Shown one piece after another: positions 1-54,168 of a stretch of 54,168 bases of DNA (its first letter is position 1; each line of letters begins with the position of its first letter). Location: IMG/VR virus record IMGVR_UViG_3300042197_001558, positions 1 to 54,168 of that record, one strand, 5' to 3'. The notes below the pieces were generated by a model. That model searched no databases. It worked only from the letters and a program-made list of their open reading frames with translations, and was not told the origin of the DNA. The DNA is from a virus. The translations under genes were made by a program, and so were the position numbers.

Positions 1-1
1 A

Positions 2-112
2 ACTGCCTACGGATTAGCACATCATATCATGGAACATAATTTCAAGATTGCGAGTGTGGTGTTAGGTGCGGTATTTCGCAGAGCATTTGACGATAAATAC
101 AGGATCATATAG
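2..112 (+). CDS. C-terminal end of a gene cut by the window edge (hypothetical)
   Basis: One frame stays open for 36 codons from the first bases to a TAG; the other two + frames stop early. The encoded tail is basic and mixed hydrophobic (RRAFDDKYRII end). The promoter of the next gene lies over its last codons, the compact arrangement seen elsewhere in this window. The protein is not recognisable from this fragment. Confidence 0.35.
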   Translation, partial: TAYGLAHHIMEHNFKIASVVLGAVFRRAFDDKYRII

Positions 113-115
113 AAT
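87..115 (+). promoter_or_regulatory. sigma70-like promoter for the 137-286 gene
   Basis: TTGACG at 87-92, 17 bp spacer, TAGAAT at 110-115. The same geometry recurs through the early region. It overlaps the end of the upstream partial gene. Confidence 0.7.
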
Positions 116-136
116 ACGTATATGGAGAAACACACT

Positions 137-286
137 ATGAATCGCAACACTGTTACTGTTCCTGTGGTTAAGGCTCGTAATCCGCTGGTTGCGGCCACAC
201 TTTTTCGCAAGGCGGGACAACACCGCAAGAGCAATAAGAGTCTCCGTAAACAGGAGAATCAACGATTGCGAGATTTTCGCATCTAA
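137..286 (+). CDS. small basic protein, 49 aa, unknown function
   Basis: ATG at 137 follows a GGAGA ribosome-binding site and the frame closes with TAA just before a clear terminator. The protein is strongly basic, with many Arg, Lys and Asn residues, a pattern of small nucleic-acid-binding phage proteins. It forms a one-gene transcription unit (promoter at 87-115, terminator at 291-312). Function is not recognised. Confidence 0.75.
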   Translation: MNRNTVTVPVVKARNPLVAATLFRKAGQHRKSNKSLRKQENQRLRDFRI

Positions 287-290
287 CAAA

Positions 291-312
291 CGGCCCTAGA
301 GGCCGTTTTTTT
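291..312 (+). terminator. rho-independent terminator
   Basis: CGGCC / GGCCG stem with a CTAGA loop followed by seven T residues. Confidence 0.9.
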
Positions 313-543
313 ATAGGTTGTTTATAAATCGTAGTGCTGTATTGCTATTAACGAAGTAACGAATTTGTAAATCACCGTCAAATACATCATAGACTATGAT
401 ACAGCATACCCCATTAAGATGAGATAATTGAAAATATAAACCACCTGGCGTAAAGTTTTTATAGGTCTTCATCCTCTTTATTTAGTAGCATATATCATTC
501 AGATGATTCACCTCTAAATAACATTGATAAACTGGAGACTCCA
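313..543 (+). other. intergenic region with an inverted repeat
   Basis: No convincing gene. It holds a perfect 7-bp inverted repeat around one base (ATCATAG A CTATGAT, 386-400), which could be an operator, and a TCTAAATA box at 513-520 that may be a late promoter for the next gene. Confidence 0.5.
513..520 (+). promoter_or_regulatory. possible T4-like late promoter box (weak)
   Basis: TCTAAATA, 23 bases before the ATG at 544. It differs by one base from TATAAATA, and an SD (GGAGA) lies between it and the start. Confidence 0.3.
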
Positions 544-1320
544 ATGAAAAAAGCAATAATATGCGTTGGGTTTGCTATTTATTCAATGACCGCCATGGCG
601 CAAACAGTTTACGACTCTACATCAAAGGTAGATACTGTAAATCAATCAACAAGTACTGTTAATAGCAACAACACGAATAACAACAATAACGTCAACACCA
701 CGACGGTAAACAGTATTAATAGAAATGAAAATATTAATACTTCTACTAATGTTAATACTAACAATGGTCATACAACCAGCGAAAATACTAATATTAATCA
801 GAACACAAGTACCAATACTAATATAAATGTAGGTAATTCAACATCTACCCAAACTTCTACTTCTACAAATAAGAATGATAATTATAACGCCAGTGATATA
901 AATCAAAAGATAGTACAGCCGCCGCCAACTGCGATTGCTCCTAGTATGATGAGTGGTGGCAATGCTGATTTGTGTACAGTTGGCGTAAGTGGTGCCGTAC
1001 AAACACAAATATTGGGTATCAGTGCTGGTAGAACTCAGCGAGATTTAAATTGTGAGCGTTTAAAGTTAAGCAAGACCATGTACGATATGGGCATGAAAGT
1101 TGCCGCAGTTAGTATTCTGTGTCAGGATCGACGTGTATTTGATGCGATGTTATCAGCAGGAACACCTTGTCCATATGATGGCAAAATAGGCGAAACTGCT
1201 AAACAATTATGGGAAACTAACCCTGATAGAGTACCACAAGCGGATAAGGATAAAGGAAATGCTGTATCGTTTGGTATTAGCACTGTTGTTAGCGATTTGC
1301 TATCCCGCCTTTTCAACTGA
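544..1320 (+). CDS. secreted Asn/Thr/Ser-rich phage protein
   Basis: 258 aa. Residues 1-20 are a signal peptide (MKK start, hydrophobic core, AMA cleavage site). Residues 20-125 are low-complexity Asn/Thr/Ser, rich in NTN and STN units. A folded C-terminal domain with four cysteines follows. Such low-complexity linkers are common in exported phage or adhesin proteins. The SD GGAGA precedes the ATG. The last 62 bases overlap the next gene's signal-peptide codons in another frame. A virion-associated or host-surface role is inferred from the export signal and neighbours; the family was not named. Confidence 0.85.
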   Translation: MKKAIICVGFAIYSMTAMAQTVYDSTSKVDTVNQSTSTVNSNNTNNNNNVNTTTVNSINRNENINTSTNVNTNNGHTTSENTNINQNTSTNTNINVGNSTSTQTSTSTNKNDNYNASDINQKIVQPPPTAIAPSMMSGGNADLCTVGVSGAVQTQILGISAGRTQRDLNCERLKLSKTMYDMGMKVAAVSILCQDRRVFDAMLSAGTPCPYDGKIGETAKQLWETNPDRVPQADKDKGNAVSFGISTVVSDLLSRLFN

Positions 1321-2854
1321 ACTGCCTGATAGTAGATCTAACAATTACCAAATTGTTGATATAAGATCCACTGGTGCGGCATTAAGTTTAAGCGACGATA
1401 GTGTAAGCGGTAATATTCCATTGGGATTTAGTTTTGACTTATTCGGAAAAACGTTTGATTCCGTATGGGTCTCAAATAATGGAGTTATAAGCTTTACTAA
1501 TGGTGGCATAAGTGGTTATGATGGTGCGCCACTTAATACGTTAAGTTCTACATATAACTACGCATTGTTTCCGTTGTGGACCGATCTAATTAACACTGAT
1601 GCTAACAATCCACATTATCGTTTAGATAGTGGCACTGCTATATTTGGTTGGTATGGCGCCAGTGAATATGCCGACAGAAGTAAACGTAGCACTTTTGAAG
1701 TTCAATTATGGAATGATAGTTCATTTCAGTTTAGATATGAAAGTGTGAATGTATCAAACTCAGCATTTACTATTGGGTATACTGGAGATATTTCTGCGGG
1801 AGAATATACTCAGTGGGCTCGTCATCCCGGTGGACCATACACTGGTGGTAATTTTGGTTTCTATTCAAGTCCTATAGATCAATGTGCTATAAATCCATTA
1901 TACAGTGTAGATTGTCCTGGTTATTCAGAGGCATATACAAATCAACAGTGTAGTATAAATCCTTTATATAGTAGTTCATGCGTTGGGTATGAAGCGGCGC
2001 TTTTAGAACAAAATTGCGGTTTTAATCCACTCTACAGTATTCAATGTCCTGGTTATGCTGCTGCTATATTTGAGCAAAATTGTAGTAAAGATCCTCTTTA
2101 CAGTTCACAGTGTCCTGGATATATGGTAGCATTTGGTCAGCAAATTGCTAAGTCACAAACTACCGCGGTATCAGAAACTCCGCAGAATACAGTAGTAATT
2201 GTGGAAGATCCTACAAAAACAGAAACAAACACTGATGTCGGAGGAGTTGAGTTATCTACGTCAGGTGAAATTGTGGTATCTAATGATATTCCAGAAGTCG
2301 TCAGATCAGCAGAAAGATCAAAACAAACTTCTGTTGTAGGCAAAGGGTTAGATCCACGAATATTAGATATTGTAAAAAATATCTTAAAAACTGAAAGTGA
2401 AACTATAGGTTCTGTATTTGATACTATAAATTATTCAATAATGGAAAGTACACGTTTTGAAAGAAATTATGTGATATCTGATATAGATACGATTAGCACT
2501 ACAGAAACAAACAATACTGGTAATAGACAACAATTATTTGCCTTAGCATCTGGATCCAGTAGCAATACTGTACCAGGAGATACTACCGAAAGAAGGTCAG
2601 AAAGAACATTCAACACTTCTTCGCAAGTATCTGAATTAGGAGAAGGTGCTAATTTTGCTGATTTAACAGCAGTTACGCCAGGATTTAATACGTATACAAA
2701 TATTCAATTACGTGATGCGCCATTTTATCCAGAAAAAGAAATATATCGTGGGCAAGTAAATGTAGATAATGCGCGTGCTCAACGATTGCTAAATGGAGCC
2801 AGCGATATAACACATCAACGAATGATTGAACAACAATATAATTTAGGAAATTAA
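1259..2854 (+). CDS. secreted NIDO-domain protein with four Cys repeats (adhesin-like)
   Basis: 531 aa. The start at 1259 lies inside the previous gene. It is supported by AAGGA upstream and because it gives a perfect signal peptide (LVLALLLAICYPAFS). Residues ~50-200 look like a nidogen-like (NIDO) domain: VWVSNNGVISF, a FPLWTDL segment, then TFEVQLWNDSSFQFRYE. Residues ~208-295 carry four repeats of C-x3-NPLYS-x2-C-(P/V)GY, eight regularly spaced Cys likely in disulfides. The rest is Ser/Thr-rich. NIDO domains occur in extracellular adhesion proteins, so a role at the cell or virion surface is inferred. Confidence 0.85.
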   Translation: MLYRLVLALLLAICYPAFSTELPDSRSNNYQIVDIRSTGAALSLSDDSVSGNIPLGFSFDLFGKTFDSVWVSNNGVISFTNGGISGYDGAPLNTLSSTYNYALFPLWTDLINTDANNPHYRLDSGTAIFGWYGASEYADRSKRSTFEVQLWNDSSFQFRYESVNVSNSAFTIGYTGDISAGEYTQWARHPGGPYTGGNFGFYSSPIDQCAINPLYSVDCPGYSEAYTNQQCSINPLYSSSCVGYEAALLEQNCGFNPLYSIQCPGYAAAIFEQNCSKDPLYSSQCPGYMVAFGQQIAKSQTTAVSETPQNTVVIVEDPTKTETNTDVGGVELSTSGEIVVSNDIPEVVRSAERSKQTSVVGKGLDPRILDIVKNILKTESETIGSVFDTINYSIMESTRFERNYVISDIDTISTTETNNTGNRQQLFALASGSSSNTVPGDTTERRSERTFNTSSQVSELGEGANFADLTAVTPGFNTYTNIQLRDAPFYPEKEIYRGQVNVDNARAQRLLNGASDITHQRMIEQQYNLGN

Positions 2855-2866
2855 AAGGAGTTGATG

Positions 2867-3409
2867 ATGTCTGAAAAAGATTTAGGCCAAGGTTTAGAAA
2901 ACTTTGAAAACGAAGTAGAAGAACTTAAAAACAAAGAGTTTAGAATATTTGGAATAAAAGTAACTGCTATCACAATTACCGCTGCATTTACTTTATTAAG
3001 TACGATTATAGGCGGCCTTTATGGTGCGTTTGTTGTATATCAAGATTATATGAATATGAAACAGGCCATCCAGGAATATGTTGCGCCTGATTTGAGTGAA
3101 ATTAATGAAAGATTAAGTGTTCTTCAAAAACAGATGGAAGGCACGAAATCATCGGTGATGCAGTCCACGGATTACACTAATGAAATCAAAAATGATTTGA
3201 AATCAGATATACGTCGCCTAGAAGGTGTTGTAGAAAATTTAGAAAGATCTACCAAGCAAAGTCAGCGTGATGTGGACGAAACGGTAAAAATTGTCAATAA
3301 GGACATGAACAAGTTAGAACGTGATACCGCAACAGAACTTAGATCCATACGTGCCGAGGTGGACAGCAAAATCAAAAAAGCCCTAGATAATCCGTTGGCA
3401 GGAAAATAA
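2867..3409 (+). CDS. membrane-anchored coiled-coil protein
   Basis: 180 aa from ATG 2867, chosen because AAGGAG lies six bases upstream; TTG 2861 and ATG 2864 are in frame but too close. A hydrophobic segment at about residues 30-58 is followed by ~120 residues of heptad-rich charged helix. One membrane span plus a long coiled coil is the plan of inner-membrane spanins or structural anchors. With no cognate outer-membrane lipoprotein next to it, a spanin role is only a possibility. It follows the two secreted proteins by 12 bases, suggesting one transcript. Confidence 0.8.
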   Translation: MSEKDLGQGLENFENEVEELKNKEFRIFGIKVTAITITAAFTLLSTIIGGLYGAFVVYQDYMNMKQAIQEYVAPDLSEINERLSVLQKQMEGTKSSVMQSTDYTNEIKNDLKSDIRRLEGVVENLERSTKQSQRDVDETVKIVNKDMNKLERDTATELRSIRAEVDSKIKKALDNPLAGK

Positions 3410-3418
3410 CAAAACCGC

Positions 3419-3447
3419 TTGACACAAAACCATACCACTGCTACAAT
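3419..3447 (+). promoter_or_regulatory. promoter for the tRNA gene
   Basis: TTGACA at 3419-3424, 17 bp spacer, TACAAT at 3442-3447. It sits 28 bases before the mature tRNA 5' end. Confidence 0.8.
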
Positions 3448-3475
3448 GTGCCTATGTTGAGTTGATTAAGACTCT

Positions 3476-3552
3476 GCGTGGGAAGCACAAGTGGTATGGG
3501 CACCGTTCTCATAAAGCGGAGGCAGTCGGTTCGAATCCGACCCCACGCACCA
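3476..3552 (+). tRNA. tRNA with CAT anticodon (elongator Met or lysidine-type Ile)
   Basis: Seven-base-pair acceptor (GCGTGGG / CCCACGC), anticodon loop CTCATAA on a CCGTT/AGCGG stem, T-arm GTCGG-TTCGAAT-CCGAC, and encoded CCA. It is not an initiator: base 1 pairs with 72 and the anticodon stem lacks three G-C pairs. The D-arm is odd: bases 8-9 are AA, the stem has an A-G mismatch, and position 21 is not A. Met and lysidine-Ile2 share this anticodon loop, so identity stays open. Confidence 0.9.
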
Positions 3553-3578
3553 AACATATCAATACTGGAGTTAATATC

Positions 3579-3758
3579 ATGAAACAAAAAACATTTGAAA
3601 ACATGGTAACGCATGAACAATACATTTGTCCGAATACCCGAGATATTCGTGTGATTGATAATGTGGAGTATCTACCAGTTCAAAAGGTTAATTCTCCTCG
3701 TATTGTTTTGATGCGTCGTGATGCGCTTAAGCCTGTGGTTCTTGACAAGAAGGTATAA
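3579..3758 (+). CDS. hypothetical protein, 59 aa
   Basis: ATG 3579 lies eight bases after CTGGAG. An upstream in-frame extension would run through the tRNA and is rejected. The protein is mixed charged (MKQKTFENM start) with a DNVEYLPVQ segment that looks like a short beta-rich fold. It is probably co-transcribed with the tRNA and the following SpeD-like gene, which begins four bases later. Function is not recognised. Confidence 0.75.
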   Translation: MKQKTFENMVTHEQYICPNTRDIRVIDNVEYLPVQKVNSPRIVLMRRDALKPVVLDKKV

Positions 3759-3762
3759 ATCT

Positions 3763-4119
3763 ATGAATTTTTGGGGTTATCATCTAATGCTTGATTGTAG
3801 TGGCTGCAATCAAAATGTATCCGATCGTGAATCAATTTATAATTTCAATTCTGAATTGATTGAACGCATTGATATGATCGCCAGTGGCGAACCTATCATC
3901 AAGCATCTATTGCCTGGCGACCCTAAACAGGGTTACAGTTTGATGCAACTAATTACAACTAGTAATATCTGTGCTCACTTCATGGATCACGGCGGTACAG
4001 CATATATTGATATCTTTTCCTGTAAAGAATTTGATATTGAAGCAGCCAAAGAAATTGTATCAAAGTATTTTGCTCCAGCAAAAATGCGAACTATGTATGT
4101 AATTCGTCACGCTGATTGA
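3763..4119 (+). CDS. SpeD/AdoMetDC-type pyruvoyl decarboxylase homologue
   Basis: 118 aa, the size of the small single-gene bacterial/archaeal class. Opens FWGYHLMLD, as in AdoMet decarboxylase. The family self-cleaves to make a pyruvoyl cofactor from an internal Ser. Here Ser67 (TTSNICAH), His72 at +5 and Cys87 at +20 keep the spacing of the Thermotoga enzyme's Ser63/His68/Cys83. The residue before the Ser is Thr rather than the usual Glu. SpeD makes decarboxylated AdoMet for spermidine; some homologues are known to decarboxylate arginine or ornithine, so substrate is uncertain. Start ATG 3763 is preceded by AAGGT. Confidence 0.85.
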   Translation: MNFWGYHLMLDCSGCNQNVSDRESIYNFNSELIERIDMIASGEPIIKHLLPGDPKQGYSLMQLITTSNICAHFMDHGGTAYIDIFSCKEFDIEAAKEIVSKYFAPAKMRTMYVIRHAD

Positions 4120-4126
4120 GATCAAA

Positions 4127-4900
4127 ATGTCTTTTGATAAAGTTTTAATTTTCGGCAAAGGAAAAGTAGGAACTGCTACTCAAGAAATACTTAATATTGA
4201 CGTAGATTTTGTAGATAAACCAAAAAACATTGATGTATCTGATATATCAATTTACGATCTAGCAATTATATGTGTGCCATCGTTAACTCGTGGTCATAAT
4301 GATTACTTAGAAGTAAATCAATGTTTAGACAGATTAAAAGATAATTTTGATGGGTTGATTGCGTTACGCTCAACCGTATCTCCGAACTATTTACGAGAGA
4401 TCAGTGAGAAGTATAGTAATTTAAATATCATTTACTTCCCTGAGTTCTTAAAACAAAGAAGTTATGAAACTAACACTACACCTTGGATTACAGTTTTAGG
4501 TGGGAATTTAGAGTTAACAGAGCCATTTTCAAAATGGCTGCTTGACCGTAATTATGGCTCAAAAGAACTAGTACATTTAGTTTCATTAGAAGAAAGTGCT
4601 TTGATAAAACTGTTTCAAAATGCTGGGTTAGCACTTAAAGTAACATACGCTAATGTTATGTTTGAAGCATGTAAAATGTTTGAAGCAAATTTTGAAAAGG
4701 TAAAGTTTGGAGTAGGTTCAGACAAAAGAATTGGCATGGATCATTTAAATGTGCCAGGAGAAGATGGGTTTGGATTCGGTGGACATTGTTTGCCGAAAGA
4801 CCTGAACTGTTTATCTCATGTGTATGATCATGCTGATTTTTGGTCAACCGTTATCGCAGCAAATCAATCTTTTCTTAAGAAAAACAACCAAAATACTTGA
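4127..4900 (+). CDS. truncated UDP-glucose/GDP-mannose dehydrogenase family protein
   Basis: 257 aa against ~390-450 for the family. An N-terminal Rossmann motif (GKGKVG, residues ~10-15), then ICVPS, a LRSTVSP segment and the catalytic loop GFGFGGHCLPKD (Cys ~221), which oxidises the C6 hydroxyl of a nucleotide sugar in two NAD-dependent steps. The usual C-terminal substrate-binding domain is absent. It starts seven bases after the SpeD-like gene. Its TGA stop forms part of the next promoter's -35 box. It may be a minimal active form or work with a host partner. Confidence 0.85.
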   Translation: MSFDKVLIFGKGKVGTATQEILNIDVDFVDKPKNIDVSDISIYDLAIICVPSLTRGHNDYLEVNQCLDRLKDNFDGLIALRSTVSPNYLREISEKYSNLNIIYFPEFLKQRSYETNTTPWITVLGGNLELTEPFSKWLLDRNYGSKELVHLVSLEESALIKLFQNAGLALKVTYANVMFEACKMFEANFEKVKFGVGSDKRIGMDHLNVPGEDGFGFGGHCLPKDLNCLSHVYDHADFWSTVIAANQSFLKKNNQNT

Positions 4901-4925
4901 ATTATAATAAGATGTCTAATATAAT
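4897..4925 (+). promoter_or_regulatory. strong promoter for the structured RNA and Ro-like gene
   Basis: TTGAAT at 4897-4902, exactly 17 bp, consensus TATAAT at 4920-4925. Transcription should start near 4932, just before the folded RNA. The TGA of the upstream gene is inside the -35 box. Confidence 0.8.
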
Positions 4926-4931
4926 AGACGC

Positions 4932-5065
4932 ATAGACAAATAAGGCTAGGCACAGCAACCAATAATAATGGAGGACTGGGGTAACCCTGTCGAGGTGAGT
5001 TTCGATTTCTCACTTGAATCAAAAAGTAGAAAACTAGCCTGTTAAAGTTAGTGAATGCTAACAGC
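4932..5065 (+). ncRNA. candidate tRNA-like / Y-RNA-like structured RNA
   Basis: A 7-bp closing helix (AGGCTAG 4943-4949 with CTAGCCT 5034-5040) encloses a weak CCA/TGG hairpin (4959-4971), a hairpin GACTGGG-GTAA-CCCTGTC with a GNRA loop (4974-4991), and a 7-bp arm (4993-4999/5009-5015) whose loop contains TTCGATT, the T-loop pattern of tRNAs. A further GTTAG/CTAAC hairpin follows at 5047-5062. It lies between a strong promoter and a Ro/TROVE-like gene; bacterial Y RNAs with tRNA-like modules sit beside Ro genes. No terminator separates it from the gene, so it could instead be a structured 5' leader. Folding was done by eye. Confidence 0.5.
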
Positions 5066-5121
5066 AACCAAAAAAATCAAACCGTAACTTTGAAAAAACG
5101 CATTCAGAAAGGAAATCAAAA

Positions 5122-6537
5122 ATGAACACATTCGTTGAAGCAATCAAGGAACAAGAAGTTCGTACCGCTAACGGTATGAAGGCCCGTAAGACTACTGCTA
5201 ACGCTGTAGTAGACTTTTTCTACAATGTAGGCGCAAGTCGTGGGAAGAACATCATCCCACAATTCGTAGCCGCACTGACCGAAGATCGTGAACTAGCACT
5301 TCGTGTGGCACTATGGAGTCGTGATGTCCGTAGTGGCGCAGGTGAACGCCAACTATTTCGTGATATGTTGGTGTATCTGGAAAAGCATGATCCTGCAAGT
5401 GCAGAGCGCCTATTGGCTAAGATCCCAGAACTGGGCCGTTTTGATGACCTATTCGTCTTCAAGACTCCAGATTTGAAGTCAAAGGCTTACACTCTGCTGG
5501 GTAATCATCTGCGTGAACGAAATGGTCTCGCAGCAAAGTGGACTCCACGTAAGGGACCAGTTGCTAATGAACTCCGTGCTTTCTTCGGTATGAGCCCAAA
5601 GCAATATCGTAAGAGTTTGGTAGAAATGACCAAGGTAGTAGAAAGCCAGATGTGTGCTGGTGATTGGGATAACATCAATTTCAGTCATGTGCCAAGTCAG
5701 GCTAGCCGTATTTACAAGAAGGCTTTTAATCGTCATACCACTAAGTTCGCAGAATATGTGGCTAAGTTGGTAAGCGGTGATAAGTCTGTAAAGGTAAACG
5801 CTGGTGCTATCTTTCCGCATGATGTCTTGAAGGGTCAAATCAGTGCTTATGGTCCACAGAAGTTGAATAAGACTGAACTAGATCATCTAGTGGCACAATG
5901 GGATGCGTTGCCTAACTATGTTGGTGATGCTAACATTCTACCACTGGTAGATGTAAGTGGATCGATGCAATGCCCAGCAGGAAAGAATACCAGTGTGACC
6001 TGTCTGGATATCAGTGTTAGTTTGGGTCTATATCTTGCTGATAAGAACCGTGGTGCATTTCATGGTACTTTCTTGACATTTAGTGGTCGTCCTGAACTTG
6101 TTACTCTCAAGGGTAACATTGTTCAGAAGATCGCACAAATGACTGGTAGCAGTTGGGGTATGAACACCAACCTACATGCTGCTATGGAAAAGATTCTTAG
6201 TGTTGCGGTCAAGCAGAATGTACCACAGGGTGATATGCCAAAGATGCTTTTGATCTTGTCCGATATGCAATTTGATCATTGTGTACAGCATGATGATAGT
6301 GCTATGGAGATGATTGAACGCAAGTTTAAGTCAGCGGGGTACGATATGCCTCAAGTAGTATTTTGGAATCTTAACAGTACAGACAATGTACCAGTTAAGA
6401 GTGACAAGAGTGGAGCAGCATTGGTAAGTGGTTATAGTCCAAGTATTATGACCAGTCTATTGAGTGCTGATGCCAGTCAGTTTACTCCACGTGGCATCAT
6501 GTTGAAGACCATCAACAATCCTCGATACGATTGCTAA
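5122..6537 (+). CDS. Ro60/TROVE-like vWA protein (DUF2828 type)
   Basis: 471 aa. The N-terminal half is helical-repeat-like, with the signature of Ro/DUF2828 proteins (ALWSRDVRSGAGERQLFRD, then LGRFDDLFVF). The C-terminal half is a von Willebrand A fold with an intact MIDAS start, DVSGSM (residues ~277-282), plus a later LILSDMQFD. Ro proteins are ring-shaped RNA chaperones that bind misfolded RNAs and Y RNAs and, in bacteria, tether exonuclease. The RNA at 4932-5065 is a candidate partner. SD AAAGG precedes ATG 5122 and a strong terminator follows, so RNA and protein form one unit. Family assignment is firm at the fold level, function inferred. Confidence 0.85.
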   Translation: MNTFVEAIKEQEVRTANGMKARKTTANAVVDFFYNVGASRGKNIIPQFVAALTEDRELALRVALWSRDVRSGAGERQLFRDMLVYLEKHDPASAERLLAKIPELGRFDDLFVFKTPDLKSKAYTLLGNHLRERNGLAAKWTPRKGPVANELRAFFGMSPKQYRKSLVEMTKVVESQMCAGDWDNINFSHVPSQASRIYKKAFNRHTTKFAEYVAKLVSGDKSVKVNAGAIFPHDVLKGQISAYGPQKLNKTELDHLVAQWDALPNYVGDANILPLVDVSGSMQCPAGKNTSVTCLDISVSLGLYLADKNRGAFHGTFLTFSGRPELVTLKGNIVQKIAQMTGSSWGMNTNLHAAMEKILSVAVKQNVPQGDMPKMLLILSDMQFDHCVQHDDSAMEMIERKFKSAGYDMPQVVFWNLNSTDNVPVKSDKSGAALVSGYSPSIMTSLLSADASQFTPRGIMLKTINNPRYDC

Positions 6538-6540
6538 TTA

Positions 6541-6564
6541 TAGGGGCGCAAGCCCCTATTTTTG
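6541..6564 (+). terminator. rho-independent terminator
   Basis: TAGGGGC-GCAA-GCCCCTA stem-loop with a GNRA loop and five T residues, directly after the Ro-like gene. Confidence 0.9.
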
Positions 6565-6591
6565 TTTATATCAATACAAACGGATAATTAA

Positions 6592-6972
6592 ATGGCAATT
6601 TGGAAAGTAGAACCTACCAATAAAAAGTCTGTAGTAGAACGAGCCTATTGGACCAAAGACGACAAAACAATCATTAATGAAATAGGTTGGCGTTGGGGAG
6701 AATTCACTATTCAAACAGAAGGTGATGATCCTCCAGTGATCAATGAATATACAAATCTATTTGATTCAGATTTTGAAGTCGTAGACTTTTCTACAGATGA
6801 TGGATGTTGGGAAGAAAATGAATTTGAAGGTGAATGGACTGATGATGAACAGGAAGAAATGGAAGAACGATTAGATAAAGAAATTTCTGTTTATGATTTG
6901 GAAAATGAAGGTTGGGTATGTGAAACATCAGAATTGTTCATTACATGTGATGTAGAAATTACAAGAGAATAA
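6592..6972 (+). CDS. acidic hypothetical phage protein, 126 aa
   Basis: Strongly acidic, with a run of Glu/Asp around residues 60-95 (DDGCWEENEFEGEW, then DDEQEEMEERLDKE) and a beta-rich start (IWKVEP, WGEFTIQ). It resembles small conserved proteins of T4-type phages, but no function is known to me. It ends eight bases before the phosphatase-like gene, likely sharing a transcript. Confidence 0.8.
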   Translation: MAIWKVEPTNKKSVVERAYWTKDDKTIINEIGWRWGEFTIQTEGDDPPVINEYTNLFDSDFEVVDFSTDDGCWEENEFEGEWTDDEQEEMEERLDKEISVYDLENEGWVCETSELFITCDVEITRE

Positions 6973-6979
6973 AAAAAAT

Positions 6980-7525
6980 ATGTGGATACAAAATGTAAGT
7001 AAGTATGATATCGCGGCTGGCAATTATAAGAATCCAGGACCAAACAGTATGTTGATTCAAATTCTGGATAAAGATGAAGAGTTTCCAGTGCCGCCGCCTG
7101 AATTTTCTGAGTTTCATCGTTTTGAATTTCTTGACGAAGAAGGCTCAAACTATTATGGGTTAAATTATGATATGCCATATCCCACAAATGGCGATTTAAT
7201 TACAGCACAGCAGGCAAAAGAAATCGCAGATCTTTTGATGAAAGCACGTAGCAAAAGTATGAATGTGGTGGTTCATTGCCATGCTGGAATTTTTCGTAGT
7301 GGTGCCGTGGCTGAAGTTGGCGTTTTGGTGGGATTTGAAGACGTAGGTGCTTTTAGATGTCCTAACAGATTGGTCAAACATCGCATCATGGATGCTATGA
7401 ATATGAAGTATAATCCTAAAGAGCCTATTAGTGTGAACGGTAAGCCTGCTAAGGATACAGCGTCAAAGCATCAAATCACGATTGCTGGATATCGTTCACA
7501 ATTGGCGAAACTTGATCAAAAATAA
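6980..7525 (+). CDS. tyrosine/dual-specificity phosphatase-like protein
   Basis: 181 aa. The signature loop HCHAGIFRSG (residues ~99-108) is a full Cys-x5-Arg-Ser P-loop of the PTP/DSP superfamily, preceded by the strand VVVH. An N-terminal segment with FEFLDEEG and a NYDMPYPTNG stretch fits the beta-sheet that precedes it. Such enzymes remove phosphate from Tyr/Ser/Thr or from RNA 5' ends. With the nearby 5'-kinase and Ro-like protein, an RNA or protein target are both possible. No strong SD (AGAGAATAAAAAA precedes), so translation may be coupled to the upstream gene. Confidence 0.8.
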   Translation: MWIQNVSKYDIAAGNYKNPGPNSMLIQILDKDEEFPVPPPEFSEFHRFEFLDEEGSNYYGLNYDMPYPTNGDLITAQQAKEIADLLMKARSKSMNVVVHCHAGIFRSGAVAEVGVLVGFEDVGAFRCPNRLVKHRIMDAMNMKYNPKEPISVNGKPAKDTASKHQITIAGYRSQLAKLDQK

Positions 7526-7547
7526 GATTAACAATATAATACAGCCA

Positions 7548-8213
7548 TTATGACTGAACTAAGCCAATATATTTCCAACCTAGCATTGATCGAATGAACT
7601 TTCCGTTTGCTCTGGGTTCACCGCTAATCATTTTTGAAAGCCCACCACTGGCTATTCTTGGATGTTGTTTCTTGAACTCAAGTTGAGTGCCTATAAAGAT
7701 TGAACCATCGGAATGTTCAAATTTATGAATTCTTCTATCATACCGAAAATGTAGTTCTCCTGTTTGTCCTAACCAGTGGTGACTACCATCAGCAATTTTC
7801 TTATGAACAGGATGAGAGTCACCTTTTTGGTAAAAAAAATTGTGACTACCATCAGCAATTTTCTTATGAACAGGATGAGCATCACCTTTTTGATGTAAAA
7901 ATGGATGATTTCCATCTTCAAGTCTTTTCAGATTTGACTGTCTGGCTAATTCTGATATAATTTCTGGTGACATTTTCATTTTTGAAGCGATCAAGAGTGC
8001 GGCATAGTAATCGCCTTGAGAATAGTGAATTTGATAATGATCTTTTATCGTCAATGCTATCAGATTAGTCGGATCGTTATTGTATGGATTACCGTCTTTA
8101 TGATGAATTTCGTAACTTCTATTATTTGAATCCTTTGGTATAGGGCCGAAATGTTTTTCGTAAATTTTACGATGTAATCGTGGATCTGGACGATCTGATT
8201 TTTTATCTTTCAT
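7548..8213 (-). CDS. HNH homing endonuclease (free-standing, antisense)
   Basis: 221 aa. Residues ~10-70 hold an HNH core: YEIHHKDGNPYNNDPTNLIALT followed by DHYQIHYSQG. The middle has two near-identical 21-residue units (HPVHKKIADGSH), DNA-binding modules of NUMOD type. It lies between + strand genes with no gene broken. A TATAAATA box on its own strand sits five bases before the ATG, the class of late promoter driving homing endonucleases in T4. There is no SD, so the mRNA may be leaderless. These enzymes cut cognate phage genomes lacking the gene and so spread it. Confidence 0.9.
   Translation of the reverse strand: MKDKKSDRPDPRLHRKIYEKHFGPIPKDSNNRSYEIHHKDGNPYNNDPTNLIALTIKDHYQIHYSQGDYYAALLIASKMKMSPEIISELARQSNLKRLEDGNHPFLHQKGDAHPVHKKIADGSHNFFYQKGDSHPVHKKIADGSHHWLGQTGELHFRYDRRIHKFEHSDGSIFIGTQLEFKKQHPRIASGGLSKMISGEPRANGKFIRSMLGWKYIGLVQS
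7779..7895 (-). repeat. two-copy tandem repeat inside the HNH gene
   Basis: Two copies with a 63-bp period (starts near 7779 and 7842), nearly identical over ~50 bases. They encode the repeated HPVHKKIADGSH unit, so this is a recent in-frame duplication of a DNA-binding module. Confidence 0.8.
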
Positions 8214-8218
8214 ATTTC

Positions 8219-8226
8219 TATTTATA
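8219..8226 (-). promoter_or_regulatory. T4-like late promoter box for the HNH gene
   Basis: Perfect TATAAATA on the minus strand, five bases upstream of the ATG at 8213. A start site ~6 bases downstream would coincide with the start codon. Confidence 0.55.
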
Positions 8227-8238
8227 AAGGACTAAATT

Positions 8239-8700
8239 GTGGCAAAATGTTTTATGTTAATCGGCGTGCCAGGATCTGGCAAAAGTACTTGGATCAGTCA
8301 ACAAGACTGGGCTAAGGATTGTGCTATCATCAGTACCGATGATCATGTTGAACGTTTTGCCGCCGAACGTGGCAGTACGTATAGTGAAGTCTTCAAGGAG
8401 TATATGCCTCGTGCTGTTGAGATGATGGCACAAGATGTTATTGCTGCCCGAAAGGCGGACAAGGACATTATCTGGGATCAGACCTCTACCACACGTGTCA
8501 GTCGTGCTCGTAAGTTCAGGATGTTGCCAAACTACCGGCATATTGCTGTTGTATTTCCTACACCTGCGCCTAAAGAATTGATGCGTAGATTGGCTAATCG
8601 TCCTGGAAAAGATATTCCCCAGCATGTGGTCAATGGTATGATCAACAACTTTGAGATGCCTACTGAAGAAGAAGGCTTTGATGAAATCTGGCATGTGTAA
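8239..8700 (+). CDS. 5'-polynucleotide-kinase-like P-loop ATPase
   Basis: 153 aa. Walker A GVPGSGKST at residues ~9-17, then STDDHVE and a WDQTSTT segment, the layout of the kinase domain of phage Pnkp (AAA_33 family). T4 PnkP phosphorylates RNA 5'-OH ends during tRNA repair; the 3'-phosphatase domain of T4 PnkP is absent here. The GTG start at 8239 is chosen because AAAGGA lies seven bases before it. A terminator follows. With the RNA ligase (23451) and cREC protein (25983) it may form a repair set, although other small-molecule kinases share this fold. Confidence 0.8.
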   Translation: MAKCFMLIGVPGSGKSTWISQQDWAKDCAIISTDDHVERFAAERGSTYSEVFKEYMPRAVEMMAQDVIAARKADKDIIWDQTSTTRVSRARKFRMLPNYRHIAVVFPTPAPKELMRRLANRPGKDIPQHVVNGMINNFEMPTEEEGFDEIWHV

Positions 8701-8718
8701 TTAATTCACGAAATAATT

Positions 8719-8744
8719 GGCCTCCATACTGAGAGGCCTTTTTT
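8719..8744 (+). terminator. rho-independent terminator
   Basis: GGCCTC / GAGGCC stem, eight-base loop and six T residues after the kinase gene. Confidence 0.9.
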
Positions 8745-8832
8745 ATTTCCAGTAATAAATACTATATGAGTTAAGAGTTATTACTCCAAATACACTATTG
8801 AAGAATTTCAAAAACACAATATACCAATATAG

Positions 8833-8860
8833 TTGATTGCGTTCTAAAAAAGTTTATAAT
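8833..8860 (+). promoter_or_regulatory. promoter for nadE and the genes behind it
   Basis: TTGATT at 8833-8838, 16 bp spacer, TATAAT at 8855-8860. The leader contains a 7-bp hairpin (TGCTGAA 8868-8874 with TTCAGCA 8883-8889), a possible regulatory element; no known NAD riboswitch was recognised. Confidence 0.65.
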
Positions 8861-8909
8861 CAACCCGTGCTGAACTAAGTACTTCAGCATTGATTTTCAA
8901 AATAACAAA

Positions 8910-9869
8910 ATGAGTTTAAAACAAGACATCCTAAAATATAGTAGACAGGAGAACTTACACTCCTTAAGTGGCTGGTTTGATTCCAGCCTAAGTGATCTAA
9001 TCGAAGACGGCACATACAGTGATCAGAACGGATTAGATGAAACTGGCCGTAAATTGATAAGTGGGTTGATCGCATACACTAATCGTCATAAAATAAGTAC
9101 GGCCGTGATTGGAATGAGCGGTGGTGTAGATAGTGCGTTAACTGCGGCATTGTTCAAATCTGCTGGCTGGCGTGTTATTGGTGTGACTATGCCCATACAC
9201 CAGCGCGAAGAGGAAACTGAACGTGGCATCGTGGCATGTAAAGCACTAGGAATTCAACATAAGCATATTGATTTAACAAAATCATATGATGCGTTATTGA
9301 AATCTGTTGCCGCACATGATCCAGAAATTAACGACAAAGAAAACTCTATACGAAGAGGTAATTTGCGTGTTAGATTGAGGATGATGACCTTATACAATCA
9401 GGCTAGTTTACATCGTGGATTAGTGGGTAGTACTGATAATTTCAGTGAATTAGCAACTGGATTTTGGACCCTACATGGTGATGTGGGTGATGTTGCGCCT
9501 ATTCAAAGTTTGCTTAAGAGTTGGGAAGTTCCTAAGTTAGCGGAAATGTATGGTGTTCCTGAAGAAACTGTGTTTGCTACTCCGACAGACGGATTAGGAA
9601 TCAGTAATGGCGACGAAGATCAATTTGGCTTTAGTTATCTTGAACTTGATATTGTATTGATGAAGTTATGTTCTTTGTTAAGTATTGGTATGGAATATCA
9701 ATCAGCGATGAATGTATTAAATGTATCTAGTTCTGATGTTGAAAAAGTTAATAAGATACTTTCTAGAATTTCTAGTAGTAAATTCAAGCGTCAAAATCCA
9801 TATAATCTAGAACATCCTATTCAACGATATAGATATACAGGTTTAAAACAATTAGACACAAATATATGA
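8910..9869 (+). CDS. nadE: NAD synthetase, ammonia-dependent
   Basis: 319 aa. ATP pyrophosphatase loop SGGVDSAL at residues ~70-77, then GNLRVRLRMMTLYNQA and GSTDNFSELATGFWTLHGD, all NadE hallmarks. It amidates nicotinic acid adenine dinucleotide to NAD using ATP and ammonia; no glutaminase (nitrilase) domain is present. No clear SD; the ATG lies ~45 bases after the promoter. It overlaps the next gene by ATGA. It is separate from the NMNAT and NAMPT genes at 45-49 kb, which feed NAD without needing NadE, so it probably serves a second route. Confidence 0.92.
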   Translation: MSLKQDILKYSRQENLHSLSGWFDSSLSDLIEDGTYSDQNGLDETGRKLISGLIAYTNRHKISTAVIGMSGGVDSALTAALFKSAGWRVIGVTMPIHQREEETERGIVACKALGIQHKHIDLTKSYDALLKSVAAHDPEINDKENSIRRGNLRVRLRMMTLYNQASLHRGLVGSTDNFSELATGFWTLHGDVGDVAPIQSLLKSWEVPKLAEMYGVPEETVFATPTDGLGISNGDEDQFGFSYLELDIVLMKLCSLLSIGMEYQSAMNVLNVSSSDVEKVNKILSRISSSKFKRQNPYNLEHPIQRYRYTGLKQLDTNI

Positions 9870-10642
9870 ATAAAATAAAAAACTATGTTGTGGGGCAGCA
9901 TTATAAAGTAAAAGAGACTAAATGGAGCTGGAAAGATACTAAAGACGAGGGTGATCAGTATGTTGCTTATAAACGCATGTATCAATTAAGCAGAGCCAGT
10001 CTTACGAAGTTTTTAGCAGGTCCTTGGGAAGAAATTTGTTATCAAGGAGAAATTGACTATATTGGGCAGGCGGCTAAAAAGTCAATGACTCTTATTAGAG
10101 ATTTGTGGCATAGTGAACCATGTAATATATTGGTATTAGGTCCAGATTGTCAGATGGTTCAACCAACAAAAATATTTGGAGAGTTCAATGAATTCAGAAT
10201 GTTTAATTGGACAGATCCAAAATCACATAGCGGTAATAACTATTGGAATTATAAAATACCAAATTATTTTAATGGAGATATGCTATATTATCCTAGTACC
10301 TTGAGTTCAGAATTTTGGAAAAAATACGATGAATTAAGCAAGGATTGGCATGTGGATAATACTGTTGCTACATGGGGCAATGATCAAATAGTTAATAATA
10401 TGTTATTTTGGAATCAAGAATTATCTTGGGAACAGGCCCATCAGCCAAAATTATTTTATCAAGCACAATGGATTCCTGCATGGGCGCCTATTGAAGTCCA
10501 AGATCAATGGAACGGCTGTTCTAGCAGTGAGGCACATATTATTCATTGGCACGCGAGTAGACATATTCCTACAAAACTTGCGGCCATGGAAAATATCAAT
10601 GAAGTTTTGAATATACCTGAATATACGGGTGTTCTACAGTAA
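9866..10642 (+). CDS. glycosyltransferase-like protein
   Basis: 258 aa. A GT-A-like layout: a [15 protein letters not shown] strand-loop where DxD would fall (here DCQ), a W-x2-DQ-like segment ([13 protein letters not shown]) and a late [12 protein letters not shown]. These resemble small phage or capsule glycosyltransferases. The altered DxD weakens the metal-site argument. The ATGA overlap with nadE indicates coupled translation. It stands at the head of the sugar island, so transfer of the sugar made there is a reasonable inference. Confidence 0.6.
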
Positions 10643-10659
10643 ATCAACAAGGAGTAAAC

Positions 10660-11463
10660 ATGAATTTAAAAGAAAAGCAAATGCTGGACATTCTGAAGAA
10701 GGGCAAACAGGAGTACGGATTTGATGCGGTAAAGGCCGAATTTGAGGCAGAAGGCACGAGAATAGATGAACTTTTGAGATTGGTTGAAATAACTAGAAAA
10801 GCAGATCTTAAAATTGGTCTTAAAATTGGTGGATGTGAAGCCATGAGAGATTTAATGGAGGTTAAACAAATAGGCGTTGATTATATCATCGCCCCTATGG
10901 TTGAAACTCCTTACGCTTTATGGAAATTCATTGACGCGAAAAATAAAATATATAATGAAGAAGACCGTAAAGACGTCAAGTTTCTAACAAATTTAGAAAC
11001 TATTACAGGATACACCAATCTTTCTAGTATGGTTAAGACTGCCACCGTTGATAATGGTCTAAACGGGTTAGTGTTTGGCAGAGTTGATTTTGCCATGAGC
11101 ATGGGAAAAAATGGCAGAGAAGACATTAATAATCAAGAAATCACTAATATGATTTTGGAAACAGCAAAAGCATGTAAGTGGGCCAATTTAGAACTAGTAA
11201 TGGGTGGTGGTATAAGCATGGATGCTATTCCGGCAATTCGGCAAATTCAATCAGTTCATTTGACTCGGTACGAAACACGAAAGATTATATTTGACGGCCA
11301 GGCTATAAATTTACCAGATGCTGATAAAGCTTTACTTTCAGCCGTTCACTTTGAACTTCTGTGGTTAAAGAATAAGAGAGATTATTATGGTTCTATTTTC
11401 AGAGAAGATGATAAGAGAATCGAAATGTTAGATTCTCGTTGGAAAGTTCTCAGTGGTAGTTAA
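10660..11463 (+). CDS. HpcH/HpaI-family aldolase
   Basis: 267 aa. TIM-barrel signatures: [29 protein letters not shown] (family metal-site Glu in VET) and [16 protein letters not shown] (metal-site Asp in VDF). The family cleaves or forms C-C bonds with pyruvate-like enolates and a divalent metal. SD AAGGAG precedes the ATG. It converges with, and overlaps by 14 bases, the minus-strand cyclase gene. Within a sugar cluster it may lengthen or trim a carbon chain; the substrate is unknown. Confidence 0.85.
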
Positions 11464-12493
11464 TCAATACTGATTTAATAGAAACGTCAACACTATGCCA
11501 GAAGTCATCTGAGTTATTAAATCCACGTTTCTCTATAATAGTATCTACGGGCAATATTATGTTAATTTTATTGCCTGTATTTTTTTTGTCTTTTAATAAA
11601 GCACTACGTAAATCTGTACGATTTATACTGAAATCCGTAAAGCCTAAATAACTATCTTTTAACACATTGTGTAGACGTAAATATCTATCATCGTTGATTA
11701 GATTACGATGTAATGAAAATTTGTTAGCAATATCCATTCCTATACTTACGGCTATTCCATGTGGAATAGCAAAATTACTAGCACTTTCTATGGCATGACC
11801 AAAACAATGTCCATAATTTAAGATATTTCTTATCCCCTTATCAAATTCATCTTCTTCTATAAAAATTTTTTTGATTTGTAAAGCATCAAATAAAAATTTA
11901 TCTAAATTATTTCTAATACAATTATAATCAATAGTTTTATTATCTATAATAAACAATTTTATGATTTCACCAATGCCAGATTTGATTTCAGTTTCAGATA
12001 ATGTATCAAGAAATTGATTAGATATTACTACTTTATTAGGAGGAGTAAAAGATCCCAATAAGTTTTTATATTTTCCAAAATTTATACTACTTTTTGAACC
12101 TATACAACTGTCCGCTTGAGCAAGTAAAGTTGTTGGTACAAACGTCCAATCTATACCACGCATAAAATTATTGGCAATAAAACAAGTAATATCTTGAGTT
12201 ATGCCGCCACCAATTGCTACTAATTTACTATCTCTTTTTAAGTTTAAATCAAGTAATGAAGATATTATCGGAGATATATTATCAAAACTTTTTGTGCTTT
12301 CAGTAGCATCGATCAACACAATTTTATCTGTTTTTAAAATATTTTGTACTAAGGAAAATACATTTCGATCAATAATAAAATGAGTTCCAAGATCATTTAT
12401 TTTACTGCTGTGTAGTAGATTGTTATCAAATTCAACTGAATATACAATCTTGTGAGATTTAATTTCAAAATTATGCACGACTGAAGCCCCCAT
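11450..12493 (-). CDS. 3-dehydroquinate-synthase-family sugar phosphate cyclase
   Basis: 347 aa, full length for Aro[14 protein letters not shown] binds [47 protein letters not shown] and [10 protein letters not shown] supply the known ligands, including Glu and two His for the zinc. All expected catalytic residues are present. True AroB makes dehydroquinate; related cyclases make inosose or valiolone. The location in a sugar island favours a cyclitol or specialised sugar product. It overlaps the upstream SDR gene by 23 bases on the same strand. Confidence 0.85.
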
Positions 12494-13175
12494 CTATTGA
12501 TAAATTTTGTCCAGTTATATATGTATTCTCTTCACTGGTTAACCAAAATATAAATTTTGAAACTTCATCAGACTTTGCTAAACGATTGATCGGTACAGAT
12601 TCTAATATTTTAGCAATGCCCCTTTCGCCTAAATTTTTGTGAGTCATTTCAGTGTCTATAAATCCCGGAGAAACGCAGTTACACAGGATACCCTTGCTAG
12701 AAAATTCACTAGCAATCGCAGTTGTCAGACCGTCTATTCCAAATTTACTCACAGAATAACTGGCTCGACCTTTTTTACTTTTTTTGCCCCACACTGAACT
12801 TATACTTACTATTCTGCCCCAATTATTATTACTCATATGAGGAATAACAGATTGACTAATTCTAAAGTGTGAGTATACATTTACTTGTTGAATTTTTAGA
12901 AAGGTCAATGGATTTATTTCACAAAAATCATTGATAATATTAATGCCAGCATTGTTGATCAATATATCTATATCCAACGTTTGAGCAATTTTGGCAAAAT
13001 TTTCAATTTGATCCATATTCTCAAAGTCTACCGAATAATATTCGTTAAGGTGGTCCGGTGTGTTTCTTAAATTTTTTGTACCCGTACCAATAACATAATA
13101 ATTTTTAGTTTTGTATAGTTCTGCTGTTGATTTGCCTATGCCTCTGGTTGATCCTGTAATTAAAACTCGCTTCAT
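12471..13175 (-). CDS. short-chain dehydrogenase/reductase (FabG-like)
   Basis: 234 aa. TGSTRGIG cofactor loop at the N-terminus, INNAG at ~90-94, and the catalytic Ser...Tyr-x3-Lys (ISSVWG, YSVSK), ending in a FabG-like GQNLSIDGG. It reduces a keto group using NAD(P)H. The second of two adjacent ATGs (13175) is preferred because AAAGGA lies five bases upstream; the first (13178) is only two bases away. It is transcribed with the cyclase and divergently from the TPP enzyme. Confidence 0.88.
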   Translation of the reverse strand: MKRVLITGSTRGIGKSTAELYKTKNYYVIGTGTKNLRNTPDHLNEYYSVDFENMDQIENFAKIAQTLDIDILINNAGINIINDFCEINPLTFLKIQQVNVYSHFRISQSVIPHMSNNNWGRIVSISSVWGKKSKKGRASYSVSKFGIDGLTTAIASEFSSKGILCNCVSPGFIDTEMTHKNLGERGIAKILESVPINRLAKSDEVSKFIFWLTSEENTYITGQNLSIDGGFSRA

Positions 13176-13178
13176 CAT

Positions 13179-13269
13179 TTTCCTTTACAACTTGTTTTCA
13201 ATGTGTTATATTAGCACATAAATATTTACCTATCTAGTGAATTGAAAAATAATTTAAGTAAGGATAAAA
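13179..13269. promoter_or_regulatory. divergent intergenic control region
   Basis: It separates the SDR and TPP-enzyme genes. It holds an inverted repeat ATGTG / CACAT around a TATATT core (~13201-13219) and a CATAAATA late-type box on + at 13217-13224. No convincing TTGACA promoter is seen in either direction. Confidence 0.45.
13217..13224 (+). promoter_or_regulatory. possible late promoter box for the sugar operon
   Basis: CATAAATA, 45 bases before ATG 13270, with an AAGGA SD between them. Confidence 0.4.
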
Positions 13270-15051
13270 ATGAGAGTTTGTGATTATATCGCATCAAAAT
13301 TGGTTGAATTGGGAATCAATAAAGTATATGGATTAGTTGGAGGAAGTACGGCAGGAATCAATGATGGATTTATAAGTCATTCAAGTATTGATTTCATACC
13401 ATTTCATCATGAACAGGGTGCGGGTCATGCCGCTGTGGGTTCGGCCAGAACTAACAACAAATTAAGTGTTTGTAATGTTACCGCTGGATGTGGTGTCACT
13501 AATGCAATGACCAGTTTATTAAATGCGTGGGAAGAAAGTGCCCCTGTTTTGTTCATTAGTGGCAATACCGCAATGGCTAATCAAGCAAAATATATTAATA
13601 AAAGTAAAAATATATCTCTTAGAAAATATGGTATTCAAGATTTTGATTGTATCAAAGCAGTAAGCGGAATAAGCAAATATGCTGTAGCAATTGAAGATGC
13701 TAGTATGGTTCCATATGAGTTAAGCAAAGCAATATATTATGCAACGACCGGAAGATTAGGCCCAGTTTGGATTGATATTCCTGGTAATTTACAAGCGGCC
13801 GAAATACCAAACAATCATCCTGTTTTTACACCCGCAGAATCGATACTAGATGTCAATTACGATAAGATAACACAAATTTTTCAAGATTATATATTTAAAT
13901 CTCGTAGGCCATTAATTGTAGCGGGTAATGGCATTAATTTAGGAAATGCTAAAAATCTATTCAAACAATTAGTTGATGCTTACAAAATTCCATTCGTAAG
14001 CACATTTTTGTCCAGAGATCTTATTGAGTATGATCATCCACAAAATTTAGGTTTGATGGGAATTAAAGGAAATCGTTGTGCAAATTTTGCCCTTCAAAAT
14101 AGTGACTGTTTGATAATTTTAGGATGCTCAATGAACGTGACTCATATAGGATATGATGCGAAATCGTTTAGTCCTGCTAGTACAAAAATTATGATTGATA
14201 TTGATGAGAGTGAATTAAGAAAAGATATATTTAAAATTGATGTATCTTTGAATATGAACGTTTATGATTTTCTGTATCAGGCTACTGAAAATATTAATTC
14301 TGAGTGGGAATTTCTAGATTGGACAAATAAGTGTTTATATTGGAAAAATAAGTGGCCCATATATGATTCAAGCGTACACAGATCAGACAATGGCGGATTA
14401 AATTTGTATGAAATAGTTGAAAGCATAAATCGCCATATGTTGTCAAACGATTGTTTTATCGTTGATGCTGGTCAACCTTGTTACATATTGTCTACGAATG
14501 GTAAGTACAAGAGTGATTGTAGATATATGGCGCAATCGGCGCAGGGGGATATGGGATACGCTGTCCCTGCCAGTGTGGGAGTTCATTACGCTAATTCAGA
14601 TCTTAACGTTACCCTTGTGATAGGAGAGGGAAGTTTTTATACTAACATGCAGGAATTGGCAGTTATTCGTCAATTCAACATTCCAGTTAAAATATTTGTT
14701 ATCAACAACGATGGATATCTTAGTATCAAACAAACTCAAAACAAATTTTTTGGCGGTAGACAATGGGGAGTTAATTCTAGTACAGGTATATACTTTGCTG
14801 ACATTAAAAAAGTCGCAGATAGTTTTGAACTAGAGTATATGAAAATTGAGTCCAATCAGGATCTTGATCAAAATATGGCAAAAATTTTACATTATGATAA
14901 GCCGATAATAGTAGAGTTTATTAGTCAGCATAGTTTAGATGTATTGCCTGCCCAGGCGGTTAAGCCAGATGGTTCACAGGGTGGACTTCATGATATGGCA
15001 CCATTCTTGTCTAGTGATGAGTTATCAAAAGAAATGATTGTTAAAATATGA
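13270..15051 (+). CDS. thiamine-diphosphate enzyme (acetolactate-synthase-like)
   Basis: 593 aa, full three-domain size. The activating Glu lies in FHHEQGAGHAA (residues ~46-56), the central domain has RRPLIVAGNG, and the C-terminal TPP motif reads GEGSFYTN...VINNDGY. The usual GDG is here GEG. The family decarboxylates pyruvate or another 2-keto acid and transfers the acyl unit. With an RfbH-like 3-dehydrase nearby, the yersiniose enzyme YerE, which adds a two-carbon branch to a 3,6-dideoxy-4-ketohexose, is an attractive model. The function is inferred. SD AAGGA; ATGA overlap with the next gene. Confidence 0.85.
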   Translation: MRVCDYIASKLVELGINKVYGLVGGSTAGINDGFISHSSIDFIPFHHEQGAGHAAVGSARTNNKLSVCNVTAGCGVTNAMTSLLNAWEESAPVLFISGNTAMANQAKYINKSKNISLRKYGIQDFDCIKAVSGISKYAVAIEDASMVPYELSKAIYYATTGRLGPVWIDIPGNLQAAEIPNNHPVFTPAESILDVNYDKITQIFQDYIFKSRRPLIVAGNGINLGNAKNLFKQLVDAYKIPFVSTFLSRDLIEYDHPQNLGLMGIKGNRCANFALQNSDCLIILGCSMNVTHIGYDAKSFSPASTKIMIDIDESELRKDIFKIDVSLNMNVYDFLYQATENINSEWEFLDWTNKCLYWKNKWPIYDSSVHRSDNGGLNLYEIVESINRHMLSNDCFIVDAGQPCYILSTNGKYKSDCRYMAQSAQGDMGYAVPASVGVHYANSDLNVTLVIGEGSFYTNMQELAVIRQFNIPVKIFVINNDGYLSIKQTQNKFFGGRQWGVNSSTGIYFADIKKVADSFELEYMKIESNQDLDQNMAKILHYDKPIIVEFISQHSLDVLPAQAVKPDGSQGGLHDMAPFLSSDELSKEMIVKI

Positions 15052-15848
15052 AAATTGCTGTATTAGGTTGCAACGGGTTCATTGGATCATCGATTACAAA
15101 ATATTTGAGTTCAAAATACAATGTCGTTCCTGTATCAAGAAAAACAGTAGATCTACTTAACCCTAGTAGTGTTAAGGATTTTTTGAAATCAAATTATTTT
15201 GATGTAATTATCAATGCTGCTGCTGTAATGACTGATTCTTGTAATATACAAGATGCTAGGAATAATCTTGGAATTTTTATGAATTTCTATAATAATTCAA
15301 GTTATTTTGGTAAATTTATTAATACTGGATCAGGAGCAGAATTTGACAGAACTCTTAATATTAATTGTATCAAAGAAGAAAACATTTTTAATGTTTTACC
15401 GTTTGATAGTTATGGGTTTGGACAAAATATAAAAAGTAGACTATGTTACGATAAAAACAATTTTTATACATTAAGAATATTTAATTGTTTTGGATTCAAT
15501 GAACCTAATACAAGAATATTTCCTAGACTATTATCTGCCAGTACAAGTTTTACTGTAACTAATGATAGATACTTTGATTATTTTAGTATTCATGATTTAT
15601 TAAAAGTTATAGATAATTGTATAGTTAAAAATTGGAATATATCTGATATTAACTGTACATATCCTACAAAATATAAAATTAGTCAAGTAGCAACAAAGTT
15701 TAATGAAATACACAAATTAAATTTACAAATTCAAGTAGTTACTGTGAGTGAAAACAATTATACAGGAGATTGTGATAATTTACTATCGCTGGGTATAAAA
15801 TTACATGGATTAGATCACGGGTTAATCAAATATAAAGAAAGTTATTAA
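15048..15848 (+). CDS. NAD-dependent epimerase/RmlD-like protein with altered active site
   Basis: 266 aa, short-chain extended-type Rossmann with GCNGFIG at the N-terminus and INAAAVM. Where the family has Tyr-x3-Lys this protein reads YGFGQNIK, so the catalytic Lys is replaced by Gln. It may be a diverged reductase or a non-catalytic partner. It is very AT-rich, overlaps the TPP gene by four bases and shares a TAATG junction with the next. YerF-type reductase is one possible role. Confidence 0.7.
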   Translation: MKIAVLGCNGFIGSSITKYLSSKYNVVPVSRKTVDLLNPSSVKDFLKSNYFDVIINAAAVMTDSCNIQDARNNLGIFMNFYNNSSYFGKFINTGSGAEFDRTLNINCIKEENIFNVLPFDSYGFGQNIKSRLCYDKNNFYTLRIFNCFGFNEPNTRIFPRLLSASTSFTVTNDRYFDYFSIHDLLKVIDNCIVKNWNISDINCTYPTKYKISQVATKFNEIHKLNLQIQVVTVSENNYTGDCDNLLSLGIKLHGLDHGLIKYKESY

Positions 15849-16786
15849 TGAAAAAAATAGTATATATAACGGGATGTTTAGGATTTATTGGTTATCACGT
15901 AACTCGTGCTTGTTTAGACCAAGGATGGTACGTGCGAGGCATTGATCGCTGTACTTATGCCGCAAATATTAATTTATTGCCTGAGTTAAAAAGATATAAC
16001 AATTTTGAATTTGAACAACATGATATCAATGATATTACCAGACTATACGATTGTGATTACATTATTAATCTTGCTGCGGAAACGCATGTAGATAACAGCA
16101 TAGAAAACAGTGATGACTTTGTAAGCAGTAATATAAATGGTGTTCATAATCTGCTTAAATTAATAGCAAGAAAAAAGCATAAAAAACCAGTATTCTTTCA
16201 TTTTAGCACTGATGAAGTGTATGGCGATATTAAGGAAGGAAGTCATACTGAAACAGATTTATTAAAGCCTAGTAATCCGTACAGTGCGACTAAAGCGGCT
16301 GCTGATATGCTAATATTGGCATGGGCTAGGACATATGAAATTCCCTATATAATTGTCAGACCAACGAATAATTATGGCATTGGACAATATGTAGAGAAGT
16401 TGATTCCAAAAACATGTAAATTTTTAAGTGTTGGAAGAAAAATTGATTTACATGATCGTGGACTTCCTGTGAGAACATGGCTACATGCTAGTGATACCGC
16501 ATCAGCAGTGCTTACTATAATCAATTCTGGCAAAATTAATGAAATTTACAACATCAGTGGCAATGTGGAAATGCAGAATATTGAAGTTGTAAAGAAGATT
16601 TTGAAATTGTTTAACTTGGAATTTGATACAGAAAAATATATAGAATTGACTAAAAGACAAGGGCAGGACGTTCGCTATAGCATAGATGATAGTAAACTTA
16701 AATCTTTAGGATGGAATGGTGTGGCAAATTTTGACACTGAGTTAGAAAAGATAGTACAATACTACAAACAACATTTTATATGGTAA
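15848..16786 (+). CDS. nucleotide-sugar 4,6-dehydratase (RmlB-like)
   Basis: 312 aa. TGCLGFIGYH cofactor loop, LAAETHVDNSI, the catalytic triad STDEVYGD (Thr-Asp-Glu), YSATKAAAD (Tyr and Lys), RPTNNYG and LHDRGLPVRTWLHASD, all typical of dTDP-glucose 4,6-dehydratase. It converts NDP-glucose to NDP-4-keto-6-deoxyglucose. The nucleotide cannot be told; partnership with an RfbH-like enzyme would favour CDP. Placed immediately before that gene, it gives the expected substrate. Confidence 0.9.
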   Translation: MKKIVYITGCLGFIGYHVTRACLDQGWYVRGIDRCTYAANINLLPELKRYNNFEFEQHDINDITRLYDCDYIINLAAETHVDNSIENSDDFVSSNINGVHNLLKLIARKKHKKPVFFHFSTDEVYGDIKEGSHTETDLLKPSNPYSATKAAADMLILAWARTYEIPYIIVRPTNNYGIGQYVEKLIPKTCKFLSVGRKIDLHDRGLPVRTWLHASDTASAVLTIINSGKINEIYNISGNVEMQNIEVVKKILKLFNLEFDTEKYIELTKRQGQDVRYSIDDSKLKSLGWNGVANFDTELEKIVQYYKQHFIW

Positions 16787-16789
16787 AAT

Positions 16790-18109
16790 ATGGAACACAT
16801 TTTAACTGAAATCAAAAAATATATTGAAAACAAACAAGAAAATAAAACTTGGACGGCGGGTAAGGATTTTGTAAACTATGCTGGAGCATACTACGATAGT
16901 AGTGAGTTTGTAGCGGGTGTTCAAAGTCTACTAAACGGCTGGCTGGTTATGGGAGATGCTGGACAACGTTTTGAACGAGAATTTCCAAAACAATTTAATA
17001 AGCGTTATGGTGTAGTTACCAATAGTGGCAGTAGCAGTAATTTGCTCATGATGTCTACCTTGACCAGTAAACGTGGATACAATTTTCAAAAAGGCACTAA
17101 AGTATTGATGCCGATTGCTGGTTTTCCAACTACACTTAATCCAACTCTACAAGTAGGATTTGAGCCAGTATTCGTAGACATTGAACTTGATACCTTAAAT
17201 TTAGATTTAGATCAGGTAGAGAAAAAACTTCAAGAAGATCCGGAAATTCGTGTGATTACATTTGCTCATGTACTTGGTAATCCGCCTAATATGTCCAAAC
17301 TAATGGAATTAGTTAAAAAGTATAACTTAGTTTTGTTAGAAGATTGTTGTGATGCTCTAGGCAGTACCTATGATGATAAGCCGCTGGGCAGTTATGGATT
17401 GATGGCCAGTTGTAGTTTTTATCCAGCGCATCATATGACCATGGGAGAAGGCGGATTTGTCGCCACAGATGATCCACAAACTGAAATTATAGTTCGTAGT
17501 TTTCGAGAGTGGGGGCGTGGTTGTTATTGTGTTGGGCCAGAAGCAAACAAACTAAAATGCGGTACATGTGGCAAACGTTTTAATAATTGGATTCCTACAC
17601 TACCTGATCAAATTTTTGATCACAAATACGTATATGATGAAATTGGGTATAATCTAAAACCAATTGAATTACAGTGCGCTATGGGTTTAGAGCAAATTAA
17701 AAAATTGCCAGAAATTCATAAATTGCGTCGTAGAAATTATTCTCTATTATTCAACATCTATGAAAAGTATGAAGAGTTCTTTCACTTACCACGTCCTCAA
17801 GAAAATAGTGATCCTAGTTGGTTTGCATTTCCTCTAACGATCAGATCAACGGCACCATTTAGTAGAAATGATATTGTTGATTATTTAGAAGACAATCTGA
17901 TTCAAACCAGGCCATATTTTGCGGGTAATATTATGTTACAGCCAGCATATAGTCATCTTATGAATCCACTGGATGCTAAAAACAATTATCCAAATAGTAC
18001 ACATGCCATGCTAAACACATATTTTCATGGCACTAGTCCAGTAATAACACCGGAACAAATCGCCTACATTGGTGAAAAGGTCGATAATTTTATGAGTTTA
18101 TTTGTATAA
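16790..18109 (+). CDS. NDP-4-keto-6-deoxyglucose 3-dehydrase (RfbH/E1-like, PMP/Fe-S)
   Basis: 439 aa, DegT/AHBA fold. At the site where aminotransferases carry the cofactor Lys it has SFYPAHHMTMGEGG (residues ~208-221), the His hallmark of the E1 dehydrase of 3,6-dideoxysugar synthesis. Cysteines in GCYC (~244) and KCGTC (~256-260) match the [2Fe-2S] ligand region of E1. It removes the C3 hydroxyl using PMP with electrons from a reductase partner; no E3-like reductase is seen, so a host flavodoxin/ferredoxin system may serve. Best evidence that the island makes a 3-deoxy or branched sugar. Confidence 0.9.
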   Translation: MEHILTEIKKYIENKQENKTWTAGKDFVNYAGAYYDSSEFVAGVQSLLNGWLVMGDAGQRFEREFPKQFNKRYGVVTNSGSSSNLLMMSTLTSKRGYNFQKGTKVLMPIAGFPTTLNPTLQVGFEPVFVDIELDTLNLDLDQVEKKLQEDPEIRVITFAHVLGNPPNMSKLMELVKKYNLVLLEDCCDALGSTYDDKPLGSYGLMASCSFYPAHHMTMGEGGFVATDDPQTEIIVRSFREWGRGCYCVGPEANKLKCGTCGKRFNNWIPTLPDQIFDHKYVYDEIGYNLKPIELQCAMGLEQIKKLPEIHKLRRRNYSLLFNIYEKYEEFFHLPRPQENSDPSWFAFPLTIRSTAPFSRNDIVDYLEDNLIQTRPYFAGNIMLQPAYSHLMNPLDAKNNYPNSTHAMLNTYFHGTSPVITPEQIAYIGEKVDNFMSLFV

Positions 18110-18122
18110 AGGAAAAATTAAA

Positions 18123-18284
18123 ATGTTTGAATCACTTGAAATTAGGCGTGTTACTAATGGCTATATTGTTGTAGTACATACCGAAACAGAAGAAAAAGAA
18201 TATGTATATGATAGTAGTAGAAAAGTTCTTCGTGTAATTAAGGAATATCTTGAGACAAATAATTCAAGAGAATTGACAGGTTAA
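18123..18284 (+). CDS. hypothetical protein, 53 aa
   Basis: ATG 18123 is chosen over the in-frame 18102 because AAAGGA (18108-18113) lies nine bases upstream. It encodes a short alternating beta pattern (LEIRRVTNGYIVVVH) and a helical acidic tail. It is packed between the dehydrase and a glycosyltransferase-like gene, so a role in the same pathway is possible. No family recognised. Confidence 0.7.
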   Translation: MFESLEIRRVTNGYIVVVHTETEEKEYVYDSSRKVLRVIKEYLETNNSRELTG

Positions 18285-18287
18285 TAT

Positions 18288-19085
18288 ATGAGATTTTGTA
18301 TTTCAGCACCAGAACGAAATAATAGTGTCAGTGCTGGAGTTAATGCTCTTTATGAATTGTGTGATGATTTAACGACATTAGGTTATAATTCCACAATATT
18401 ATTGTGGTCAGAATCTCACACTTTACAGGATGATGATATAGTAATATATCCAGAAGTTATAACCGGTAATCCACTGGGTGCAAAAAATGTTGTAAGATAC
18501 GTTTTGAATCGTGAAGGAGTATTAACGGGAAAAGGAATGAATGCGTCGTCTACTGATTTTATCTTCTCGTGGGCTAAAATATATCATCCTAATTCTCATG
18601 CTAGTTTACTTAAGTATAGTATACCTGAAACTTTCAATGATATTGATACAAAATCTACATTAGATCGTAACATTGATTGTACCTATATAGGAAAAGGGTC
18701 AATGTATACACAATGTTCTATAGTAAAAAATACAATTGATATCAATAAAAATAATCCAATTAGTAAGTCAGCATTAGCAGATTTGTTACGTAACACTAGA
18801 TTTTTATATACTTATGATACATTAACGTCAATTATAAATGAAGCAATATTATGTGGAGCAATGATCGTGCCTCTTTACTGGACTCCATTCACGGAAGAAG
18901 AAATGAACAACTCAGAGTATAAATTTCCATATGTGAACGTATCACAAAATAATGTAAACATACCATTAACTTATTTTAATGATAGAAAACGATATGTTCA
19001 AAATATTAAAACACACAATGATACATATTTAAAAAAATTGACAGTGATCGCTGATCAGATGATAGGACACTTTGGATTGTCCTAA
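18288..19085 (+). CDS. GT-B-like glycosyltransferase (tentative)
   Basis: 265 aa. The start FCISAPERNNSVSAGVNALYEL looks like the nucleotide-binding strand-loop-helix of glycan-building GT-B enzymes, and DTLTSIINEAILCGAMIVPL near residue 180 matches the donor-sugar acidic motif region (E...CG). AT-rich like the rest of the island, which ends here. Likely transfers the island's sugar onto DNA, protein or surface glycan; the acceptor is unknown. Confidence 0.6.
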   Translation: MRFCISAPERNNSVSAGVNALYELCDDLTTLGYNSTILLWSESHTLQDDDIVIYPEVITGNPLGAKNVVRYVLNREGVLTGKGMNASSTDFIFSWAKIYHPNSHASLLKYSIPETFNDIDTKSTLDRNIDCTYIGKGSMYTQCSIVKNTIDINKNNPISKSALADLLRNTRFLYTYDTLTSIINEAILCGAMIVPLYWTPFTEEEMNNSEYKFPYVNVSQNNVNIPLTYFNDRKRYVQNIKTHNDTYLKKLTVIADQMIGHFGLS

Positions 19086-19088
19086 TTT

Positions 19089-19117
19089 TTGACAGAAAAT
19101 ACTGTCGATGCTATACT
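19089..19117 (+). promoter_or_regulatory. early promoter
   Basis: TTGACA 19089-19094, 17 bp, TATACT 19112-19117 with an extended -10 TGC. It marks the abrupt switch from the AT-rich island to the GC-richer early region. Confidence 0.85.
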
Positions 19118-19147
19118 ACATCCATGTTGTTGAACATGGATTCCAAG

Positions 19148-19417
19148 ATGAACGCAGTTCCTACCGTCGAATTGTCCCGTTGCGATTATGATCGTCAGCG
19201 TAAGATCCTGAAGTTGGCCAGCGAAATCTTTTCCGGCCGTTTCCCTCGTCAGTTCAATGTTCGCAGCCATCACACTGGTCGGCAAGTTCTGTTCACCGTC
19301 GTTGGTGAAAATGATCGCCTGTTTGACCAGGATGGCTGGGATGGCGAAATGTGCGTTTATCGTCCTGATGGTGTTGTGCCAGGTGTGGATCACCTGGTCG
19401 TTCATCATCAATGGTAA
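19148..19417 (+). CDS. hypothetical protein, ~89 aa
   Basis: Several in-frame ATGs (19124, 19136, 19148). Transcription should begin near 19124, so the two upstream ones would be nearly leaderless; 19148 is preferred, with only a GGA eight bases before it as SD. The protein is basic in the middle (FSGRFPRQFNVRSHHTGRQ) and ends with VVHHQW. No family recognised; single gene between two promoters. Confidence 0.65.
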   Translation: MNAVPTVELSRCDYDRQRKILKLASEIFSGRFPRQFNVRSHHTGRQVLFTVVGENDRLFDQDGWDGEMCVYRPDGVVPGVDHLVVHHQW

Positions 19418-19418
19418 T

Positions 19419-19447
19419 TTGACAGAAATTACCTTCTCATATATAAT
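19419..19447 (+). promoter_or_regulatory. early promoter for the AAA ATPase
   Basis: TTGACA 19419-19424, 17 bp, TATAAT 19442-19447. Confidence 0.85.
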
Positions 19448-19480
19448 CAGTTCTTCAGTCAACAAGTCGGAGTAAATCAA

Positions 19481-20506
19481 ATGGCTTCCATTCAAGTTCT
19501 CAACGGTGTGTATCGTGGTTTTGATGCCAGCGGCATGACCTTCGAATTGGTCAATCAACTGCGTAAGACCGACAAGAGCAGTTTCGTTACCGTTAAGAAC
19601 GGTGGCAATTTCCCTGGCTATCCCGATACTATCCGTGTGAACGTGGAAAGCACGGCTGATTATCGCATGGTCAGTGGTGATTCTGGTTCTGTGTCCTCTG
19701 TTGCCGCTTCTGTCGCACAACCCAAGGTTGTCGAGACCGATGAACAGGCTATGGATCGTATCGCTAATCGGTTTGCGATTCTGGACGAAATGGCCAAGGC
19801 CTGTATCGAAGGTGACATCCGCTCGGTCATCGTGACTGGCCCTCCTGGTGTTGGCAAGTCGCATGGCGTTACGGTTCAAATGGAGAAGGCTACTCTGTTT
19901 GATAAGATTGCCGGTAAGAAGGCTCGCTACCAGATTGTCAAGGGTACCATGAGTGCCATCGGTCTGTTCGCTCTGCTGTACAAGTATAGCGATCCTAAGA
20001 ATATCCTGGTTTTTGACGATTGTGATATCTGGTCAGACCCAGATGCTCTTAACATTTTGAAAGCCGCACTTGATTCCGGTAAAACTCGTCGTATCTCCTA
20101 TAACAAGGACAGCCGTATCCTCCGTGAGGAAGGTATTCCCAACACCTTTGATTTCAAGGGTTCTATCATCTTCATTACCAACGTTGATGTTGCTAACACC
20201 AAGCGTAATGCCAACAAACCGCACATGGAAGCTCTTCAATCTCGTGCCCATTATTTGGACCTGACAATTAACACTGAGCGAGATCGTATGTTGCGTGTTC
20301 GTCAAGTCCATCGTGATGCTGATCCCGGTCTGTTCGTGGATTACAATTTCTCCAAGGAACAAGAAAATATGGTGCTGGATTTTATGTGGGAAAATCGTGA
20401 TCGTCTTCGTGAAATTAGTATTCGTTGTGCTTTGAAATTGGCGGATCTGGTTAAAATCAGTCCTAACAATTGGAAAACGCTTGCTGAGGCAACTATTTGC
20501 AAATAA
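19481..20506 (+). CDS. AAA-type ATPase
   Basis: 341 aa. Residues 1-95 form a small N-terminal domain, then Walker A GPPGVGKS (~120-127), Walker B LVFDDCD (~175-181), sensor-1-like IIFITNVD and an Arg-rich C-terminal lid. Proteins of this plan are common in T4-type phages, some as loaders or remodellers, but the role here is not known. SD CGGAG seven bases or so before the ATG. It has its own promoter and a strong UUCG terminator, so it is expressed alone. Confidence 0.85.
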   Translation: MASIQVLNGVYRGFDASGMTFELVNQLRKTDKSSFVTVKNGGNFPGYPDTIRVNVESTADYRMVSGDSGSVSSVAASVAQPKVVETDEQAMDRIANRFAILDEMAKACIEGDIRSVIVTGPPGVGKSHGVTVQMEKATLFDKIAGKKARYQIVKGTMSAIGLFALLYKYSDPKNILVFDDCDIWSDPDALNILKAALDSGKTRRISYNKDSRILREEGIPNTFDFKGSIIFITNVDVANTKRNANKPHMEALQSRAHYLDLTINTERDRMLRVRQVHRDADPGLFVDYNFSKEQENMVLDFMWENRDRLREISIRCALKLADLVKISPNNWKTLAEATICK

Positions 20507-20510
20507 AATT

Positions 20511-21176
20511 TTATAAAGGCACTTCGGTGCCTTTTTTCTTACAATTTTCGCCGTGCCACCTATGAAAATTTCTAGGATCAGACATAATTCCACAATGTAT
20601 ACATTTAATTTTGTTTATTATTCTTTTAACCTTTAATGGTCCTCTAGGTCCCGCAAGTTTATTTTTTATTTCAGGCAATCTTCCATAAGAAAAATTTTCG
20701 TATTTTACTAAGTACTCATACTCGGGAGTAAATTTTTCTTCAACTCCGTTGTTAATCCATTTGCTATTCGCAGCATTTTTTGCTCTTAATTTTTTTAAAT
20801 TTTCATTTGCTGGATTACGAAATTTGTAAAATTCATTTCCTTTATTTCTCTTTGATGATGCTTCTGCGTTTGCGGATCTAATTTCCTCTATTTGTCTACT
20901 ATTGAATATTAATTTTCTTTTAGAGTTATTACTGAAGTACGAAAATGCTTCGATCATCTTATATCGAGCATTTCCTGTTACCATTTTCATAAGCAATTTG
21001 TGACATATAAAATGTTCTCTAGCAGACAATCTAACTAAATTATTTTTATCATTTGTGCCACCCAAAGATTTTGGTACTATATGATGATTTTCTGTATATC
21101 CTGTATAACTTTTTATTTTTGCGCTATTGATTATGGAATAATAGACTTTTGTATACTTATTATTGATAAATATCAT
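20511..21176 (-). CDS. HNH endonuclease (free-standing, antisense)
   Basis: 221 aa. The HNH core reads ENHHIVPKSLGGTNDKNNLVRLSAREHFICH (residues ~30-60, given here as key residues HH, N, and H). The C-terminal part is Lys-rich with two CxxC-like Cys. AAAGGAG precedes the ATG by nine bases. Its leader contains a long hairpin and a GATAAATA box, as with T4 homing genes that are held silent early and expressed late. It lies between an ATPase terminator and the next early promoter, breaking nothing. Confidence 0.88.
   Translation of the reverse strand: MIFINNKYTKVYYSIINSAKIKSYTGYTENHHIVPKSLGGTNDKNNLVRLSAREHFICHKLLMKMVTGNARYKMIEAFSYFSNNSKRKLIFNSRQIEEIRSANAEASSKRNKGNEFYKFRNPANENLKKLRAKNAANSKWINNGVEEKFTPEYEYLVKYENFSYGRLPEIKNKLAGPRGPLKVKRIINKIKCIHCGIMSDPRNFHRWHGENCKKKGTEVPL
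20515..20537. terminator. bidirectional terminator with TTCG loop
   Basis: AAAGGCAC-TTCG-GTGCCTTT followed by T residues ends the AAA ATPase transcript. The stem is also inside the last codons of the minus-strand HNH gene, whose A-rich flank would terminate that transcript. Confidence 0.88.
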
Positions 21177-21211
21177 GCTGATGCTCCTTTCTGAAAAATT
21201 ACAGCATTAGA

Positions 21212-21241
21212 GAGGGTAGATGTTGACGCATCGTGACCCTC
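21212..21241 (-). promoter_or_regulatory. hairpin in the leader of the HNH gene
   Basis: GAGGGT / ACCCTC arms with an inner GATG / CATC stem and a six-base loop. It lies between the GATAAATA box and the SD of the minus-strand gene. It could control translation or end passing transcripts. Confidence 0.55.
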
Positions 21242-21246
21242 ACTTT

Positions 21247-21254
21247 TATTTATC
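21247..21254 (-). promoter_or_regulatory. possible late promoter box for the HNH gene
   Basis: GATAAATA on the minus strand, ~70 bases upstream of the ATG at 21176. Confidence 0.4.
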
Positions 21255-21261
21255 ACTAAAT

Positions 21262-21290
21262 TTGACCTTAAATCGTATCCGCTATATAAT
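21262..21290 (+). promoter_or_regulatory. early promoter
   Basis: TTGACC 21262-21267, 17 bp, TATAAT 21285-21290; the leader carries the TTCACTGAGTT and CACGGAG elements shared with other early cassettes. Confidence 0.85.
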
Positions 21291-21330
21291 GGCTTCACTG
21301 AGTTGATGCGGTAACACCACGGAGTCCAAC

Positions 21331-22029
21331 ATGAACTTCACCTTCTCCTCGCAAGCCGATCAAGACACCCACAGCACCCTGACTTCGCTGATCAAGTCGA
21401 ATGACGGCCAGTACAAGTCGGTCAAGCAGGCTGATTTTCTGAACAAGCGTTTCACTCGTGAGAACTTGTGGGATTCCGAATCCGCCATGAAGAACTTCGG
21501 CATTCAACTGGCAGCCGATCAGTTCATGGTTTCCACGAACGCATATGTTCGTTGGGTTGGATACGGTACCAAGTCGGTTCGTCCCGTTACGTGGATGTTC
21601 GTAATGGATCAACACGGCGTGGTTGCCCAGTACAAGTTGGGTTATGTTGGTGATTTGCGTAGCGGTACCAGCCCTGACCCTGCCAAGACCACCACCGTGT
21701 GGCAGCGGGTTGGTGAGGTTGTTGCTCTCCAGCGTCCCGTGGAACCTGAGGTTCAGCCGTCCGAGCATATCGGCACCATTGGTGAGCGCATCACCTTCAA
21801 GGGTGTGATCGTGTCGGTTGCCGAATTTGAGCGTGCTAAGTTTCACTATTACGATAGTAGCGTTGGCTACATTACCCGTATTAATGTGAACGGCAATGAT
21901 GTGGTTTATTTCGGTACTTTTGGTCTTGAGCGTGGTGCCGAAGTTGAGTTCAAGGCTACTGTCAAGGAACATGGCGAGTACCGTGGTCGTCGTCAAACGG
22001 TGGTCAATCGTCCCAAGTTGATGGCCTAA
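21331..22029 (+). CDS. hypothetical protein with OB-like C-terminal domain, 232 aa
   Basis: Residues 1-140 are not recognised. Residues ~150-230 alternate strands with a pattern (GERITFKGVIVSVAEFER, then GAEVEFKATVKEH and RRQTVVNRPK) seen in OB-fold segments of phage nucleic-acid proteins. A binding role is an inference. CACGGAG is the SD. It is the first gene of an early unit with the two small genes that follow. Confidence 0.75.
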   Translation: MNFTFSSQADQDTHSTLTSLIKSNDGQYKSVKQADFLNKRFTRENLWDSESAMKNFGIQLAADQFMVSTNAYVRWVGYGTKSVRPVTWMFVMDQHGVVAQYKLGYVGDLRSGTSPDPAKTTTVWQRVGEVVALQRPVEPEVQPSEHIGTIGERITFKGVIVSVAEFERAKFHYYDSSVGYITRINVNGNDVVYFGTFGLERGAEVEFKATVKEHGEYRGRRQTVVNRPKLMA

Positions 22030-22046
22030 TCTAATAGGAGATGGTG

Positions 22047-22235
22047 ATGAATATTGTTGAAGAAATGATCCAGGTTCTGAAAACCAAGCGTCTGGAACGT
22101 GGTGATAGTCCACAACAGGCTGAAATCTATGCTCTGAATTACATGAGAGGGTTTCTAGAAACTTCTTGTCTCATGAATCCTCAATTGGGTAAAGATGTTG
22201 CCTGGCATGTAAATCATATTAAACAATCAGGCTAA
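22047..22235 (+). CDS. hypothetical protein, 62 aa
   Basis: ATG 22047 is preferred over 22041, which touches the AGGAG. An amphipathic helical protein (MNIVEEMIQVLKTKRLERG) with no recognised family. It follows the OB-like gene by 17 bases. Confidence 0.7.
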   Translation: MNIVEEMIQVLKTKRLERGDSPQQAEIYALNYMRGFLETSCLMNPQLGKDVAWHVNHIKQSG

Positions 22236-22266
22236 ATAATAGAATATATGAAAGAATAATAATATT

Positions 22267-22866
22267 ATGAGATCAGTGGAGTTAATTGAATCAGGCCTTA
22301 GCAGGATACACAAAGCAATTAAAAAACACGATTATGGTATTATAACCGCATATAGATATGCGCCAGAATGTGGCACAGGTGAACCATATACATACGATCA
22401 AAATCAAAAAAGAAATGCTCATTTATTGGCTAAATTACGAGCCCGTGGTTATGGTGTAACTGCTATTAAGGGCAGTTATATTGAAAACTATGGTTCGGCA
22501 AATGCCCGTGAAGTAGGTGAAAATAGTTTCTTTGTAGTTGATATTCAAGATTCAGGTAGTTTGCGTGATGATCTCCTAAAATTAGGTGAAGAGTTTGAAC
22601 AAGATAGTATTATCTTTGGTTCAGCAGGTGAAACTGGATCCTTGATTGGCACAAATAACTGTCCTACTGGATATCCAGGTTACCATAACGAGGTCCCACA
22701 GGGTGGTGCGGTGTTTGGCAAAACTGGCGAATTCATGAGCAGAGTAAAAGGCCGTCCATTTGTGTTCTCAGAATCACAGGAATTAGTGGAATATGGCGTG
22801 GCCAAATATCCATCTGAACTACGTGGTCCCGTAGCCATGAGCAAGAAGCATTGGTCCGATCTATAA
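22267..22866 (+). CDS. conserved phage hypothetical protein, 199 aa
   Basis: Starts with GLSRIHKAIKKHDYGIITAYR and includes GENSFFVVDIQDSGSLRDDLLKLGEEFEQDSIIFGS. The Thr-Ala-x-x-Pro-like start and the EQDSI segment faintly recall DUF3293, but this is weak. Codon use is more AT-rich than its neighbours on both sides, suggesting a separate origin. SD not obvious (AAAGAATAATAATATT). A TAAATAATAG box lies ~30 bases upstream. Confidence 0.75.
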   Translation: MRSVELIESGLSRIHKAIKKHDYGIITAYRYAPECGTGEPYTYDQNQKRNAHLLAKLRARGYGVTAIKGSYIENYGSANAREVGENSFFVVDIQDSGSLRDDLLKLGEEFEQDSIIFGSAGETGSLIGTNNCPTGYPGYHNEVPQGGAVFGKTGEFMSRVKGRPFVFSESQELVEYGVAKYPSELRGPVAMSKKHWSDL

Positions 22867-22867
22867 T

Positions 22868-22896
22868 TTGACGCAAAATAGTCCATAACATATAAT
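22868..22896 (+). promoter_or_regulatory. early promoter
   Basis: TTGACG 22868-22873, 17 bp, TATAAT 22891-22896; CGGAG SD follows. Confidence 0.85.
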
Positions 22897-22926
22897 ACAC
22901 CCATCTTAGCCGCAACGGAGATCAAC

Positions 22927-23139
22927 ATGGGTTATCGAGTTCTGGGTCGTACCGAAGATGTTTATCAAGGTTACGGTCCTCGCCGTGGGCTTGAAGGTCC
23001 GTTCGTCTACAATGGTCGTGTTCTTTACTATGATGCCAAAGAAGGAAAGTACTGGGATCCTCGTACTGACTTCTTTGTGGATTATGATGAATGGGAATCC
23101 ATCATGAATAGTGTGGTGTCTACGCTGGCCACCCGTTGA
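22927..23139 (+). CDS. hypothetical protein, 70 aa
   Basis: Aromatic-rich, with YVLG/GRTEDVYQGYG and YDAKEGKYWDPRTDFFVDYDEW, an acidic Tyr/Asp pattern. ACGGAG SD precedes the ATG. Co-transcribed with the following 78-aa gene. Not recognised. Confidence 0.7.
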   Translation: MGYRVLGRTEDVYQGYGPRRGLEGPFVYNGRVLYYDAKEGKYWDPRTDFFVDYDEWESIMNSVVSTLATR

Positions 23140-23155
23140 TTTATAGGTAAATGTT

Positions 23156-23392
23156 ATGACCAATCAAGAAGTTCTCTGGAAGGGTAAGACGGTCTGGGTG
23201 GTGGGCATTCTCAGCCGCAGCGGTCGTCTTCACTACGGTCTACGCAAATATGTGGGTCGCGGTGGTTTGGTTGTCGGTGAAAGCAAAAACAATCAATTGT
23301 TGATTCAATTCGGCAATCATACCCGTGCTATCCCTGCTGGTTGTGTGGCGGAGTATGGCACTGTTCACCGCGCCGGAACCAGTTATCGGTAA
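23156..23392 (+). CDS. hypothetical protein, 78 aa
   Basis: Beta-rich (LWKGKTVWVVGILSRSG, then VGRGGLVVGESK), resembling a small SH3/KOW-type barrel, though the family is uncertain. SD is weak (TAGGTAAATGTT). It closes the two-gene unit that starts at 22927. Confidence 0.7.
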   Translation: MTNQEVLWKGKTVWVVGILSRSGRLHYGLRKYVGRGGLVVGESKNNQLLIQFGNHTRAIPAGCVAEYGTVHRAGTSYR

Positions 23393-23393
23393 T

Positions 23394-23422
23394 TTGACAC
23401 AAAATACTGGTTCTGTTATACT
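23394..23422 (+). promoter_or_regulatory. early promoter for RNA ligase
   Basis: TTGACA 23394-23399, 17 bp, TATACT 23417-23422, extended -10 TGT. Confidence 0.88.
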
Positions 23423-23450
23423 GTATTTCTATTAGATAGTGAGGTACAAA

Positions 23451-24479
23451 ATGTCCCGTAAGATGGCTACAATTAGGAAGATTGATGAAATTCGTCCTAT
23501 TGAGGGCGCTGATGCTATTGAGGCTGCTGTAGTAGGCGGCTGGGCAGTTGTGATCAAGAAGGGTGAATTCAAGGTCGGTGATCTTGCCGTTTACCTGGAA
23601 ATTGATTCCTGGGTTCCCAATGAACTTGCCCCATTCTTGAGCAAGGGTAATGAACCTCGGGAATTCAATGGTATTCGGGGTGAACGCCTACGTACTGTGA
23701 AGTTGAGGGGAACTACCTCACAAGGATTGTTGCTGCCTATTGAAACAGCATTTCCTGGTTCTGAACGCCGTTTCTGGTGGAGTCAGGTGGATGTTGATGT
23801 TAGCGAACGACTTGGCATTCAAAAGTGGGAAGCACCTATCCCTGCCCAACTTGCGGGTGATGTTGAAGGTCCGTTTCCCACGGTGATTCCCCGTACTGAC
23901 CAAGAAAGAATCCAAAACCTCACCGAACAACTTAAGGAGTGGCAAGGTAATACTGACTTCACCTGGGAAGTTACCGAGAAGTTGGACGGTAGTTCTATGA
24001 CGGTGTTCGTCAATGGTGATAGTGAAGGTGTTTGTAGCCGTAATTGGAACTTGAAGGAAACTGAAGGCAATACTCTGTGGCGGGTTGCTCGTCGTAATGA
24101 TCTGCTGGTCAAGATCCGCAAAACTAATCGTAATCTTGCTCTACAGGGTGAGTTGATTGGTGAGGGCATTCAGGGCAATGCTTACAAGGTAACTGGGCAG
24201 GATTTCTTCGTGTTTGATATCTACGATATTGATCGCGGTGACTACATGACTCCCTTTGAGCGTAGGGTATTTTGCGATACTCACGGCATCAAGCATGTTC
24301 CTGTGCTGGCTAAGGAAATGGTGATTCAAGAGTGGGTCACTGGATTGCTGACTATGGCAGATGGTCAAAGTGTCCTAAACCCTAAGACAGGGCGTGAAGG
24401 TCTGGTGTTCAAGAGCAATGTTTTTGACGGTCCAAGTTTCAAGTGCATATCAAATTCATGGCTTTTGCATGAGAAGTAA
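23451..24479 (+). CDS. RNA ligase, DraRnl (Rnl5) type
   Basis: 342 aa. An N-terminal OB-like domain (residues 1-100, with VGDLAVYLEIDSWVP and LRTVKLRGTTSQGLLLP) precedes the nucleotidyltransferase domain, whose motif I is EKLDGSS (active Lys ~180). This OB-first order is that of Deinococcus DraRnl, which seals nicked duplexes with a 3'-OH RNA end. ATG 23451 is preferred with GAGG six bases upstream; a GTG at 23439 would extend it by four residues. Its end overlaps the GIY-YIG gene by 24 bases. With the 5' kinase and cREC protein it suggests RNA repair. Confidence 0.9.
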   Translation: MSRKMATIRKIDEIRPIEGADAIEAAVVGGWAVVIKKGEFKVGDLAVYLEIDSWVPNELAPFLSKGNEPREFNGIRGERLRTVKLRGTTSQGLLLPIETAFPGSERRFWWSQVDVDVSERLGIQKWEAPIPAQLAGDVEGPFPTVIPRTDQERIQNLTEQLKEWQGNTDFTWEVTEKLDGSSMTVFVNGDSEGVCSRNWNLKETEGNTLWRVARRNDLLVKIRKTNRNLALQGELIGEGIQGNAYKVTGQDFFVFDIYDIDRGDYMTPFERRVFCDTHGIKHVPVLAKEMVIQEWVTGLLTMADGQSVLNPKTGREGLVFKSNVFDGPSFKCISNSWLLHEK

Positions 24480-25181
24480 TTTATCTTGAATTTTACACCA
24501 ATTCATAAAGTTCCCCAAAGCCATTTCTTTTTTGTCATGTAATCTACAAACAGTCTTTGGCTTGGGGACACGGAGTTTTCTCTTATGCTCTTCGGACTTT
24601 GGGACACCTTTTAGTGCATCCGCCACTTTTTTAACATGTTCTGAGTCTTTTGGTTTTTTCATATTGCGACATTGCTCTTCAGATAATTTTCTGCCTGACA
24701 TTTTTTTAGAATGTTCTGGTTTTTTAACTCCCGTCAATCTAGATCGCTGTTCTTGCTTTCTTTCTTCTGTCCAAGAGTCTTTTTGTTTATGAGACATTAG
24801 TTGTCTGAACTCATCGTTGTTCCACATCAACAACGATTTTTCAGACAGTTTCTTTATTTGCTCAACAGTAAATTTATGACCTGCCTGGCCCACTGGTGCT
24901 CCATCCATGCCATTCTCAATAATAAGATTGGCCCATTCAGTTGATTCCACGATGTTGTGCTCTATAGAAAAATTTATTGCGAATTGTTGACCCTCATTAG
25001 GATCACTAAATTTACCAACGACTACGGTAGTAACATCGTATCCGTGTTTTTTTAGATGCCGTTTCCAGTGTTTACCAGATCCTGTGTATTTTTCTGGATT
25101 ATTTTTAGTAGTTTTTCCAAAATATTTTAGTCCAGTAACATTGTGGATTTTTACGTAAAGTGTTATTTCTTTGCTTGACAT
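24456..25181 (-). CDS. GIY-YIG homing endonuclease (free-standing, antisense)
   Basis: 241 aa. A Seg-like GIY-YIG core occupies residues ~5-95 (LYVKIHNVTGLKYFGKTT, then HGYDVTTVVVGKF and a late Glu in FSIEHNIVE), where the family's first Tyr pair is partly altered to LYV / YFG. The C-terminal two thirds are Lys-rich NUMOD3-like repeats (KKPEHSKKMSG, KPKDSEHVKK, KGVPKSEEHKRKL). It converges on the RNA ligase gene and overlaps it by 24 bases. A GATAAATA box lies upstream on its strand. SD weak. Confidence 0.88.
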   Translation of the reverse strand: MSSKEITLYVKIHNVTGLKYFGKTTKNNPEKYTGSGKHWKRHLKKHGYDVTTVVVGKFSDPNEGQQFAINFSIEHNIVESTEWANLIIENGMDGAPVGQAGHKFTVEQIKKLSEKSLLMWNNDEFRQLMSHKQKDSWTEERKQEQRSRLTGVKKPEHSKKMSGRKLSEEQCRNMKKPKDSEHVKKVADALKGVPKSEEHKRKLRVPKPKTVCRLHDKKEMALGNFMNWCKIQDKLLLMQKP

Positions 25182-25206
25182 ATTATGTACTCATTCGTTA
25201 CAATGT

Positions 25207-25214
25207 TATTTATC
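25207..25214 (-). promoter_or_regulatory. possible late promoter box for the GIY-YIG gene
   Basis: GATAAATA on the minus strand, 25 bases before the ATG at 25181. Confidence 0.45.
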
Positions 25215-25265
25215 AAAATTTTCATTAGCAATCGGTGGCTTCTGAAAAACGGCGAATAAAATCGC

Positions 25266-25294
25266 TTGACAGTAAATGGTGTTTTGACTATAAT
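25266..25294 (+). promoter_or_regulatory. early promoter
   Basis: TTGACA 25266-25271, 17 bp, TATAAT 25289-25294; TAAGGAG SD follows. Confidence 0.88.
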
Positions 25295-25328
25295 GTTTTT
25301 TTCTTTCAACCACTAAGGAGTTTCTAAA

Positions 25329-25589
25329 ATGAGCAAGGTCTATTTCATGCATATTCGCAACATTGATGGTCTGAATCGCATTTCTAACTTTGGTGGAACC
25401 ACGATTGCTTATCGTGAAATTCCGTCTGGTGTTGAATACGCTGAAGCCTGGTGTAGTGATCGGGACAACTTCAACAAGGCTTATGGTCGTGCGAAGGCGT
25501 CTGGCCGACTGAATAGTGCTAACTATGTCCGTCGTTTTTCAGGCACATTCTCACAGTTCCGAGAGGCTATTGCGACTAATGTGATTTAA
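25329..25589 (+). CDS. hypothetical protein, 86 aa
   Basis: AAGGAG SD and a strong promoter. Basic protein with VYFMHIRNIDGLNRISNFGG and a helical Lys/Arg-rich second half (NKAYGRAKASGRLNSANYVRR). Not recognised. Co-transcribed with the deaminase gene 11 bases downstream. Confidence 0.75.
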   Translation: MSKVYFMHIRNIDGLNRISNFGGTTIAYREIPSGVEYAEAWCSDRDNFNKAYGRAKASGRLNSANYVRRFSGTFSQFREAIATNVI

Positions 25590-25600
25590 TACTGCCAATC

Positions 25601-25921
25601 ATGGCTAAACGCTCTACTAAAGAGCAGCACATAACCGCGGTGATCTATGATCGTCGCGGTCGTGTTTTGTCTGTTGGACAAAACTCTTATGTGAAAACTC
25701 ACCCGTACCAGGCAAAACTTGCTGAACGGGCGGGTGAGCCCTACAAACAATATCTTCATGCTGAAGTTCATGCTATTGTAAAATGTGCGGACTTGAGCCG
25801 TGCCCACAGGATTTTTGTCAGTCGTTGGGATAATAATGGTCGTCCTATGTTGGCTGCGCCCTGTGCTATTTGTAGAAGTGCCATTGAGGCTGCTGGCATT
25901 AAGGTAGTAGAACATACCTAA
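25601..25921 (+). CDS. cytidine-deaminase-fold protein
   Basis: 106 aa, small for the family. The zinc site is complete: HAEVHAI (His, catalytic Glu; residues ~51-57) and APCAICRSAI (two Cys; ~86-95). Such enzymes deaminate cytidine or dCMP nucleotides, or bases in nucleic acid. The strand/helix order fits a minimal CDA fold. Substrate unknown; in phages dCMP deaminases feed dTTP supply, but the small size leaves other roles open. SD is weak, so translation may couple to the upstream gene. Confidence 0.85.
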   Translation: MAKRSTKEQHITAVIYDRRGRVLSVGQNSYVKTHPYQAKLAERAGEPYKQYLHAEVHAIVKCADLSRAHRIFVSRWDNNGRPMLAAPCAICRSAIEAAGIKVVEHT

Positions 25922-25924
25922 CTT

Positions 25925-25953
25925 TTGACGGAAATTCCCAGTTCTGTTATACT
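25925..25953 (+). promoter_or_regulatory. early promoter (class B leader)
   Basis: TTGACG 25925-25930, 17 bp, TATACT 25948-25953, extended -10 TGT. Leader of the TTTGTTGTAGCG type. Confidence 0.88.
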
Positions 25954-25982
25954 GTATTTGTTGTAGCGAAACGAGGAAAATC

Positions 25983-26300
25983 ATGACCTATCATCTGTTC
26001 ATTGATGACGAGCGGTTTCCGCCTGACGATGGCAAGAATTGGAACATTGTTCGCACCTCCGATGAGGCCATTGGCTGTGTGATCATGTGCGGTGTTCCAG
26101 AGTTTGTTTCTTACGATCATGATCTGGGCGGTGATGACACCAGCATGAAGTTCATCTGGTGGATGATCGATGCTTATCTGGACGGTAAGATTGACGGATT
26201 TCCCGTGAATTATACTGTTCACAGTCAAAACCCTGTCGGTGCCCGAAACATCCGAGAATTGCTGGACGCATTCATCAGGACCGAAATCACCCACGTTTGA
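25983..26300 (+). CDS. cREC (cyclic-phosphate-processing receiver) domain protein
   Basis: 105 aa. Starts LFIDDERFPP, then VSYDHDLGGDD (residues ~40-50) and a late YTVHSQNPVGARNI, the signature of the cREC family predicted to process cyclic phosphates at RNA ends. The Asp cluster resembles a receiver-domain acidic pocket. Its stop TGA is part of the next -35 box. It follows the ligase by 1.5 kb within the early region, consistent with joint RNA end-healing; the activity is predicted, not shown. Confidence 0.85.
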   Translation: MTYHLFIDDERFPPDDGKNWNIVRTSDEAIGCVIMCGVPEFVSYDHDLGGDDTSMKFIWWMIDAYLDGKIDGFPVNYTVHSQNPVGARNIRELLDAFIRTEITHV

Positions 26301-26325
26301 CAATAATTCTCGGTTCTGTTATACT
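26297..26325 (+). promoter_or_regulatory. early promoter (class B leader)
   Basis: TTGACA 26297-26302, 17 bp, TATACT 26320-26325. The TGA of the cREC gene lies inside TTGACA. Confidence 0.9.
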
Positions 26326-26356
26326 GTATTTGTTGTAGACGATCAAGGTGATCAAA

Positions 26357-26719
26357 ATGGCTCGTAAGACTAAGGCAGAAAAGTTGGCTGAACAAGAGGC
26401 TCTTCGTCAACTTCAAGAGGAACAAGCACGACAAGAATATTTGCCGCGGCTGATTCAGAGTCTTGAAGAGGCTCAAAAGTACGGATTCGAAGTTGTCATC
26501 AAGGAAGGCAAACTGACTCTTGTCGAACAATTTCATCGGGAACCTGAATTTACATTCAGTTGGGCGTGGACTTGGAGCAACCAATATCAGTTGGAAGAGT
26601 TGGAAGATAAATTGGCCCAGTACAAGCGTGACCGAGAAGAAGAATTGGCCCGTATTGCTGCCAAGGAAGCTGCGCTGAATAAGCTCACCGCTGAAGAACG
26701 CAAATTGTTGGGCCTTTGA
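26357..26719 (+). CDS. coiled-coil hypothetical protein, 120 aa
   Basis: ATG 26357 chosen (AAGG at 26345-26348); GTG 26348 is too close. Long Glu/Lys/Gln helices at both ends flank a beta-rich middle (EVVIKEGKLTLVEQF). It ends LTAEERKLLGL, the same ending as the protein at 46565-46927 (LSEEERKVLGVN), so these may share a C-terminal module. Its stop TGA is in the next promoter. Confidence 0.75.
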   Translation: MARKTKAEKLAEQEALRQLQEEQARQEYLPRLIQSLEEAQKYGFEVVIKEGKLTLVEQFHREPEFTFSWAWTWSNQYQLEELEDKLAQYKRDREEELARIAAKEAALNKLTAEERKLLGL

Positions 26720-26744
26720 CAATAATTCCCGATTCTGTTATACT
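26716..26744 (+). promoter_or_regulatory. early promoter (class A leader)
   Basis: TTGACA 26716-26721, 17 bp, TATACT 26739-26744. Leader TTCACTGAGTTAGACAAC. The upstream TGA stop is embedded in the -35 box. Confidence 0.9.
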
Positions 26745-26777
26745 GTATTCACTGAGTTAGACAACAAGGTAAAAGTC

Positions 26778-26930
26778 ATGAAGAGGCAGACTAAGGTTGT
26801 GCGTACGGTCAAGAAGAACCGGTTTGCTCATATGCGTGAGCAGATGGCAGAGTACGGTCTTCCCTTGCGTCTTGTAATGTGCGGCAAGGTTGAAAACGGC
26901 CGTTTCTATCTCACCAACCGTAGTAAGTAA
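26778..26930 (+). CDS. small basic protein, 50 aa
   Basis: ATG 26778 follows an AAGGT SD in a class A leader and closes with TAA. Ten or more Lys/Arg in the first 20 residues (MKRQTKVVRTVKKNRFAHMR) give a nucleic-acid-binding look; the tail FYLTNRSK is beta-like. Not recognised. Confidence 0.7.
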   Translation: MKRQTKVVRTVKKNRFAHMREQMAEYGLPLRLVMCGKVENGRFYLTNRSK

Positions 26931-26937
26931 GGGGTAG

Positions 26938-27144
26938 ATGATGACCAAACTTATTAAGTACCATAGCAAAACTGCTGAAGTTGCATTGTTTAACTCCGAT
27001 GGCGAGTATTGGATTGGTAGTTACAATCCACATCTTAGACACCAAGATGTCGGTGAACCCATGTATTCTTTTATTCGTGGGTATTGGTACACCGAGGATG
27101 AAGGCGCGGCTGTGTTGCAGACCCTTACCGGAAACGAATTTTAA
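26938..27144 (+). CDS. hypothetical protein, 68 aa
   Basis: Two adjacent ATGs (26938, 26941) follow AAGGGG; either fits, so the start is uncertain by one residue. Contains DGEYWIGSYNPH and EPMYSFIRGYWYTEDEG, aromatic and acidic. Not recognised; second gene of a three-gene unit. Confidence 0.65.
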   Translation: MMTKLIKYHSKTAEVALFNSDGEYWIGSYNPHLRHQDVGEPMYSFIRGYWYTEDEGAAVLQTLTGNEF

Positions 27145-27153
27145 GGATAAAAA

Positions 27154-27498
27154 ATGAGCATCAACATTCACTTTATTGCCACCCGTAAAGTCAAGGTCAT
27201 TAAGACCAAGCGTGTGATCACGCAGGAAATCAAATTCAACGAGTGGCAAACGCCCAGTTATGTGACTGGCAAGATCATGGCTAGTGCCGATCCTATTCAA
27301 GCCTACAAGGATTGGGTTCTGACTGACTGCTCCATTGATGTGGAAACTGATGTGTTTGCTGAGGATGATATTTTCCAAGAGCGTGAGCCCATTGGTAAAG
27401 AAATTTTCAATGCGGGCAAGGAGCACATTGAGAAGTTTGACGAATGGTTGCAGATGTGCGCGGAAGAAGGTTTTGAGGTTCGTGCCGAGCCTTGGTGA
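27154..27498 (+). CDS. hypothetical protein, 114 aa
   Basis: AAGGA SD. Begins with alternating beta residues and basic patches (FIATRKVKVIKTKRV), later a long acidic helical half (EHIEKFDEWLQMCAEEGFEV). Not recognised. Third gene after the 26716 promoter. Confidence 0.75.
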   Translation: MSINIHFIATRKVKVIKTKRVITQEIKFNEWQTPSYVTGKIMASADPIQAYKDWVLTDCSIDVETDVFAEDDIFQEREPIGKEIFNAGKEHIEKFDEWLQMCAEEGFEVRAEPW

Positions 27499-27501
27499 TA
27501 T

Positions 27502-27530
27502 TTGACGATAATTGCCAACTCTGCTATACT
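27502..27530 (+). promoter_or_regulatory. early promoter (class A leader)
   Basis: TTGACG 27502-27507, 17 bp, TATACT 27525-27530, extended -10 TGC; class A leader with ACGGAG SD. Confidence 0.9.
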
Positions 27531-27563
27531 GTATTCACTGAGTTAGACAACACGGAGATTAAC

Positions 27564-27824
27564 ATGAATCAAGAGCGAATCAAAGAACTAAAGCGCGAGG
27601 CTGAGGCTCTAGCCTATGAGGAACATAAGGCAAATTGTATCAAGAATGGTCGTGATACATCAATTCCTCACGCAAATGCGTTGAATATGACTTTTGAGAA
27701 ATTCGCCGGATTGATTGTGAAAGAGTGTGCTAAGTATGTCAAAAATACAAATTGCTTTACATATGCTAGTCAAGCAGACTTGTGTGCTGAAAGAATGAAA
27801 CAACATTTCGGAGTTGAAGAATGA
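27564..27824 (+). CDS. HFGVE-family small early protein
   Basis: 86 aa. N-terminal MNQERIKELKREAEA helix, core FAGLIVKECAKYV, and the family tail KQHFGVEE. At least seven related genes lie in this window (38.9, 40.1, 40.8, 43.4, 43.6, 44.5, 46.9 kb). The core and tail are shared across T4-type environmental phages; function unknown. ATGA overlap with the next gene. Confidence 0.8.
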   Translation: MNQERIKELKREAEALAYEEHKANCIKNGRDTSIPHANALNMTFEKFAGLIVKECAKYVKNTNCFTYASQADLCAERMKQHFGVEE

Positions 27825-28000
27825 ATCTTTCTGATCTTACGCCTCAACAACTCAACACCATGCTCACCAACCTTCAGGATTTCGTTGATGGCGATTTCCA
27901 GTATGCTGAAGAAATCGTTGCCCAGACTGGTGTTGACATTGACCGAGCCCAGGAGATCCTTAGCAGCATCAACCTGCTCAAGTCCCTGAACCTCAAGTAA
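27821..28000 (+). CDS. hypothetical protein, 59 aa
   Basis: ATG 27821 overlaps the upstream TGA. A helical acidic protein (LTPQQLNTMLTNLQDFVDGDF) ending LKSLNLK before AAAGGA. It resembles a two-helix fold but no family is recognised. Confidence 0.7.
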   Translation: MNLSDLTPQQLNTMLTNLQDFVDGDFQYAEEIVAQTGVDIDRAQEILSSINLLKSLNLK

Positions 28001-28012
28001 AAGGAAACTGAA

Positions 28013-28216
28013 ATGAATACTGTAACTGTGATCTTTGGTGCTATTGCCCTGCTGTTCATTGTAGCGGCCGTGATGAGTCTACCCGTGATGCTGTTGTGGG
28101 ACTGGCTCATGCCCGGCATCTTCGGCCTGCGCGAAATTACCTGGTTTGAAGCCTGGGGACTACTGTTTCTGTCTGGGCTGCTGTTCAAGAGTCACACTAC
28201 CACCAATAAGGACTAA
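28013..28216 (+). CDS. small membrane protein, 67 aa
   Basis: AAGGA SD. A first hydrophobic segment (residues ~5-29, GAIALLFIVAAVMSLPVMLLW) and a second around 44-58 (AWGLLFLSGLLF) imply two membrane spans. Possible host-envelope effector; not a recognisable holin by sequence alone. Confidence 0.75.
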   Translation: MNTVTVIFGAIALLFIVAAVMSLPVMLLWDWLMPGIFGLREITWFEAWGLLFLSGLLFKSHTTTNKD

Positions 28217-28222
28217 ATCGTC

Positions 28223-28411
28223 ATGGCTACTCAACAACCCATCTTTCATTCAATTTATTATGTCTGGGATAATGCTAAGAATACTTTGACCCTACATAAT
28301 AAAACTATGCCAGAGGCTGAAAAAATTGCCGCTGAGTTTGGTTTTCGCCATCCATGTTGGTATCGTCCGAGCACTTGGTTCAATCGTCGTACTACTGTTA
28401 CTAATCATTGA
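28223..28411 (+). CDS. hypothetical protein, 62 aa
   Basis: No strong SD (TAAATCGTC). Ends FRHPCWYRPSTWFNRRTTVTNH, basic and aromatic. Its stop TGA is in the next -35 box. Not recognised. Confidence 0.65.
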   Translation: MATQQPIFHSIYYVWDNAKNTLTLHNKTMPEAEKIAAEFGFRHPCWYRPSTWFNRRTTVTNH

Positions 28412-28436
28412 CAAAAATTTCCAACTCTGTTATACT
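28408..28436 (+). promoter_or_regulatory. early promoter (class B leader)
   Basis: TTGACA 28408-28413, 17 bp, TATACT 28431-28436; the upstream stop is embedded. Confidence 0.9.
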
Positions 28437-28467
28437 TTCTTTGTTGTAGACGAACAAGGTGAACAGA

Positions 28468-28647
28468 ATGAATCTCCCGAACTGGTTGATCAATTTCTTC
28501 CGCGAAGAATTCAATGGTTCCCAAGTTGCCGTTCTCAATAACAACTGGTGGAAATACACTTCTATCAGTCTAAACAATAGCACTAGAGAACAACTGATGA
28601 CCGAAGCCAAAATTATTCTTTCTATGGTTCTTCAAGCAAAAAACTAA
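28468..28647 (+). CDS. hypothetical protein, 59 aa
   Basis: ATG 28468 preferred with AAGG upstream; GTG 28459 also in frame. MNLPNWLINFFREEF is an amphipathic helix, then a WWKYTSISL strand and an acidic helical end. Not recognised. Confidence 0.7.
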   Translation: MNLPNWLINFFREEFNGSQVAVLNNNWWKYTSISLNNSTREQLMTEAKIILSMVLQAKN

Positions 28648-28658
28648 AGGATATACAA

Positions 28659-28853
28659 ATGAATCGTATTCAAAAACTTGAACGTCTGCGCGATCTGGCA
28701 GATGAACTTAATCGTCTTCAACAAGAGTTGGCATCTGGCATGAATGTCTTAGATAGCCAGGTACATGAACGGCATACGATCCTAGAAGAAATTTGGGAAG
28801 ATGCTGAAGAAATGCTGAAATCTCTCAGTTTTTGGTCTACGGAAGATAAGTAA
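28659..28853 (+). CDS. coiled-coil small protein, 64 aa
   Basis: AAGGATA SD. Almost entirely helical with heptad-like Leu (KLERLRDLADELNRLQQEL). Possible dimer; no function recognised. It precedes the next gene by two bases. Confidence 0.7.
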   Translation: MNRIQKLERLRDLADELNRLQQELASGMNVLDSQVHERHTILEEIWEDAEEMLKSLSFWSTEDK

Positions 28854-28855
28854 TC

Positions 28856-29230
28856 ATGGGCACTCGTAGTTTTGTTGGCGTACAAATCGGTGATGTGATT
28901 CGTGCTGTTTATGTACATTTTGACGGTTATCTGGATGGGGTTGGTCAGGATCTTCAGGCATATACTACGCAAGAGGCAGTTGAAGAATTGATCAGCCACG
29001 GTGATCGTAGTTCACTGGATAGTGGATATTACCGAGATCGTGGCGAAACAGATGTTGATCCCAGTGACTATGGATCCTTTGAGGAATTTTTTGAGGCATG
29101 TGACGACTCATGGGGTGAATACTACTATCTATTCCGTGACGGGGTATGGTATTGTGGCAAAACTTACAGCAGTTCACCGCTATATCGTAAGCTGGTTCCC
29201 TATGCTGAAGTCATCTCTATGTCAAGTTGA
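28856..29230 (+). CDS. conserved phage hypothetical protein, 124 aa
   Basis: Starts GTRSFVGVQIGDVIRAVYVHFDGYLDGVG, then ELISHGDRSSLDSGYY; this start is seen in small proteins of many T4-type and cyanophage genomes. Acidic, aromatic, likely cytoplasmic. Its TGA is embedded in the next -35 box. Function unknown. Confidence 0.8.
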   Translation: MGTRSFVGVQIGDVIRAVYVHFDGYLDGVGQDLQAYTTQEAVEELISHGDRSSLDSGYYRDRGETDVDPSDYGSFEEFFEACDDSWGEYYYLFRDGVWYCGKTYSSSPLYRKLVPYAEVISMSS

Positions 29231-29255
29231 CAATAAATAGTGCCTGTAGTATACT
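29227..29255 (+). promoter_or_regulatory. early promoter (class C leader)
   Basis: TTGACA 29227-29232, 17 bp, TATACT 29250-29255; leader has a TACTGT / ACAGTA inverted repeat around CTC just after the -10. Confidence 0.88.
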
Positions 29256-29286
29256 GTCTCTACAGTAGATAGAAAGGTAGCAGTAT

Positions 29287-29739
29287 ATGAAGAAGGGCGA
29301 AATGTTGGACAAGATGTTGGTAATTGCTACCAACGCTCACGCAGGTCAATTTGACCGTGGCGGAAATCCCTACATCCTGCACCCTCTTCGCGTGATGTCT
29401 TATCTCAATACTGATGACGAAGAACTGATGTGTACCGCCCTAGGGCACGATGTGATCGAGGATACCAAGGTCACCTATCGTGACCTGCGTGACGCAGGTA
29501 TCAGTGAGCGGGTTATTGCTGGTATTCGTGCTCTGACCAAACTGCCTGGGCAGACCTACGATGAATACAAGGAAGGTGTGTTCGCTAATATTGACGCTAT
29601 GCGTGTCAAGATGGCTGATCTTCGTCATAACACTGATATTCGTCGCCTCAAGGGTATTTCTGAAAAAGACATTGAGCGCATGGTCAAGTACCAAAAGTTT
29701 TATCTGGAACTTCAAGCAAGGCTGAATGATATGAATTGA
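29287..29739 (+). CDS. SpoT-like HD-domain ppGpp hydrolase
   Basis: 150 aa. HAGQFDRGGNPYILHPLRV, then ALGHDVIEDT (the metal-binding HD at ~59-60) and a late RVKMADLRHNT, matching the hydrolase half of RelA/SpoT and the short Mesh1-type enzymes; no synthetase domain follows. It would remove 3'-diphosphate from (p)ppGpp, blunting host stringent response; MazG-like effects are known in other phages. Activity is inferred from motifs. Own promoter (class C). Stop TGA is inside the next -35 box. Confidence 0.88.
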   Translation: MKKGEMLDKMLVIATNAHAGQFDRGGNPYILHPLRVMSYLNTDDEELMCTALGHDVIEDTKVTYRDLRDAGISERVIAGIRALTKLPGQTYDEYKEGVFANIDAMRVKMADLRHNTDIRRLKGISEKDIERMVKYQKFYLELQARLNDMN

Positions 29740-29764
29740 CAATAAATCAGAACACTGTTATACT
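29736..29764 (+). promoter_or_regulatory. early promoter
   Basis: TTGACA 29736-29741, 17 bp, TATACT 29759-29764; AAAGGAG SD follows. Confidence 0.9.
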
Positions 29765-29797
29765 GTCTTTCTTGCGTTAAACAAAGGAGTGATTGAA

Positions 29798-29983
29798 ATG
29801 ATGAACTTTTACACCCAGGAAGAGTTTGAAGGTCAAATGGTCCAACTGATGGTTGCTGAAGGCGTTGATCGCCTAGAAGCATTCCGTATCGTGAGCCAGC
29901 GCGAACGGGCAGATGCCGCTGAGTATGAGCGTTGGCTGGATGCTCAAATTGCTGATCAGGAAATCTATCACGAGTTTGGTTGA
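29798..29983 (+). CDS. hypothetical protein, 61 aa
   Basis: ATG 29798 is eight bases after AAAGGAG; ATG 29801 is next. Acidic helical protein (MMNFYTQEEFEGQMVQLM, RIVSQRERADAAEYERWLDAQ). Not recognised. Confidence 0.7.
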   Translation: MMNFYTQEEFEGQMVQLMVAEGVDRLEAFRIVSQRERADAAEYERWLDAQIADQEIYHEFG

Positions 29984-29996
29984 TACGGTAACAGAG

Positions 29997-30025
29997 TTGA
30001 CAATAAATCGGCTCTGTTGTATACT
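29997..30025 (+). promoter_or_regulatory. early promoter (class C leader)
   Basis: TTGACA 29997-30002, 17 bp, TATACT 30020-30025; same class C leader (ACTGT...ACAGT) as 29227. Confidence 0.9.
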
Positions 30026-30055
30026 GTTCTTACAGTAGATAGAAAGGCAGTAATC

Positions 30056-30430
30056 ATGAAGCCCCGATTCTTTTTTGCTAGTTCTGACGTAGTGGTCATT
30101 GATCTCAATCCTGAGATGGCGGATTACGATAATCCGCGTGGCGAAATCTACGGTTACGCTACTTATGTCATAGCAGAAGATGAATGGGGGCATCGTTGCC
30201 GTCTTTATGTCGAGACATTGCCGTGTGGTTATGGAGAGCGGCGAGCAATGGAAGGTGCCCATCGCACAGCCAAGGCGCTCGTTGCTCGTCTTCAGTCTGG
30301 ACGTCTGCCTGTTGCTTTTGATCGATGGGAACCGATGACACCGGCTTACGGTAGCCATGCTTACATTGAAGAGGGTGGCGAAGATGATTTGATCGAATGG
30401 GAACGCCAGATGGACGAGGAGTACGCATGA
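30056..30430 (+). CDS. hypothetical protein, 124 aa
   Basis: ATG 30056 after AAAGG in a class C leader; an upstream in-frame GTG/ATG would sit inside the promoter. Contains FFFASSDVVVIDLNPE and an acidic end (EEGGEDDLIEWERQMDEEYA). Not recognised. ATGA overlap with the next gene. Confidence 0.75.
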   Translation: MKPRFFFASSDVVVIDLNPEMADYDNPRGEIYGYATYVIAEDEWGHRCRLYVETLPCGYGERRAMEGAHRTAKALVARLQSGRLPVAFDRWEPMTPAYGSHAYIEEGGEDDLIEWERQMDEEYA

Positions 30431-30816
30431 GTGACGAAAATCGTCGTCAATTGATTAGTGATGGCATTGCCTTCATGCGATCAATCAGTGACCAATATGG
30501 CACAGAAACTGGTCTTCAACTGTGGGACAGGATCTGTGAAGTGTTGGATCCTAATGTCAAGGGTGAAATCTTTATTGCCATGTTGACTGGTGATACCAGA
30601 GCAAAATTGACTATCTCGTGTAGTTCAGTTCAATTTAGCACAAATAGGATCCCCCACATCAAGGCAATTCGTGAAGTGACTGGGCTTGGTCTTAAAGAGG
30701 CTAAGGATTTGAGTGATCTTATGTTCAATGGACAGCCGGTGTCTATTACTGTCAAAGAAGGACTTTCAAGGCAATATGCTAGAGATTTTCTAAGAGATGC
30801 TGGTCTTATTGTTTAA
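30427..30816 (+). CDS. protein with ribosomal L7/L12 C-terminal-like domain
   Basis: 129 aa. Residues ~75-129 match the L7/L12 tail: IKAIREVTGLGLKEAKDLSDL, then a G-x-P and the KEGLSRQYARDFLRDAGL helix. In the ribosome this domain recruits translation factors. Residues 1-70 are phage-specific. It may bind host translation factors or act as a decoy; that is inference. ATG 30427 overlaps the upstream TGA. Confidence 0.85.
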   Translation: MSDENRRQLISDGIAFMRSISDQYGTETGLQLWDRICEVLDPNVKGEIFIAMLTGDTRAKLTISCSSVQFSTNRIPHIKAIREVTGLGLKEAKDLSDLMFNGQPVSITVKEGLSRQYARDFLRDAGLIV

Positions 30817-30835
30817 TTTTTTGAAAGGTAAAAAA

Positions 30836-31051
30836 ATGTTTAAGTTGAATCGTGCTGCTGCTATCGAAACTGCCAAAGTTATTCTGTTTTCTATTGTAGT
30901 TGCTATTGCGACTGCACTGGTGGTGAATTTCGTGAGTATGGAATTTATCATGATCGGATTTTTGATTGCGGCATTCGGATTCTTGATCAAGATGATTTAT
31001 GATAATAATGTAGATCGTCAACAGTCATCTAAGTCTTCAAACGAGGAATAA
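30836..31051 (+). CDS. small membrane protein, 71 aa
   Basis: ATG 30836 follows GAAAGG. Two membrane spans: ~12-32 (AKVILFSIVVAIATALVVNF) and ~37-54 (FIMIGFLIAAFGFLIKM), then a charged cytoplasmic tail. Function not recognised. Confidence 0.75.
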   Translation: MFKLNRAAAIETAKVILFSIVVAIATALVVNFVSMEFIMIGFLIAAFGFLIKMIYDNNVDRQQSSKSSNEE

Positions 31052-31055
31052 CAAA

Positions 31056-31469
31056 ATGGAATTCATTGTAGAGGCAAAGTCTAATTCAGTGACAAAACAA
31101 TATATTGAGTCACTGATTCCATCACTGTTGTCTCAACTGAAACTTGGTAGAAGTCGTAAACTACTACATGTTATTCTGGACAAAGATCTAGCAGAACATG
31201 GGCTTACAATGGATATGACTGACGCGTCTGGGTCGTATTTGGTGGTCATTAGGCCAGACCGAAATCTAACAACAGTTGGTATGACACTAGCGCATGAGAT
31301 GGTACATGTCAAGCAGATGGCGTGTGGAATAATGAAGCATGGTAGTCGTGGTAGTGTGTACTGGCGTGGCAAGAAGTTTACTAAAAAGGTCAAGTATCTA
31401 GATTGTCCGTGGGAAATTCAGGCATTCAGTCGGCAAGAGATTTTGTTCCGTCGTGCTCTTGAGGCTTGA
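31056..31469 (+). CDS. putative zinc metallopeptidase
   Basis: 137 aa. LAHEMVHVKQ (His-Glu-x2-His at ~79-83) is the zinc-binding motif, preceded by VVIRPDRNLTTVGMT. The tail WEIQAFSRQ supplies a possible third ligand Glu. Phage proteins of this shape are known; no target is known. SD weak. Confidence 0.8.
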   Translation: MEFIVEAKSNSVTKQYIESLIPSLLSQLKLGRSRKLLHVILDKDLAEHGLTMDMTDASGSYLVVIRPDRNLTTVGMTLAHEMVHVKQMACGIMKHGSRGSVYWRGKKFTKKVKYLDCPWEIQAFSRQEILFRRALEA

Positions 31470-31470
31470 T

Positions 31471-31499
31471 TTGACGATAAATCGCGGTAGTGCTATACT
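31471..31499 (+). promoter_or_regulatory. early promoter (class B leader)
   Basis: TTGACG 31471-31476, 17 bp, TATACT 31494-31499, extended -10 TGC; AAGGAG SD follows. Confidence 0.9.
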
Positions 31500-31528
31500 G
31501 TGTTTGTTGTCGATACAAGGAGTCAGAT

Positions 31529-31786
31529 ATGAAGATCAAGTTCTACAGCGATCCCGGTCATGGTTGGGGTGCGGTCAAGCGCAAGGTTCTTGACGAACTG
31601 GGCATTGCCGATCAGATCACACCTTTCTCCTATCAGAAGGGTCAAACTGTCTATCTTGAGGAAGACTGCGATCTTTCCACTCTTGTCACCAAGTTGGCAC
31701 TGAATGGTGTCGTTGTTGAGTACGAACAACATAGCACGGAAGGGCGTAGTCCTATCCGTAGTTATGATCGTTTTTCCGCTACCTAA
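31529..31786 (+). CDS. hypothetical protein, 85 aa
   Basis: ATG 31529 after AAGGAG. Starts KIKFYSDPGHGWGAVKRKVLDELGI, a beta-helix pattern recurring in T4-type phage small proteins. Function unknown. Followed by a 76-aa gene in the same unit. Confidence 0.75.
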   Translation: MKIKFYSDPGHGWGAVKRKVLDELGIADQITPFSYQKGQTVYLEEDCDLSTLVTKLALNGVVVEYEQHSTEGRSPIRSYDRFSAT

Positions 31787-31801
31787 CAAGGAGTTCAAAT
31801 C

Positions 31802-32032
31802 ATGAATACCGTTACTTATCGTGGTGTTGTGTATGATGCTCGTCATGGTGGTTCGTTCGACCGTGGCAGTTGTGACAGTTATTACCACCGTGTTTGCCGC
31901 CCGCACTTCTACACAGGGGCGACCTACTTTACCCAAGAAATCGTCCCTGAAAAGGGTAGTCCAGAATATTCTGCCTATATGGCTGGATATGAATATAATG
32001 AAGAATTGGGTGACAAGAAGGATTGGGATTAA
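31802..32032 (+). CDS. hypothetical protein, 76 aa
   Basis: ATG 31802 is preceded by AAGGAG. The protein is rich in Tyr/Gly/Asp (SCDSYYHRVCRPHFYTG), with three Cys in the first half. Not recognised. Confidence 0.72.
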   Translation: MNTVTYRGVVYDARHGGSFDRGSCDSYYHRVCRPHFYTGATYFTQEIVPEKGSPEYSAYMAGYEYNEELGDKKDWD

Positions 32033-32044
32033 TAACCATTAATC

Positions 32045-32080
32045 GATCCTCTTTGGACCATAAATAGGGCAGAGAGGATC
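32045..32080 (+). promoter_or_regulatory. inverted repeat around a late-type box
   Basis: GATCCTCT (32045-32052) and AGAGGATC (32073-32080) flank CATAAATA at 32059-32066. The arms could be an operator or a hairpin in early readthrough RNA. Confidence 0.5.
32059..32066 (+). promoter_or_regulatory. possible late promoter box
   Basis: CATAAATA, 20 bases before the ATG at 32087. Confidence 0.45.
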
Positions 32081-32086
32081 AATTAA

Positions 32087-32737
32087 ATGTCGTTATTAGT
32101 ATTAAATTTACCGCCTATTCACTGCTATATTCGTAAAGAATTTCTATATGATTTTCAACGAGGAGAAGGTGAATATGTTCCCTGTATCTGGGTTACTGCT
32201 AAATCAATTCGTGGCCAGGCCTTTCGTATAGAAGCATATATGCCAGAATATGGCGCACTATATGATAAATTGCCACTACATGCGTTTGTTTCTAGAACAG
32301 AAAATCTAGGTGAATTTTTACCACTGGACTATTTACAAATTTGGGATTGTTTTAGTCATCACGCTACTATCATTAAGAAAAGTTTTATAGGCAATTTATC
32401 AGCAAAATTCTTTGCGAAAAATAAATGTTGGTATGGCGGCAATTACTTATTTACCATTGATAATTGTAGTCCAGATCCAAATCTATTTGATACCAATTAC
32501 AGTGAATGGCCAGAAGATCATAAATCATTTAATTTCATAGAGTTGGACAATGGTCAATATGCGGCTCAGCCAAACAATCGTACACTATTCCTAGATCCTG
32601 CTAGTAATCCAAAAGAATTGCTATTTCCGGATTTCAAGGTATGTACCAAGACCTATCGTGTAGAACAGAATGCCAAGTGGGCACTGGGAGACACTGATAC
32701 CGTGATGTACACTGACCAAGAAAAATTTGACAAATAA
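32087..32737 (+). CDS. conserved phage hypothetical protein, 216 aa
   Basis: AT-rich relative to its neighbours. Beta-rich (LVLNLPPIHCYIRKEFLYDF, VPCIWVTAKSIRGQAFRIEAYMP); similar-looking proteins occur in T4-type phages, function unknown. It has a late-type box and sits alone among early genes, hinting at a different expression time. No SD is obvious. Confidence 0.78.
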   Translation: MSLLVLNLPPIHCYIRKEFLYDFQRGEGEYVPCIWVTAKSIRGQAFRIEAYMPEYGALYDKLPLHAFVSRTENLGEFLPLDYLQIWDCFSHHATIIKKSFIGNLSAKFFAKNKCWYGGNYLFTIDNCSPDPNLFDTNYSEWPEDHKSFNFIELDNGQYAAQPNNRTLFLDPASNPKELLFPDFKVCTKTYRVEQNAKWALGDTDTVMYTDQEKFDK

Positions 32738-32755
32738 TCGTTCTTTTGTTATACT
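32727..32755 (+). promoter_or_regulatory. early promoter (class A leader)
   Basis: TTGACA 32727-32732, 17 bp, TATACT 32750-32755; inside the 3' end of the previous gene. Leader ends CGAGGTAAACAAA. Confidence 0.9.
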
Positions 32756-32785
32756 GTATTCACTGAACGAAACGAGGTAAACAAA

Positions 32786-33028
32786 GTGTCTCAGATCAAA
32801 GTCGGTGATATTGTGAAGAGCCTGGACTTCAATGGCATTGATTCCTGCTACATGATTGGCAAGGTTGTCGGCATTCATTTTGACGGTACTTTCCGAGCAA
32901 AGTTTATTAAGCGTGTTTGGGAAGGTGTTGAAGATCGCAAGTTTAAGACTGATTTCTTCACGGCGCCTCAGCAAGGTCAACAAATGTTTGACAAGCCTGA
33001 ATTTCCCCGTGTAGTCGTTATCGGTTGA
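32786..33028 (+). CDS. hypothetical protein, 80 aa, GTG start
   Basis: GTG 32786 follows GAGG in a leader nearly identical to that of the next gene, which starts ATG at the same place, so the GTG is secure. SH3-like opening (KVGDIVKSLDF, YMIGKVVGIH) suggests a small beta-barrel. Its stop TGA is in the next -35 box. Confidence 0.78.
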   Translation: MSQIKVGDIVKSLDFNGIDSCYMIGKVVGIHFDGTFRAKFIKRVWEGVEDRKFKTDFFTAPQQGQQMFDKPEFPRVVVIG

Positions 33029-33053
33029 CAATAATTCCTACACCTGCTATACT
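33025..33053 (+). promoter_or_regulatory. early promoter (class A leader)
   Basis: TTGACA 33025-33030, 17 bp, TATACT 33048-33053; leader almost identical to 32727. Confidence 0.9.
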
Positions 33054-33083
33054 GTATTCACTGAACAAAACGAGGTAAACAAA

Positions 33084-33494
33084 ATGGCTTACGTTTCCCA
33101 GGCTGACAAGACAAAGATCGCCGCGCAAATCAAGCCCTTGCTCAAGAAGTATGGCGTCAAGGGTACTCTGAGCATTCGTAATCACAGCACTATCGTTCTG
33201 ACCTTGAAGTCCGGCAAGATCGATTTTATCGGTAATAGTAACCGTGTCTGTGCTAAGTCTGGCCGTATGAACAACGGTTGGCAACCCAACACCAGCGGTA
33301 ATGCTAGCGTTAATCGCTATTGGTTCCATGAGCACTACGACGGTGCAGCCAAGGCTTTCCTTACCGAGGCATACAAGGCGCTGATGTCTGCCGATTGGTA
33401 CGATAATAGTGATGCTATGACCGACTACTTCAATACGGCGTATTACATGGATATCAATATCGGCAAGTGGGATAAGCCCTACATTGTTGAATAA
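33084..33494 (+). CDS. conserved phage hypothetical protein (LPD29-like)
   Basis: 136 aa. The pattern VSQADKTKIAAQIKPLLKKYGVKGTLSIRNH recalls the LPD29 module of polyvalent phage proteins; the assignment is tentative. Mid-region NSNRVCAKSG and a YWFHEHYDGAAKAFLTEAYKAL helix follow. Leads a unit with two tiny membrane genes and an SPFH lipoprotein. Confidence 0.75.
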   Translation: MAYVSQADKTKIAAQIKPLLKKYGVKGTLSIRNHSTIVLTLKSGKIDFIGNSNRVCAKSGRMNNGWQPNTSGNASVNRYWFHEHYDGAAKAFLTEAYKALMSADWYDNSDAMTDYFNTAYYMDINIGKWDKPYIVE

Positions 33495-33526
33495 TCTTTT
33501 CAAATAACTTGTAAAAATAACCTAAC

Positions 33527-33703
33527 ATGATTAAAATTACTTTTGTTGTTCTGTTTGTTTGGATGCTGATTGTTATGACCATTCAGGCCATGCGTCGTGC
33601 ATCTGGGCAACAGTTAGTTTCTTGGATCAAACTGTCTGGTCTAGGAATTGTCGGTGCAGCACTAACTAGTGTTGTATTGTTCTTGTTCGTTACCCTGTTC
33701 TAA
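33527..33703 (+). CDS. small two-span membrane protein, 58 aa
   Basis: ATG 33527, no strong SD (ATAACCTAAC). Two hydrophobic segments (ITFVVLFVWMLIVMTI; LGIVGAALTSVVLFLFVTLF) separated by a short basic loop. It ends before AAAGGAAATC, the SD of the next gene. Possibly acts with the SPFH protein. Confidence 0.68.
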   Translation: MIKITFVVLFVWMLIVMTIQAMRRASGQQLVSWIKLSGLGIVGAALTSVVLFLFVTLF

Positions 33704-33714
33704 AGGAAATCAAA

Positions 33715-33816
33715 ATGAATCTGTCTGCTTTGGAGATTTTTGGTCGTGTAGTCTACTTTGCCCTGGGTGCAGTAGTGACTTATGGTCTGTTTGTTTCTGG
33801 TATTCTCTCTGTTTAA
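33715..33816 (+). CDS. single-span membrane peptide, 33 aa
   Basis: ATG 33715 with AAAGGAAATC six or so bases upstream, TAA 33814-33816. One hydrophobic helix (FGRVVYFALGAVVTYGLFV). It is spaced exactly like the genes around it, each with the same AAAGGAAAT SD, which argues that it is real. Confidence 0.6.
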   Translation: MNLSALEIFGRVVYFALGAVVTYGLFVSGILSV

Positions 33817-33827
33817 AGGAAATTAAA

Positions 33828-34628
33828 ATGAAGCGTGTATTTACTCTTGGTATTCTTGCTGCTGCCGTTCTTGCTGCGGGCTGCACTCGAATTGAAACCG
33901 GCGAAGTTGGTGTTCGTGTAGACTTCTCCAAGCAGGTTCAACCTGGTGAACTTCTGCCCGGTAGTTTCAATCAAACTCTGATCGGCGATGTCCTGACATT
34001 CCCTGTCAAGGATCTCAATGTGGTTCTAGAGAATATGACTCCAGTTGCTAAAGATAATTCAACCATGAAGGATCTTGATGCTGTGGTTGTATATAGTATC
34101 AATCCTCAACAAGTTAGCGAACTGTACGCTACAAAGAATCGTGCGTTCCACGTAGTGGATAATAGTGGTGATGTCTACCTCATGTATAACTATATCGTAC
34201 AGAATGCTCGTAATGCTATCTACAAGGCAGCACGAAAGTATGAAGCCCTAGATATGGCAGACAACCGTACGGACATGGAAACCTTCATCAAGGAAGAAGT
34301 TGTTCGTAATCTGGCCGAAGAAAAGTTGGATGGTGCTCTGAACATTACACAGGTTCTGATTCGTAATGTAGTGCCTGCGGACAGTGTGGTAGCAAGTGCC
34401 AATGAACTAGTTCGTGCTAAGAATGAACTGAAACAGAAGGAAATCGAGGTCAAGACTGCTGAGGCTGAAGCTCGTCGTATGGCGGCGCTGGCTAATAACA
34501 GTTCAAGTTCAATTGCTTTTATGCAGGCTCAGGCTCAACTGAATATTTCAGAGGCAGTCAAGGCTGGTAAGGTTCAGACTATTATCATCCCAAGCACACT
34601 GACCATGTTGGGTAATGTAAAACAATAA
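33828..34628 (+). CDS. SPFH/band-7 (prohibitin-like) lipoprotein
   Basis: 266 aa from ATG 33828 with SD AAAGG; the longer open frame upstream runs through the tiny membrane genes and is rejected. A lipobox (LAAGC, Cys19) gives an envelope anchor. The SPFH core follows (VGVRVDFSKQ, VVVYSINPQQVSELY) and a long Ala/Glu-rich helix (AEAEARRMAAL) ends the protein. Phage SPFH proteins are known in T4-type viruses; HflK/HflC-like homologues shield against FtsH. A terminator ends the unit. Confidence 0.88.
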   Translation: MKRVFTLGILAAAVLAAGCTRIETGEVGVRVDFSKQVQPGELLPGSFNQTLIGDVLTFPVKDLNVVLENMTPVAKDNSTMKDLDAVVVYSINPQQVSELYATKNRAFHVVDNSGDVYLMYNYIVQNARNAIYKAARKYEALDMADNRTDMETFIKEEVVRNLAEEKLDGALNITQVLIRNVVPADSVVASANELVRAKNELKQKEIEVKTAEAEARRMAALANNSSSSIAFMQAQAQLNISEAVKAGKVQTIIIPSTLTMLGNVKQ

Positions 34629-34640
34629 TGTGTTTTTGAT

Positions 34641-34672
34641 AAAATAGCCTCTTACGGGGCTATTTTTATTTT
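34641..34672 (+). terminator. rho-independent terminator
   Basis: AAAATAGCC / GGCTATTTT stem with an eight-base loop and T-rich tail after the SPFH gene. Confidence 0.85.
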
Positions 34673-34689
34673 ATCAATCATATTGTTGG

Positions 34690-34697
34690 TATAAATA
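34690..34697 (+). promoter_or_regulatory. T4-like late promoter box
   Basis: Perfect TATAAATA, followed by a CTCAAT/ATTGAG hairpin (34704-34721) and TTTT; genes start at 34749. Confidence 0.55.
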
Positions 34698-34748
34698 CAA
34701 GTGCTCAATCTTAGTATTGAGTTTTAACACACACAGAAGGATAACAAT

Positions 34749-34904
34749 ATGATATTTTCATTTTTCAAAAACTTCTTTAATGATTTACGAATCAGGCAAG
34801 AAGAAGTAGACTACTATATTTCTACTAAAAATCCATCCAGTCCAGTTGATGTAGAATTCTGGCTAAGAAAATACGAACAGCAAAGGGTTGGAAAATGGAT
34901 TTAA
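34749..34904 (+). CDS. small hypothetical protein, 51 aa (DUF3563-like)
   Basis: ATG 34749 after AAGGATAAC. Hydrophobic aromatic start (IFSFFKNFFNDL) and a charged helix ending WLRKYEQQR. Resembles DUF3563-type short proteins of phage and Proteobacteria; tentative. Late-type box upstream. Overlaps the next gene by 10 bases. Confidence 0.68.
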   Translation: MIFSFFKNFFNDLRIRQEEVDYYISTKNPSSPVDVEFWLRKYEQQRVGKWI

Positions 34905-35032
34905 TTAAAAACTCACTACAATATCTTTGGGATTTACTAGAAGATTTTGGTAGAGCAAAAGCAGCGGCCGCACTAGCAAGAGACGGCAAATATGATTTAG
35001 CACGAGAAATAATTTCAAAATCAAAATGCTAA
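34895..35032 (+). CDS. small hypothetical protein, 45 aa
   Basis: ATG 34895 lies in the end of the preceding gene, in another frame. Helical (LQYLWDLLEDFGRAKAAAALARDG), tail rich in Lys/Ser ending SKSKC. A SD AAGGGTTGG sits upstream. Not recognised. Confidence 0.62.
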   Translation: MDLIKNSLQYLWDLLEDFGRAKAAAALARDGKYDLAREIISKSKC

Positions 35033-35087
35033 TTTAAAATGTATACTACGAGTATAATGACATACACACATACACAAGGAGAAAAAC

Positions 35088-35375
35088 ATGTCACAATTTG
35101 AAATGCCTAAGGCACCAGAAGTAAAGTTCAACAAGAACGGATATGAGATTCGCACAGAAATTCTTGGCATGGCCAAGGATCTCGTAGGAGAAGAATTTCA
35201 TTCTAAGTTTCACGGTTGGGAACTAACAGTAGAGCGCGATCCAAAAAATGGACAAGCGGTAACTAGAGTTGGTATGCCCGAGTTTCCTGGACTAGATCAG
35301 GTTCTTGCTACCGCGGAAAAGATGTACGAATTCGTAAACGCGGGCACAAGATATTCTGGTAAAACAACCAAGTAA
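35088..35375 (+). CDS. conserved T4-type phage hypothetical protein, 95 aa
   Basis: AAGGAG SD. The start MPKAPEVKFNKNGYEIRTEILGMAKDLV is shared by small proteins of many T4-type phages. Function unknown. A TATAAT at 35053-35058 might be a -10 but no -35 is clear. A terminator follows. Confidence 0.82.
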   Translation: MSQFEMPKAPEVKFNKNGYEIRTEILGMAKDLVGEEFHSKFHGWELTVERDPKNGQAVTRVGMPEFPGLDQVLATAEKMYEFVNAGTRYSGKTTK

Positions 35376-35396
35376 TATCTAATCGTCATCAACGAT

Positions 35397-35423
35397 AAAG
35401 GGTCAGAAATTCTGACCCTTTTT
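35397..35423 (+). terminator. rho-independent terminator
   Basis: AAAGGGTCAGA / TCTGACCCTTT stem with an AAT loop and T residues. Confidence 0.88.
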
Positions 35424-35428
35424 GCCAT

Positions 35429-35457
35429 TTGACACAAAATATCCAGTATGCTATACT
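35429..35457 (+). promoter_or_regulatory. early promoter
   Basis: TTGACA 35429-35434, 17 bp, TATACT 35452-35457, extended -10 TGC. The leader has a CATCTT...AAGATG hairpin. Confidence 0.88.
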
Positions 35458-35487
35458 AGCATCATCTTAGAAAAAGATGAGAAAAAC

Positions 35488-36051
35488 ATGAAGACTTGGA
35501 TTGGATCGGACTTTCATTGGGGTCACAGTGGTATCATGCGGCATTGCCCTGCTACTCGTGGTCACTACCATGATGTTGAGCATATGAATGCCGACATGAC
35601 TGAGCGTTGGAATTCCATCGTAGGTACCAACGACGTGGTTTACATGTTGGGCGATATTGCTTTCATGAGCGGCTTTGAAGCCAGTAAAATTGTGGGTAGG
35701 CTGAATGGCCGTAAGATCCTGCTTGTTGGCAATCACGATAGTAAGACCATCAAGGATAGTAATTTTCGTCGATGTTTTCAAGAAATTCACAATTATCTGG
35801 AAGTCAAGTACGATGGCCGTCGTTTGGTCATGATGCACTATCCTCTGGTAGAATGGAATCAGTGCCATCATGGTGCCCTACATTTTCACGGACATCTGCA
35901 TCAGAATCCAAGTGGACTGGAACGGTATCGTGCTCGAAACGTGGGCTGGGATTATACCGGACGATTTCTTTCTACCATGGAAGAAATGATTGAGGACGCT
36001 ATGCGTGGTGAAATCAAACGCCATGGCGATGGTGAACAACCTGTAATGTAA
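35488..36051 (+). CDS. calcineurin-like metallophosphoesterase
   Basis: 187 aa. Complete metal-site set: SDFHWGH (~7-13), GDIAF, GNHD, MMHYP and HGHLH, as in small MPE enzymes. Such phosphoesterases can hydrolyse nucleic-acid phosphodiesters or 2',3'-cyclic phosphates. ATG 35488 preferred; no AGGAGG, only GAGAAAAAC. In this genome it may belong to the RNA-repair set. Substrate inferred only. Confidence 0.88.
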   Translation: MKTWIGSDFHWGHSGIMRHCPATRGHYHDVEHMNADMTERWNSIVGTNDVVYMLGDIAFMSGFEASKIVGRLNGRKILLVGNHDSKTIKDSNFRRCFQEIHNYLEVKYDGRRLVMMHYPLVEWNQCHHGALHFHGHLHQNPSGLERYRARNVGWDYTGRFLSTMEEMIEDAMRGEIKRHGDGEQPVM

Positions 36052-36062
36052 TTGAGAATTAT

Positions 36063-36374
36063 ATGAATATTGTACATGTCGGTTGGTGTCGTGAAGGCAA
36101 TCACGACAAGGTCTGGGGTGTTATCCTGTTGAGCGAAGGAGTGTTCAATCGATTTGGATTTCTCTGTAATAAATATGCTACTTTCTGGGGCAGGCGCGGT
36201 GGTAAACTTCAGACAAAGATTTTTGAGGGCAGAACATGGGACGTTAAGGATATGTTTGATAAGAAGCTGAATAAAGGTTATAAGAAAATTAACCCAGACG
36301 ATTTAGATCGTGTATATCCAGAATTTCGTGAAGATCTGGAGAAAACCGCGGTATGGGCGATACTATCATCTTGA
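36063..36374 (+). CDS. WGR-domain-like protein
   Basis: 103 aa. FLCNKYATFWGRRGGKLQT (residues ~33-51) contains the WGR signature, then KGYKKI; the pattern matches the nucleic-acid/protein-binding WGR module of PARPs and bacterial proteins. The N-terminus (VHVGWCREGNHDK) is phage-specific. Follows the phosphoesterase by 11 bases; possibly the same unit. Confidence 0.78.
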   Translation: MNIVHVGWCREGNHDKVWGVILLSEGVFNRFGFLCNKYATFWGRRGGKLQTKIFEGRTWDVKDMFDKKLNKGYKKINPDDLDRVYPEFREDLEKTAVWAILSS

Positions 36375-36391
36375 TGTTGTAGGAGAATAAA

Positions 36392-36544
36392 ATGTTATAT
36401 GTGGTTTCTGTTTTTCTGATTATTTTGAGTAGTTTGATGGGATGGTTAGAAGGACAACGTACTGTTGCTACAGAATGCCGACTACTAGGTGCATTCTATG
36501 TTGGTACTACGGTATACGAATGCCGTGTCAAAGAAAAGGTATGA
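36392..36544 (+). CDS. single-span membrane protein, 50 aa
   Basis: ATG 36392 with AGGAG upstream. Residues ~3-18 are a hydrophobic helix (YVVSVFLIILSSLMGW). Two Cys in the soluble tail. The ATGA overlap with the next gene starts a chain of six overlapping genes to 38039. Confidence 0.65.
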   Translation: MLYVVSVFLIILSSLMGWLEGQRTVATECRLLGAFYVGTTVYECRVKEKV

Positions 36545-36909
36545 ATCAAACTGATCTTGATCTACTTGACCTTGCCGCGAAAGCAGCGGGATACAAAAAG
36601 TATTACTCACATTACTTAGGCAGAGACTCCTTTGTAACCTATGACGATGAATACTATAGCGAGGTCTACGAGCGTAGGGTAGTTGGTGAGAAAACTCTTG
36701 ATTGGAACCCCCTCGCCGACGACGGCGATGCGCTGCGGCTGGCGGTGACGTTAAAGATCGACGTAAAGCACTACGACGATTATGTCGTGGGCTGGTTCGA
36801 TGGTGGCTACATCGGAACTGGGCGCATTTTCTATGAAGGCGACCCCTACGCCGCCACCCGCCGCGCTATCGTCAGGGCTGCGGCTGAGATTGGAAGGAAT
36901 ATGACATGA
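36541..36909 (+). CDS. NinX-like (DUF2591-type) protein, copy 1
   Basis: 122 aa from ATG 36541. LLDLAAKAAGYKK at the start and a GC-rich second half, WNPLADDGDALRLAVTL, then ATRRAIVRAAAEIGRNM, as in lambda-type prophage NinX-like proteins. It is paralogous to the next gene. Composition differs strongly from neighbours. A longer upstream open frame is not used. Function unknown. Confidence 0.82.
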   Translation: MNQTDLDLLDLAAKAAGYKKYYSHYLGRDSFVTYDDEYYSEVYERRVVGEKTLDWNPLADDGDALRLAVTLKIDVKHYDDYVVGWFDGGYIGTGRIFYEGDPYAATRRAIVRAAAEIGRNMT

Positions 36910-37214
36910 CTGAAACTGATCGTGAATTGTTGATGTTTGCCGCGAAGGCGGCGGGACTAACACCGGACATCGGAGTCTATATCAAAACCGGCCACATGCT
37001 TGTCAAAAGCGAGAGTGCCGAACAGCCCTTTTTCTGGAACCCCCTAACCGACGACGGCGATGCGTTTAGGTTAGCAGTGAAGTTGAATCTTTTTCAAGAA
37101 CCTGCATTCACGTTGTATGAGCTTATCCCTGCTTCTATTGAACAAGATGCTCTCGTCGCCACGCGCCGCGCTATCGTCAGGGCTGCGGCAGAAATTGGAA
37201 GGAATATGAAATGA
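36906..37214 (+). CDS. NinX-like (DUF2591-type) protein, copy 2
   Basis: 102 aa, ATGA overlap with copy 1. Same ends as copy 1 (ELLMFAAKAAGLTP; WNPLTDDGDAFRLAVKL; ATRRAIVRAAAEIGRN). A middle segment has diverged. The conserved 3' end DNA also appears, decayed, at 38010-38060. Confidence 0.82.
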   Translation: MTETDRELLMFAAKAAGLTPDIGVYIKTGHMLVKSESAEQPFFWNPLTDDGDAFRLAVKLNLFQEPAFTLYELIPASIEQDALVATRRAIVRAAAEIGRNMK

Positions 37215-37423
37215 AAGACTGGATTATGGAACTGTGCCCTGAGATACAAGAATGGCAAGCGGAACTGATTGCTGAACATACACGGAAATTGGTAGAGGCT
37301 GAGCGTGAAGCGTGTGCGATTGCAGCGTGGTCAGTTGGTATGGATTTGTACCTAAAGCAACACGATGCGAGAGAAATTGGATCAGCATGTGCCCGTGCCA
37401 TCCGAGCAAGAGGTGTAAAATGA
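37211..37423 (+). CDS. hypothetical protein, 70 aa
   Basis: ATGA overlap with copy 2. Helical and Ala/Arg-rich (LIAEHTRKLVEAEREACAIAAW, ACARAIRARG). Not recognised; the prophage-like composition continues here. Confidence 0.7.
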   Translation: MKDWIMELCPEIQEWQAELIAEHTRKLVEAEREACAIAAWSVGMDLYLKQHDAREIGSACARAIRARGVK

Positions 37424-37704
37424 CTACAAACAGTGAAATAATTTCTAAAAATCTTGAAGATGTTTCCAAAGATGTAGTACAATACATTCAATACTTAGAA
37501 AACGAACTAGAAACCATCAGAAGAAATCTGCGTGAAGGTAAAAACACTGATAGTTCAGTTCCACTGAACAGTAAGGAAATATTTGAGGGAATAGATCGTA
37601 TACCAAGAACAGTATATATGAACACATCATATGACATTGTTTTCTCTGTGTTCAGTCATGGTGTACATTGGGCAGAAATCAAGCATGGAGTACGAAAAAA
37701 ATGA
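37420..37704 (+). CDS. coiled-coil hypothetical protein, 94 aa
   Basis: ATG 37420 overlaps the upstream TGA. A longer in-frame extension is rejected because it runs through the previous gene. Helical first half (ISKNLEDVSKDVVQYIQYLENELETIRRNL), AT-rich as typical of the phage. Not recognised. Confidence 0.72.
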   Translation: MTTNSEIISKNLEDVSKDVVQYIQYLENELETIRRNLREGKNTDSSVPLNSKEIFEGIDRIPRTVYMNTSYDIVFSVFSHGVHWAEIKHGVRKK

Positions 37705-38039
37705 AAATTTTAGTTGATGAATCGGCGTTGAGGCAGTCGCTGGAGGCGTTGGAGAAGCAGCAAGAAACCCTCAAAGTGTGGCCCGATTACACCCTTGCCC
37801 CACATGAATGTGCAGCTATGGACGCATCAGAAAAAGCCATTACCACCCTCCGCGCCGTGCTGGCGCAGCCCGCCCTGGAGCCGGCGGCCGTGGTCGGCAC
37901 TCAGTCTGACGTATGGCGCGGCTATAACGGCCAGTGGGTGCCGCCAGGAGCGCCCATCAAGATGGCGCACATGCTGCAGGATCTGCCGATCGGCACGATG
38001 CTCTACGCCGCCCAGCCCTATCGTCCGCGCTGCGACTGA
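37701..38039 (+). CDS. prophage-type hypothetical protein, 112 aa, GC-rich
   Basis: ATG 37701 overlaps the previous stop. SLEALEKQQETLKVW, then AITTLRAVLAQPALEPAAVVG and a GTMLYAAQP end resemble widespread prophage proteins of Proteobacteria. Bases 37840-38039 are markedly GC-rich and use C/G third positions, unlike the flanks: recent transfer. Its last ~30 bases share sequence, shifted in frame, with the NinX-like 3' end. Confidence 0.78.
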   Translation: MKILVDESALRQSLEALEKQQETLKVWPDYTLAPHECAAMDASEKAITTLRAVLAQPALEPAAVVGTQSDVWRGYNGQWVPPGAPIKMAHMLQDLPIGTMLYAAQPYRPRCD

Positions 38040-38060
38040 GATTAGAAGGAATATGAAATG
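38010..38060 (+). repeat. decayed copy of the NinX-like 3' end
   Basis: The stretch ending in AAGGAATATGAAATGA repeats the 3' ends at ~36856-36909 and ~37158-37214 (IVRAA-EI-RNMK in another frame), with substitutions and a frame change. It carries the SD of the next gene. Confidence 0.7.
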
Positions 38061-38597
38061 AATCGTAGGTCAACTGAAAAAAATGGCTGGGTAAACTTCC
38101 CAGTAGATAGTCCAGAATGGCAAAACACCAAAGAAGGTGGGATGTTTGTTAAACTTGTGGTCTGTGATGACCATGAGTTTGACGAACGATTTGGCATATG
38201 TTGTGGTGTTAATGTGTGGGATCAGGTAACAGAACAACTGTTTGCCGATGATCGTCGTCCTATGCCGGAGGATTGTGGTAGCAGCCTAGAACAATATGCC
38301 AGCGAAAAGGAATTCATCAAGGCACATGAGGAGGGGGTGAGGAAAATCCGAGAGTGGGAGGAATATCATTTCCCATATATTAATGAAAAGAATCCATCAG
38401 ATCGTTCATATACCAGTCGTCCCTATCTGGCATCTATCATCATGGGTAGTACAGGGTGGAGTGGATACCGTGATGGTGTAGGTTTGTGGCATTGTACTTA
38501 TGATGATTTGACTGAGGAAGGTCGGAATTTATATGACACAATTGCTAAATTGTATCCGGGCTGTAATTTACATCTGTTGACATTTTTGGATACCTAA
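38058..38597 (+). CDS. hypothetical protein, 179 aa
   Basis: AAGGAATATGAA SD. Acidic and aromatic, with KLVVCDDHEFDERFGICCGVNVW and a helical EKEFIKAHEEGVRKIREWEEYHF. Two Cys are adjacent. Not recognised. First gene after the GC-rich insert, back to phage composition. Confidence 0.75.
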   Translation: MNRRSTEKNGWVNFPVDSPEWQNTKEGGMFVKLVVCDDHEFDERFGICCGVNVWDQVTEQLFADDRRPMPEDCGSSLEQYASEKEFIKAHEEGVRKIREWEEYHFPYINEKNPSDRSYTSRPYLASIIMGSTGWSGYRDGVGLWHCTYDDLTEEGRNLYDTIAKLYPGCNLHLLTFLDT

Positions 38598-38603
38598 AGG
38601 AAT

Positions 38604-38632
38604 TTGACAATAATTTTAGGTTCTGCTATACT
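38604..38632 (+). promoter_or_regulatory. early promoter
   Basis: TTGACA 38604-38609, 17 bp, TATACT 38627-38632, extended -10 TGC; leader TTCAAGTTAGACAAACAGG. Confidence 0.9.
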
Positions 38633-38660
38633 GTATTCAAGTTAGACAAACAGGAAAAAC

Positions 38661-38852
38661 ATGATTAAAGTCATAACTAATAGCCAGGGTAGCGGCGATT
38701 GGATTGTGGTAGTGGATACCAACACTGGTGAAACTCTGTTCCAAGGTCATCGTATCACACCTCTAGACCTGGTGCAAATTCTGTCGTTTGACAACAGTAT
38801 CAAGGCAGAGTTGGTAGAGGTCACTGACGAGGAAATGGAAGAAAACTACTGA
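38661..38852 (+). CDS. hypothetical protein, 63 aa
   Basis: CAGGAA SD. Beta-rich start (IKVITNSQGSGDWIVVVDTNTG), then a hydrophobic-acidic end (LVEVTDEEMEENY). Not recognised. Confidence 0.72.
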   Translation: MIKVITNSQGSGDWIVVVDTNTGETLFQGHRITPLDLVQILSFDNSIKAELVEVTDEEMEENY

Positions 38853-38853
38853 T

Positions 38854-38882
38854 TTGACAGAAATTCCCAACTCTGTTATACT
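38854..38882 (+). promoter_or_regulatory. early promoter (class A leader)
   Basis: TTGACA 38854-38859, 17 bp, TATACT 38877-38882; leader TTCACTGAGTTAGACAAC as at 27502 and 43292. Confidence 0.9.
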
Positions 38883-38917
38883 GTATTCACTGAGTTAGAC
38901 AACACACGGAGAAGATG

Positions 38918-39136
38918 ATGAACGACCGAATCCTTGAACTTGCCAACAAGGCAAACGAAGATGTTGGCTTTACTTTCAAGATGGAAGATGCTAAGAAAAT
39001 TCATGAATTGATGGAAAAGTTCGCCGAACTTATTGTTCGGGAATGTGTTGGACGAGTGCGGTATTGTGTTCAAAACGATTTGGACTATATCGCGGAAGAT
39101 ATTGAACAACATTTCGGAGTTGACACAAATTCTTGA
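38918..39136 (+). CDS. HFGVE-family small protein (ending HFGVDTNS)
   Basis: 72 aa from ATG 38918 (GGAG six bases upstream; ATG 38915 also possible). MNDRILELANKAN, core FAELIVRECVGRV, tail HFGVDTNS. Its last codons contain the TTGACA of the next promoter: GTT GAC A. Family as described at 27564. Confidence 0.82.
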   Translation: MNDRILELANKANEDVGFTFKMEDAKKIHELMEKFAELIVRECVGRVRYCVQNDLDYIAEDIEQHFGVDTNS

Positions 39137-39148
39137 AGGTGTTATACT
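39120..39148 (+). promoter_or_regulatory. early promoter embedded in the previous gene's end
   Basis: TTGACA 39120-39125 is inside coding DNA (encoding Val-Asp), 17 bp, TATACT 39143-39148. Confidence 0.88.
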
Positions 39149-39177
39149 GTATTCAAGTTAGCAAGCAGGAGCACAGA

Positions 39178-39408
39178 ATGGCAAACAAGGCAAAGATCGC
39201 TTACATGATTGAGTGCCAAACCAAGATTGCTCAGGGTCTGGAAAGGTCGCTCAAAGTCCTGCGTGAGGAAGCGGACAACGAGATGGTCTACACTCAATTG
39301 TCTGAACATAGCCCTTACTACACAAAGGCTATCAGTCAACTCGAAACCAGGCGTAAGTTGGCTTTTGCCAAGATTGATATTCTGAACCGGGCGCTAACCA
39401 AGGAGTAA
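39178..39408 (+). CDS. helical hypothetical protein, 76 aa
   Basis: ATG 39178 after CAGGAG; an upstream GTG-type extension would start within the leader. Long basic helices (LERSLKVLREEADNEM, QLETRRKLAFAKIDILNRAL). Not recognised. Confidence 0.75.
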   Translation: MANKAKIAYMIECQTKIAQGLERSLKVLREEADNEMVYTQLSEHSPYYTKAISQLETRRKLAFAKIDILNRALTKE

Positions 39409-39411
39409 ACG

Positions 39412-39732
39412 ATGACACCAAATCGTAAATCCGTCAAAAATATTACTGCCCGCGCCCTTCGCAAGTGTACGCAGTTCTATGCTGACGGTGTTCATGCATG
39501 GTGTACTCCGCAGGAATATCTTGCTCTGTGCTGGTATTTTGACGCAAAGCCTAGGGACTATGACTATTATCTTGCGCGAGTCAAGATAGGTGATTGTCGG
39601 CCAGGTACGCATTACATCCACGTCAAGAAGTGGAAAGATGTATTTCCTCAAAACAAGTATGCTGTGTTGGATTGCCGTATGAGCCAACCTTTTACTAAAT
39701 GGTTGACGAGAATAATTCAAATGATCGTATAA
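39412..39732 (+). CDS. hypothetical protein, 106 aa
   Basis: AAGGAGTAAACG SD. Basic start (NRKSVKNITARALRKCTQFYADG), Cys and aromatic residues in the middle (HAWCTPQEYLALCWYFDAKPRDYDYY). Not recognised. Third gene behind the 39120 promoter. Confidence 0.72.
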   Translation: MTPNRKSVKNITARALRKCTQFYADGVHAWCTPQEYLALCWYFDAKPRDYDYYLARVKIGDCRPGTHYIHVKKWKDVFPQNKYAVLDCRMSQPFTKWLTRIIQMIV

Positions 39733-39739
39733 TTCACAA

Positions 39740-39964
39740 ATGAACCAAATCAAATGGTCCGATTCATTGAAGAAACGCACTGATCCTGCATACTCAAACT
39801 ATGATTGGTGTGGTAAGTACAAAGGTAAGTATGTCGATTTAACCTTGCGATATAACGGCACTTGGTCTTATTGGTTTGATGGCGAAAGAATTCAAGATGG
39901 GTTTCCTTCCCGTGAAATGGCCCTGCAAAAACTGACTGAATTTTTGGTGGTGAATGATGGGTAA
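39740..39964 (+). CDS. hypothetical protein, 74 aa
   Basis: No SD visible (AATTCACAA). Contains YKGKYVDLTLRYNGTWSYWFDGERIQ, a compact beta sheet pattern, then a short helix. Overlaps the next gene. Confidence 0.7.
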   Translation: MNQIKWSDSLKKRTDPAYSNYDWCGKYKGKYVDLTLRYNGTWSYWFDGERIQDGFPSREMALQKLTEFLVVNDG

Positions 39965-40130
39965 TACTTACGAAGTAAAAGCATGGGATCATGCTGTTGA
40001 TAGCGATCACTATTATTGGTTGGAGATTTACAGAGGAGAAAGTTTGTTTAAGTCGTTATACTATCTTTGGTGGTGCCGAAAGAATGGTTGGAAACATATT
40101 AGACTAGAGTACCGCCCTTGGAATTGGTGA
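39957..40130 (+). CDS. small Trp/Tyr-rich protein, 57 aa
   Basis: Two ATGs (39954, 39957) follow GGTGGTGA inside the previous gene's end; the later is favoured by spacing. Highly aromatic and basic (DHYYWLEIYRGESLF, LWWCRKNGWKHIRLEY). Not recognised. Confidence 0.6.
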   Translation: MGNTYEVKAWDHAVDSDHYYWLEIYRGESLFKSLYYLWWCRKNGWKHIRLEYRPWNW

Positions 40131-40135
40131 ACAAT

Positions 40136-40600
40136 ATGAGAATGATTTGTAATAAAGCCGGATTGACTTATTGGGCAGATACTGACAATAATGATACAGT
40201 ATTAAGTCCATACTTTGAAGATGAAGAAGATGCCATACAGTGGTATGGTCGTGTGGCTCAAATTATGTTTGAGGAATTTGATGTCAATAATCAAGGCATT
40301 GTAGATGCGATTGATAGATGTAGAAATAGTTTCGGAGTTAAAAAAATGAACCAAAGATTTAATGCCCACGACTTGTGGACTCGGGTTTGTCAGGAAGAAA
40401 TGCCAGAGTTGGATGAGAGTTGTATGACCATGCAACGTACTAGAAAGTTCGCCGAGTTGCTTGTGCGGGAATGTGTTGAACAAGGTAAACAAATTCAATC
40501 TCAATCAGTCTCCAATGGTTCAGAAGAATACAACACCGGCAGAGAGATGGGCATTGAAGTTTTTCTGAATCAGATTAAAAAGCATTTCGGAGTAGAGTGA
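40136..40600 (+). CDS. fusion of a small early protein with an HFGVE-family protein
   Basis: 154 aa. Residues 1-~70 (MRMICNKAGLTYWAD, LSPYFEDEEDAIQW) resemble the 51-aa protein at 50499 and end SFGVKK. Residues ~71-154 (MNQRFNAHDL, FAELLVRECVEQG, KKHFGVE) are a separate HFGVE-type unit with its own ATG at 40346. The junction GTTAAAAAAATGA equals the GTTAAAGAATGA ends of neighbours with one added base in an A7 run, which abolishes the stop. Could be expressed fused or, after slippage or internal initiation, as two proteins. Confidence 0.78.
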   Translation: MRMICNKAGLTYWADTDNNDTVLSPYFEDEEDAIQWYGRVAQIMFEEFDVNNQGIVDAIDRCRNSFGVKKMNQRFNAHDLWTRVCQEEMPELDESCMTMQRTRKFAELLVRECVEQGKQIQSQSVSNGSEEYNTGREMGIEVFLNQIKKHFGVE

Positions 40601-40794
40601 TGGGGTACGGCGAACCGGGTTGGGAATGGGATACTAAAGAACAAATAGATATGTTCGATGAATATGTTAAAGAAACCGCAGACCTCAGAGATAGACCCAG
40701 AAACTTTGAAGCACTGGGATATGACGAAGCAGAATGGGAAGCCTTCTGCTATGGTTGGAACGCCGCTAAAAAGCATTTTGGAGTTAAAGAATGA
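40600..40794 (+). CDS. HFGV-tail small protein, 64 aa
   Basis: ATG 40600 overlaps the upstream TGA. Aromatic/acidic (GWEWDTKEQIDMFDEYVKE), later FCYGWNAAKKHFGVKE. It has the family tail but not the FAELIVREC core, so this is a recombined form. Confidence 0.75.
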   Translation: MGYGEPGWEWDTKEQIDMFDEYVKETADLRDRPRNFEALGYDEAEWEAFCYGWNAAKKHFGVKE

Positions 40795-41012
40795 ACGAAA
40801 GAATCCGACTATTTGCTGAACAGGCTGGCGCTGTCACGTTTGGCGGTAAGATTTGTTTGTTTGGCGATCAAGATATTGAAAAGTTCGCCAAGTTGATTGC
40901 CAAGCAATGTATGGATCTTGTCAAGGATTGTTACGCAGAGCCTGGGCTATCCTTGTATCAAAGTGTATGTGCCTCAACAATCATTGAAGAACACTTCGGA
41001 GTTGAAGAATAA
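40791..41012 (+). CDS. HFGVE-family small protein, 73 aa
   Basis: MNERIRLFAEQAG, core EKFAKLIAKQCMDLV, tail EEHFGVEE. ATGA overlap. Tandem with the preceding two members, consistent with duplication in place. Confidence 0.8.
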   Translation: MNERIRLFAEQAGAVTFGGKICLFGDQDIEKFAKLIAKQCMDLVKDCYAEPGLSLYQSVCASTIIEEHFGVEE

Positions 41013-41039
41013 ACATTATAATGGCAACGAGAGACGAAA

Positions 41040-41324
41040 ATGAATGAAAAAACTTACATAGTACAACCTAAATTAAAAAATAATGTGAGGCAAGAAGTAA
41101 TCGACTGGTGTTATCAACAATTTGGTGATCCCCATAAAGGGCAAGGAGATGAAGAATATCATGATTGGTCAATAACCAGTAATTATACAAGAGATATAGA
41201 TGCAGATTTTGATTTTAAGTGCGTAAATGAAAAAGATGCGATCTGGTTTGTTATGAAATATGGTGGCGATATGCATATTAAAGAACAGTTTGACATTAAA
41301 AAATATTTTGACTTTGAAGAATGA
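41040..41324 (+). CDS. hypothetical protein, 94 aa
   Basis: ATG 41040 has only a weak GAGACG. AT-rich. VRQEVIDWCYQQFGDPHKG, then DADFDFKCVNEKDAIWFVMKYGGD. Acidic, aromatic. Not recognised. ATGA overlap with the next gene. Confidence 0.7.
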   Translation: MNEKTYIVQPKLKNNVRQEVIDWCYQQFGDPHKGQGDEEYHDWSITSNYTRDIDADFDFKCVNEKDAIWFVMKYGGDMHIKEQFDIKKYFDFEE

Positions 41325-41554
41325 AAACCTATAAATTTCGTCCAAGTGATCCATATACACTAAAAGTTCGTAGACAATTAAAGATAGCATATCCTAAAGA
41401 ACTTTCCAATAGATATGTTCGTCATTGGCATCTTTGTCATATTGTGCGAGTTGGTGGGCATCTACACTATCTTGCCGATCACGCACCGTCTCCAATTCGA
41501 AAGAAGTGGAAACCAGTATTCAAGAAATTCATTCAACGACATCGTAAATTTTAA
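41321..41554 (+). CDS. basic hypothetical protein, 77 aa
   Basis: Strongly basic and His-rich (VRRQLKIAYPKELSN, RHWHLCHIVRVGGHLHY, KKFIQRHRKF). DNA or RNA binding is possible; no family recognised. Confidence 0.7.
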   Translation: MKTYKFRPSDPYTLKVRRQLKIAYPKELSNRYVRHWHLCHIVRVGGHLHYLADHAPSPIRKKWKPVFKKFIQRHRKF

Positions 41555-41563
41555 GGAATAAAA

Positions 41564-41977
41564 ATGAGAATCGGTAACCCACTAGAAGCACTTGCCCAAT
41601 CCCTTGCCCACGCTCAGTATGAGGGCTTTGGTGAAGTAGAATATGAGGACCGCGATTGGGAACACTATCGCAAAACCAAAGAAGATCGTAGGATCAAAAA
41701 AACCCGTAAACACTCAGCATACGATATCAGTGTTTACTCAATGTTCCCCCAATCGTGGAGTTCAACCGCACTGGGTTTTGGTGGAATTGGTGGTCAAGCA
41801 ATAACTCCAGCATATACCGTCATTGTTGAATCTGATCATACGGGTGAATACTGTGTATACTTTGGTGGTCGATTTGCCTACCGTGTTAAAAGTCTTACTC
41901 AAAAGTTTCGGGATGATGTTGCTAGGCAATATATGGCAGAAGTAAGTGAGGCACACAAATATGAAACCAGTAATTGA
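41564..41977 (+). CDS. hypothetical protein, 137 aa
   Basis: AAGGAATAAA SD. Charged start and a Gly-rich, hydrophobic middle (STALGFGGIGGQAITPAYTVIVESDHTGEYCVYFGGRFAYRVK). Not recognised. Overlaps the next gene by 17 bases. Confidence 0.75.
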   Translation: MRIGNPLEALAQSLAHAQYEGFGEVEYEDRDWEHYRKTKEDRRIKKTRKHSAYDISVYSMFPQSWSSTALGFGGIGGQAITPAYTVIVESDHTGEYCVYFGGRFAYRVKSLTQKFRDDVARQYMAEVSEAHKYETSN

Positions 41978-42221
41978 TTTAGCAGTAGAAGGTTTGAAGA
42001 GTGGTGGTGTACCACATGCTGAAACATTTAGGGTATTTTTTGAACAGGTATATCACTGTGGATATAGTGATGCGGTACGAGATTTAGACAATAAACGGGT
42101 ATATTCTGATCAAGAAAAGTCATATCATGGATGTCGTGTTTGTGGTATAGGCAGCGATGGTCGAGCGTATGGTTATGTTTGTCCACGTAGTGATTGTCCT
42201 ACCCGTGTGACCTGTACTTGA
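41961..42221 (+). CDS. hypothetical protein with zinc-ribbon-like Cys
   Basis: 86 aa from ATG 41961. C-terminal CRVCGIGSDG...CPRSDC supplies four Cys in two CxxC-like pairs, a zinc-ribbon pattern. FRVFFEQVYHCGYSDAVRDL is helical. Its stop TGA is in the next -35 box. Confidence 0.72.
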   Translation: MKPVIDLAVEGLKSGGVPHAETFRVFFEQVYHCGYSDAVRDLDNKRVYSDQEKSYHGCRVCGIGSDGRAYGYVCPRSDCPTRVTCT

Positions 42222-42246
42222 CGATAAATTCGGGTTCTGTTATACT
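42218..42246 (+). promoter_or_regulatory. early promoter (class B leader)
   Basis: TTGACG 42218-42223, 17 bp, TATACT 42241-42246. From its TGT to the ATG the leader is the same as at 42991. Confidence 0.92.
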
Positions 42247-42274
42247 GTATTTGTTGTAGCGAAAAGGACCCATC

Positions 42275-42520
42275 ATGATTAACAACAATTCTTCTGTTAC
42301 CTCTATTGTAGTAAAATATACTTGGCGAGAATTGACCAATGAAGGTCTAATGCCAATTCAATATACTGGTTATTCATTTAGAGGATATGGGACACTTTTG
42401 TTTGATGATGTATATGATAGCGAGGAAGATGCTATCTCGGATTTCCTAGATCATTTCAAAAATAATAAGTATATTCACCCCCAATACGTATTGATCAAAG
42501 TATATGGCAAGTGTGAATAA
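42275..42520 (+). CDS. hypothetical protein, 81 aa
   Basis: AAGGACCC SD in a class B leader. Starts SSVTSIVVKYTWRELTNEG, then LLFDDVYDSEEDAISDFLDHFKNN. Mixed fold; not recognised. Confidence 0.72.
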   Translation: MINNNSSVTSIVVKYTWRELTNEGLMPIQYTGYSFRGYGTLLFDDVYDSEEDAISDFLDHFKNNKYIHPQYVLIKVYGKCE

Positions 42521-42531
42521 TAACCCCACAC

Positions 42532-42560
42532 TTGACCTAGTTATTGTTGTGTGCTACAGT
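42532..42560 (+). promoter_or_regulatory. early promoter
   Basis: TTGACC 42532-42537, 17 bp, TACAGT 42555-42560; a weaker -10 than most. Confidence 0.75.
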
Positions 42561-42581
42561 ACATGCATTGGAGGTTAGATC

Positions 42582-42986
42582 ATGAATATGAGGATCAAGG
42601 ATTTTTACGAGCAGGGTGAGGATGTTCTTATTGAACACATTAATGGTAGTTATTACCATTATACCCGTAATCTACTGAATAGTCTGGATGATTCTCCAGC
42701 AGTTCGTTTGCCAGACGGAACTAGACTATGGTATAATTGGGGTAAACTTCATCGAGAAGGTGGTCCTGCTGTTATATGGACGAATGGCTCTAAATGGTGG
42801 TATACTCATGGTAAGCAAGATCGAGTAGATGGCCCAGCAGTCGAATGGGCCAATGGCGATAAGGAATGGTATATCAATGACATTAAATTGACCGAGGAAG
42901 AATTCAATAAACAAACACAGAAAAGCACCTGCGAAAATCGTACTGTAATTATAGACGGTGTTGCCTATAAACTCGTCAAGGAATAA
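42582..42986 (+). CDS. MORN-like repeat protein, copy 1
   Basis: 134 aa. Three imperfect units of W-Y-x-(G)-K-x-H/D-R-x-D-G-P-A-V-x-W/Y: LWYNWGKLHREGGPAV, WWYTHGKQDRVDGPAVEW, then a divergent ending. Related to the protein at 45144. Repeats of this kind occur in phage and giant-virus proteins of unknown role. Both paralogues end CENRTVIIDG / KLVKE. GGAGG SD. Confidence 0.82.
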   Translation: MNMRIKDFYEQGEDVLIEHINGSYYHYTRNLLNSLDDSPAVRLPDGTRLWYNWGKLHREGGPAVIWTNGSKWWYTHGKQDRVDGPAVEWANGDKEWYINDIKLTEEEFNKQTQKSTCENRTVIIDGVAYKLVKE

Positions 42987-42990
42987 TAGT

Positions 42991-43019
42991 TTGACAGAAA
43001 TTCCCACACCTGTTATACT
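42991..43019 (+). promoter_or_regulatory. early promoter (class B leader)
   Basis: TTGACA 42991-42996, 17 bp, TATACT 43014-43019; leader identical to 42218 up to the ATG. Confidence 0.92.
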
Positions 43020-43047
43020 GTATTTGTTGTAGCGAAAAGGACCCATC

Positions 43048-43284
43048 ATGCTTAAGCCTAAAACTATCAATCTCCTCATGAATCTGAATTCCACGGCAAT
43101 CAATATCTGTGCCATCGAAAACGGTTATCGTGACGCTAATTTTCATCAGACTGAGTTTGTTGGAATCACAGGGGATCTTAATTTTTGTTACAAGGTGCGG
43201 TTCAAAGAAGATGGCGAATGGCAAACCTGCCAGGTTTATTTGAAGAAGAACACTGAAACCGGCAAAATTCAGTTTGAATTCTGA
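43048..43284 (+). CDS. hypothetical protein, 78 aa
   Basis: AAGGACCC SD. Contains LMNLNSTAINICAIENGYRDANFHQTEF and a beta-rich second half (YKVRFKEDGEWQTCQVYLKK). Not recognised. Confidence 0.73.
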   Translation: MLKPKTINLLMNLNSTAINICAIENGYRDANFHQTEFVGITGDLNFCYKVRFKEDGEWQTCQVYLKKNTETGKIQFEF

Positions 43285-43291
43285 AAGTGAT

Positions 43292-43320
43292 TTGACACTA
43301 TTTAAGAATAGTGTTATACT
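43292..43320 (+). promoter_or_regulatory. early promoter with palindromic spacer
   Basis: TTGACA 43292-43297, 17 bp, TATACT 43315-43320. ACACTATT (43295-43302) and AATAGTGT (43307-43314) form an 8-bp inverted repeat with a four-base centre, filling the spacer; a possible operator. Confidence 0.88.
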
Positions 43321-43356
43321 GTATTCACTGAGTTAGACAACACACGGAGAAGTGAA

Positions 43357-43572
43357 ATGAACGAACGAATTCGTGAACTTGCTAAACAATGCACCTACGA
43401 ATATGATGACGACTTTGGAAAGCCGCATAACGACTTTGATTATGAAAAGTTCGCCAAGTTGATTGCCAAGGAATGTGCGACTGCCATTATTAATGACCGC
43501 CGATTGAATGATGTTAGAAGTGCGGCTAACGGATGTGTAAGAACCATTAATGAACATTTCGGAGTGGAATAA
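43357..43572 (+). CDS. HFGVE-family small protein, 71 aa
   Basis: MNERIRELAKQC, core FAKLIAKECATAI, tail NEHFGVE. ACGGAGAAG SD in a class A leader. TAATG junction with the next member. Confidence 0.82.
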   Translation: MNERIRELAKQCTYEYDDDFGKPHNDFDYEKFAKLIAKECATAIINDRRLNDVRSAANGCVRTINEHFGVE

Positions 43573-43817
43573 TGAACCAACGAGTTTTTGATATGGCCCG
43601 ACAATCGGGTGCCACAGATGAAAAAGGTAGCCGTGCTGAACATGTATTTTGTTTCACTAAAGATGAACTAAAAGGGTTCACCCAAACAATTATCCAAGAC
43701 ATTTTGACTGTTGTCAAAAGTGAACACAAATTGGCACTAGAATTTCAATGGGATGCTGATGACACTGCCATCGCAATTCGTGATGCTATCAAGAAACGGT
43801 TTGGAGTTGCGGAATGA
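43572..43817 (+). CDS. HFGVE-family divergent member, 81 aa
   Basis: MNQRVFDMARQSG start, FTQTIIQDILTVVKS in place of the usual core, tail KKRFGVAE. Tandem with 43357; a diverged copy. Confidence 0.78.
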   Translation: MNQRVFDMARQSGATDEKGSRAEHVFCFTKDELKGFTQTIIQDILTVVKSEHKLALEFQWDADDTAIAIRDAIKKRFGVAE

Positions 43818-44047
43818 AGGTTTATCTAGTATGTGAAACGGTTGATCTAGGATATCATGTTGTTGCAGGATATCTTTCAGAAAATCGTGCTAGAGTGGAG
43901 ATGGAGAAATTAAATGAGGAAGCCTTCCAACAAAAAGTTCAAGATTTGATGGAAATCGGTTATAATAAGGAAAATGCCGAAAAGTATGCCCGGCAACTAC
44001 ATTATTACGGACTTTACGAACTAGCCGAAGTGGATGTTGAAGAATGA
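43814..44047 (+). CDS. hypothetical protein, 77 aa
   Basis: ATGA overlap. MKVYLVCETVDLGYHVVAGYLSE then acidic helices (RVEMEKLNEEAFQQKVQDLMEIG). Not in the HFGVE family. Ends before a promoter. Confidence 0.75.
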   Translation: MKVYLVCETVDLGYHVVAGYLSENRARVEMEKLNEEAFQQKVQDLMEIGYNKENAEKYARQLHYYGLYELAEVDVEE

Positions 44048-44054
44048 TGTGTAA

Positions 44055-44083
44055 TTGACAATAATTGCCGATTCTGTTATACT
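44055..44083 (+). promoter_or_regulatory. early promoter (class A leader)
   Basis: TTGACA 44055-44060, 17 bp, TATACT 44078-44083; class A leader with ACGGAGAAG. Confidence 0.92.
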
Positions 44084-44116
44084 GTATTCACTGAGTTAGA
44101 CAACACGGAGAAGATC

Positions 44117-44308
44117 ATGCTGTATCCCGCGAACTATGATCATCGTATCTCTTGGCTGGAATACGAAGAGTGGTTGGGTATGTTTGTAGAGAAGAGTTTC
44201 AAGACCGTGTCTGATGCTGTGGATCTGCATGTGGCCAGTCTTCGTCGGCGTGAATATGATTCCGCTGGTAATCAAAACATCACTCGCATCCGTGTGGAGA
44301 AGATTTAA
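44117..44308 (+). CDS. hypothetical protein, 63 aa
   Basis: ACGGAG SD. LYPANYDHRISWLEYEEWLGMFVEK, then basic VASLRRREYDSAGNQN. TAATG junction with the next gene. Not recognised. Confidence 0.72.
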   Translation: MLYPANYDHRISWLEYEEWLGMFVEKSFKTVSDAVDLHVASLRRREYDSAGNQNITRIRVEKI

Positions 44309-44511
44309 TGATTCACTTCTTGAACATCACCATCCAGTGTAAGGGATCATATGATTTCCGTGCTTTCTTGGATTGGGCCGACGATCAGTCCATGACCCGA
44401 TATCAATTGCGTGGGTATGGAGAAACTCCGGGCAAGGCTGCTGATGATGCTTGGAAGAAATACAACGGTGACCGTGATTCGTATATCAGTGACGAACAGG
44501 TGTGGAAATGA
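44308..44511 (+). CDS. hypothetical protein, 67 aa
   Basis: Coupled by TAATG. Contains FLDWADDQSMTRYQLRGYGETPGKAADDAWKKYNGD. Acidic/aromatic, not recognised. ATGA overlap with the next gene. Confidence 0.72.
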   Translation: MIHFLNITIQCKGSYDFRAFLDWADDQSMTRYQLRGYGETPGKAADDAWKKYNGDRDSYISDEQVWK

Positions 44512-44747
44512 ACGAACGATTTGCCAACAACAAGATCTATCTTCTGGCCAAAGAGGCTGGGTTGATTGAATTTGAAAAGTTGACCTGGAATCCTGAATTA
44601 CAATCTCCTACATATGAAAGTGTAGCCAAGGCAAGAAAATTTGCCGAGTTGTTGATTCGACAATGTGCTACAATAGCAGATCAAGCAGAACCTTACAAGG
44701 CCAACGATTTAATTCTAAAACATTTCGGAGTTGACAAAAATTCTTGA
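44508..44747 (+). CDS. HFGVE-family small protein (ending HFGVDKNS)
   Basis: 79 aa from ATG 44508. MNERFANNKIYLLAKEAG, core KFAELLIRQCATI, tail HFGVDKNS. As at 38918, its last codons contain the next promoter's TTGACA. Confidence 0.82.
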   Translation: MNERFANNKIYLLAKEAGLIEFEKLTWNPELQSPTYESVAKARKFAELLIRQCATIADQAEPYKANDLILKHFGVDKNS

Positions 44748-44759
44748 AGATGCTATACT
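44731..44759 (+). promoter_or_regulatory. early promoter embedded in the previous gene's end
   Basis: TTGACA 44731-44736 inside the coding end, 17 bp, TATACT 44754-44759, extended -10 TGC. Confidence 0.88.
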
Positions 44760-44822
44760 AGCATAAATAAACAAAACAGGCAGATAGACTTCCTGTTATC
44801 AACAAATAGAAAGGATTTTTCT

Positions 44823-45140
44823 ATGTCTACGGTTACTGAAATTGCCGCTGAAATTGCGCGGCGCAAGCAAGAACTTGCCGAACTTGAAACTCAACTTGAG
44901 GTCGCTAAAACCGAACCCGACGATTATCGTCTGGCTCGTGAACTCCATACCTTGCTGTGTAAGTGGAATCATACCGACGGTTGTGGCTGGTATTATGAAT
45001 TCAAAGACAAACAAGATGTATGGACTGGTGATGCTCATTACCGATATTTGACCAAGGCTCGTAGGTTGACCCATCAGTGTCAAACTAAAAACATTAGCAC
45101 TCAAGATGCTATTGAAATTTTCAAGATGGTCAAGGAATAA
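44823..45140 (+). CDS. hypothetical protein, 105 aa
   Basis: GAAAGGA SD. Coiled-coil start (VTEIAAEIARRKQELAELETQLEVAK), then CKWNHTDGCGWYYEFKD. Similar proteins occur in T4-type phages; function unknown. Heads the unit that includes the NMNAT gene. Confidence 0.78.
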   Translation: MSTVTEIAAEIARRKQELAELETQLEVAKTEPDDYRLARELHTLLCKWNHTDGCGWYYEFKDKQDVWTGDAHYRYLTKARRLTHQCQTKNISTQDAIEIFKMVKE

Positions 45141-45143
45141 ATC

Positions 45144-45527
45144 ATGGAAACTTATACCGTAAAAGTTTATGAAAATGGTACTCGTCATTGGTATCAAAAT
45201 GATAAACTTCATAGACTAGACGGCCCCGCAGTTGAAAGTTCCATTGGTACCAATGAATGGTATCAAAATGGTCTACGACATCGAGAGGATGGCCCAGCAG
45301 TTGAATATACAGATGGCCATTGTTTTTGGTATCAAAATGGTAAACTCCATCGTCTAGATGGACCAGCAGTTGATCATACCAACGATGATCAAACTTGGTG
45401 TCATTCTTGGTGGATCGAAGGAAAACAATTTACCGAAAAAGAATTCCTTAAAAAGATCAAAAAAACCACCTGCGAAAATCTTACTGTAATTATCGACGGT
45501 ATCAAATACAAACTGGTCAAGGAATAA
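45144..45527 (+). CDS. MORN-like repeat protein, copy 2
   Basis: 127 aa. Units WYQNDKLHRLDGPAV, WYQNGLRHREDGPAV and WYQNGKLHRLDGPAV with ~20-residue period, and the shared C-terminus (EKEFLKKIKKTTCENLTVIIDG). Paralogous to 42582, more regular. Function unknown. Confidence 0.83.
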   Translation: METYTVKVYENGTRHWYQNDKLHRLDGPAVESSIGTNEWYQNGLRHREDGPAVEYTDGHCFWYQNGKLHRLDGPAVDHTNDDQTWCHSWWIEGKQFTEKEFLKKIKKTTCENLTVIIDGIKYKLVKE

Positions 45528-45530
45528 ATC

Positions 45531-46562
45531 ATGTCTAAGAAGTATGATACACTTGTATTCGTGGCGCGACTACAACCCATACATAACGCCCATGTAACAA
45601 TTATCAAGATGGCCATGGCAATGGCTCGTCAGGTAATTGTTATTGTGGGCAGTGCTCATCAAGCCCGTACCTTCAAGAATCCATTCACCAGCCATGAGCG
45701 TGAATGTATGATCATTGATGCCCTGCGTGATACCGAAGAAGAATACGATTGTAGCCTGCGTATTGAACATAATATTGATACCATCTACAACGATCAGGCC
45801 TGGATGATCCGTGTCCAACAACTGGTAGGCAAACATACACTGGGCATGACCAAGATTGGACTGATTGGACATGACAAGGACGAAAGCAGTTTCTATCTCA
45901 AGTGGTTCCCGACTTGGGCCCGTGAAGAAGTAGAACTGCTGGAGCCACTGAATGCTACAAACATTCGTGATCTATATTTCCGGCGTGATGTCAATCTAAA
46001 GTTTTTGGAGCGTGTTGTACCAGCAAGCACACTCAACACACTGGCTAACTTCATGACCACGCCAGCATTTGAACAAATTGTTCGTGAGCGTGAATTCATC
46101 GCACAGTACCGTAAGCAATATGAAAGCCTACCATATCCGCCCATCTTTGTTACAGCGGATGCCGTGGTAATCCAAAATGGTCATGTGCTAATGATCAAGC
46201 GTCGTAGTGAACCTGGTCGTGGGTTGTGGGCATTGCCTGGTGGATTTGTCAATGCTCGTAGTGACCGTAGCGTGGAGGATGCTGCTATTCGTGAACTGCG
46301 TGAAGAAACTGGTATCAAGGTTCCTGTGCCCGTGTTGCGTGGTAGCATTGTGCGTAGTAAGGTGTTTGATGCGGTGGAACGAAGTGCCCGTGGTCGTACA
46401 ATTACACATGCCTATTTCATTGTGTTGACAGGTGAAGAATTGCCTAAGGTCAAGGGTGCCGATGATGCTGAAAAGGCTCGTTGGGTTCCTATTGCCGAAG
46501 TCAAGAGTGATGAATGCTTTGAGGATCATTGGGAAATTATTCAACATTTTGTAGGAGCTTGA
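45531..46562 (+). CDS. nadM: bifunctional NMN adenylyltransferase / Nudix hydrolase
   Basis: 343 aa. Residues ~1-180 are NMNAT: ARLQPIHNAH, SAHQARTFKNPFTSHERECMI and NATNIRDLYF, making NAD from NMN and ATP. Residues ~200-340 are Nudix (ADP-ribose pyrophosphatase in relatives): GGFVNARSDRSVEDAAIRELREETG holds the catalytic REL-x-EE but has two extra residues and an Arg where the box's first Glu is expected. ATG 45531 is three bases after the preceding gene's stop. With NAMPT at 47548 it completes nicotinamide-to-NAD salvage. Confidence 0.92.
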   Translation: MSKKYDTLVFVARLQPIHNAHVTIIKMAMAMARQVIVIVGSAHQARTFKNPFTSHERECMIIDALRDTEEEYDCSLRIEHNIDTIYNDQAWMIRVQQLVGKHTLGMTKIGLIGHDKDESSFYLKWFPTWAREEVELLEPLNATNIRDLYFRRDVNLKFLERVVPASTLNTLANFMTTPAFEQIVREREFIAQYRKQYESLPYPPIFVTADAVVIQNGHVLMIKRRSEPGRGLWALPGGFVNARSDRSVEDAAIRELREETGIKVPVPVLRGSIVRSKVFDAVERSARGRTITHAYFIVLTGEELPKVKGADDAEKARWVPIAEVKSDECFEDHWEIIQHFVGA

Positions 46563-46564
46563 AG

Positions 46565-46927
46565 ATGCCGTGTCGTGATTACTATGATGATCATCCTGAA
46601 AAATATTTCAAGGATGTTACTGAGCCTGCGCTAAAGAAACAGATTGCTTTTGCTGAAAGTGCGCTATGTCAAACATTGGCAGATTTTGAGCGAGTTTTAA
46701 CTGCCTTACATGAGGCACATCCTGATATCTATGAACTATCTCCGAAACCACTTGATCATATTAACTATACAGAAGCAGGCATCACTCGTAAGGAACTTGA
46801 ACGGTGGTGGAAGCAGCATAAGAAGTTGGATGCACAGCATCGTGAAGCAGAGCGGCTAAAGAAGATCAGAGAATCTGCACTGTCTAAACTCAGTGAAGAA
46901 GAAAGAAAGGTATTGGGAGTAAATTAA
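46565..46927 (+). CDS. conserved phage hypothetical protein, 120 aa
   Basis: AGGAGCTTGAAG SD. MPCRDYYDDHPEKYF is a recurring phage start. Long charged helices follow and the end, LSEEERKVLGVN, resembles the protein at 26357. TAATG coupling to the next gene. Confidence 0.8.
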   Translation: MPCRDYYDDHPEKYFKDVTEPALKKQIAFAESALCQTLADFERVLTALHEAHPDIYELSPKPLDHINYTEAGITRKELERWWKQHKKLDAQHREAERLKKIRESALSKLSEEERKVLGVN

Positions 46928-47148
46928 TGAAGGAACGAATCCGTGACCTACAAATTCAAGCCTTTGCTGAATGTAAAACATTCGAGGACAATAAGGTTAG
47001 AACTGATGAAGTGTTTGAACGATTTGCCGAACTAATTGTGCGGGAATGTTGCGACATTGCCTATGAACATGACGCACCAAAAATGAGTGGTCCTGGTATG
47101 ATTATTGCCGGTAGGATCAAACAACATTTTGAAGTTGAAAATGATTAA
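46927..47148 (+). CDS. HFGVE-family small protein (ending HFEVEND)
   Basis: 73 aa. MKERIRDLQIQAF, core FAELIVRECCDIAY, tail KQHFEVEND. Coupled to the previous gene by TAATG. Lies between the two NAD-salvage genes. Confidence 0.8.
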   Translation: MKERIRDLQIQAFAECKTFEDNKVRTDEVFERFAELIVRECCDIAYEHDAPKMSGPGMIIAGRIKQHFEVEND

Positions 47149-47164
47149 ACATACAACTGTCTAA

Positions 47165-47461
47165 ATGAGTATAACTATGGGAAGATCTCTAATTCCAAAT
47201 GTTGGTACGGTGTCGGATCAATTGATGGCCAAAGACCGTTTGATGATCATGATCTGCCAGTGGCATAGGAATGGCACATCATTCAATAATCGTCATTGGC
47301 GTAACGATGTTCCAGACATTGATCTAGATCGACTAGAGCGTGAATGTGGAATTAGATTTCGTAGATGGAATACACCGTGGGCAAATAATTTATATCAAGT
47401 AGCAGATTTTGAAGTGATAGATGAAAAAATCTATGCATGGTTCTTATTGAAGTATGCTTAG
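47165..47461 (+). CDS. hypothetical protein, 98 aa
   Basis: No clear SD. Contains LMIMICQWHRNGTSFNNRHWRNDVPDIDLDRLE and an aromatic end (YAWFLLKYA). Not recognised. Confidence 0.72.
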   Translation: MSITMGRSLIPNVGTVSDQLMAKDRLMIMICQWHRNGTSFNNRHWRNDVPDIDLDRLERECGIRFRRWNTPWANNLYQVADFEVIDEKIYAWFLLKYA

Positions 47462-47465
47462 TCGG

Positions 47466-47494
47466 TTGACACAAAAATGGGTTTGTGTTACACT
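47466..47494 (+). promoter_or_regulatory. promoter for the NAMPT gene
   Basis: TTGACA 47466-47471, 17 bp, TACACT 47489-47494, extended -10 TGT. Confidence 0.85.
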
Positions 47495-47501
47495 GTGTTT
47501 A

Positions 47502-47547
47502 GTTCGGTGATAGACACTGAACATTTTAGATAAAAGGAGTTTTTATC
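47502..47547 (+). promoter_or_regulatory. two hairpins in the NAMPT leader, the second presenting the SD
   Basis: Hairpin 1: GTTCGGTG 47502-47509 with CACTGAAC 47515-47522. Hairpin 2: GATAAAA 47529-47535 with TTTTATC 47541-47547, its loop holding GGAGT, the SD, directly before ATG 47548. Could expose the SD as a strong start or respond to a factor. Confidence 0.55.
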
Positions 47548-48918
47548 ATGAGTATTAGTAAGTCAATTTTGTTTAATGTAGATAGTTACAAAGTATCAAT
47601 GCACTGTCAAATGCCACCAGGTACTACTGGTGTATACAGTTACATTGAAAGCCGTGGTGGTGAATATGATCGCACTGTATTCTTTGGGCTTCAAGCGTTC
47701 ATTAAAGAATATCTAACCGTGCCCATCACACAAGATGAAATCAATCTTGCGGATGAAATTCTTACAGCGCATGGAGAGCCATTCAACCGAGCAGGTTGGC
47801 AACACATTCTGGATCAACATGGTGGTTATCTCCCAGTTGTTATTCGTGCTGTTCCTGAGGGTACGGTAGTCGGTACTAAGAATGTATTGGCAACCGTTGA
47901 GAACACTGATCCAGCAGTGCCCTGGCTAACCACCTGGTTGGAAACTGCCCTGCTCCGTGCTGTTTGGTATCCTACTACGGTAGCAACTCGTAGCTGGCAT
48001 ATTCGTCAAACTATTCTCAAGTATTTGGAGGAAACTGGTGACCCTTCTGGCATTGACTTCAAGTTGCATGACTTCGGAGCCCGCGGTGTTTCTAGTTTGG
48101 AAAGCGCGGGCATTGGCGGAGCCGCTCACCTTGTCAACTTTATGGGCACGGATACAATTTCTGGTATCCTTTATGCTCGTGAGTACTATAACGCTGGCAT
48201 TGCTGGCTTTAGTATTCCTGCCGCAGAACACTCAACCATCACCAGTTGGGGCCGTGACGGAGAAGTAGATGCTTATAGAAACATGCTCACTCAATTTGCT
48301 CGCCCCGGTTCTATCCTCGCTGTCGTTAGTGATAGTTACGATATCTACAACGCTGCCGGAAAACTCTGGGGAGAAGAACTTCGCCAACAAGTCATTGACA
48401 GTGGTGCTACTGTTGTTATTCGCCCTGATAGTGGCGATCCTGTGGAAGTCAACCGTCGGTTGATCCAAATCCTTGGTGAAAAGTTCGGCTATACTGTTAA
48501 CGCCAAGGGTTACAAGGTTCTTAAGTATGTCCGTATCATTCAAGGTGACGGTGTGAACGAGACCAGTATTCTAGCCATTCTTGAAATGCTTAAGGATGGT
48601 GGTTGGAGTGTTGACAACATGGCATTTGGTATGGGTGCTGAGTTGGGTCAAAAGGTAAATCGTGATACGCTAAAGTTTGCCATGAAGGCATCGGCGGTAT
48701 GTATCAACGGTGAATGGGTGCCTATCAGTAAGGACCCTATAACTGACCCAGGCAAGCGTAGCAAGACTGGTCGTGTTACACTATATCGTGGTCATGATGG
48801 CAGTTATCACAGTGGTGTGGAAGATTGGCCCCAGAGTGCCCTTGAAACGGTATATGAAAACGGTCGTTTGATCCGTGACATGACCTTTGAACAAGTTCGC
48901 AAGAACGCTCGTGGTTAA
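47548..48918 (+). CDS. nadV: nicotinamide phosphoribosyltransferase
   Basis: 456 aa, full-length NAMPT. Start NVDSYKVSMHCQMPPGT, then FGLQAFIKEYL, FKLHDFGARGVSSLESAGIGG, the phosphorylated-His motif AAEHSTITSWG (~228) and VIRPDSGDP (~290). It makes NMN from nicotinamide and PRPP. With the NMNAT at 45531 this is the two-gene nicotinamide route known as NARP2 in phages that rebuild NAD after defence systems destroy it. Own promoter, structured leader and terminator. Confidence 0.95.
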   Translation: MSISKSILFNVDSYKVSMHCQMPPGTTGVYSYIESRGGEYDRTVFFGLQAFIKEYLTVPITQDEINLADEILTAHGEPFNRAGWQHILDQHGGYLPVVIRAVPEGTVVGTKNVLATVENTDPAVPWLTTWLETALLRAVWYPTTVATRSWHIRQTILKYLEETGDPSGIDFKLHDFGARGVSSLESAGIGGAAHLVNFMGTDTISGILYAREYYNAGIAGFSIPAAEHSTITSWGRDGEVDAYRNMLTQFARPGSILAVVSDSYDIYNAAGKLWGEELRQQVIDSGATVVIRPDSGDPVEVNRRLIQILGEKFGYTVNAKGYKVLKYVRIIQGDGVNETSILAILEMLKDGGWSVDNMAFGMGAELGQKVNRDTLKFAMKASAVCINGEWVPISKDPITDPGKRSKTGRVTLYRGHDGSYHSGVEDWPQSALETVYENGRLIRDMTFEQVRKNARG

Positions 48919-48950
48919 AAGATAGAGGCCTTGTGCCTCTATCTTATTTT
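48919..48950 (+). terminator. terminator-like hairpin
   Basis: AAGATAGAGGC / GCCTCTATCTT stem with a CTTGT loop, followed by a short ATTTT. Confidence 0.78.
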
Positions 48951-48961
48951 AGGAATTTGTA

Positions 48962-49384
48962 ATGAAAGAATGGAGTCATCTGCCTAATGCCCATCATATT
49001 GATTGGGTGTTGGCTTCATTGAAAGAAAACCCAGAATTCTGGTCTGCGGCTTGGGGTGGGGCTTGGGATGCTGCTAGGGCTGCGGCTTGGGATGCGGCTT
49101 GGGATGCGACTTGGTCTGCGGCCAGGGGTGCGGCTTGGTCTGCGGCTTGGGATGCGGCTCGGTCTGCGGCCAGGGGTGCGGCTAGGGCTGCTGCTAGTGT
49201 TGCGGCGGGGGATGCGATTTCCGCACTTGTTGCATATGATGACTGCGATCAATTCCTGTCTATGTCATATGAGAGATTAAAAGTTTGGGCTATTCTCAGT
49301 GAAGATCCCCGAGCCGTATTACTACTTCCAATGATCTATGTAAGGGAAAAACTAAATGAGCAATGCATGGTCACACCTGCCTAA
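48962..49384 (+). CDS. Ala/Trp repeat protein, copy 1
   Basis: 140 aa. SHLPNAHHIDWVLASLKENPEFW start, then ~60 residues of 4-5-residue repeats of AAW/AAR-D/S-A, strongly helical, and a folded tail (DDCDQFLSMSYERLKVWAIL). Paralogous to copy 2. Such repeats are seen in small phage proteins; function unknown. Overlaps copy 2 by 29 bases. Confidence 0.8.
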   Translation: MKEWSHLPNAHHIDWVLASLKENPEFWSAAWGGAWDAARAAAWDAAWDATWSAARGAAWSAAWDAARSAARGAARAAASVAAGDAISALVAYDDCDQFLSMSYERLKVWAILSEDPRAVLLLPMIYVREKLNEQCMVTPA

Positions 49385-49742
49385 TGCCCATCATATTGAT
49401 TGGGTATTGGAGTCTGTAAAAGAAAACCCAAAATTATGGGTTGCGGCTTTGAATGCGGCTTGTAATGCGGCTTGGAATGCGGCTTTGGGTGCAGTTCGGG
49501 GCGCGGCCTGGGATGCGGCTAGATCCGCGGCTTGGGATGCGGCTAGTGATGCTGCTTTGGATACTGCCCAGGATGCGATTGCTGCGCTAGTTGCCTATGA
49601 TGACTGCGATCAATTTCTGGCTATGACTTACGAAAAACTCCGTGTTTGGGCTATACTCAGTGAAGATCACCGAGCAGTATTGCTACTTCCAATGGTCTAT
49701 GTAAAGGAGAAATTGGCTAACCTGACCCTACAACCTGCTTGA
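49356..49742 (+). CDS. Ala/Trp repeat protein, copy 2
   Basis: 128 aa. Same start (SHLPNAHHIDWVLESVKENP) and tail (DDCDQFLAMTYEKLRVWAILSED) as copy 1 with a shorter repeat. A DNA GCGGCTT-type unit repeats (with GGGATGC and GGATGC), so replication slippage can change its length. AAGGG SD inside copy 1. Confidence 0.8.
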   Translation: MSNAWSHLPNAHHIDWVLESVKENPKLWVAALNAACNAAWNAALGAVRGAAWDAARSAAWDAASDAALDTAQDAIAALVAYDDCDQFLAMTYEKLRVWAILSEDHRAVLLLPMVYVKEKLANLTLQPA

Positions 49743-49773
49743 TTTTAATAGTAAAATACTGTAACATGTCTAC

Positions 49774-50076
49774 ATGAAGAACATCAAACGAACACCAGAC
49801 GCCCAACCTCTAAATGATTGGAATTTGCTACTAATATTGGTATATAGTCCGGGAAATCGTATTCCCACTATTGCCTGTCTTTGCGAGTCATACGAAGTAG
49901 ATGATGACGGTGTTTTAAGTATTTTTTGTGATGATGCCACAACCATAGTTGAAGATTACAGTTGGTATCAGGTATTTAACGGTACTAATGAAGAATTTAC
50001 TAAACTAAGCACAGATATTGAAAATTTTGTAAACAATCTACAGGAGCAAACAGGTGAAACAACAATGGACCGATAA
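49774..50076 (+). CDS. hypothetical protein, 100 aa
   Basis: No SD seen. Acidic protein: LLLILVYSPGNRIPTIACLCESYEVDDDGVLSIFCDD, then helical end. Overlaps the next gene by 23 bases. Confidence 0.7.
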   Translation: MKNIKRTPDAQPLNDWNLLLILVYSPGNRIPTIACLCESYEVDDDGVLSIFCDDATTIVEDYSWYQVFNGTNEEFTKLSTDIENFVNNLQEQTGETTMDR

Positions 50077-50515
50077 CCAATACGATGAATTTGAAGAAAA
50101 GATGACCACCGCTTTTCCCAAAATGTTCTCAAATCCTTACGGTGGTTTTGCGGTTGGCGCAGGTTGGTGGCCAATCATTGAAAGTCTTTGCCGTAACATT
50201 CAAGGTCATCTTGATAATCGTGAACGCACTAGGGAAGCATTGCTAAAAAATAATCCACACAATATTAGTATTCCAGATACCATCCCGCAAGTTGTTGTAG
50301 CACAAATTAAAGAAAAGTTTGGTGGACTACGCTTTTACTACGACGGTGGTGACGAATATATTAGTGGTATGGTTCGCATGGCAGAAAGTTGGGCAGGGAA
50401 TACCTGTGAAGAATGCGGTGTGCCAGGTGAACTCCGTATGGGCGGATGGATCCGTACCTTGTGTGATCATCATGAAGCGGAACGGCAAAGGCATCAAAAT
50501 GAAACTACTGTGTGA
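50054..50515 (+). CDS. conserved phage hypothetical protein with zinc-binding end
   Basis: 153 aa. GTG 50054 follows CAGGAG within the previous gene's end. IKEKFGGLRFYYDGGDEYISGMV and TCEECGVPGELR...TLCDHH are widespread in phages; the paired Cys suggest zinc. Function unknown. Confidence 0.82.
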   Translation: MKQQWTDNQYDEFEEKMTTAFPKMFSNPYGGFAVGAGWWPIIESLCRNIQGHLDNRERTREALLKNNPHNISIPDTIPQVVVAQIKEKFGGLRFYYDGGDEYISGMVRMAESWAGNTCEECGVPGELRMGGWIRTLCDHHEAERQRHQNETTV

Positions 50516-50654
50516 CGACATACAAGGTATCTATGTGTGGGTTGAAGAACACGATGAAAACATTGAATTAAGCCCACATTTTGACTATGAAGAAGACGCT
50601 GTTCTATGGCGTGAACGAGTAAGTAAACTACTCAAGGATAACAAACATGAGTGA
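50499..50654 (+). CDS. small early-type protein, 51 aa
   Basis: ATG 50499 (AAGG upstream) lies inside the previous gene. MKLLCDDIQGIYVWVEEHDENIELSPHFDYEEDAVLW resembles the N-terminal half of the 40136 fusion, showing it exists as a separate gene. A longer open frame upstream is not used. Confidence 0.7.
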   Translation: MKLLCDDIQGIYVWVEEHDENIELSPHFDYEEDAVLWRERVSKLLKDNKHE

Positions 50655-50943
50655 TTTTCAAGTATCCGATGTTGGCACAGTAGAAAAACTACAAGTGAGG
50701 ATTGGTCGTCTTCTCAAGAAAATTGATAAACTAAAACAGCAACGAGACCACTACAAAGAACAACACAGCCATTATGCCCATATTATTGAAATGCAGCCAT
50801 ACATTGAGCGTAGATGGAAATCTTATACCGAAGAAGTTGAAAAGCGAAAATATCATCAACAAAATGCCAAAACAGTAGTAGAGCAATCCAAATTGATTGA
50901 AATGTTGATGAAAGAAAATGAACAGTTACGCAGTAAATTATGA
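50647..50943 (+). CDS. coiled-coil protein, 98 aa
   Basis: Long heptad helix (VEKLQVRIGRLLKKIDKLKQQRDHYKEQ) ending VEQSKLIEMLMKENEQLRSKL. ATGA overlap with the methyltransferase. SD AAGGATAACA. Not recognised beyond the coiled coil. Confidence 0.75.
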   Translation: MSDFQVSDVGTVEKLQVRIGRLLKKIDKLKQQRDHYKEQHSHYAHIIEMQPYIERRWKSYTEEVEKRKYHQQNAKTVVEQSKLIEMLMKENEQLRSKL

Positions 50944-52100
50944 TTAGAGATAAAGAGTATTTTGTATCTTACTTAAAAGATAATCAAACTCTACTTCCAT
51001 TTGAAGAGTGGAAGAAAAATACAAATTTATATAAAATTTGGACTCAACGAGTTGATGACGATGATATCCGTTATAAACTGTGTAATGGTGATGTTAATAC
51101 ATTTGTAAGCCATGTTTATACTTTCTTAGAAAGTAATCTAGACAATTTTCTATATAGAGTTTATGATAGTTCTTTTTCAGATAGGGGTTTTAGTCCTATA
51201 GAGAAAATAGCCAGTGATAGTGATAGCGTTTCGAGCAAATCAAATAATTCTGGATATTTCAGAAATATTTGTATGGAAGAAATTGTTGAATGTGGCGGCG
51301 ACAATGATATTTCCCTATCAATAAAAACAGCAATAGAAAAAACATTAAAGGGGCAGGTTAGAAAATGCTTCTTTATGCCATCTGTTTATGAGGATGTACA
51401 CAATAATCGTATTGGTTCAAATATGGTGTTGTCTTTTAACAAATCATGTAAACTGGCCTCAATACTATCACCTAATGTATATCACTATCTATTGAAGACT
51501 TTGATAGGACATTCTGAACAGAAACCCAAGGATATATTATTTTCAACAGCATCGTGGTGTGTACCGGTTATTGCGGTTGAGAATTTAGGCTACGAAAATG
51601 TATCAATCGTGGATGTTCAGACCGAAGTTTTGAAAAAGTGCGAACAAGTTTGGAAAACAAGACAAGAACAATCATTATTTGAATTTGGTGATTATAACTT
51701 GAATACATATTGTGTTCCCAGTGAACTAATGGACCAAGTAATAACACAAAAATATGATCATATTATATCCTGTCCTCCATATTATGATTTAGAAATATAT
51801 TCTGGCAGCGATCAACAATCTACTGATTTATATAAAACATATGAGGAGTGGTTGGAGAAATATTGGCGACAAACGGTAATTGCCAGTAAGAGTCTGTTGA
51901 AAGAAAATGGCATATTTGCGTTTATCATGGGACATAACATTAGATATCGTTTCATGGCAAATGACATGATAGAGATTGTCAAGCAAGAAAGATTACAATT
52001 AATAAATCAAATAAAGATTATGCCTAAAAAGAAAACAAACTCTATACATTCATCTTCAATTGAAAAATATGAAGTCTGCTCTTACTTTATACCGATCTAA
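50940..52100 (+). CDS. DNA methyltransferase (N6-adenine or N4-cytosine type)
   Basis: 386 aa. Motif IV reads IISCPPYYDLEIY (~276-288), the C-PPY form of the amino-methyltransferase DPPY/SPPY signature. Motif I seems to lie earlier at DILFSTASWCVPVIAVE (FxGxG replaced), with NVSIVDVQ as the acidic strand end. EYSGSDQQSTDLYKTYEEWLEKYWR is typical of phage enzymes. AT-rich. May modify phage DNA against host restriction. The methylated base is not determined. Confidence 0.85.
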   Translation: MIRDKEYFVSYLKDNQTLLPFEEWKKNTNLYKIWTQRVDDDDIRYKLCNGDVNTFVSHVYTFLESNLDNFLYRVYDSSFSDRGFSPIEKIASDSDSVSSKSNNSGYFRNICMEEIVECGGDNDISLSIKTAIEKTLKGQVRKCFFMPSVYEDVHNNRIGSNMVLSFNKSCKLASILSPNVYHYLLKTLIGHSEQKPKDILFSTASWCVPVIAVENLGYENVSIVDVQTEVLKKCEQVWKTRQEQSLFEFGDYNLNTYCVPSELMDQVITQKYDHIISCPPYYDLEIYSGSDQQSTDLYKTYEEWLEKYWRQTVIASKSLLKENGIFAFIMGHNIRYRFMANDMIEIVKQERLQLINQIKIMPKKKTNSIHSSSIEKYEVCSYFIPI

Positions 52101-52101
52101 T

Positions 52102-52302
52102 ATGAATAATACCGATGTAATCACAGTGATGCGTCGTAGATGTGAAGCAATGATATTATCCATGGTAGGTGCTGAAATGGCACCTGATTGGTGGAATCGT
52201 AAAAACTATGCTTTTGATGGCAGAACACCTAATGAAATGTTTGAACAAGATCCAGAAAGAGTATACCGATATATTTGTGGTCATGTAGACGGTTATTGGT
52301 AA
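52102..52302 (+). CDS. small protein with MbcA/ParS-like domain
   Basis: 66 aa from ATG 52102. APDWWNRKNYAFDGRTPNEMFEQDPERVYRYI resembles the C-terminal toxin-binding segment of Xre/MbcA/ParS antitoxins. No RES toxin is adjacent. A stand-alone antitoxin-like role is a hypothesis. SD is lacking. Confidence 0.7.
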   Translation: MNNTDVITVMRRRCEAMILSMVGAEMAPDWWNRKNYAFDGRTPNEMFEQDPERVYRYICGHVDGYW

Positions 52303-52308
52303 TAAATA
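52301..52308 (+). promoter_or_regulatory. possible late promoter box
   Basis: AATAAATA, six bases before ATG 52315; a weaker match than the perfect box. Confidence 0.4.
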
Positions 52309-52314
52309 AGAAAA

Positions 52315-52542
52315 ATGAGATACTTTAGTTATAACGAATATGCCCCAGATAGTCCACTAGCAGATAGCAGTGGTGGATATGTTGTTACTAAATCAGAAGA
52401 AGAAATCATACGAGAATATTGGCCATACTGGTATGAACAAATGTGTAAACGGTATGAACAATCCTATGTGGATGAAACATATTCACATTTAGATTGTATT
52501 GAAGATTGGTGTGTAGTACATTGGGCATGGGAAAGTAAATAG
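52315..52542 (+). CDS. conserved T4-type phage hypothetical protein, 75 aa
   Basis: RYFSYNEYAPDSPLADSSGG, then EEEIIREYWPYWYEQMC and CIEDWCVVHWAWE; a strongly conserved aromatic pattern in T4-type and cyanophage proteins. No SD; possibly leaderless. Confidence 0.82.
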   Translation: MRYFSYNEYAPDSPLADSSGGYVVTKSEEEIIREYWPYWYEQMCKRYEQSYVDETYSHLDCIEDWCVVHWAWESK

Positions 52543-52545
52543 TCA

Positions 52546-52553
52546 GATAAATA
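52546..52553 (+). promoter_or_regulatory. late promoter box
   Basis: GATAAATA, five bases before ATG 52559, so transcription probably begins at the start codon. Confidence 0.5.
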
Positions 52554-52558
52554 TCTTA

Positions 52559-53911
52559 ATGCGAATTAAAGATATCCTAGAAGCCCGTAAGAATCCAGAA
52601 CAAAATCCCAAAACATCTGTTAATGATGTCATATACGATGAATTCTTGAAGATGAAAGGGGACAAATCTGGTGGCACCATTGCTGGTGTTACTAATCTAT
52701 TTGTTAGTTTTACTGCTATACCAAAATTAGGTATTAATCCAGGCAGTACCTACAATACTCCCAATGGCATATATGCTTATCCAGCAGAATATGTGATGAA
52801 GGTGGCTGGCACAGATGATCCAATGAATATGTTACCATTCGCAGGTGATCAACCCTGGGTTAATTTGTTTACAGTGGCAAATAATGTAATTAATGTCAGA
52901 ACCTTAAACAAAACCGATTATAAAATGTATATCAACGATTTAGAAAAAAAATTCGTTGAATCTGGTATAATGTCATCAAACAAATTTAAAGTAATCGTTG
53001 ATAATGCTGATACCGATGCCGCAAGAGCAGATTATTGGGGCGGACAGTTATGGTATGTAACCATGAAGATCGCAGAATATTTGACCACAAAACGAGGTGG
53101 TCAACGAAACAATAACTGGAATGCGGTATGGCGTCGTATAGGTATAGTTGGTGCGGTAGATACCGGTGCTGGAATTATTCATGAAGGTGAACCCACACAA
53201 GCAGTATTTTTTGATCCAAGAGAAATTGATGTCTTAACCCGCGTGGCAAACAAATATAGTCCAGAAAAAATGCGCTATCGTCAAAGACTGGGCTTTAGAC
53301 AGGCAGATAAGAGATATAGACAACTTGAGGAATTACGCACTTTCCTTCAAACAAAACCTTCTGTAGCAGATCTAATGGACTGGTTAAATCAAACTGCGGA
53401 TCGTTGGGATTTATTCCCTCGTCTGCCCAAAGAATACAGACATAGAATGCTATCTAAATTCTCACATTATTTAACTTTCTTTCCAGGTGGAAAAATACCG
53501 CGAGAAGATTATTTGGCCGCATTGACCAATAATCCATTACAAACTTTAGACCTCTATGCTTCAAATAATAAATTACAAAAATGGTATAATTTCGTAAATC
53601 AACAACAATTAGCAGCAATATTGGAAAATTGGCGTCTTAAGAATCCAACTTATGGCAAAGACAATTACACCAAAATTTGGGAATTGATGCGTAGTATTGT
53701 TAACCCAAATAGTTTTCGGATTGATAAAACATTTAAGATGCATCCTGATTTAGCAAAAGTATTGTTGAAGTTTAATCCAGAAATAATTATTGAAATTATT
53801 CAGATGAACAATAGCCCAGAGATAATTGATTTTGCTAGGCAGGTAGCAGAAGAACAAAATAATTTCTCTGCTCTGAGATTCATCAATAATATTGGCAAGC
53901 AACAATCATAA
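52559..53911 (+). CDS. large conserved phage protein, 450 aa, unknown
   Basis: Leaderless: no SD, GATAAATA five bases before. Residues ~55-90 (INPGSTYNTPNGIYAYPAEYV) and GAGIIHEGEPTQAVFFDPREI are shared by late phage proteins. The C-terminal ~150 residues are helical. Related T4-type proteins sit with late/structural genes; a virion-internal or host-modifying role is possible. AT-rich. Confidence 0.82.
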   Translation: MRIKDILEARKNPEQNPKTSVNDVIYDEFLKMKGDKSGGTIAGVTNLFVSFTAIPKLGINPGSTYNTPNGIYAYPAEYVMKVAGTDDPMNMLPFAGDQPWVNLFTVANNVINVRTLNKTDYKMYINDLEKKFVESGIMSSNKFKVIVDNADTDAARADYWGGQLWYVTMKIAEYLTTKRGGQRNNNWNAVWRRIGIVGAVDTGAGIIHEGEPTQAVFFDPREIDVLTRVANKYSPEKMRYRQRLGFRQADKRYRQLEELRTFLQTKPSVADLMDWLNQTADRWDLFPRLPKEYRHRMLSKFSHYLTFFPGGKIPREDYLAALTNNPLQTLDLYASNNKLQKWYNFVNQQQLAAILENWRLKNPTYGKDNYTKIWELMRSIVNPNSFRIDKTFKMHPDLAKVLLKFNPEIIIEIIQMNNSPEIIDFARQVAEEQNNFSALRFINNIGKQQS

Positions 53912-53914
53912 ATA
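53907..53914 (+). promoter_or_regulatory. late promoter box
   Basis: CATAAATA inside the end of the 450-aa gene, seven bases before ATG 53922. Confidence 0.5.
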
Positions 53915-53921
53915 GAATATC

Positions 53922-54168
53922 ATGTTAATTAAAGAAGTCATTGACCCACATATCTTAAACAAGATAGATATTAAACCAGATGATCCACGATATCCAATGT
54001 ATCGGGATACTATTGAAAAATATACATCCGATAGTGGTAATATATCAGATTTACTACACAAAATGTATAGAGGTGGTGCTGTCCCAAACGCTAATAATCT
54101 TAATCTTGAAGAAATAAAAATGTTAGATGATATTATGTATCATCATCCAATAAAGCGTAGTATTACTG
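53922..54168 (+). CDS. N-terminal part of a late-type protein, perhaps ADP-ribosyltransferase
   Basis: Partial, open to the right edge (82 codons). MLIKEVIDPHILNKIDIKPDDPRYPMYRD, later LLHKMYRGGAVPNANNLNLEEIKMLDDIMYHHPIKRSIT, where an ART enzyme would continue with YRG. The idea rests only on that opening; the deciding motif lies outside the window. Late box upstream. Confidence 0.6.
   Translation, partial: MLIKEVIDPHILNKIDIKPDDPRYPMYRDTIEKYTSDSGNISDLLHKMYRGGAVPNANNLNLEEIKMLDDIMYHHPIKRSIT

What the first reader, a model, noticed from the sequence alone, without database searches (positions are those of the whole stretch)
4897..6564. A tRNA-like structured RNA sits in front of a Ro-like protein in a phage
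A strong promoter (17-bp spacer, TATAAT) drives a region that folds by eye into a closed multi-branch RNA with a T-arm whose loop has TTCGATT, followed by a Ro/TROVE-like vWA gene and a terminator. Bacterial Y RNAs with tRNA-like modules are known next to Ro genes; a DUF2828-type protein with its own candidate RNA on a phage genome would be new to me. Other proteins nearby handle RNA ends.
Basis: partly seen in the sequence, partly recalled or inferred. Interest (0 to 1): 0.82.

Follow-up and report, generated by a model that had tools for sequence, protein, structure and literature searches.

The report
Ro-like gene led by tRNA-intron RNA
In front of a phage gene for a Ro60-like RNA-binding protein sit two copies of a small RNA element that in many other phages and gut bacteria is a ~40-base intron inside tRNA genes, usually next to the same protein gene, which points to an undescribed tRNA-splicing system linked to the Ro family.

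Summary
The structured RNA and the Ro-like gene are real; the tRNA T-arm is not. Window 4943-5105 holds two tandem copies of one module: stem strand, 2 nt, ACAGCAA, insert, complementary strand, then TG/AG, the second copy ending at the Shine-Dalgarno. In 75 related loci 193 of 195 ACAGCAA sites carry the full stem (shuffles: 17), with 15+ covarying stem sequences. Elsewhere the same element, circularly permuted, is a 38-53-nt insertion in the anticodon arm of phage and bacterial tRNAs. Cutting it out restores a perfect anticodon arm in 23/31 and 21/32 genes (shuffles <1). Permuted tRNAs flanked by the element also occur. The protein (DUF2828/DUF7788) has a Ro60 fold and is linked to the element: 31/31 intron-bearing bacterial assemblies encode it (22/200 in one family), usually just downstream of the intron tRNAs; 16/19 intron-bearing viral contigs versus 0-1/23 controls. 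RNA ligase genes (RtcB, Rnl2-like) often adjoin it. Best reading: a Ro-like protein that recognises and helps splice these mini-introns and autoregulates through a copy in its own leader. Splicing itself is inferred, not shown. Phage tRNA introns were reported once as 'enigmatic'.

The parts
4897..4925 (+). sigma-70-like promoter TTGAAT-17-TATAAT
   Evidence: 10 of 12 matches; as many promoter-like matches in shuffles, so supported by position only
4943..4949 (+). module 1, stem 5' strand AGGCTAG
   Evidence: pairs with 5034-5040; covaries in relatives
4952..4958 (+). module 1, conserved motif ACAGCAA
4974..5015 (+). module 1 insert: hairpins GACTGGGGTAACCCTGTC (4974-4991) and GAGGTGAGTTTCGATTTCTCACTT (4992-5015, the supposed T-arm)
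   Evidence: helices conserved with double changes, loop sequence not conserved
5034..5040 (+). module 1, stem 3' strand CTAGCCT, followed by G
5053..5058 (+). module 2, stem 5' strand GAATGC
   Evidence: 21 double-change cells in relatives, 0 of 500 shuffles
5061..5067 (+). module 2, conserved motif ACAGCAA
5077..5093 (+). module 2 insert: hairpin TCAAA-CCGTAAC-TTTGA (5 bp, 7-nt loop, shaped like an anticodon arm)
   Evidence: sequence; equivalent hairpins in relatives
5100..5105 (+). module 2, stem 3' strand GCATTC, followed by AG
5106..5113 (+). Shine-Dalgarno AGAAAGGA directly after module 2
   Evidence: sequence
5122..6537 (+). 471-aa Ro-like protein (DUF2828 + DUF7788 vWA; PHROG 850 'RNA-binding protein')
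6540..6559 (+). intrinsic terminator
8239..8700 (+). AAA_33 / polynucleotide-kinase-like protein, possible RNA-end enzyme
   Evidence: link to the element not shown
23439..24479 (+). ATP-dependent RNA ligase, DRB0094 type (TIGR02306), candidate exon ligase
   Evidence: role inferred

Best explanation
The leader of this Ro-like gene consists of two copies of a small RNA element (5-8-bp stem, GNNA-type turn or its opened ends, ACAGCAA). In its linear form the element is a 38-53-nt intron in the anticodon arm of tRNAs of phages and bacteria. In its permuted form, as in this window, the two intron halves flank an insert, so the same reaction would yield a circular RNA; relatives carry permuted tRNAs in this form. 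The DUF2828/DUF7788 protein, a Ro60-fold HEAT-ring plus vWA protein, most likely binds the stem and ACAGCAA. It would hold the exons for cleavage and sealing by an RNA ligase (phage Rnl2/DRB0094-type, or RtcB). The copy abutting the Shine-Dalgarno would let the protein repress its own translation. Shown by computation: element, covariation, Ro fold, genetic linkage, restored tRNAs after removal. Inferred: that the intron is removed, that the protein binds it, the enzyme that cuts, ligase identity, autoregulation, circular products.
For: Element: 193/195 ACAGCAA sites upstream of the gene have a full 6-bp stem followed by TG/AG/CG, null 16.8, max 28; module-2 stem covariation 0/500. tRNA introns: 35 viral and 35 cellular contigs match a tRNA-CAGCAA-tRNA pattern. 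Linear hairpin: all 7 pairs doubly changed; score with the T-stem 0.884 vs 0.247, 0/500. Removal restores a 5-bp anticodon stem with U33 and R37 in 23/31 (null 0.56, max 4) and 21/32 (null 0.40, max 3). Permuted tRNAs: 14/25 perfect arms on circularisation (null 0.48, max 3) and 24/25 flanking stems (null 8.6, max 16). Protein link: 31/31 intron-bearing cellular assemblies vs 22/200 in one family, Fisher 1.7e-24; 16/19 viral contigs >80 kb vs 0-1/23 controls, P 6e-9 to 9e-8. Intron tRNAs lie within 1 kb upstream, same strand, of the gene in 25/29 cellular loci. Ro fold: six best PDB hits are TROVE/Ro60/Rsr, E 1e-7 to 3e-6. Ligases: RtcB adjoins the gene in 4 cellular loci; Rnl2-like ligase adjoins it in seven phage records and phage Munch; ligase in this window. 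Leader copies beside the SD also in distant phages L146, L157, L170, L183, L167, L192.
Against: No RNA data; cleavage and ligation not observed. No cutting enzyme identified, and Ro proteins are not known nucleases. Contig G052 has a clear intron tRNA but no DUF2828 or TROVE, and three intron-bearing contigs (L097, L109, L112) lack it, possibly as fragments. Reverse association is weak: only 8 of 44 distant DUF2828 contigs give an intron-model hit of 34 bits or more, and most distant genes have no ACAGCAA leader (4 of 76 do). No ligase family is universal. The inserts in this window are not tRNAs, and the window has no intron tRNA. Many loci are related, so counts overstate independence.
Confidence: 0.62

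Rival explanations
1. Y-RNA reading: the modules are Ro-binding stems carrying effector domains (tRNA-like, anticodon-arm-like or larger), as in YrlA, and are never spliced. Intron-bearing tRNAs are tRNA mimics or decoys, for example for anticodon nucleases, with a Ro-binding hairpin fixed in the anticodon arm.
For: Ro fold. The permuted tRNA modules have the YrlA layout, a basal stem bearing D, T and acceptor arms (YrlA described in PMC8394870). YrlA lies in rsr-yrlBA-rtcBA operons with RtcB (PMC7790460), and RtcB adjoins DUF2828 here.
Against: Unspliced decoys need no perfect 5-bp stem, U33, R37 and sense anticodons split at 28/29-29/30, yet 23/31 and 21/32 genes have them. Genes with the cut at different positions also argue for removal.
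Confidence: 0.2
2. RNA-only splicing: the ~40-nt intron is itself a tiny ribozyme and the Ro-like protein is merely a chaperone or linked passenger.
For: Very strong sequence and structure conservation of a small core; no consistent cutting enzyme or ligase; one contig with an intron but no Ro-like gene.
Against: No known splicing ribozyme is this small; tight linkage to one protein family and frequent ligase neighbours suggest protein chemistry.
Confidence: 0.08
3. Ordinary cis-regulation: the leader is a riboswitch or attenuator answering a metabolite, with no relation to tRNA introns.
For: Module 2 abuts the Shine-Dalgarno; the phage encodes NAD and polyamine enzymes.
Against: The same element interrupts tRNA genes away from start codons and occurs up to four times per leader with different inserts.
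Confidence: 0.05
4. Chance fold in an AT-rich leader.
For: Single-sequence folding is only mildly better than shuffles (z -2.27).
Against: Covariation and motif statistics.
Confidence: 0.01

Closest known systems
Ro60/Rsr-Y RNA particles (YrlA, RYPER, rsr-yrlBA-rtcBA RNA-repair operon)
   Same: HEAT-ring plus vWA fold; RNA partner with a basal stem and, in some relatives, a D/T/acceptor-arm tRNA-like domain hung from that stem; RtcB next door in some loci
   Different: Different sequence family (DUF2828/DUF7788, no TROVE hit); element is an intron in tRNA genes; sequence motif ACAGCAA; copies in the gene's own leader
tRNA introns of Lak megaphages (PMC6784885)
   Same: Small introns in phage tRNAs, described as enigmatic
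Archaeal/eukaryotic protein-spliced tRNA introns and permuted tRNA genes (PMC4090602, PMC3400036)
   Same: Short tRNA introns; permuted genes with 3' half before 5' half; RtcB as ligase in archaea and animals
   Different: Position mostly 28/29-29/30 rather than one base 3' of the anticodon; conserved hairpin plus ACAGCAA; occurs in phages and bacteria; Ro-like protein instead of a known splicing endonuclease
Group I introns in bacterial tRNAs (PMC3984707)
   Same: Interrupt the tRNA anticodon region
   Different: 38-53 nt, far too short; no group I core and no Rfam match

Membership tests
Ro60/TROVE protein | HEAT-repeat ring fused to a vWA domain (fold) | tested here: met
   AlphaFold pLDDT 86.6; top six PDB matches are TROVE/Ro60/Rsr
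Ro60/TROVE protein | sequence match to TROVE (PF05731) | tested here: not met
   no TROVE hit in the protein or window
Ro60/TROVE protein | vWA with MIDAS motif DxSxS | tested here: met
   DVSGSM in the window protein; D, S, S and M invariant in 58 homologues, G nearly so
Y RNA | stem of paired 5' and 3' ends bound by Ro | tested here: inconclusive
   paired stem present and covarying; protein binding not testable here
Y RNA (YrlA type) | tRNA-like domain with D and T arms in this window | tested here: not met
   no tRNA or T-arm at 4932-5065; present in relatives L076, L006, L192
Y RNA | match to an Rfam family | tested here: not met
   searches give tRNA only
tRNA intron removed by protein | removal restores a canonical tRNA | tested here: met
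   with shuffled controls (for the linear introns, not for the window's own modules)
tRNA intron removed by protein | spliced product in vivo | not testable with these tools
   no RNA data
tRNA intron removed by protein | bulge-helix-bulge motif | not tested
   not scanned for formally
Group I intron | group I core, about 200 nt or more | tested here: not met
   introns are 38-53 nt; no Rfam group I match in 20 loci
Permuted tRNA gene | 3' half precedes 5' half, acceptor strands joined by a short loop | tested here: met
   25 distinct cases with CAGCAA in relatives and other phages; none in the window itself

The most novel reading that the evidence does not exclude
A new class of ~40-nt tRNA introns in phages and bacteria is spliced by a Ro60-fold protein with an RNA ligase; permuted copies make circular tRNAs and other circular RNAs; and Ro-Y RNA particles derive from, or share ancestry with, this tRNA-splicing machinery.
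Probability: 0.35. Interest if true: 0.97.

Novelty: categorically new. Interest (0 to 1): 0.9.

Why it matters
Ro60, a long-studied human autoantigen, has no agreed ancestral function. A Ro-fold protein genetically tied to small tRNA introns and RNA ligases would offer one and make it testable in cultivable phages such as KVP40 and Serratia phage BF. It would add a new way of interrupting tRNA genes in bacteria besides group I introns, explain the 'pseudo-tRNAs' of KVP40 and perhaps the enigmatic introns of Lak megaphages, and show permuted tRNA genes in phages. It also means current annotation misses working phage tRNAs.

Tried and rejected
T-arm or tRNA in the window: rejected, the loop is not conserved and no tRNA is found. 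Self-cleaving ribozyme or riboswitch of a known kind: no Rfam family besides tRNA. A pseudoknot CTGTTA/TAACAG between modules, considered from the sequence: strong in some loci, not general (e.g. L003), left open. RtcB as the universal phage ligase: rejected, 1/19 intron contigs vs 2/23 controls; Rnl1 about equal; Rnl2-like moderately enriched, 12/19 vs 7/23. Exact pattern CGCATTCTGTAAAGAATG in viral contigs: no hit. Control contig G048 first seemed to hold an intron and a weak DUF2828: the 'intron' is an ordinary tRNA with an upstream hairpin and the protein is a TROVE protein. Four of the 35 cellular pattern hits (L317, L320, L327, L336) were left out of the protein search as doubtful; L317 has DUF2828 and RtcB, the other three do not within the locus held. 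My splice test picks the best excision, so it was judged only against shuffles treated the same way. A paper search for DUF2828 with phage found nothing; no paper on permuted tRNAs in phages was found, but only open-licence papers were searchable.

Full report
WHAT IS IN THE WINDOW. The window is a 54,168-base viral contig. ORF 5122-6537 encodes 471 aa matching DUF7788 (3e-49) and DUF2828 (1e-24) with a vWA core and PHROG 850, 'RNA-binding protein'. Upstream, a promoter-like TTGAAT-17-TATAAT lies at 4897-4925 and a terminator at 6540-6559. The leader folds only somewhat better than shuffles (z -2.27), and neither ARAGORN nor Rfam finds anything there. The supposed T-arm (4992-5015) has a 9-nt loop that varies in relatives.

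THE MODULE. Reading the upstream DNA of 75 close relatives showed one repeated unit: a stem strand, two bases, ACAGCAA, an insert, the complementary strand, then TG or AG. The window has two: AGGCTAG/CTAGCCT (4943-5040) and GAATGC/GCATTC (5053-5105), the latter directly followed by the Shine-Dalgarno. Relatives have one to four in tandem upstream of the gene, in regions rich in tRNA genes. Of 195 ACAGCAA sites, 193 have a complete 6-bp stem followed by TG, AG or CG; shuffled downstream DNA gives 16.8 on average, at most 28. Stem sequences change together (GAATGT/ACATTC, GGATCG/CGATCC, GGTTAG/CTAACC, GTTTAG/CTAAAC and others); on a formal count 21 cells show double changes, reached by none of 500 shuffles. 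Larger inserts are themselves structured, with 14 of 35 predicted pairs doubly changed in one type and 10 of 21 in the type of the window. No Rfam family other than tRNA matches 20 such loci.

THE SAME ELEMENT AS A tRNA INTRON. In Synechococcus phage BUCT-ZZ01, Citrobacter phage Ci1 and Vibrio phage KVP40, tRNA genes carry inserts with the same parts in rotated order: A-rich start, stem strand, a turn such as CU-GAUA-AG, complementary strand, (A)CAGCAA or a close variant. KVP40's annotated 'tRNA-Pseudo' genes are of this kind. A pattern search (D-arm, CAGCAA, T-arm) found 35 viral and 35 cellular contigs. Without selecting for it, a hairpin scoring 5 or more ends just before CAGCAA in 18 of 30 distinct viral cases, against 4.1 in shuffles. 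On 31 aligned introns all seven hairpin pairs show double changes; the covariation score (hairpin plus T-stem) is 0.884 against 0.247, 0 of 500 shuffles.

REMOVAL RESTORES tRNAs. For each gene I asked whether one excision leaves a 5-bp anticodon stem, a 7-nt loop with U33 and a purine at 37. That holds for 23 of 31 genes, mostly with the cut after position 28 or 29 and introns of 38-53 nt; shuffling the region gives 0.56 on average, at most 4. In the independent cellular set it holds for 21 of 32, against 0.40 and at most 3. Anticodons are mostly ordinary (Lys, Thr, Ile, Asp, Asn, Gln). This is hard to explain unless the insert is removed.

PERMUTED tRNAs. In relatives of the window (L006, L076, L047) and in Serratia phage BF (L100), a phage with TGA recoding (L219) and others, the element flanks a tRNA whose 3' half precedes its 5' half, the acceptor strands joined by a 3-12-nt loop. 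There are 25 distinct cases with CAGCAA; joining the outer ends gives a perfect anticodon arm in 14 (shuffles 0.48, at most 3), and 24 have a flanking stem scoring 5 or more, often 7-9 (shuffles 8.6, at most 16). If the same reaction acts on these, the product is a circle. The window's array has this permuted layout with other inserts. Module 2 and its relatives carry small hairpins, in several cases with loops like anticodon loops (CTGCAAA, CTGTCAA).

THE PROTEIN IS RO-LIKE AND LINKED TO THE ELEMENT. An AlphaFold model from 58 homologues (pLDDT 86.6, pTM 0.86) matches TROVE, Ro60 and Rsr as its six best PDB hits, E 1e-7 to 3e-6, TM 0.48-0.63 by query length, 11-16% identity. By sequence it is not TROVE. 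Of 19 intron-bearing viral contigs above 80 kb, 16 encode the family, against one very weak match (a TROVE protein) among 23 contigs with an ordinary tRNA found by an equivalent pattern. All 31 cellular assemblies searched with an intron encode it, against 22 of 200 genomes of one family (Fisher 1.7e-24). In 25 of 29 cellular loci that hold the gene the intron tRNAs lie within 1 kb upstream on the same strand; at least one such locus lies among chromosomal genes (aroB, lspA, a pseudouridine synthase; L349). RtcB adjoins the gene in four cellular loci, in three orders and with divergent sequences, and an Rnl2-like ligase adjoins it in seven phage records and phage Munch. The window has a DRB0094-type ligase 17 kb away.

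MECHANISM. Most likely the Ro-like protein binds the stem and ACAGCAA, positions the exons, and a nuclease not yet identified and an RNA ligase complete splicing. The leader copy beside the Shine-Dalgarno suggests autoregulation; it recurs in distant phages (L146, L157, L170, L183) and, with permuted tRNA(-like) inserts, in L167 and L192. Binding, cutting, sealing, repression and circular products are inference.

WHAT SPEAKS AGAINST. One contig (G052) has a clear intron tRNA but no Ro-like gene; three others lack it, perhaps as fragments. Among distant DUF2828 contigs only 8 of 44 give a strong linear-intron hit, so the family may have other roles or the model misses forms such as permuted ones. 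No ligase is universal. Relatedness among loci inflates counts. A Y-RNA reading without splicing remains possible, since YrlA has the same layout of basal stem and D/T/acceptor arms (PMC8394870).

PRIOR KNOWLEDGE. Phage tRNA introns were reported from Lak phages as new and enigmatic (PMC6784885). TROVE proteins were noted in a few jumbo phages, with the tRNA-like partner known from cellular organisms (PMC7824862). I found no description of this intron class, its protein link, or permuted tRNAs in phages, within open-licence papers only.

Noticed in passing
L123:3233-3479 and 5030-5145 (KVP40): Annotated 'tRNA-Pseudo' genes of KVP40 are intron-bearing tRNAs of the CAGCAA class.
   Followed up: yes
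L076 (-699 from the gene), L006 (-487), L047, L100, L192, L205, L207, L219: Permuted tRNA genes in phages, flanked by the element; L100 is the IMG/VR record of 357,154 bases, the length of Serratia phage BF.
   Followed up: partly
L010 and L012, about -552 to -428 upstream of the gene: A two-module leader sits before a different small ORF (MNARIKELAEQ...), while the Ro-like gene has its own minimal 40-nt module; the leader may also control another gene.
   Followed up: no
L035, L037, L046, L075 and others, -300 to -60: A further module type with a ~230-nt, apparently highly structured, unassigned RNA insert just before the Ro-like gene; function unknown.
   Followed up: no
L366 near 7457-7543 (G052:C1:77457-77543): A whole, unpermuted tRNA lies inside a module (AAGACACC-TACAGCA ... 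GGTGTCTT-G), a third arrangement.
   Followed up: no
L328, L335, L317, L343: RtcB ligase genes next to DUF2828 and intron tRNAs in bacterial assemblies.
   Followed up: partly
L349: Intron tRNAs plus DUF2828 lie among chromosomal genes (aroB, lspA, pseudouridine synthase), so the cassette is not only phage-borne.
   Followed up: partly
window 8910-9869, 45531-46562, 47548-48918: NAD synthase, NMN adenylyltransferase/Nudix and nicotinate/nicotinamide phosphoribosyltransferase: a phage NAD pathway.
   Followed up: partly
window 3718-4119: S-adenosylmethionine decarboxylase on the phage contig.
   Followed up: no
L219: DUF2828 gene with 14 in-frame TGA codons, a recoded phage that also has permuted tRNAs.
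   Followed up: no
L367:2865-4598: A 577-aa TROVE-type Ro protein on a 207-kb viral contig without DUF2828.
   Followed up: no
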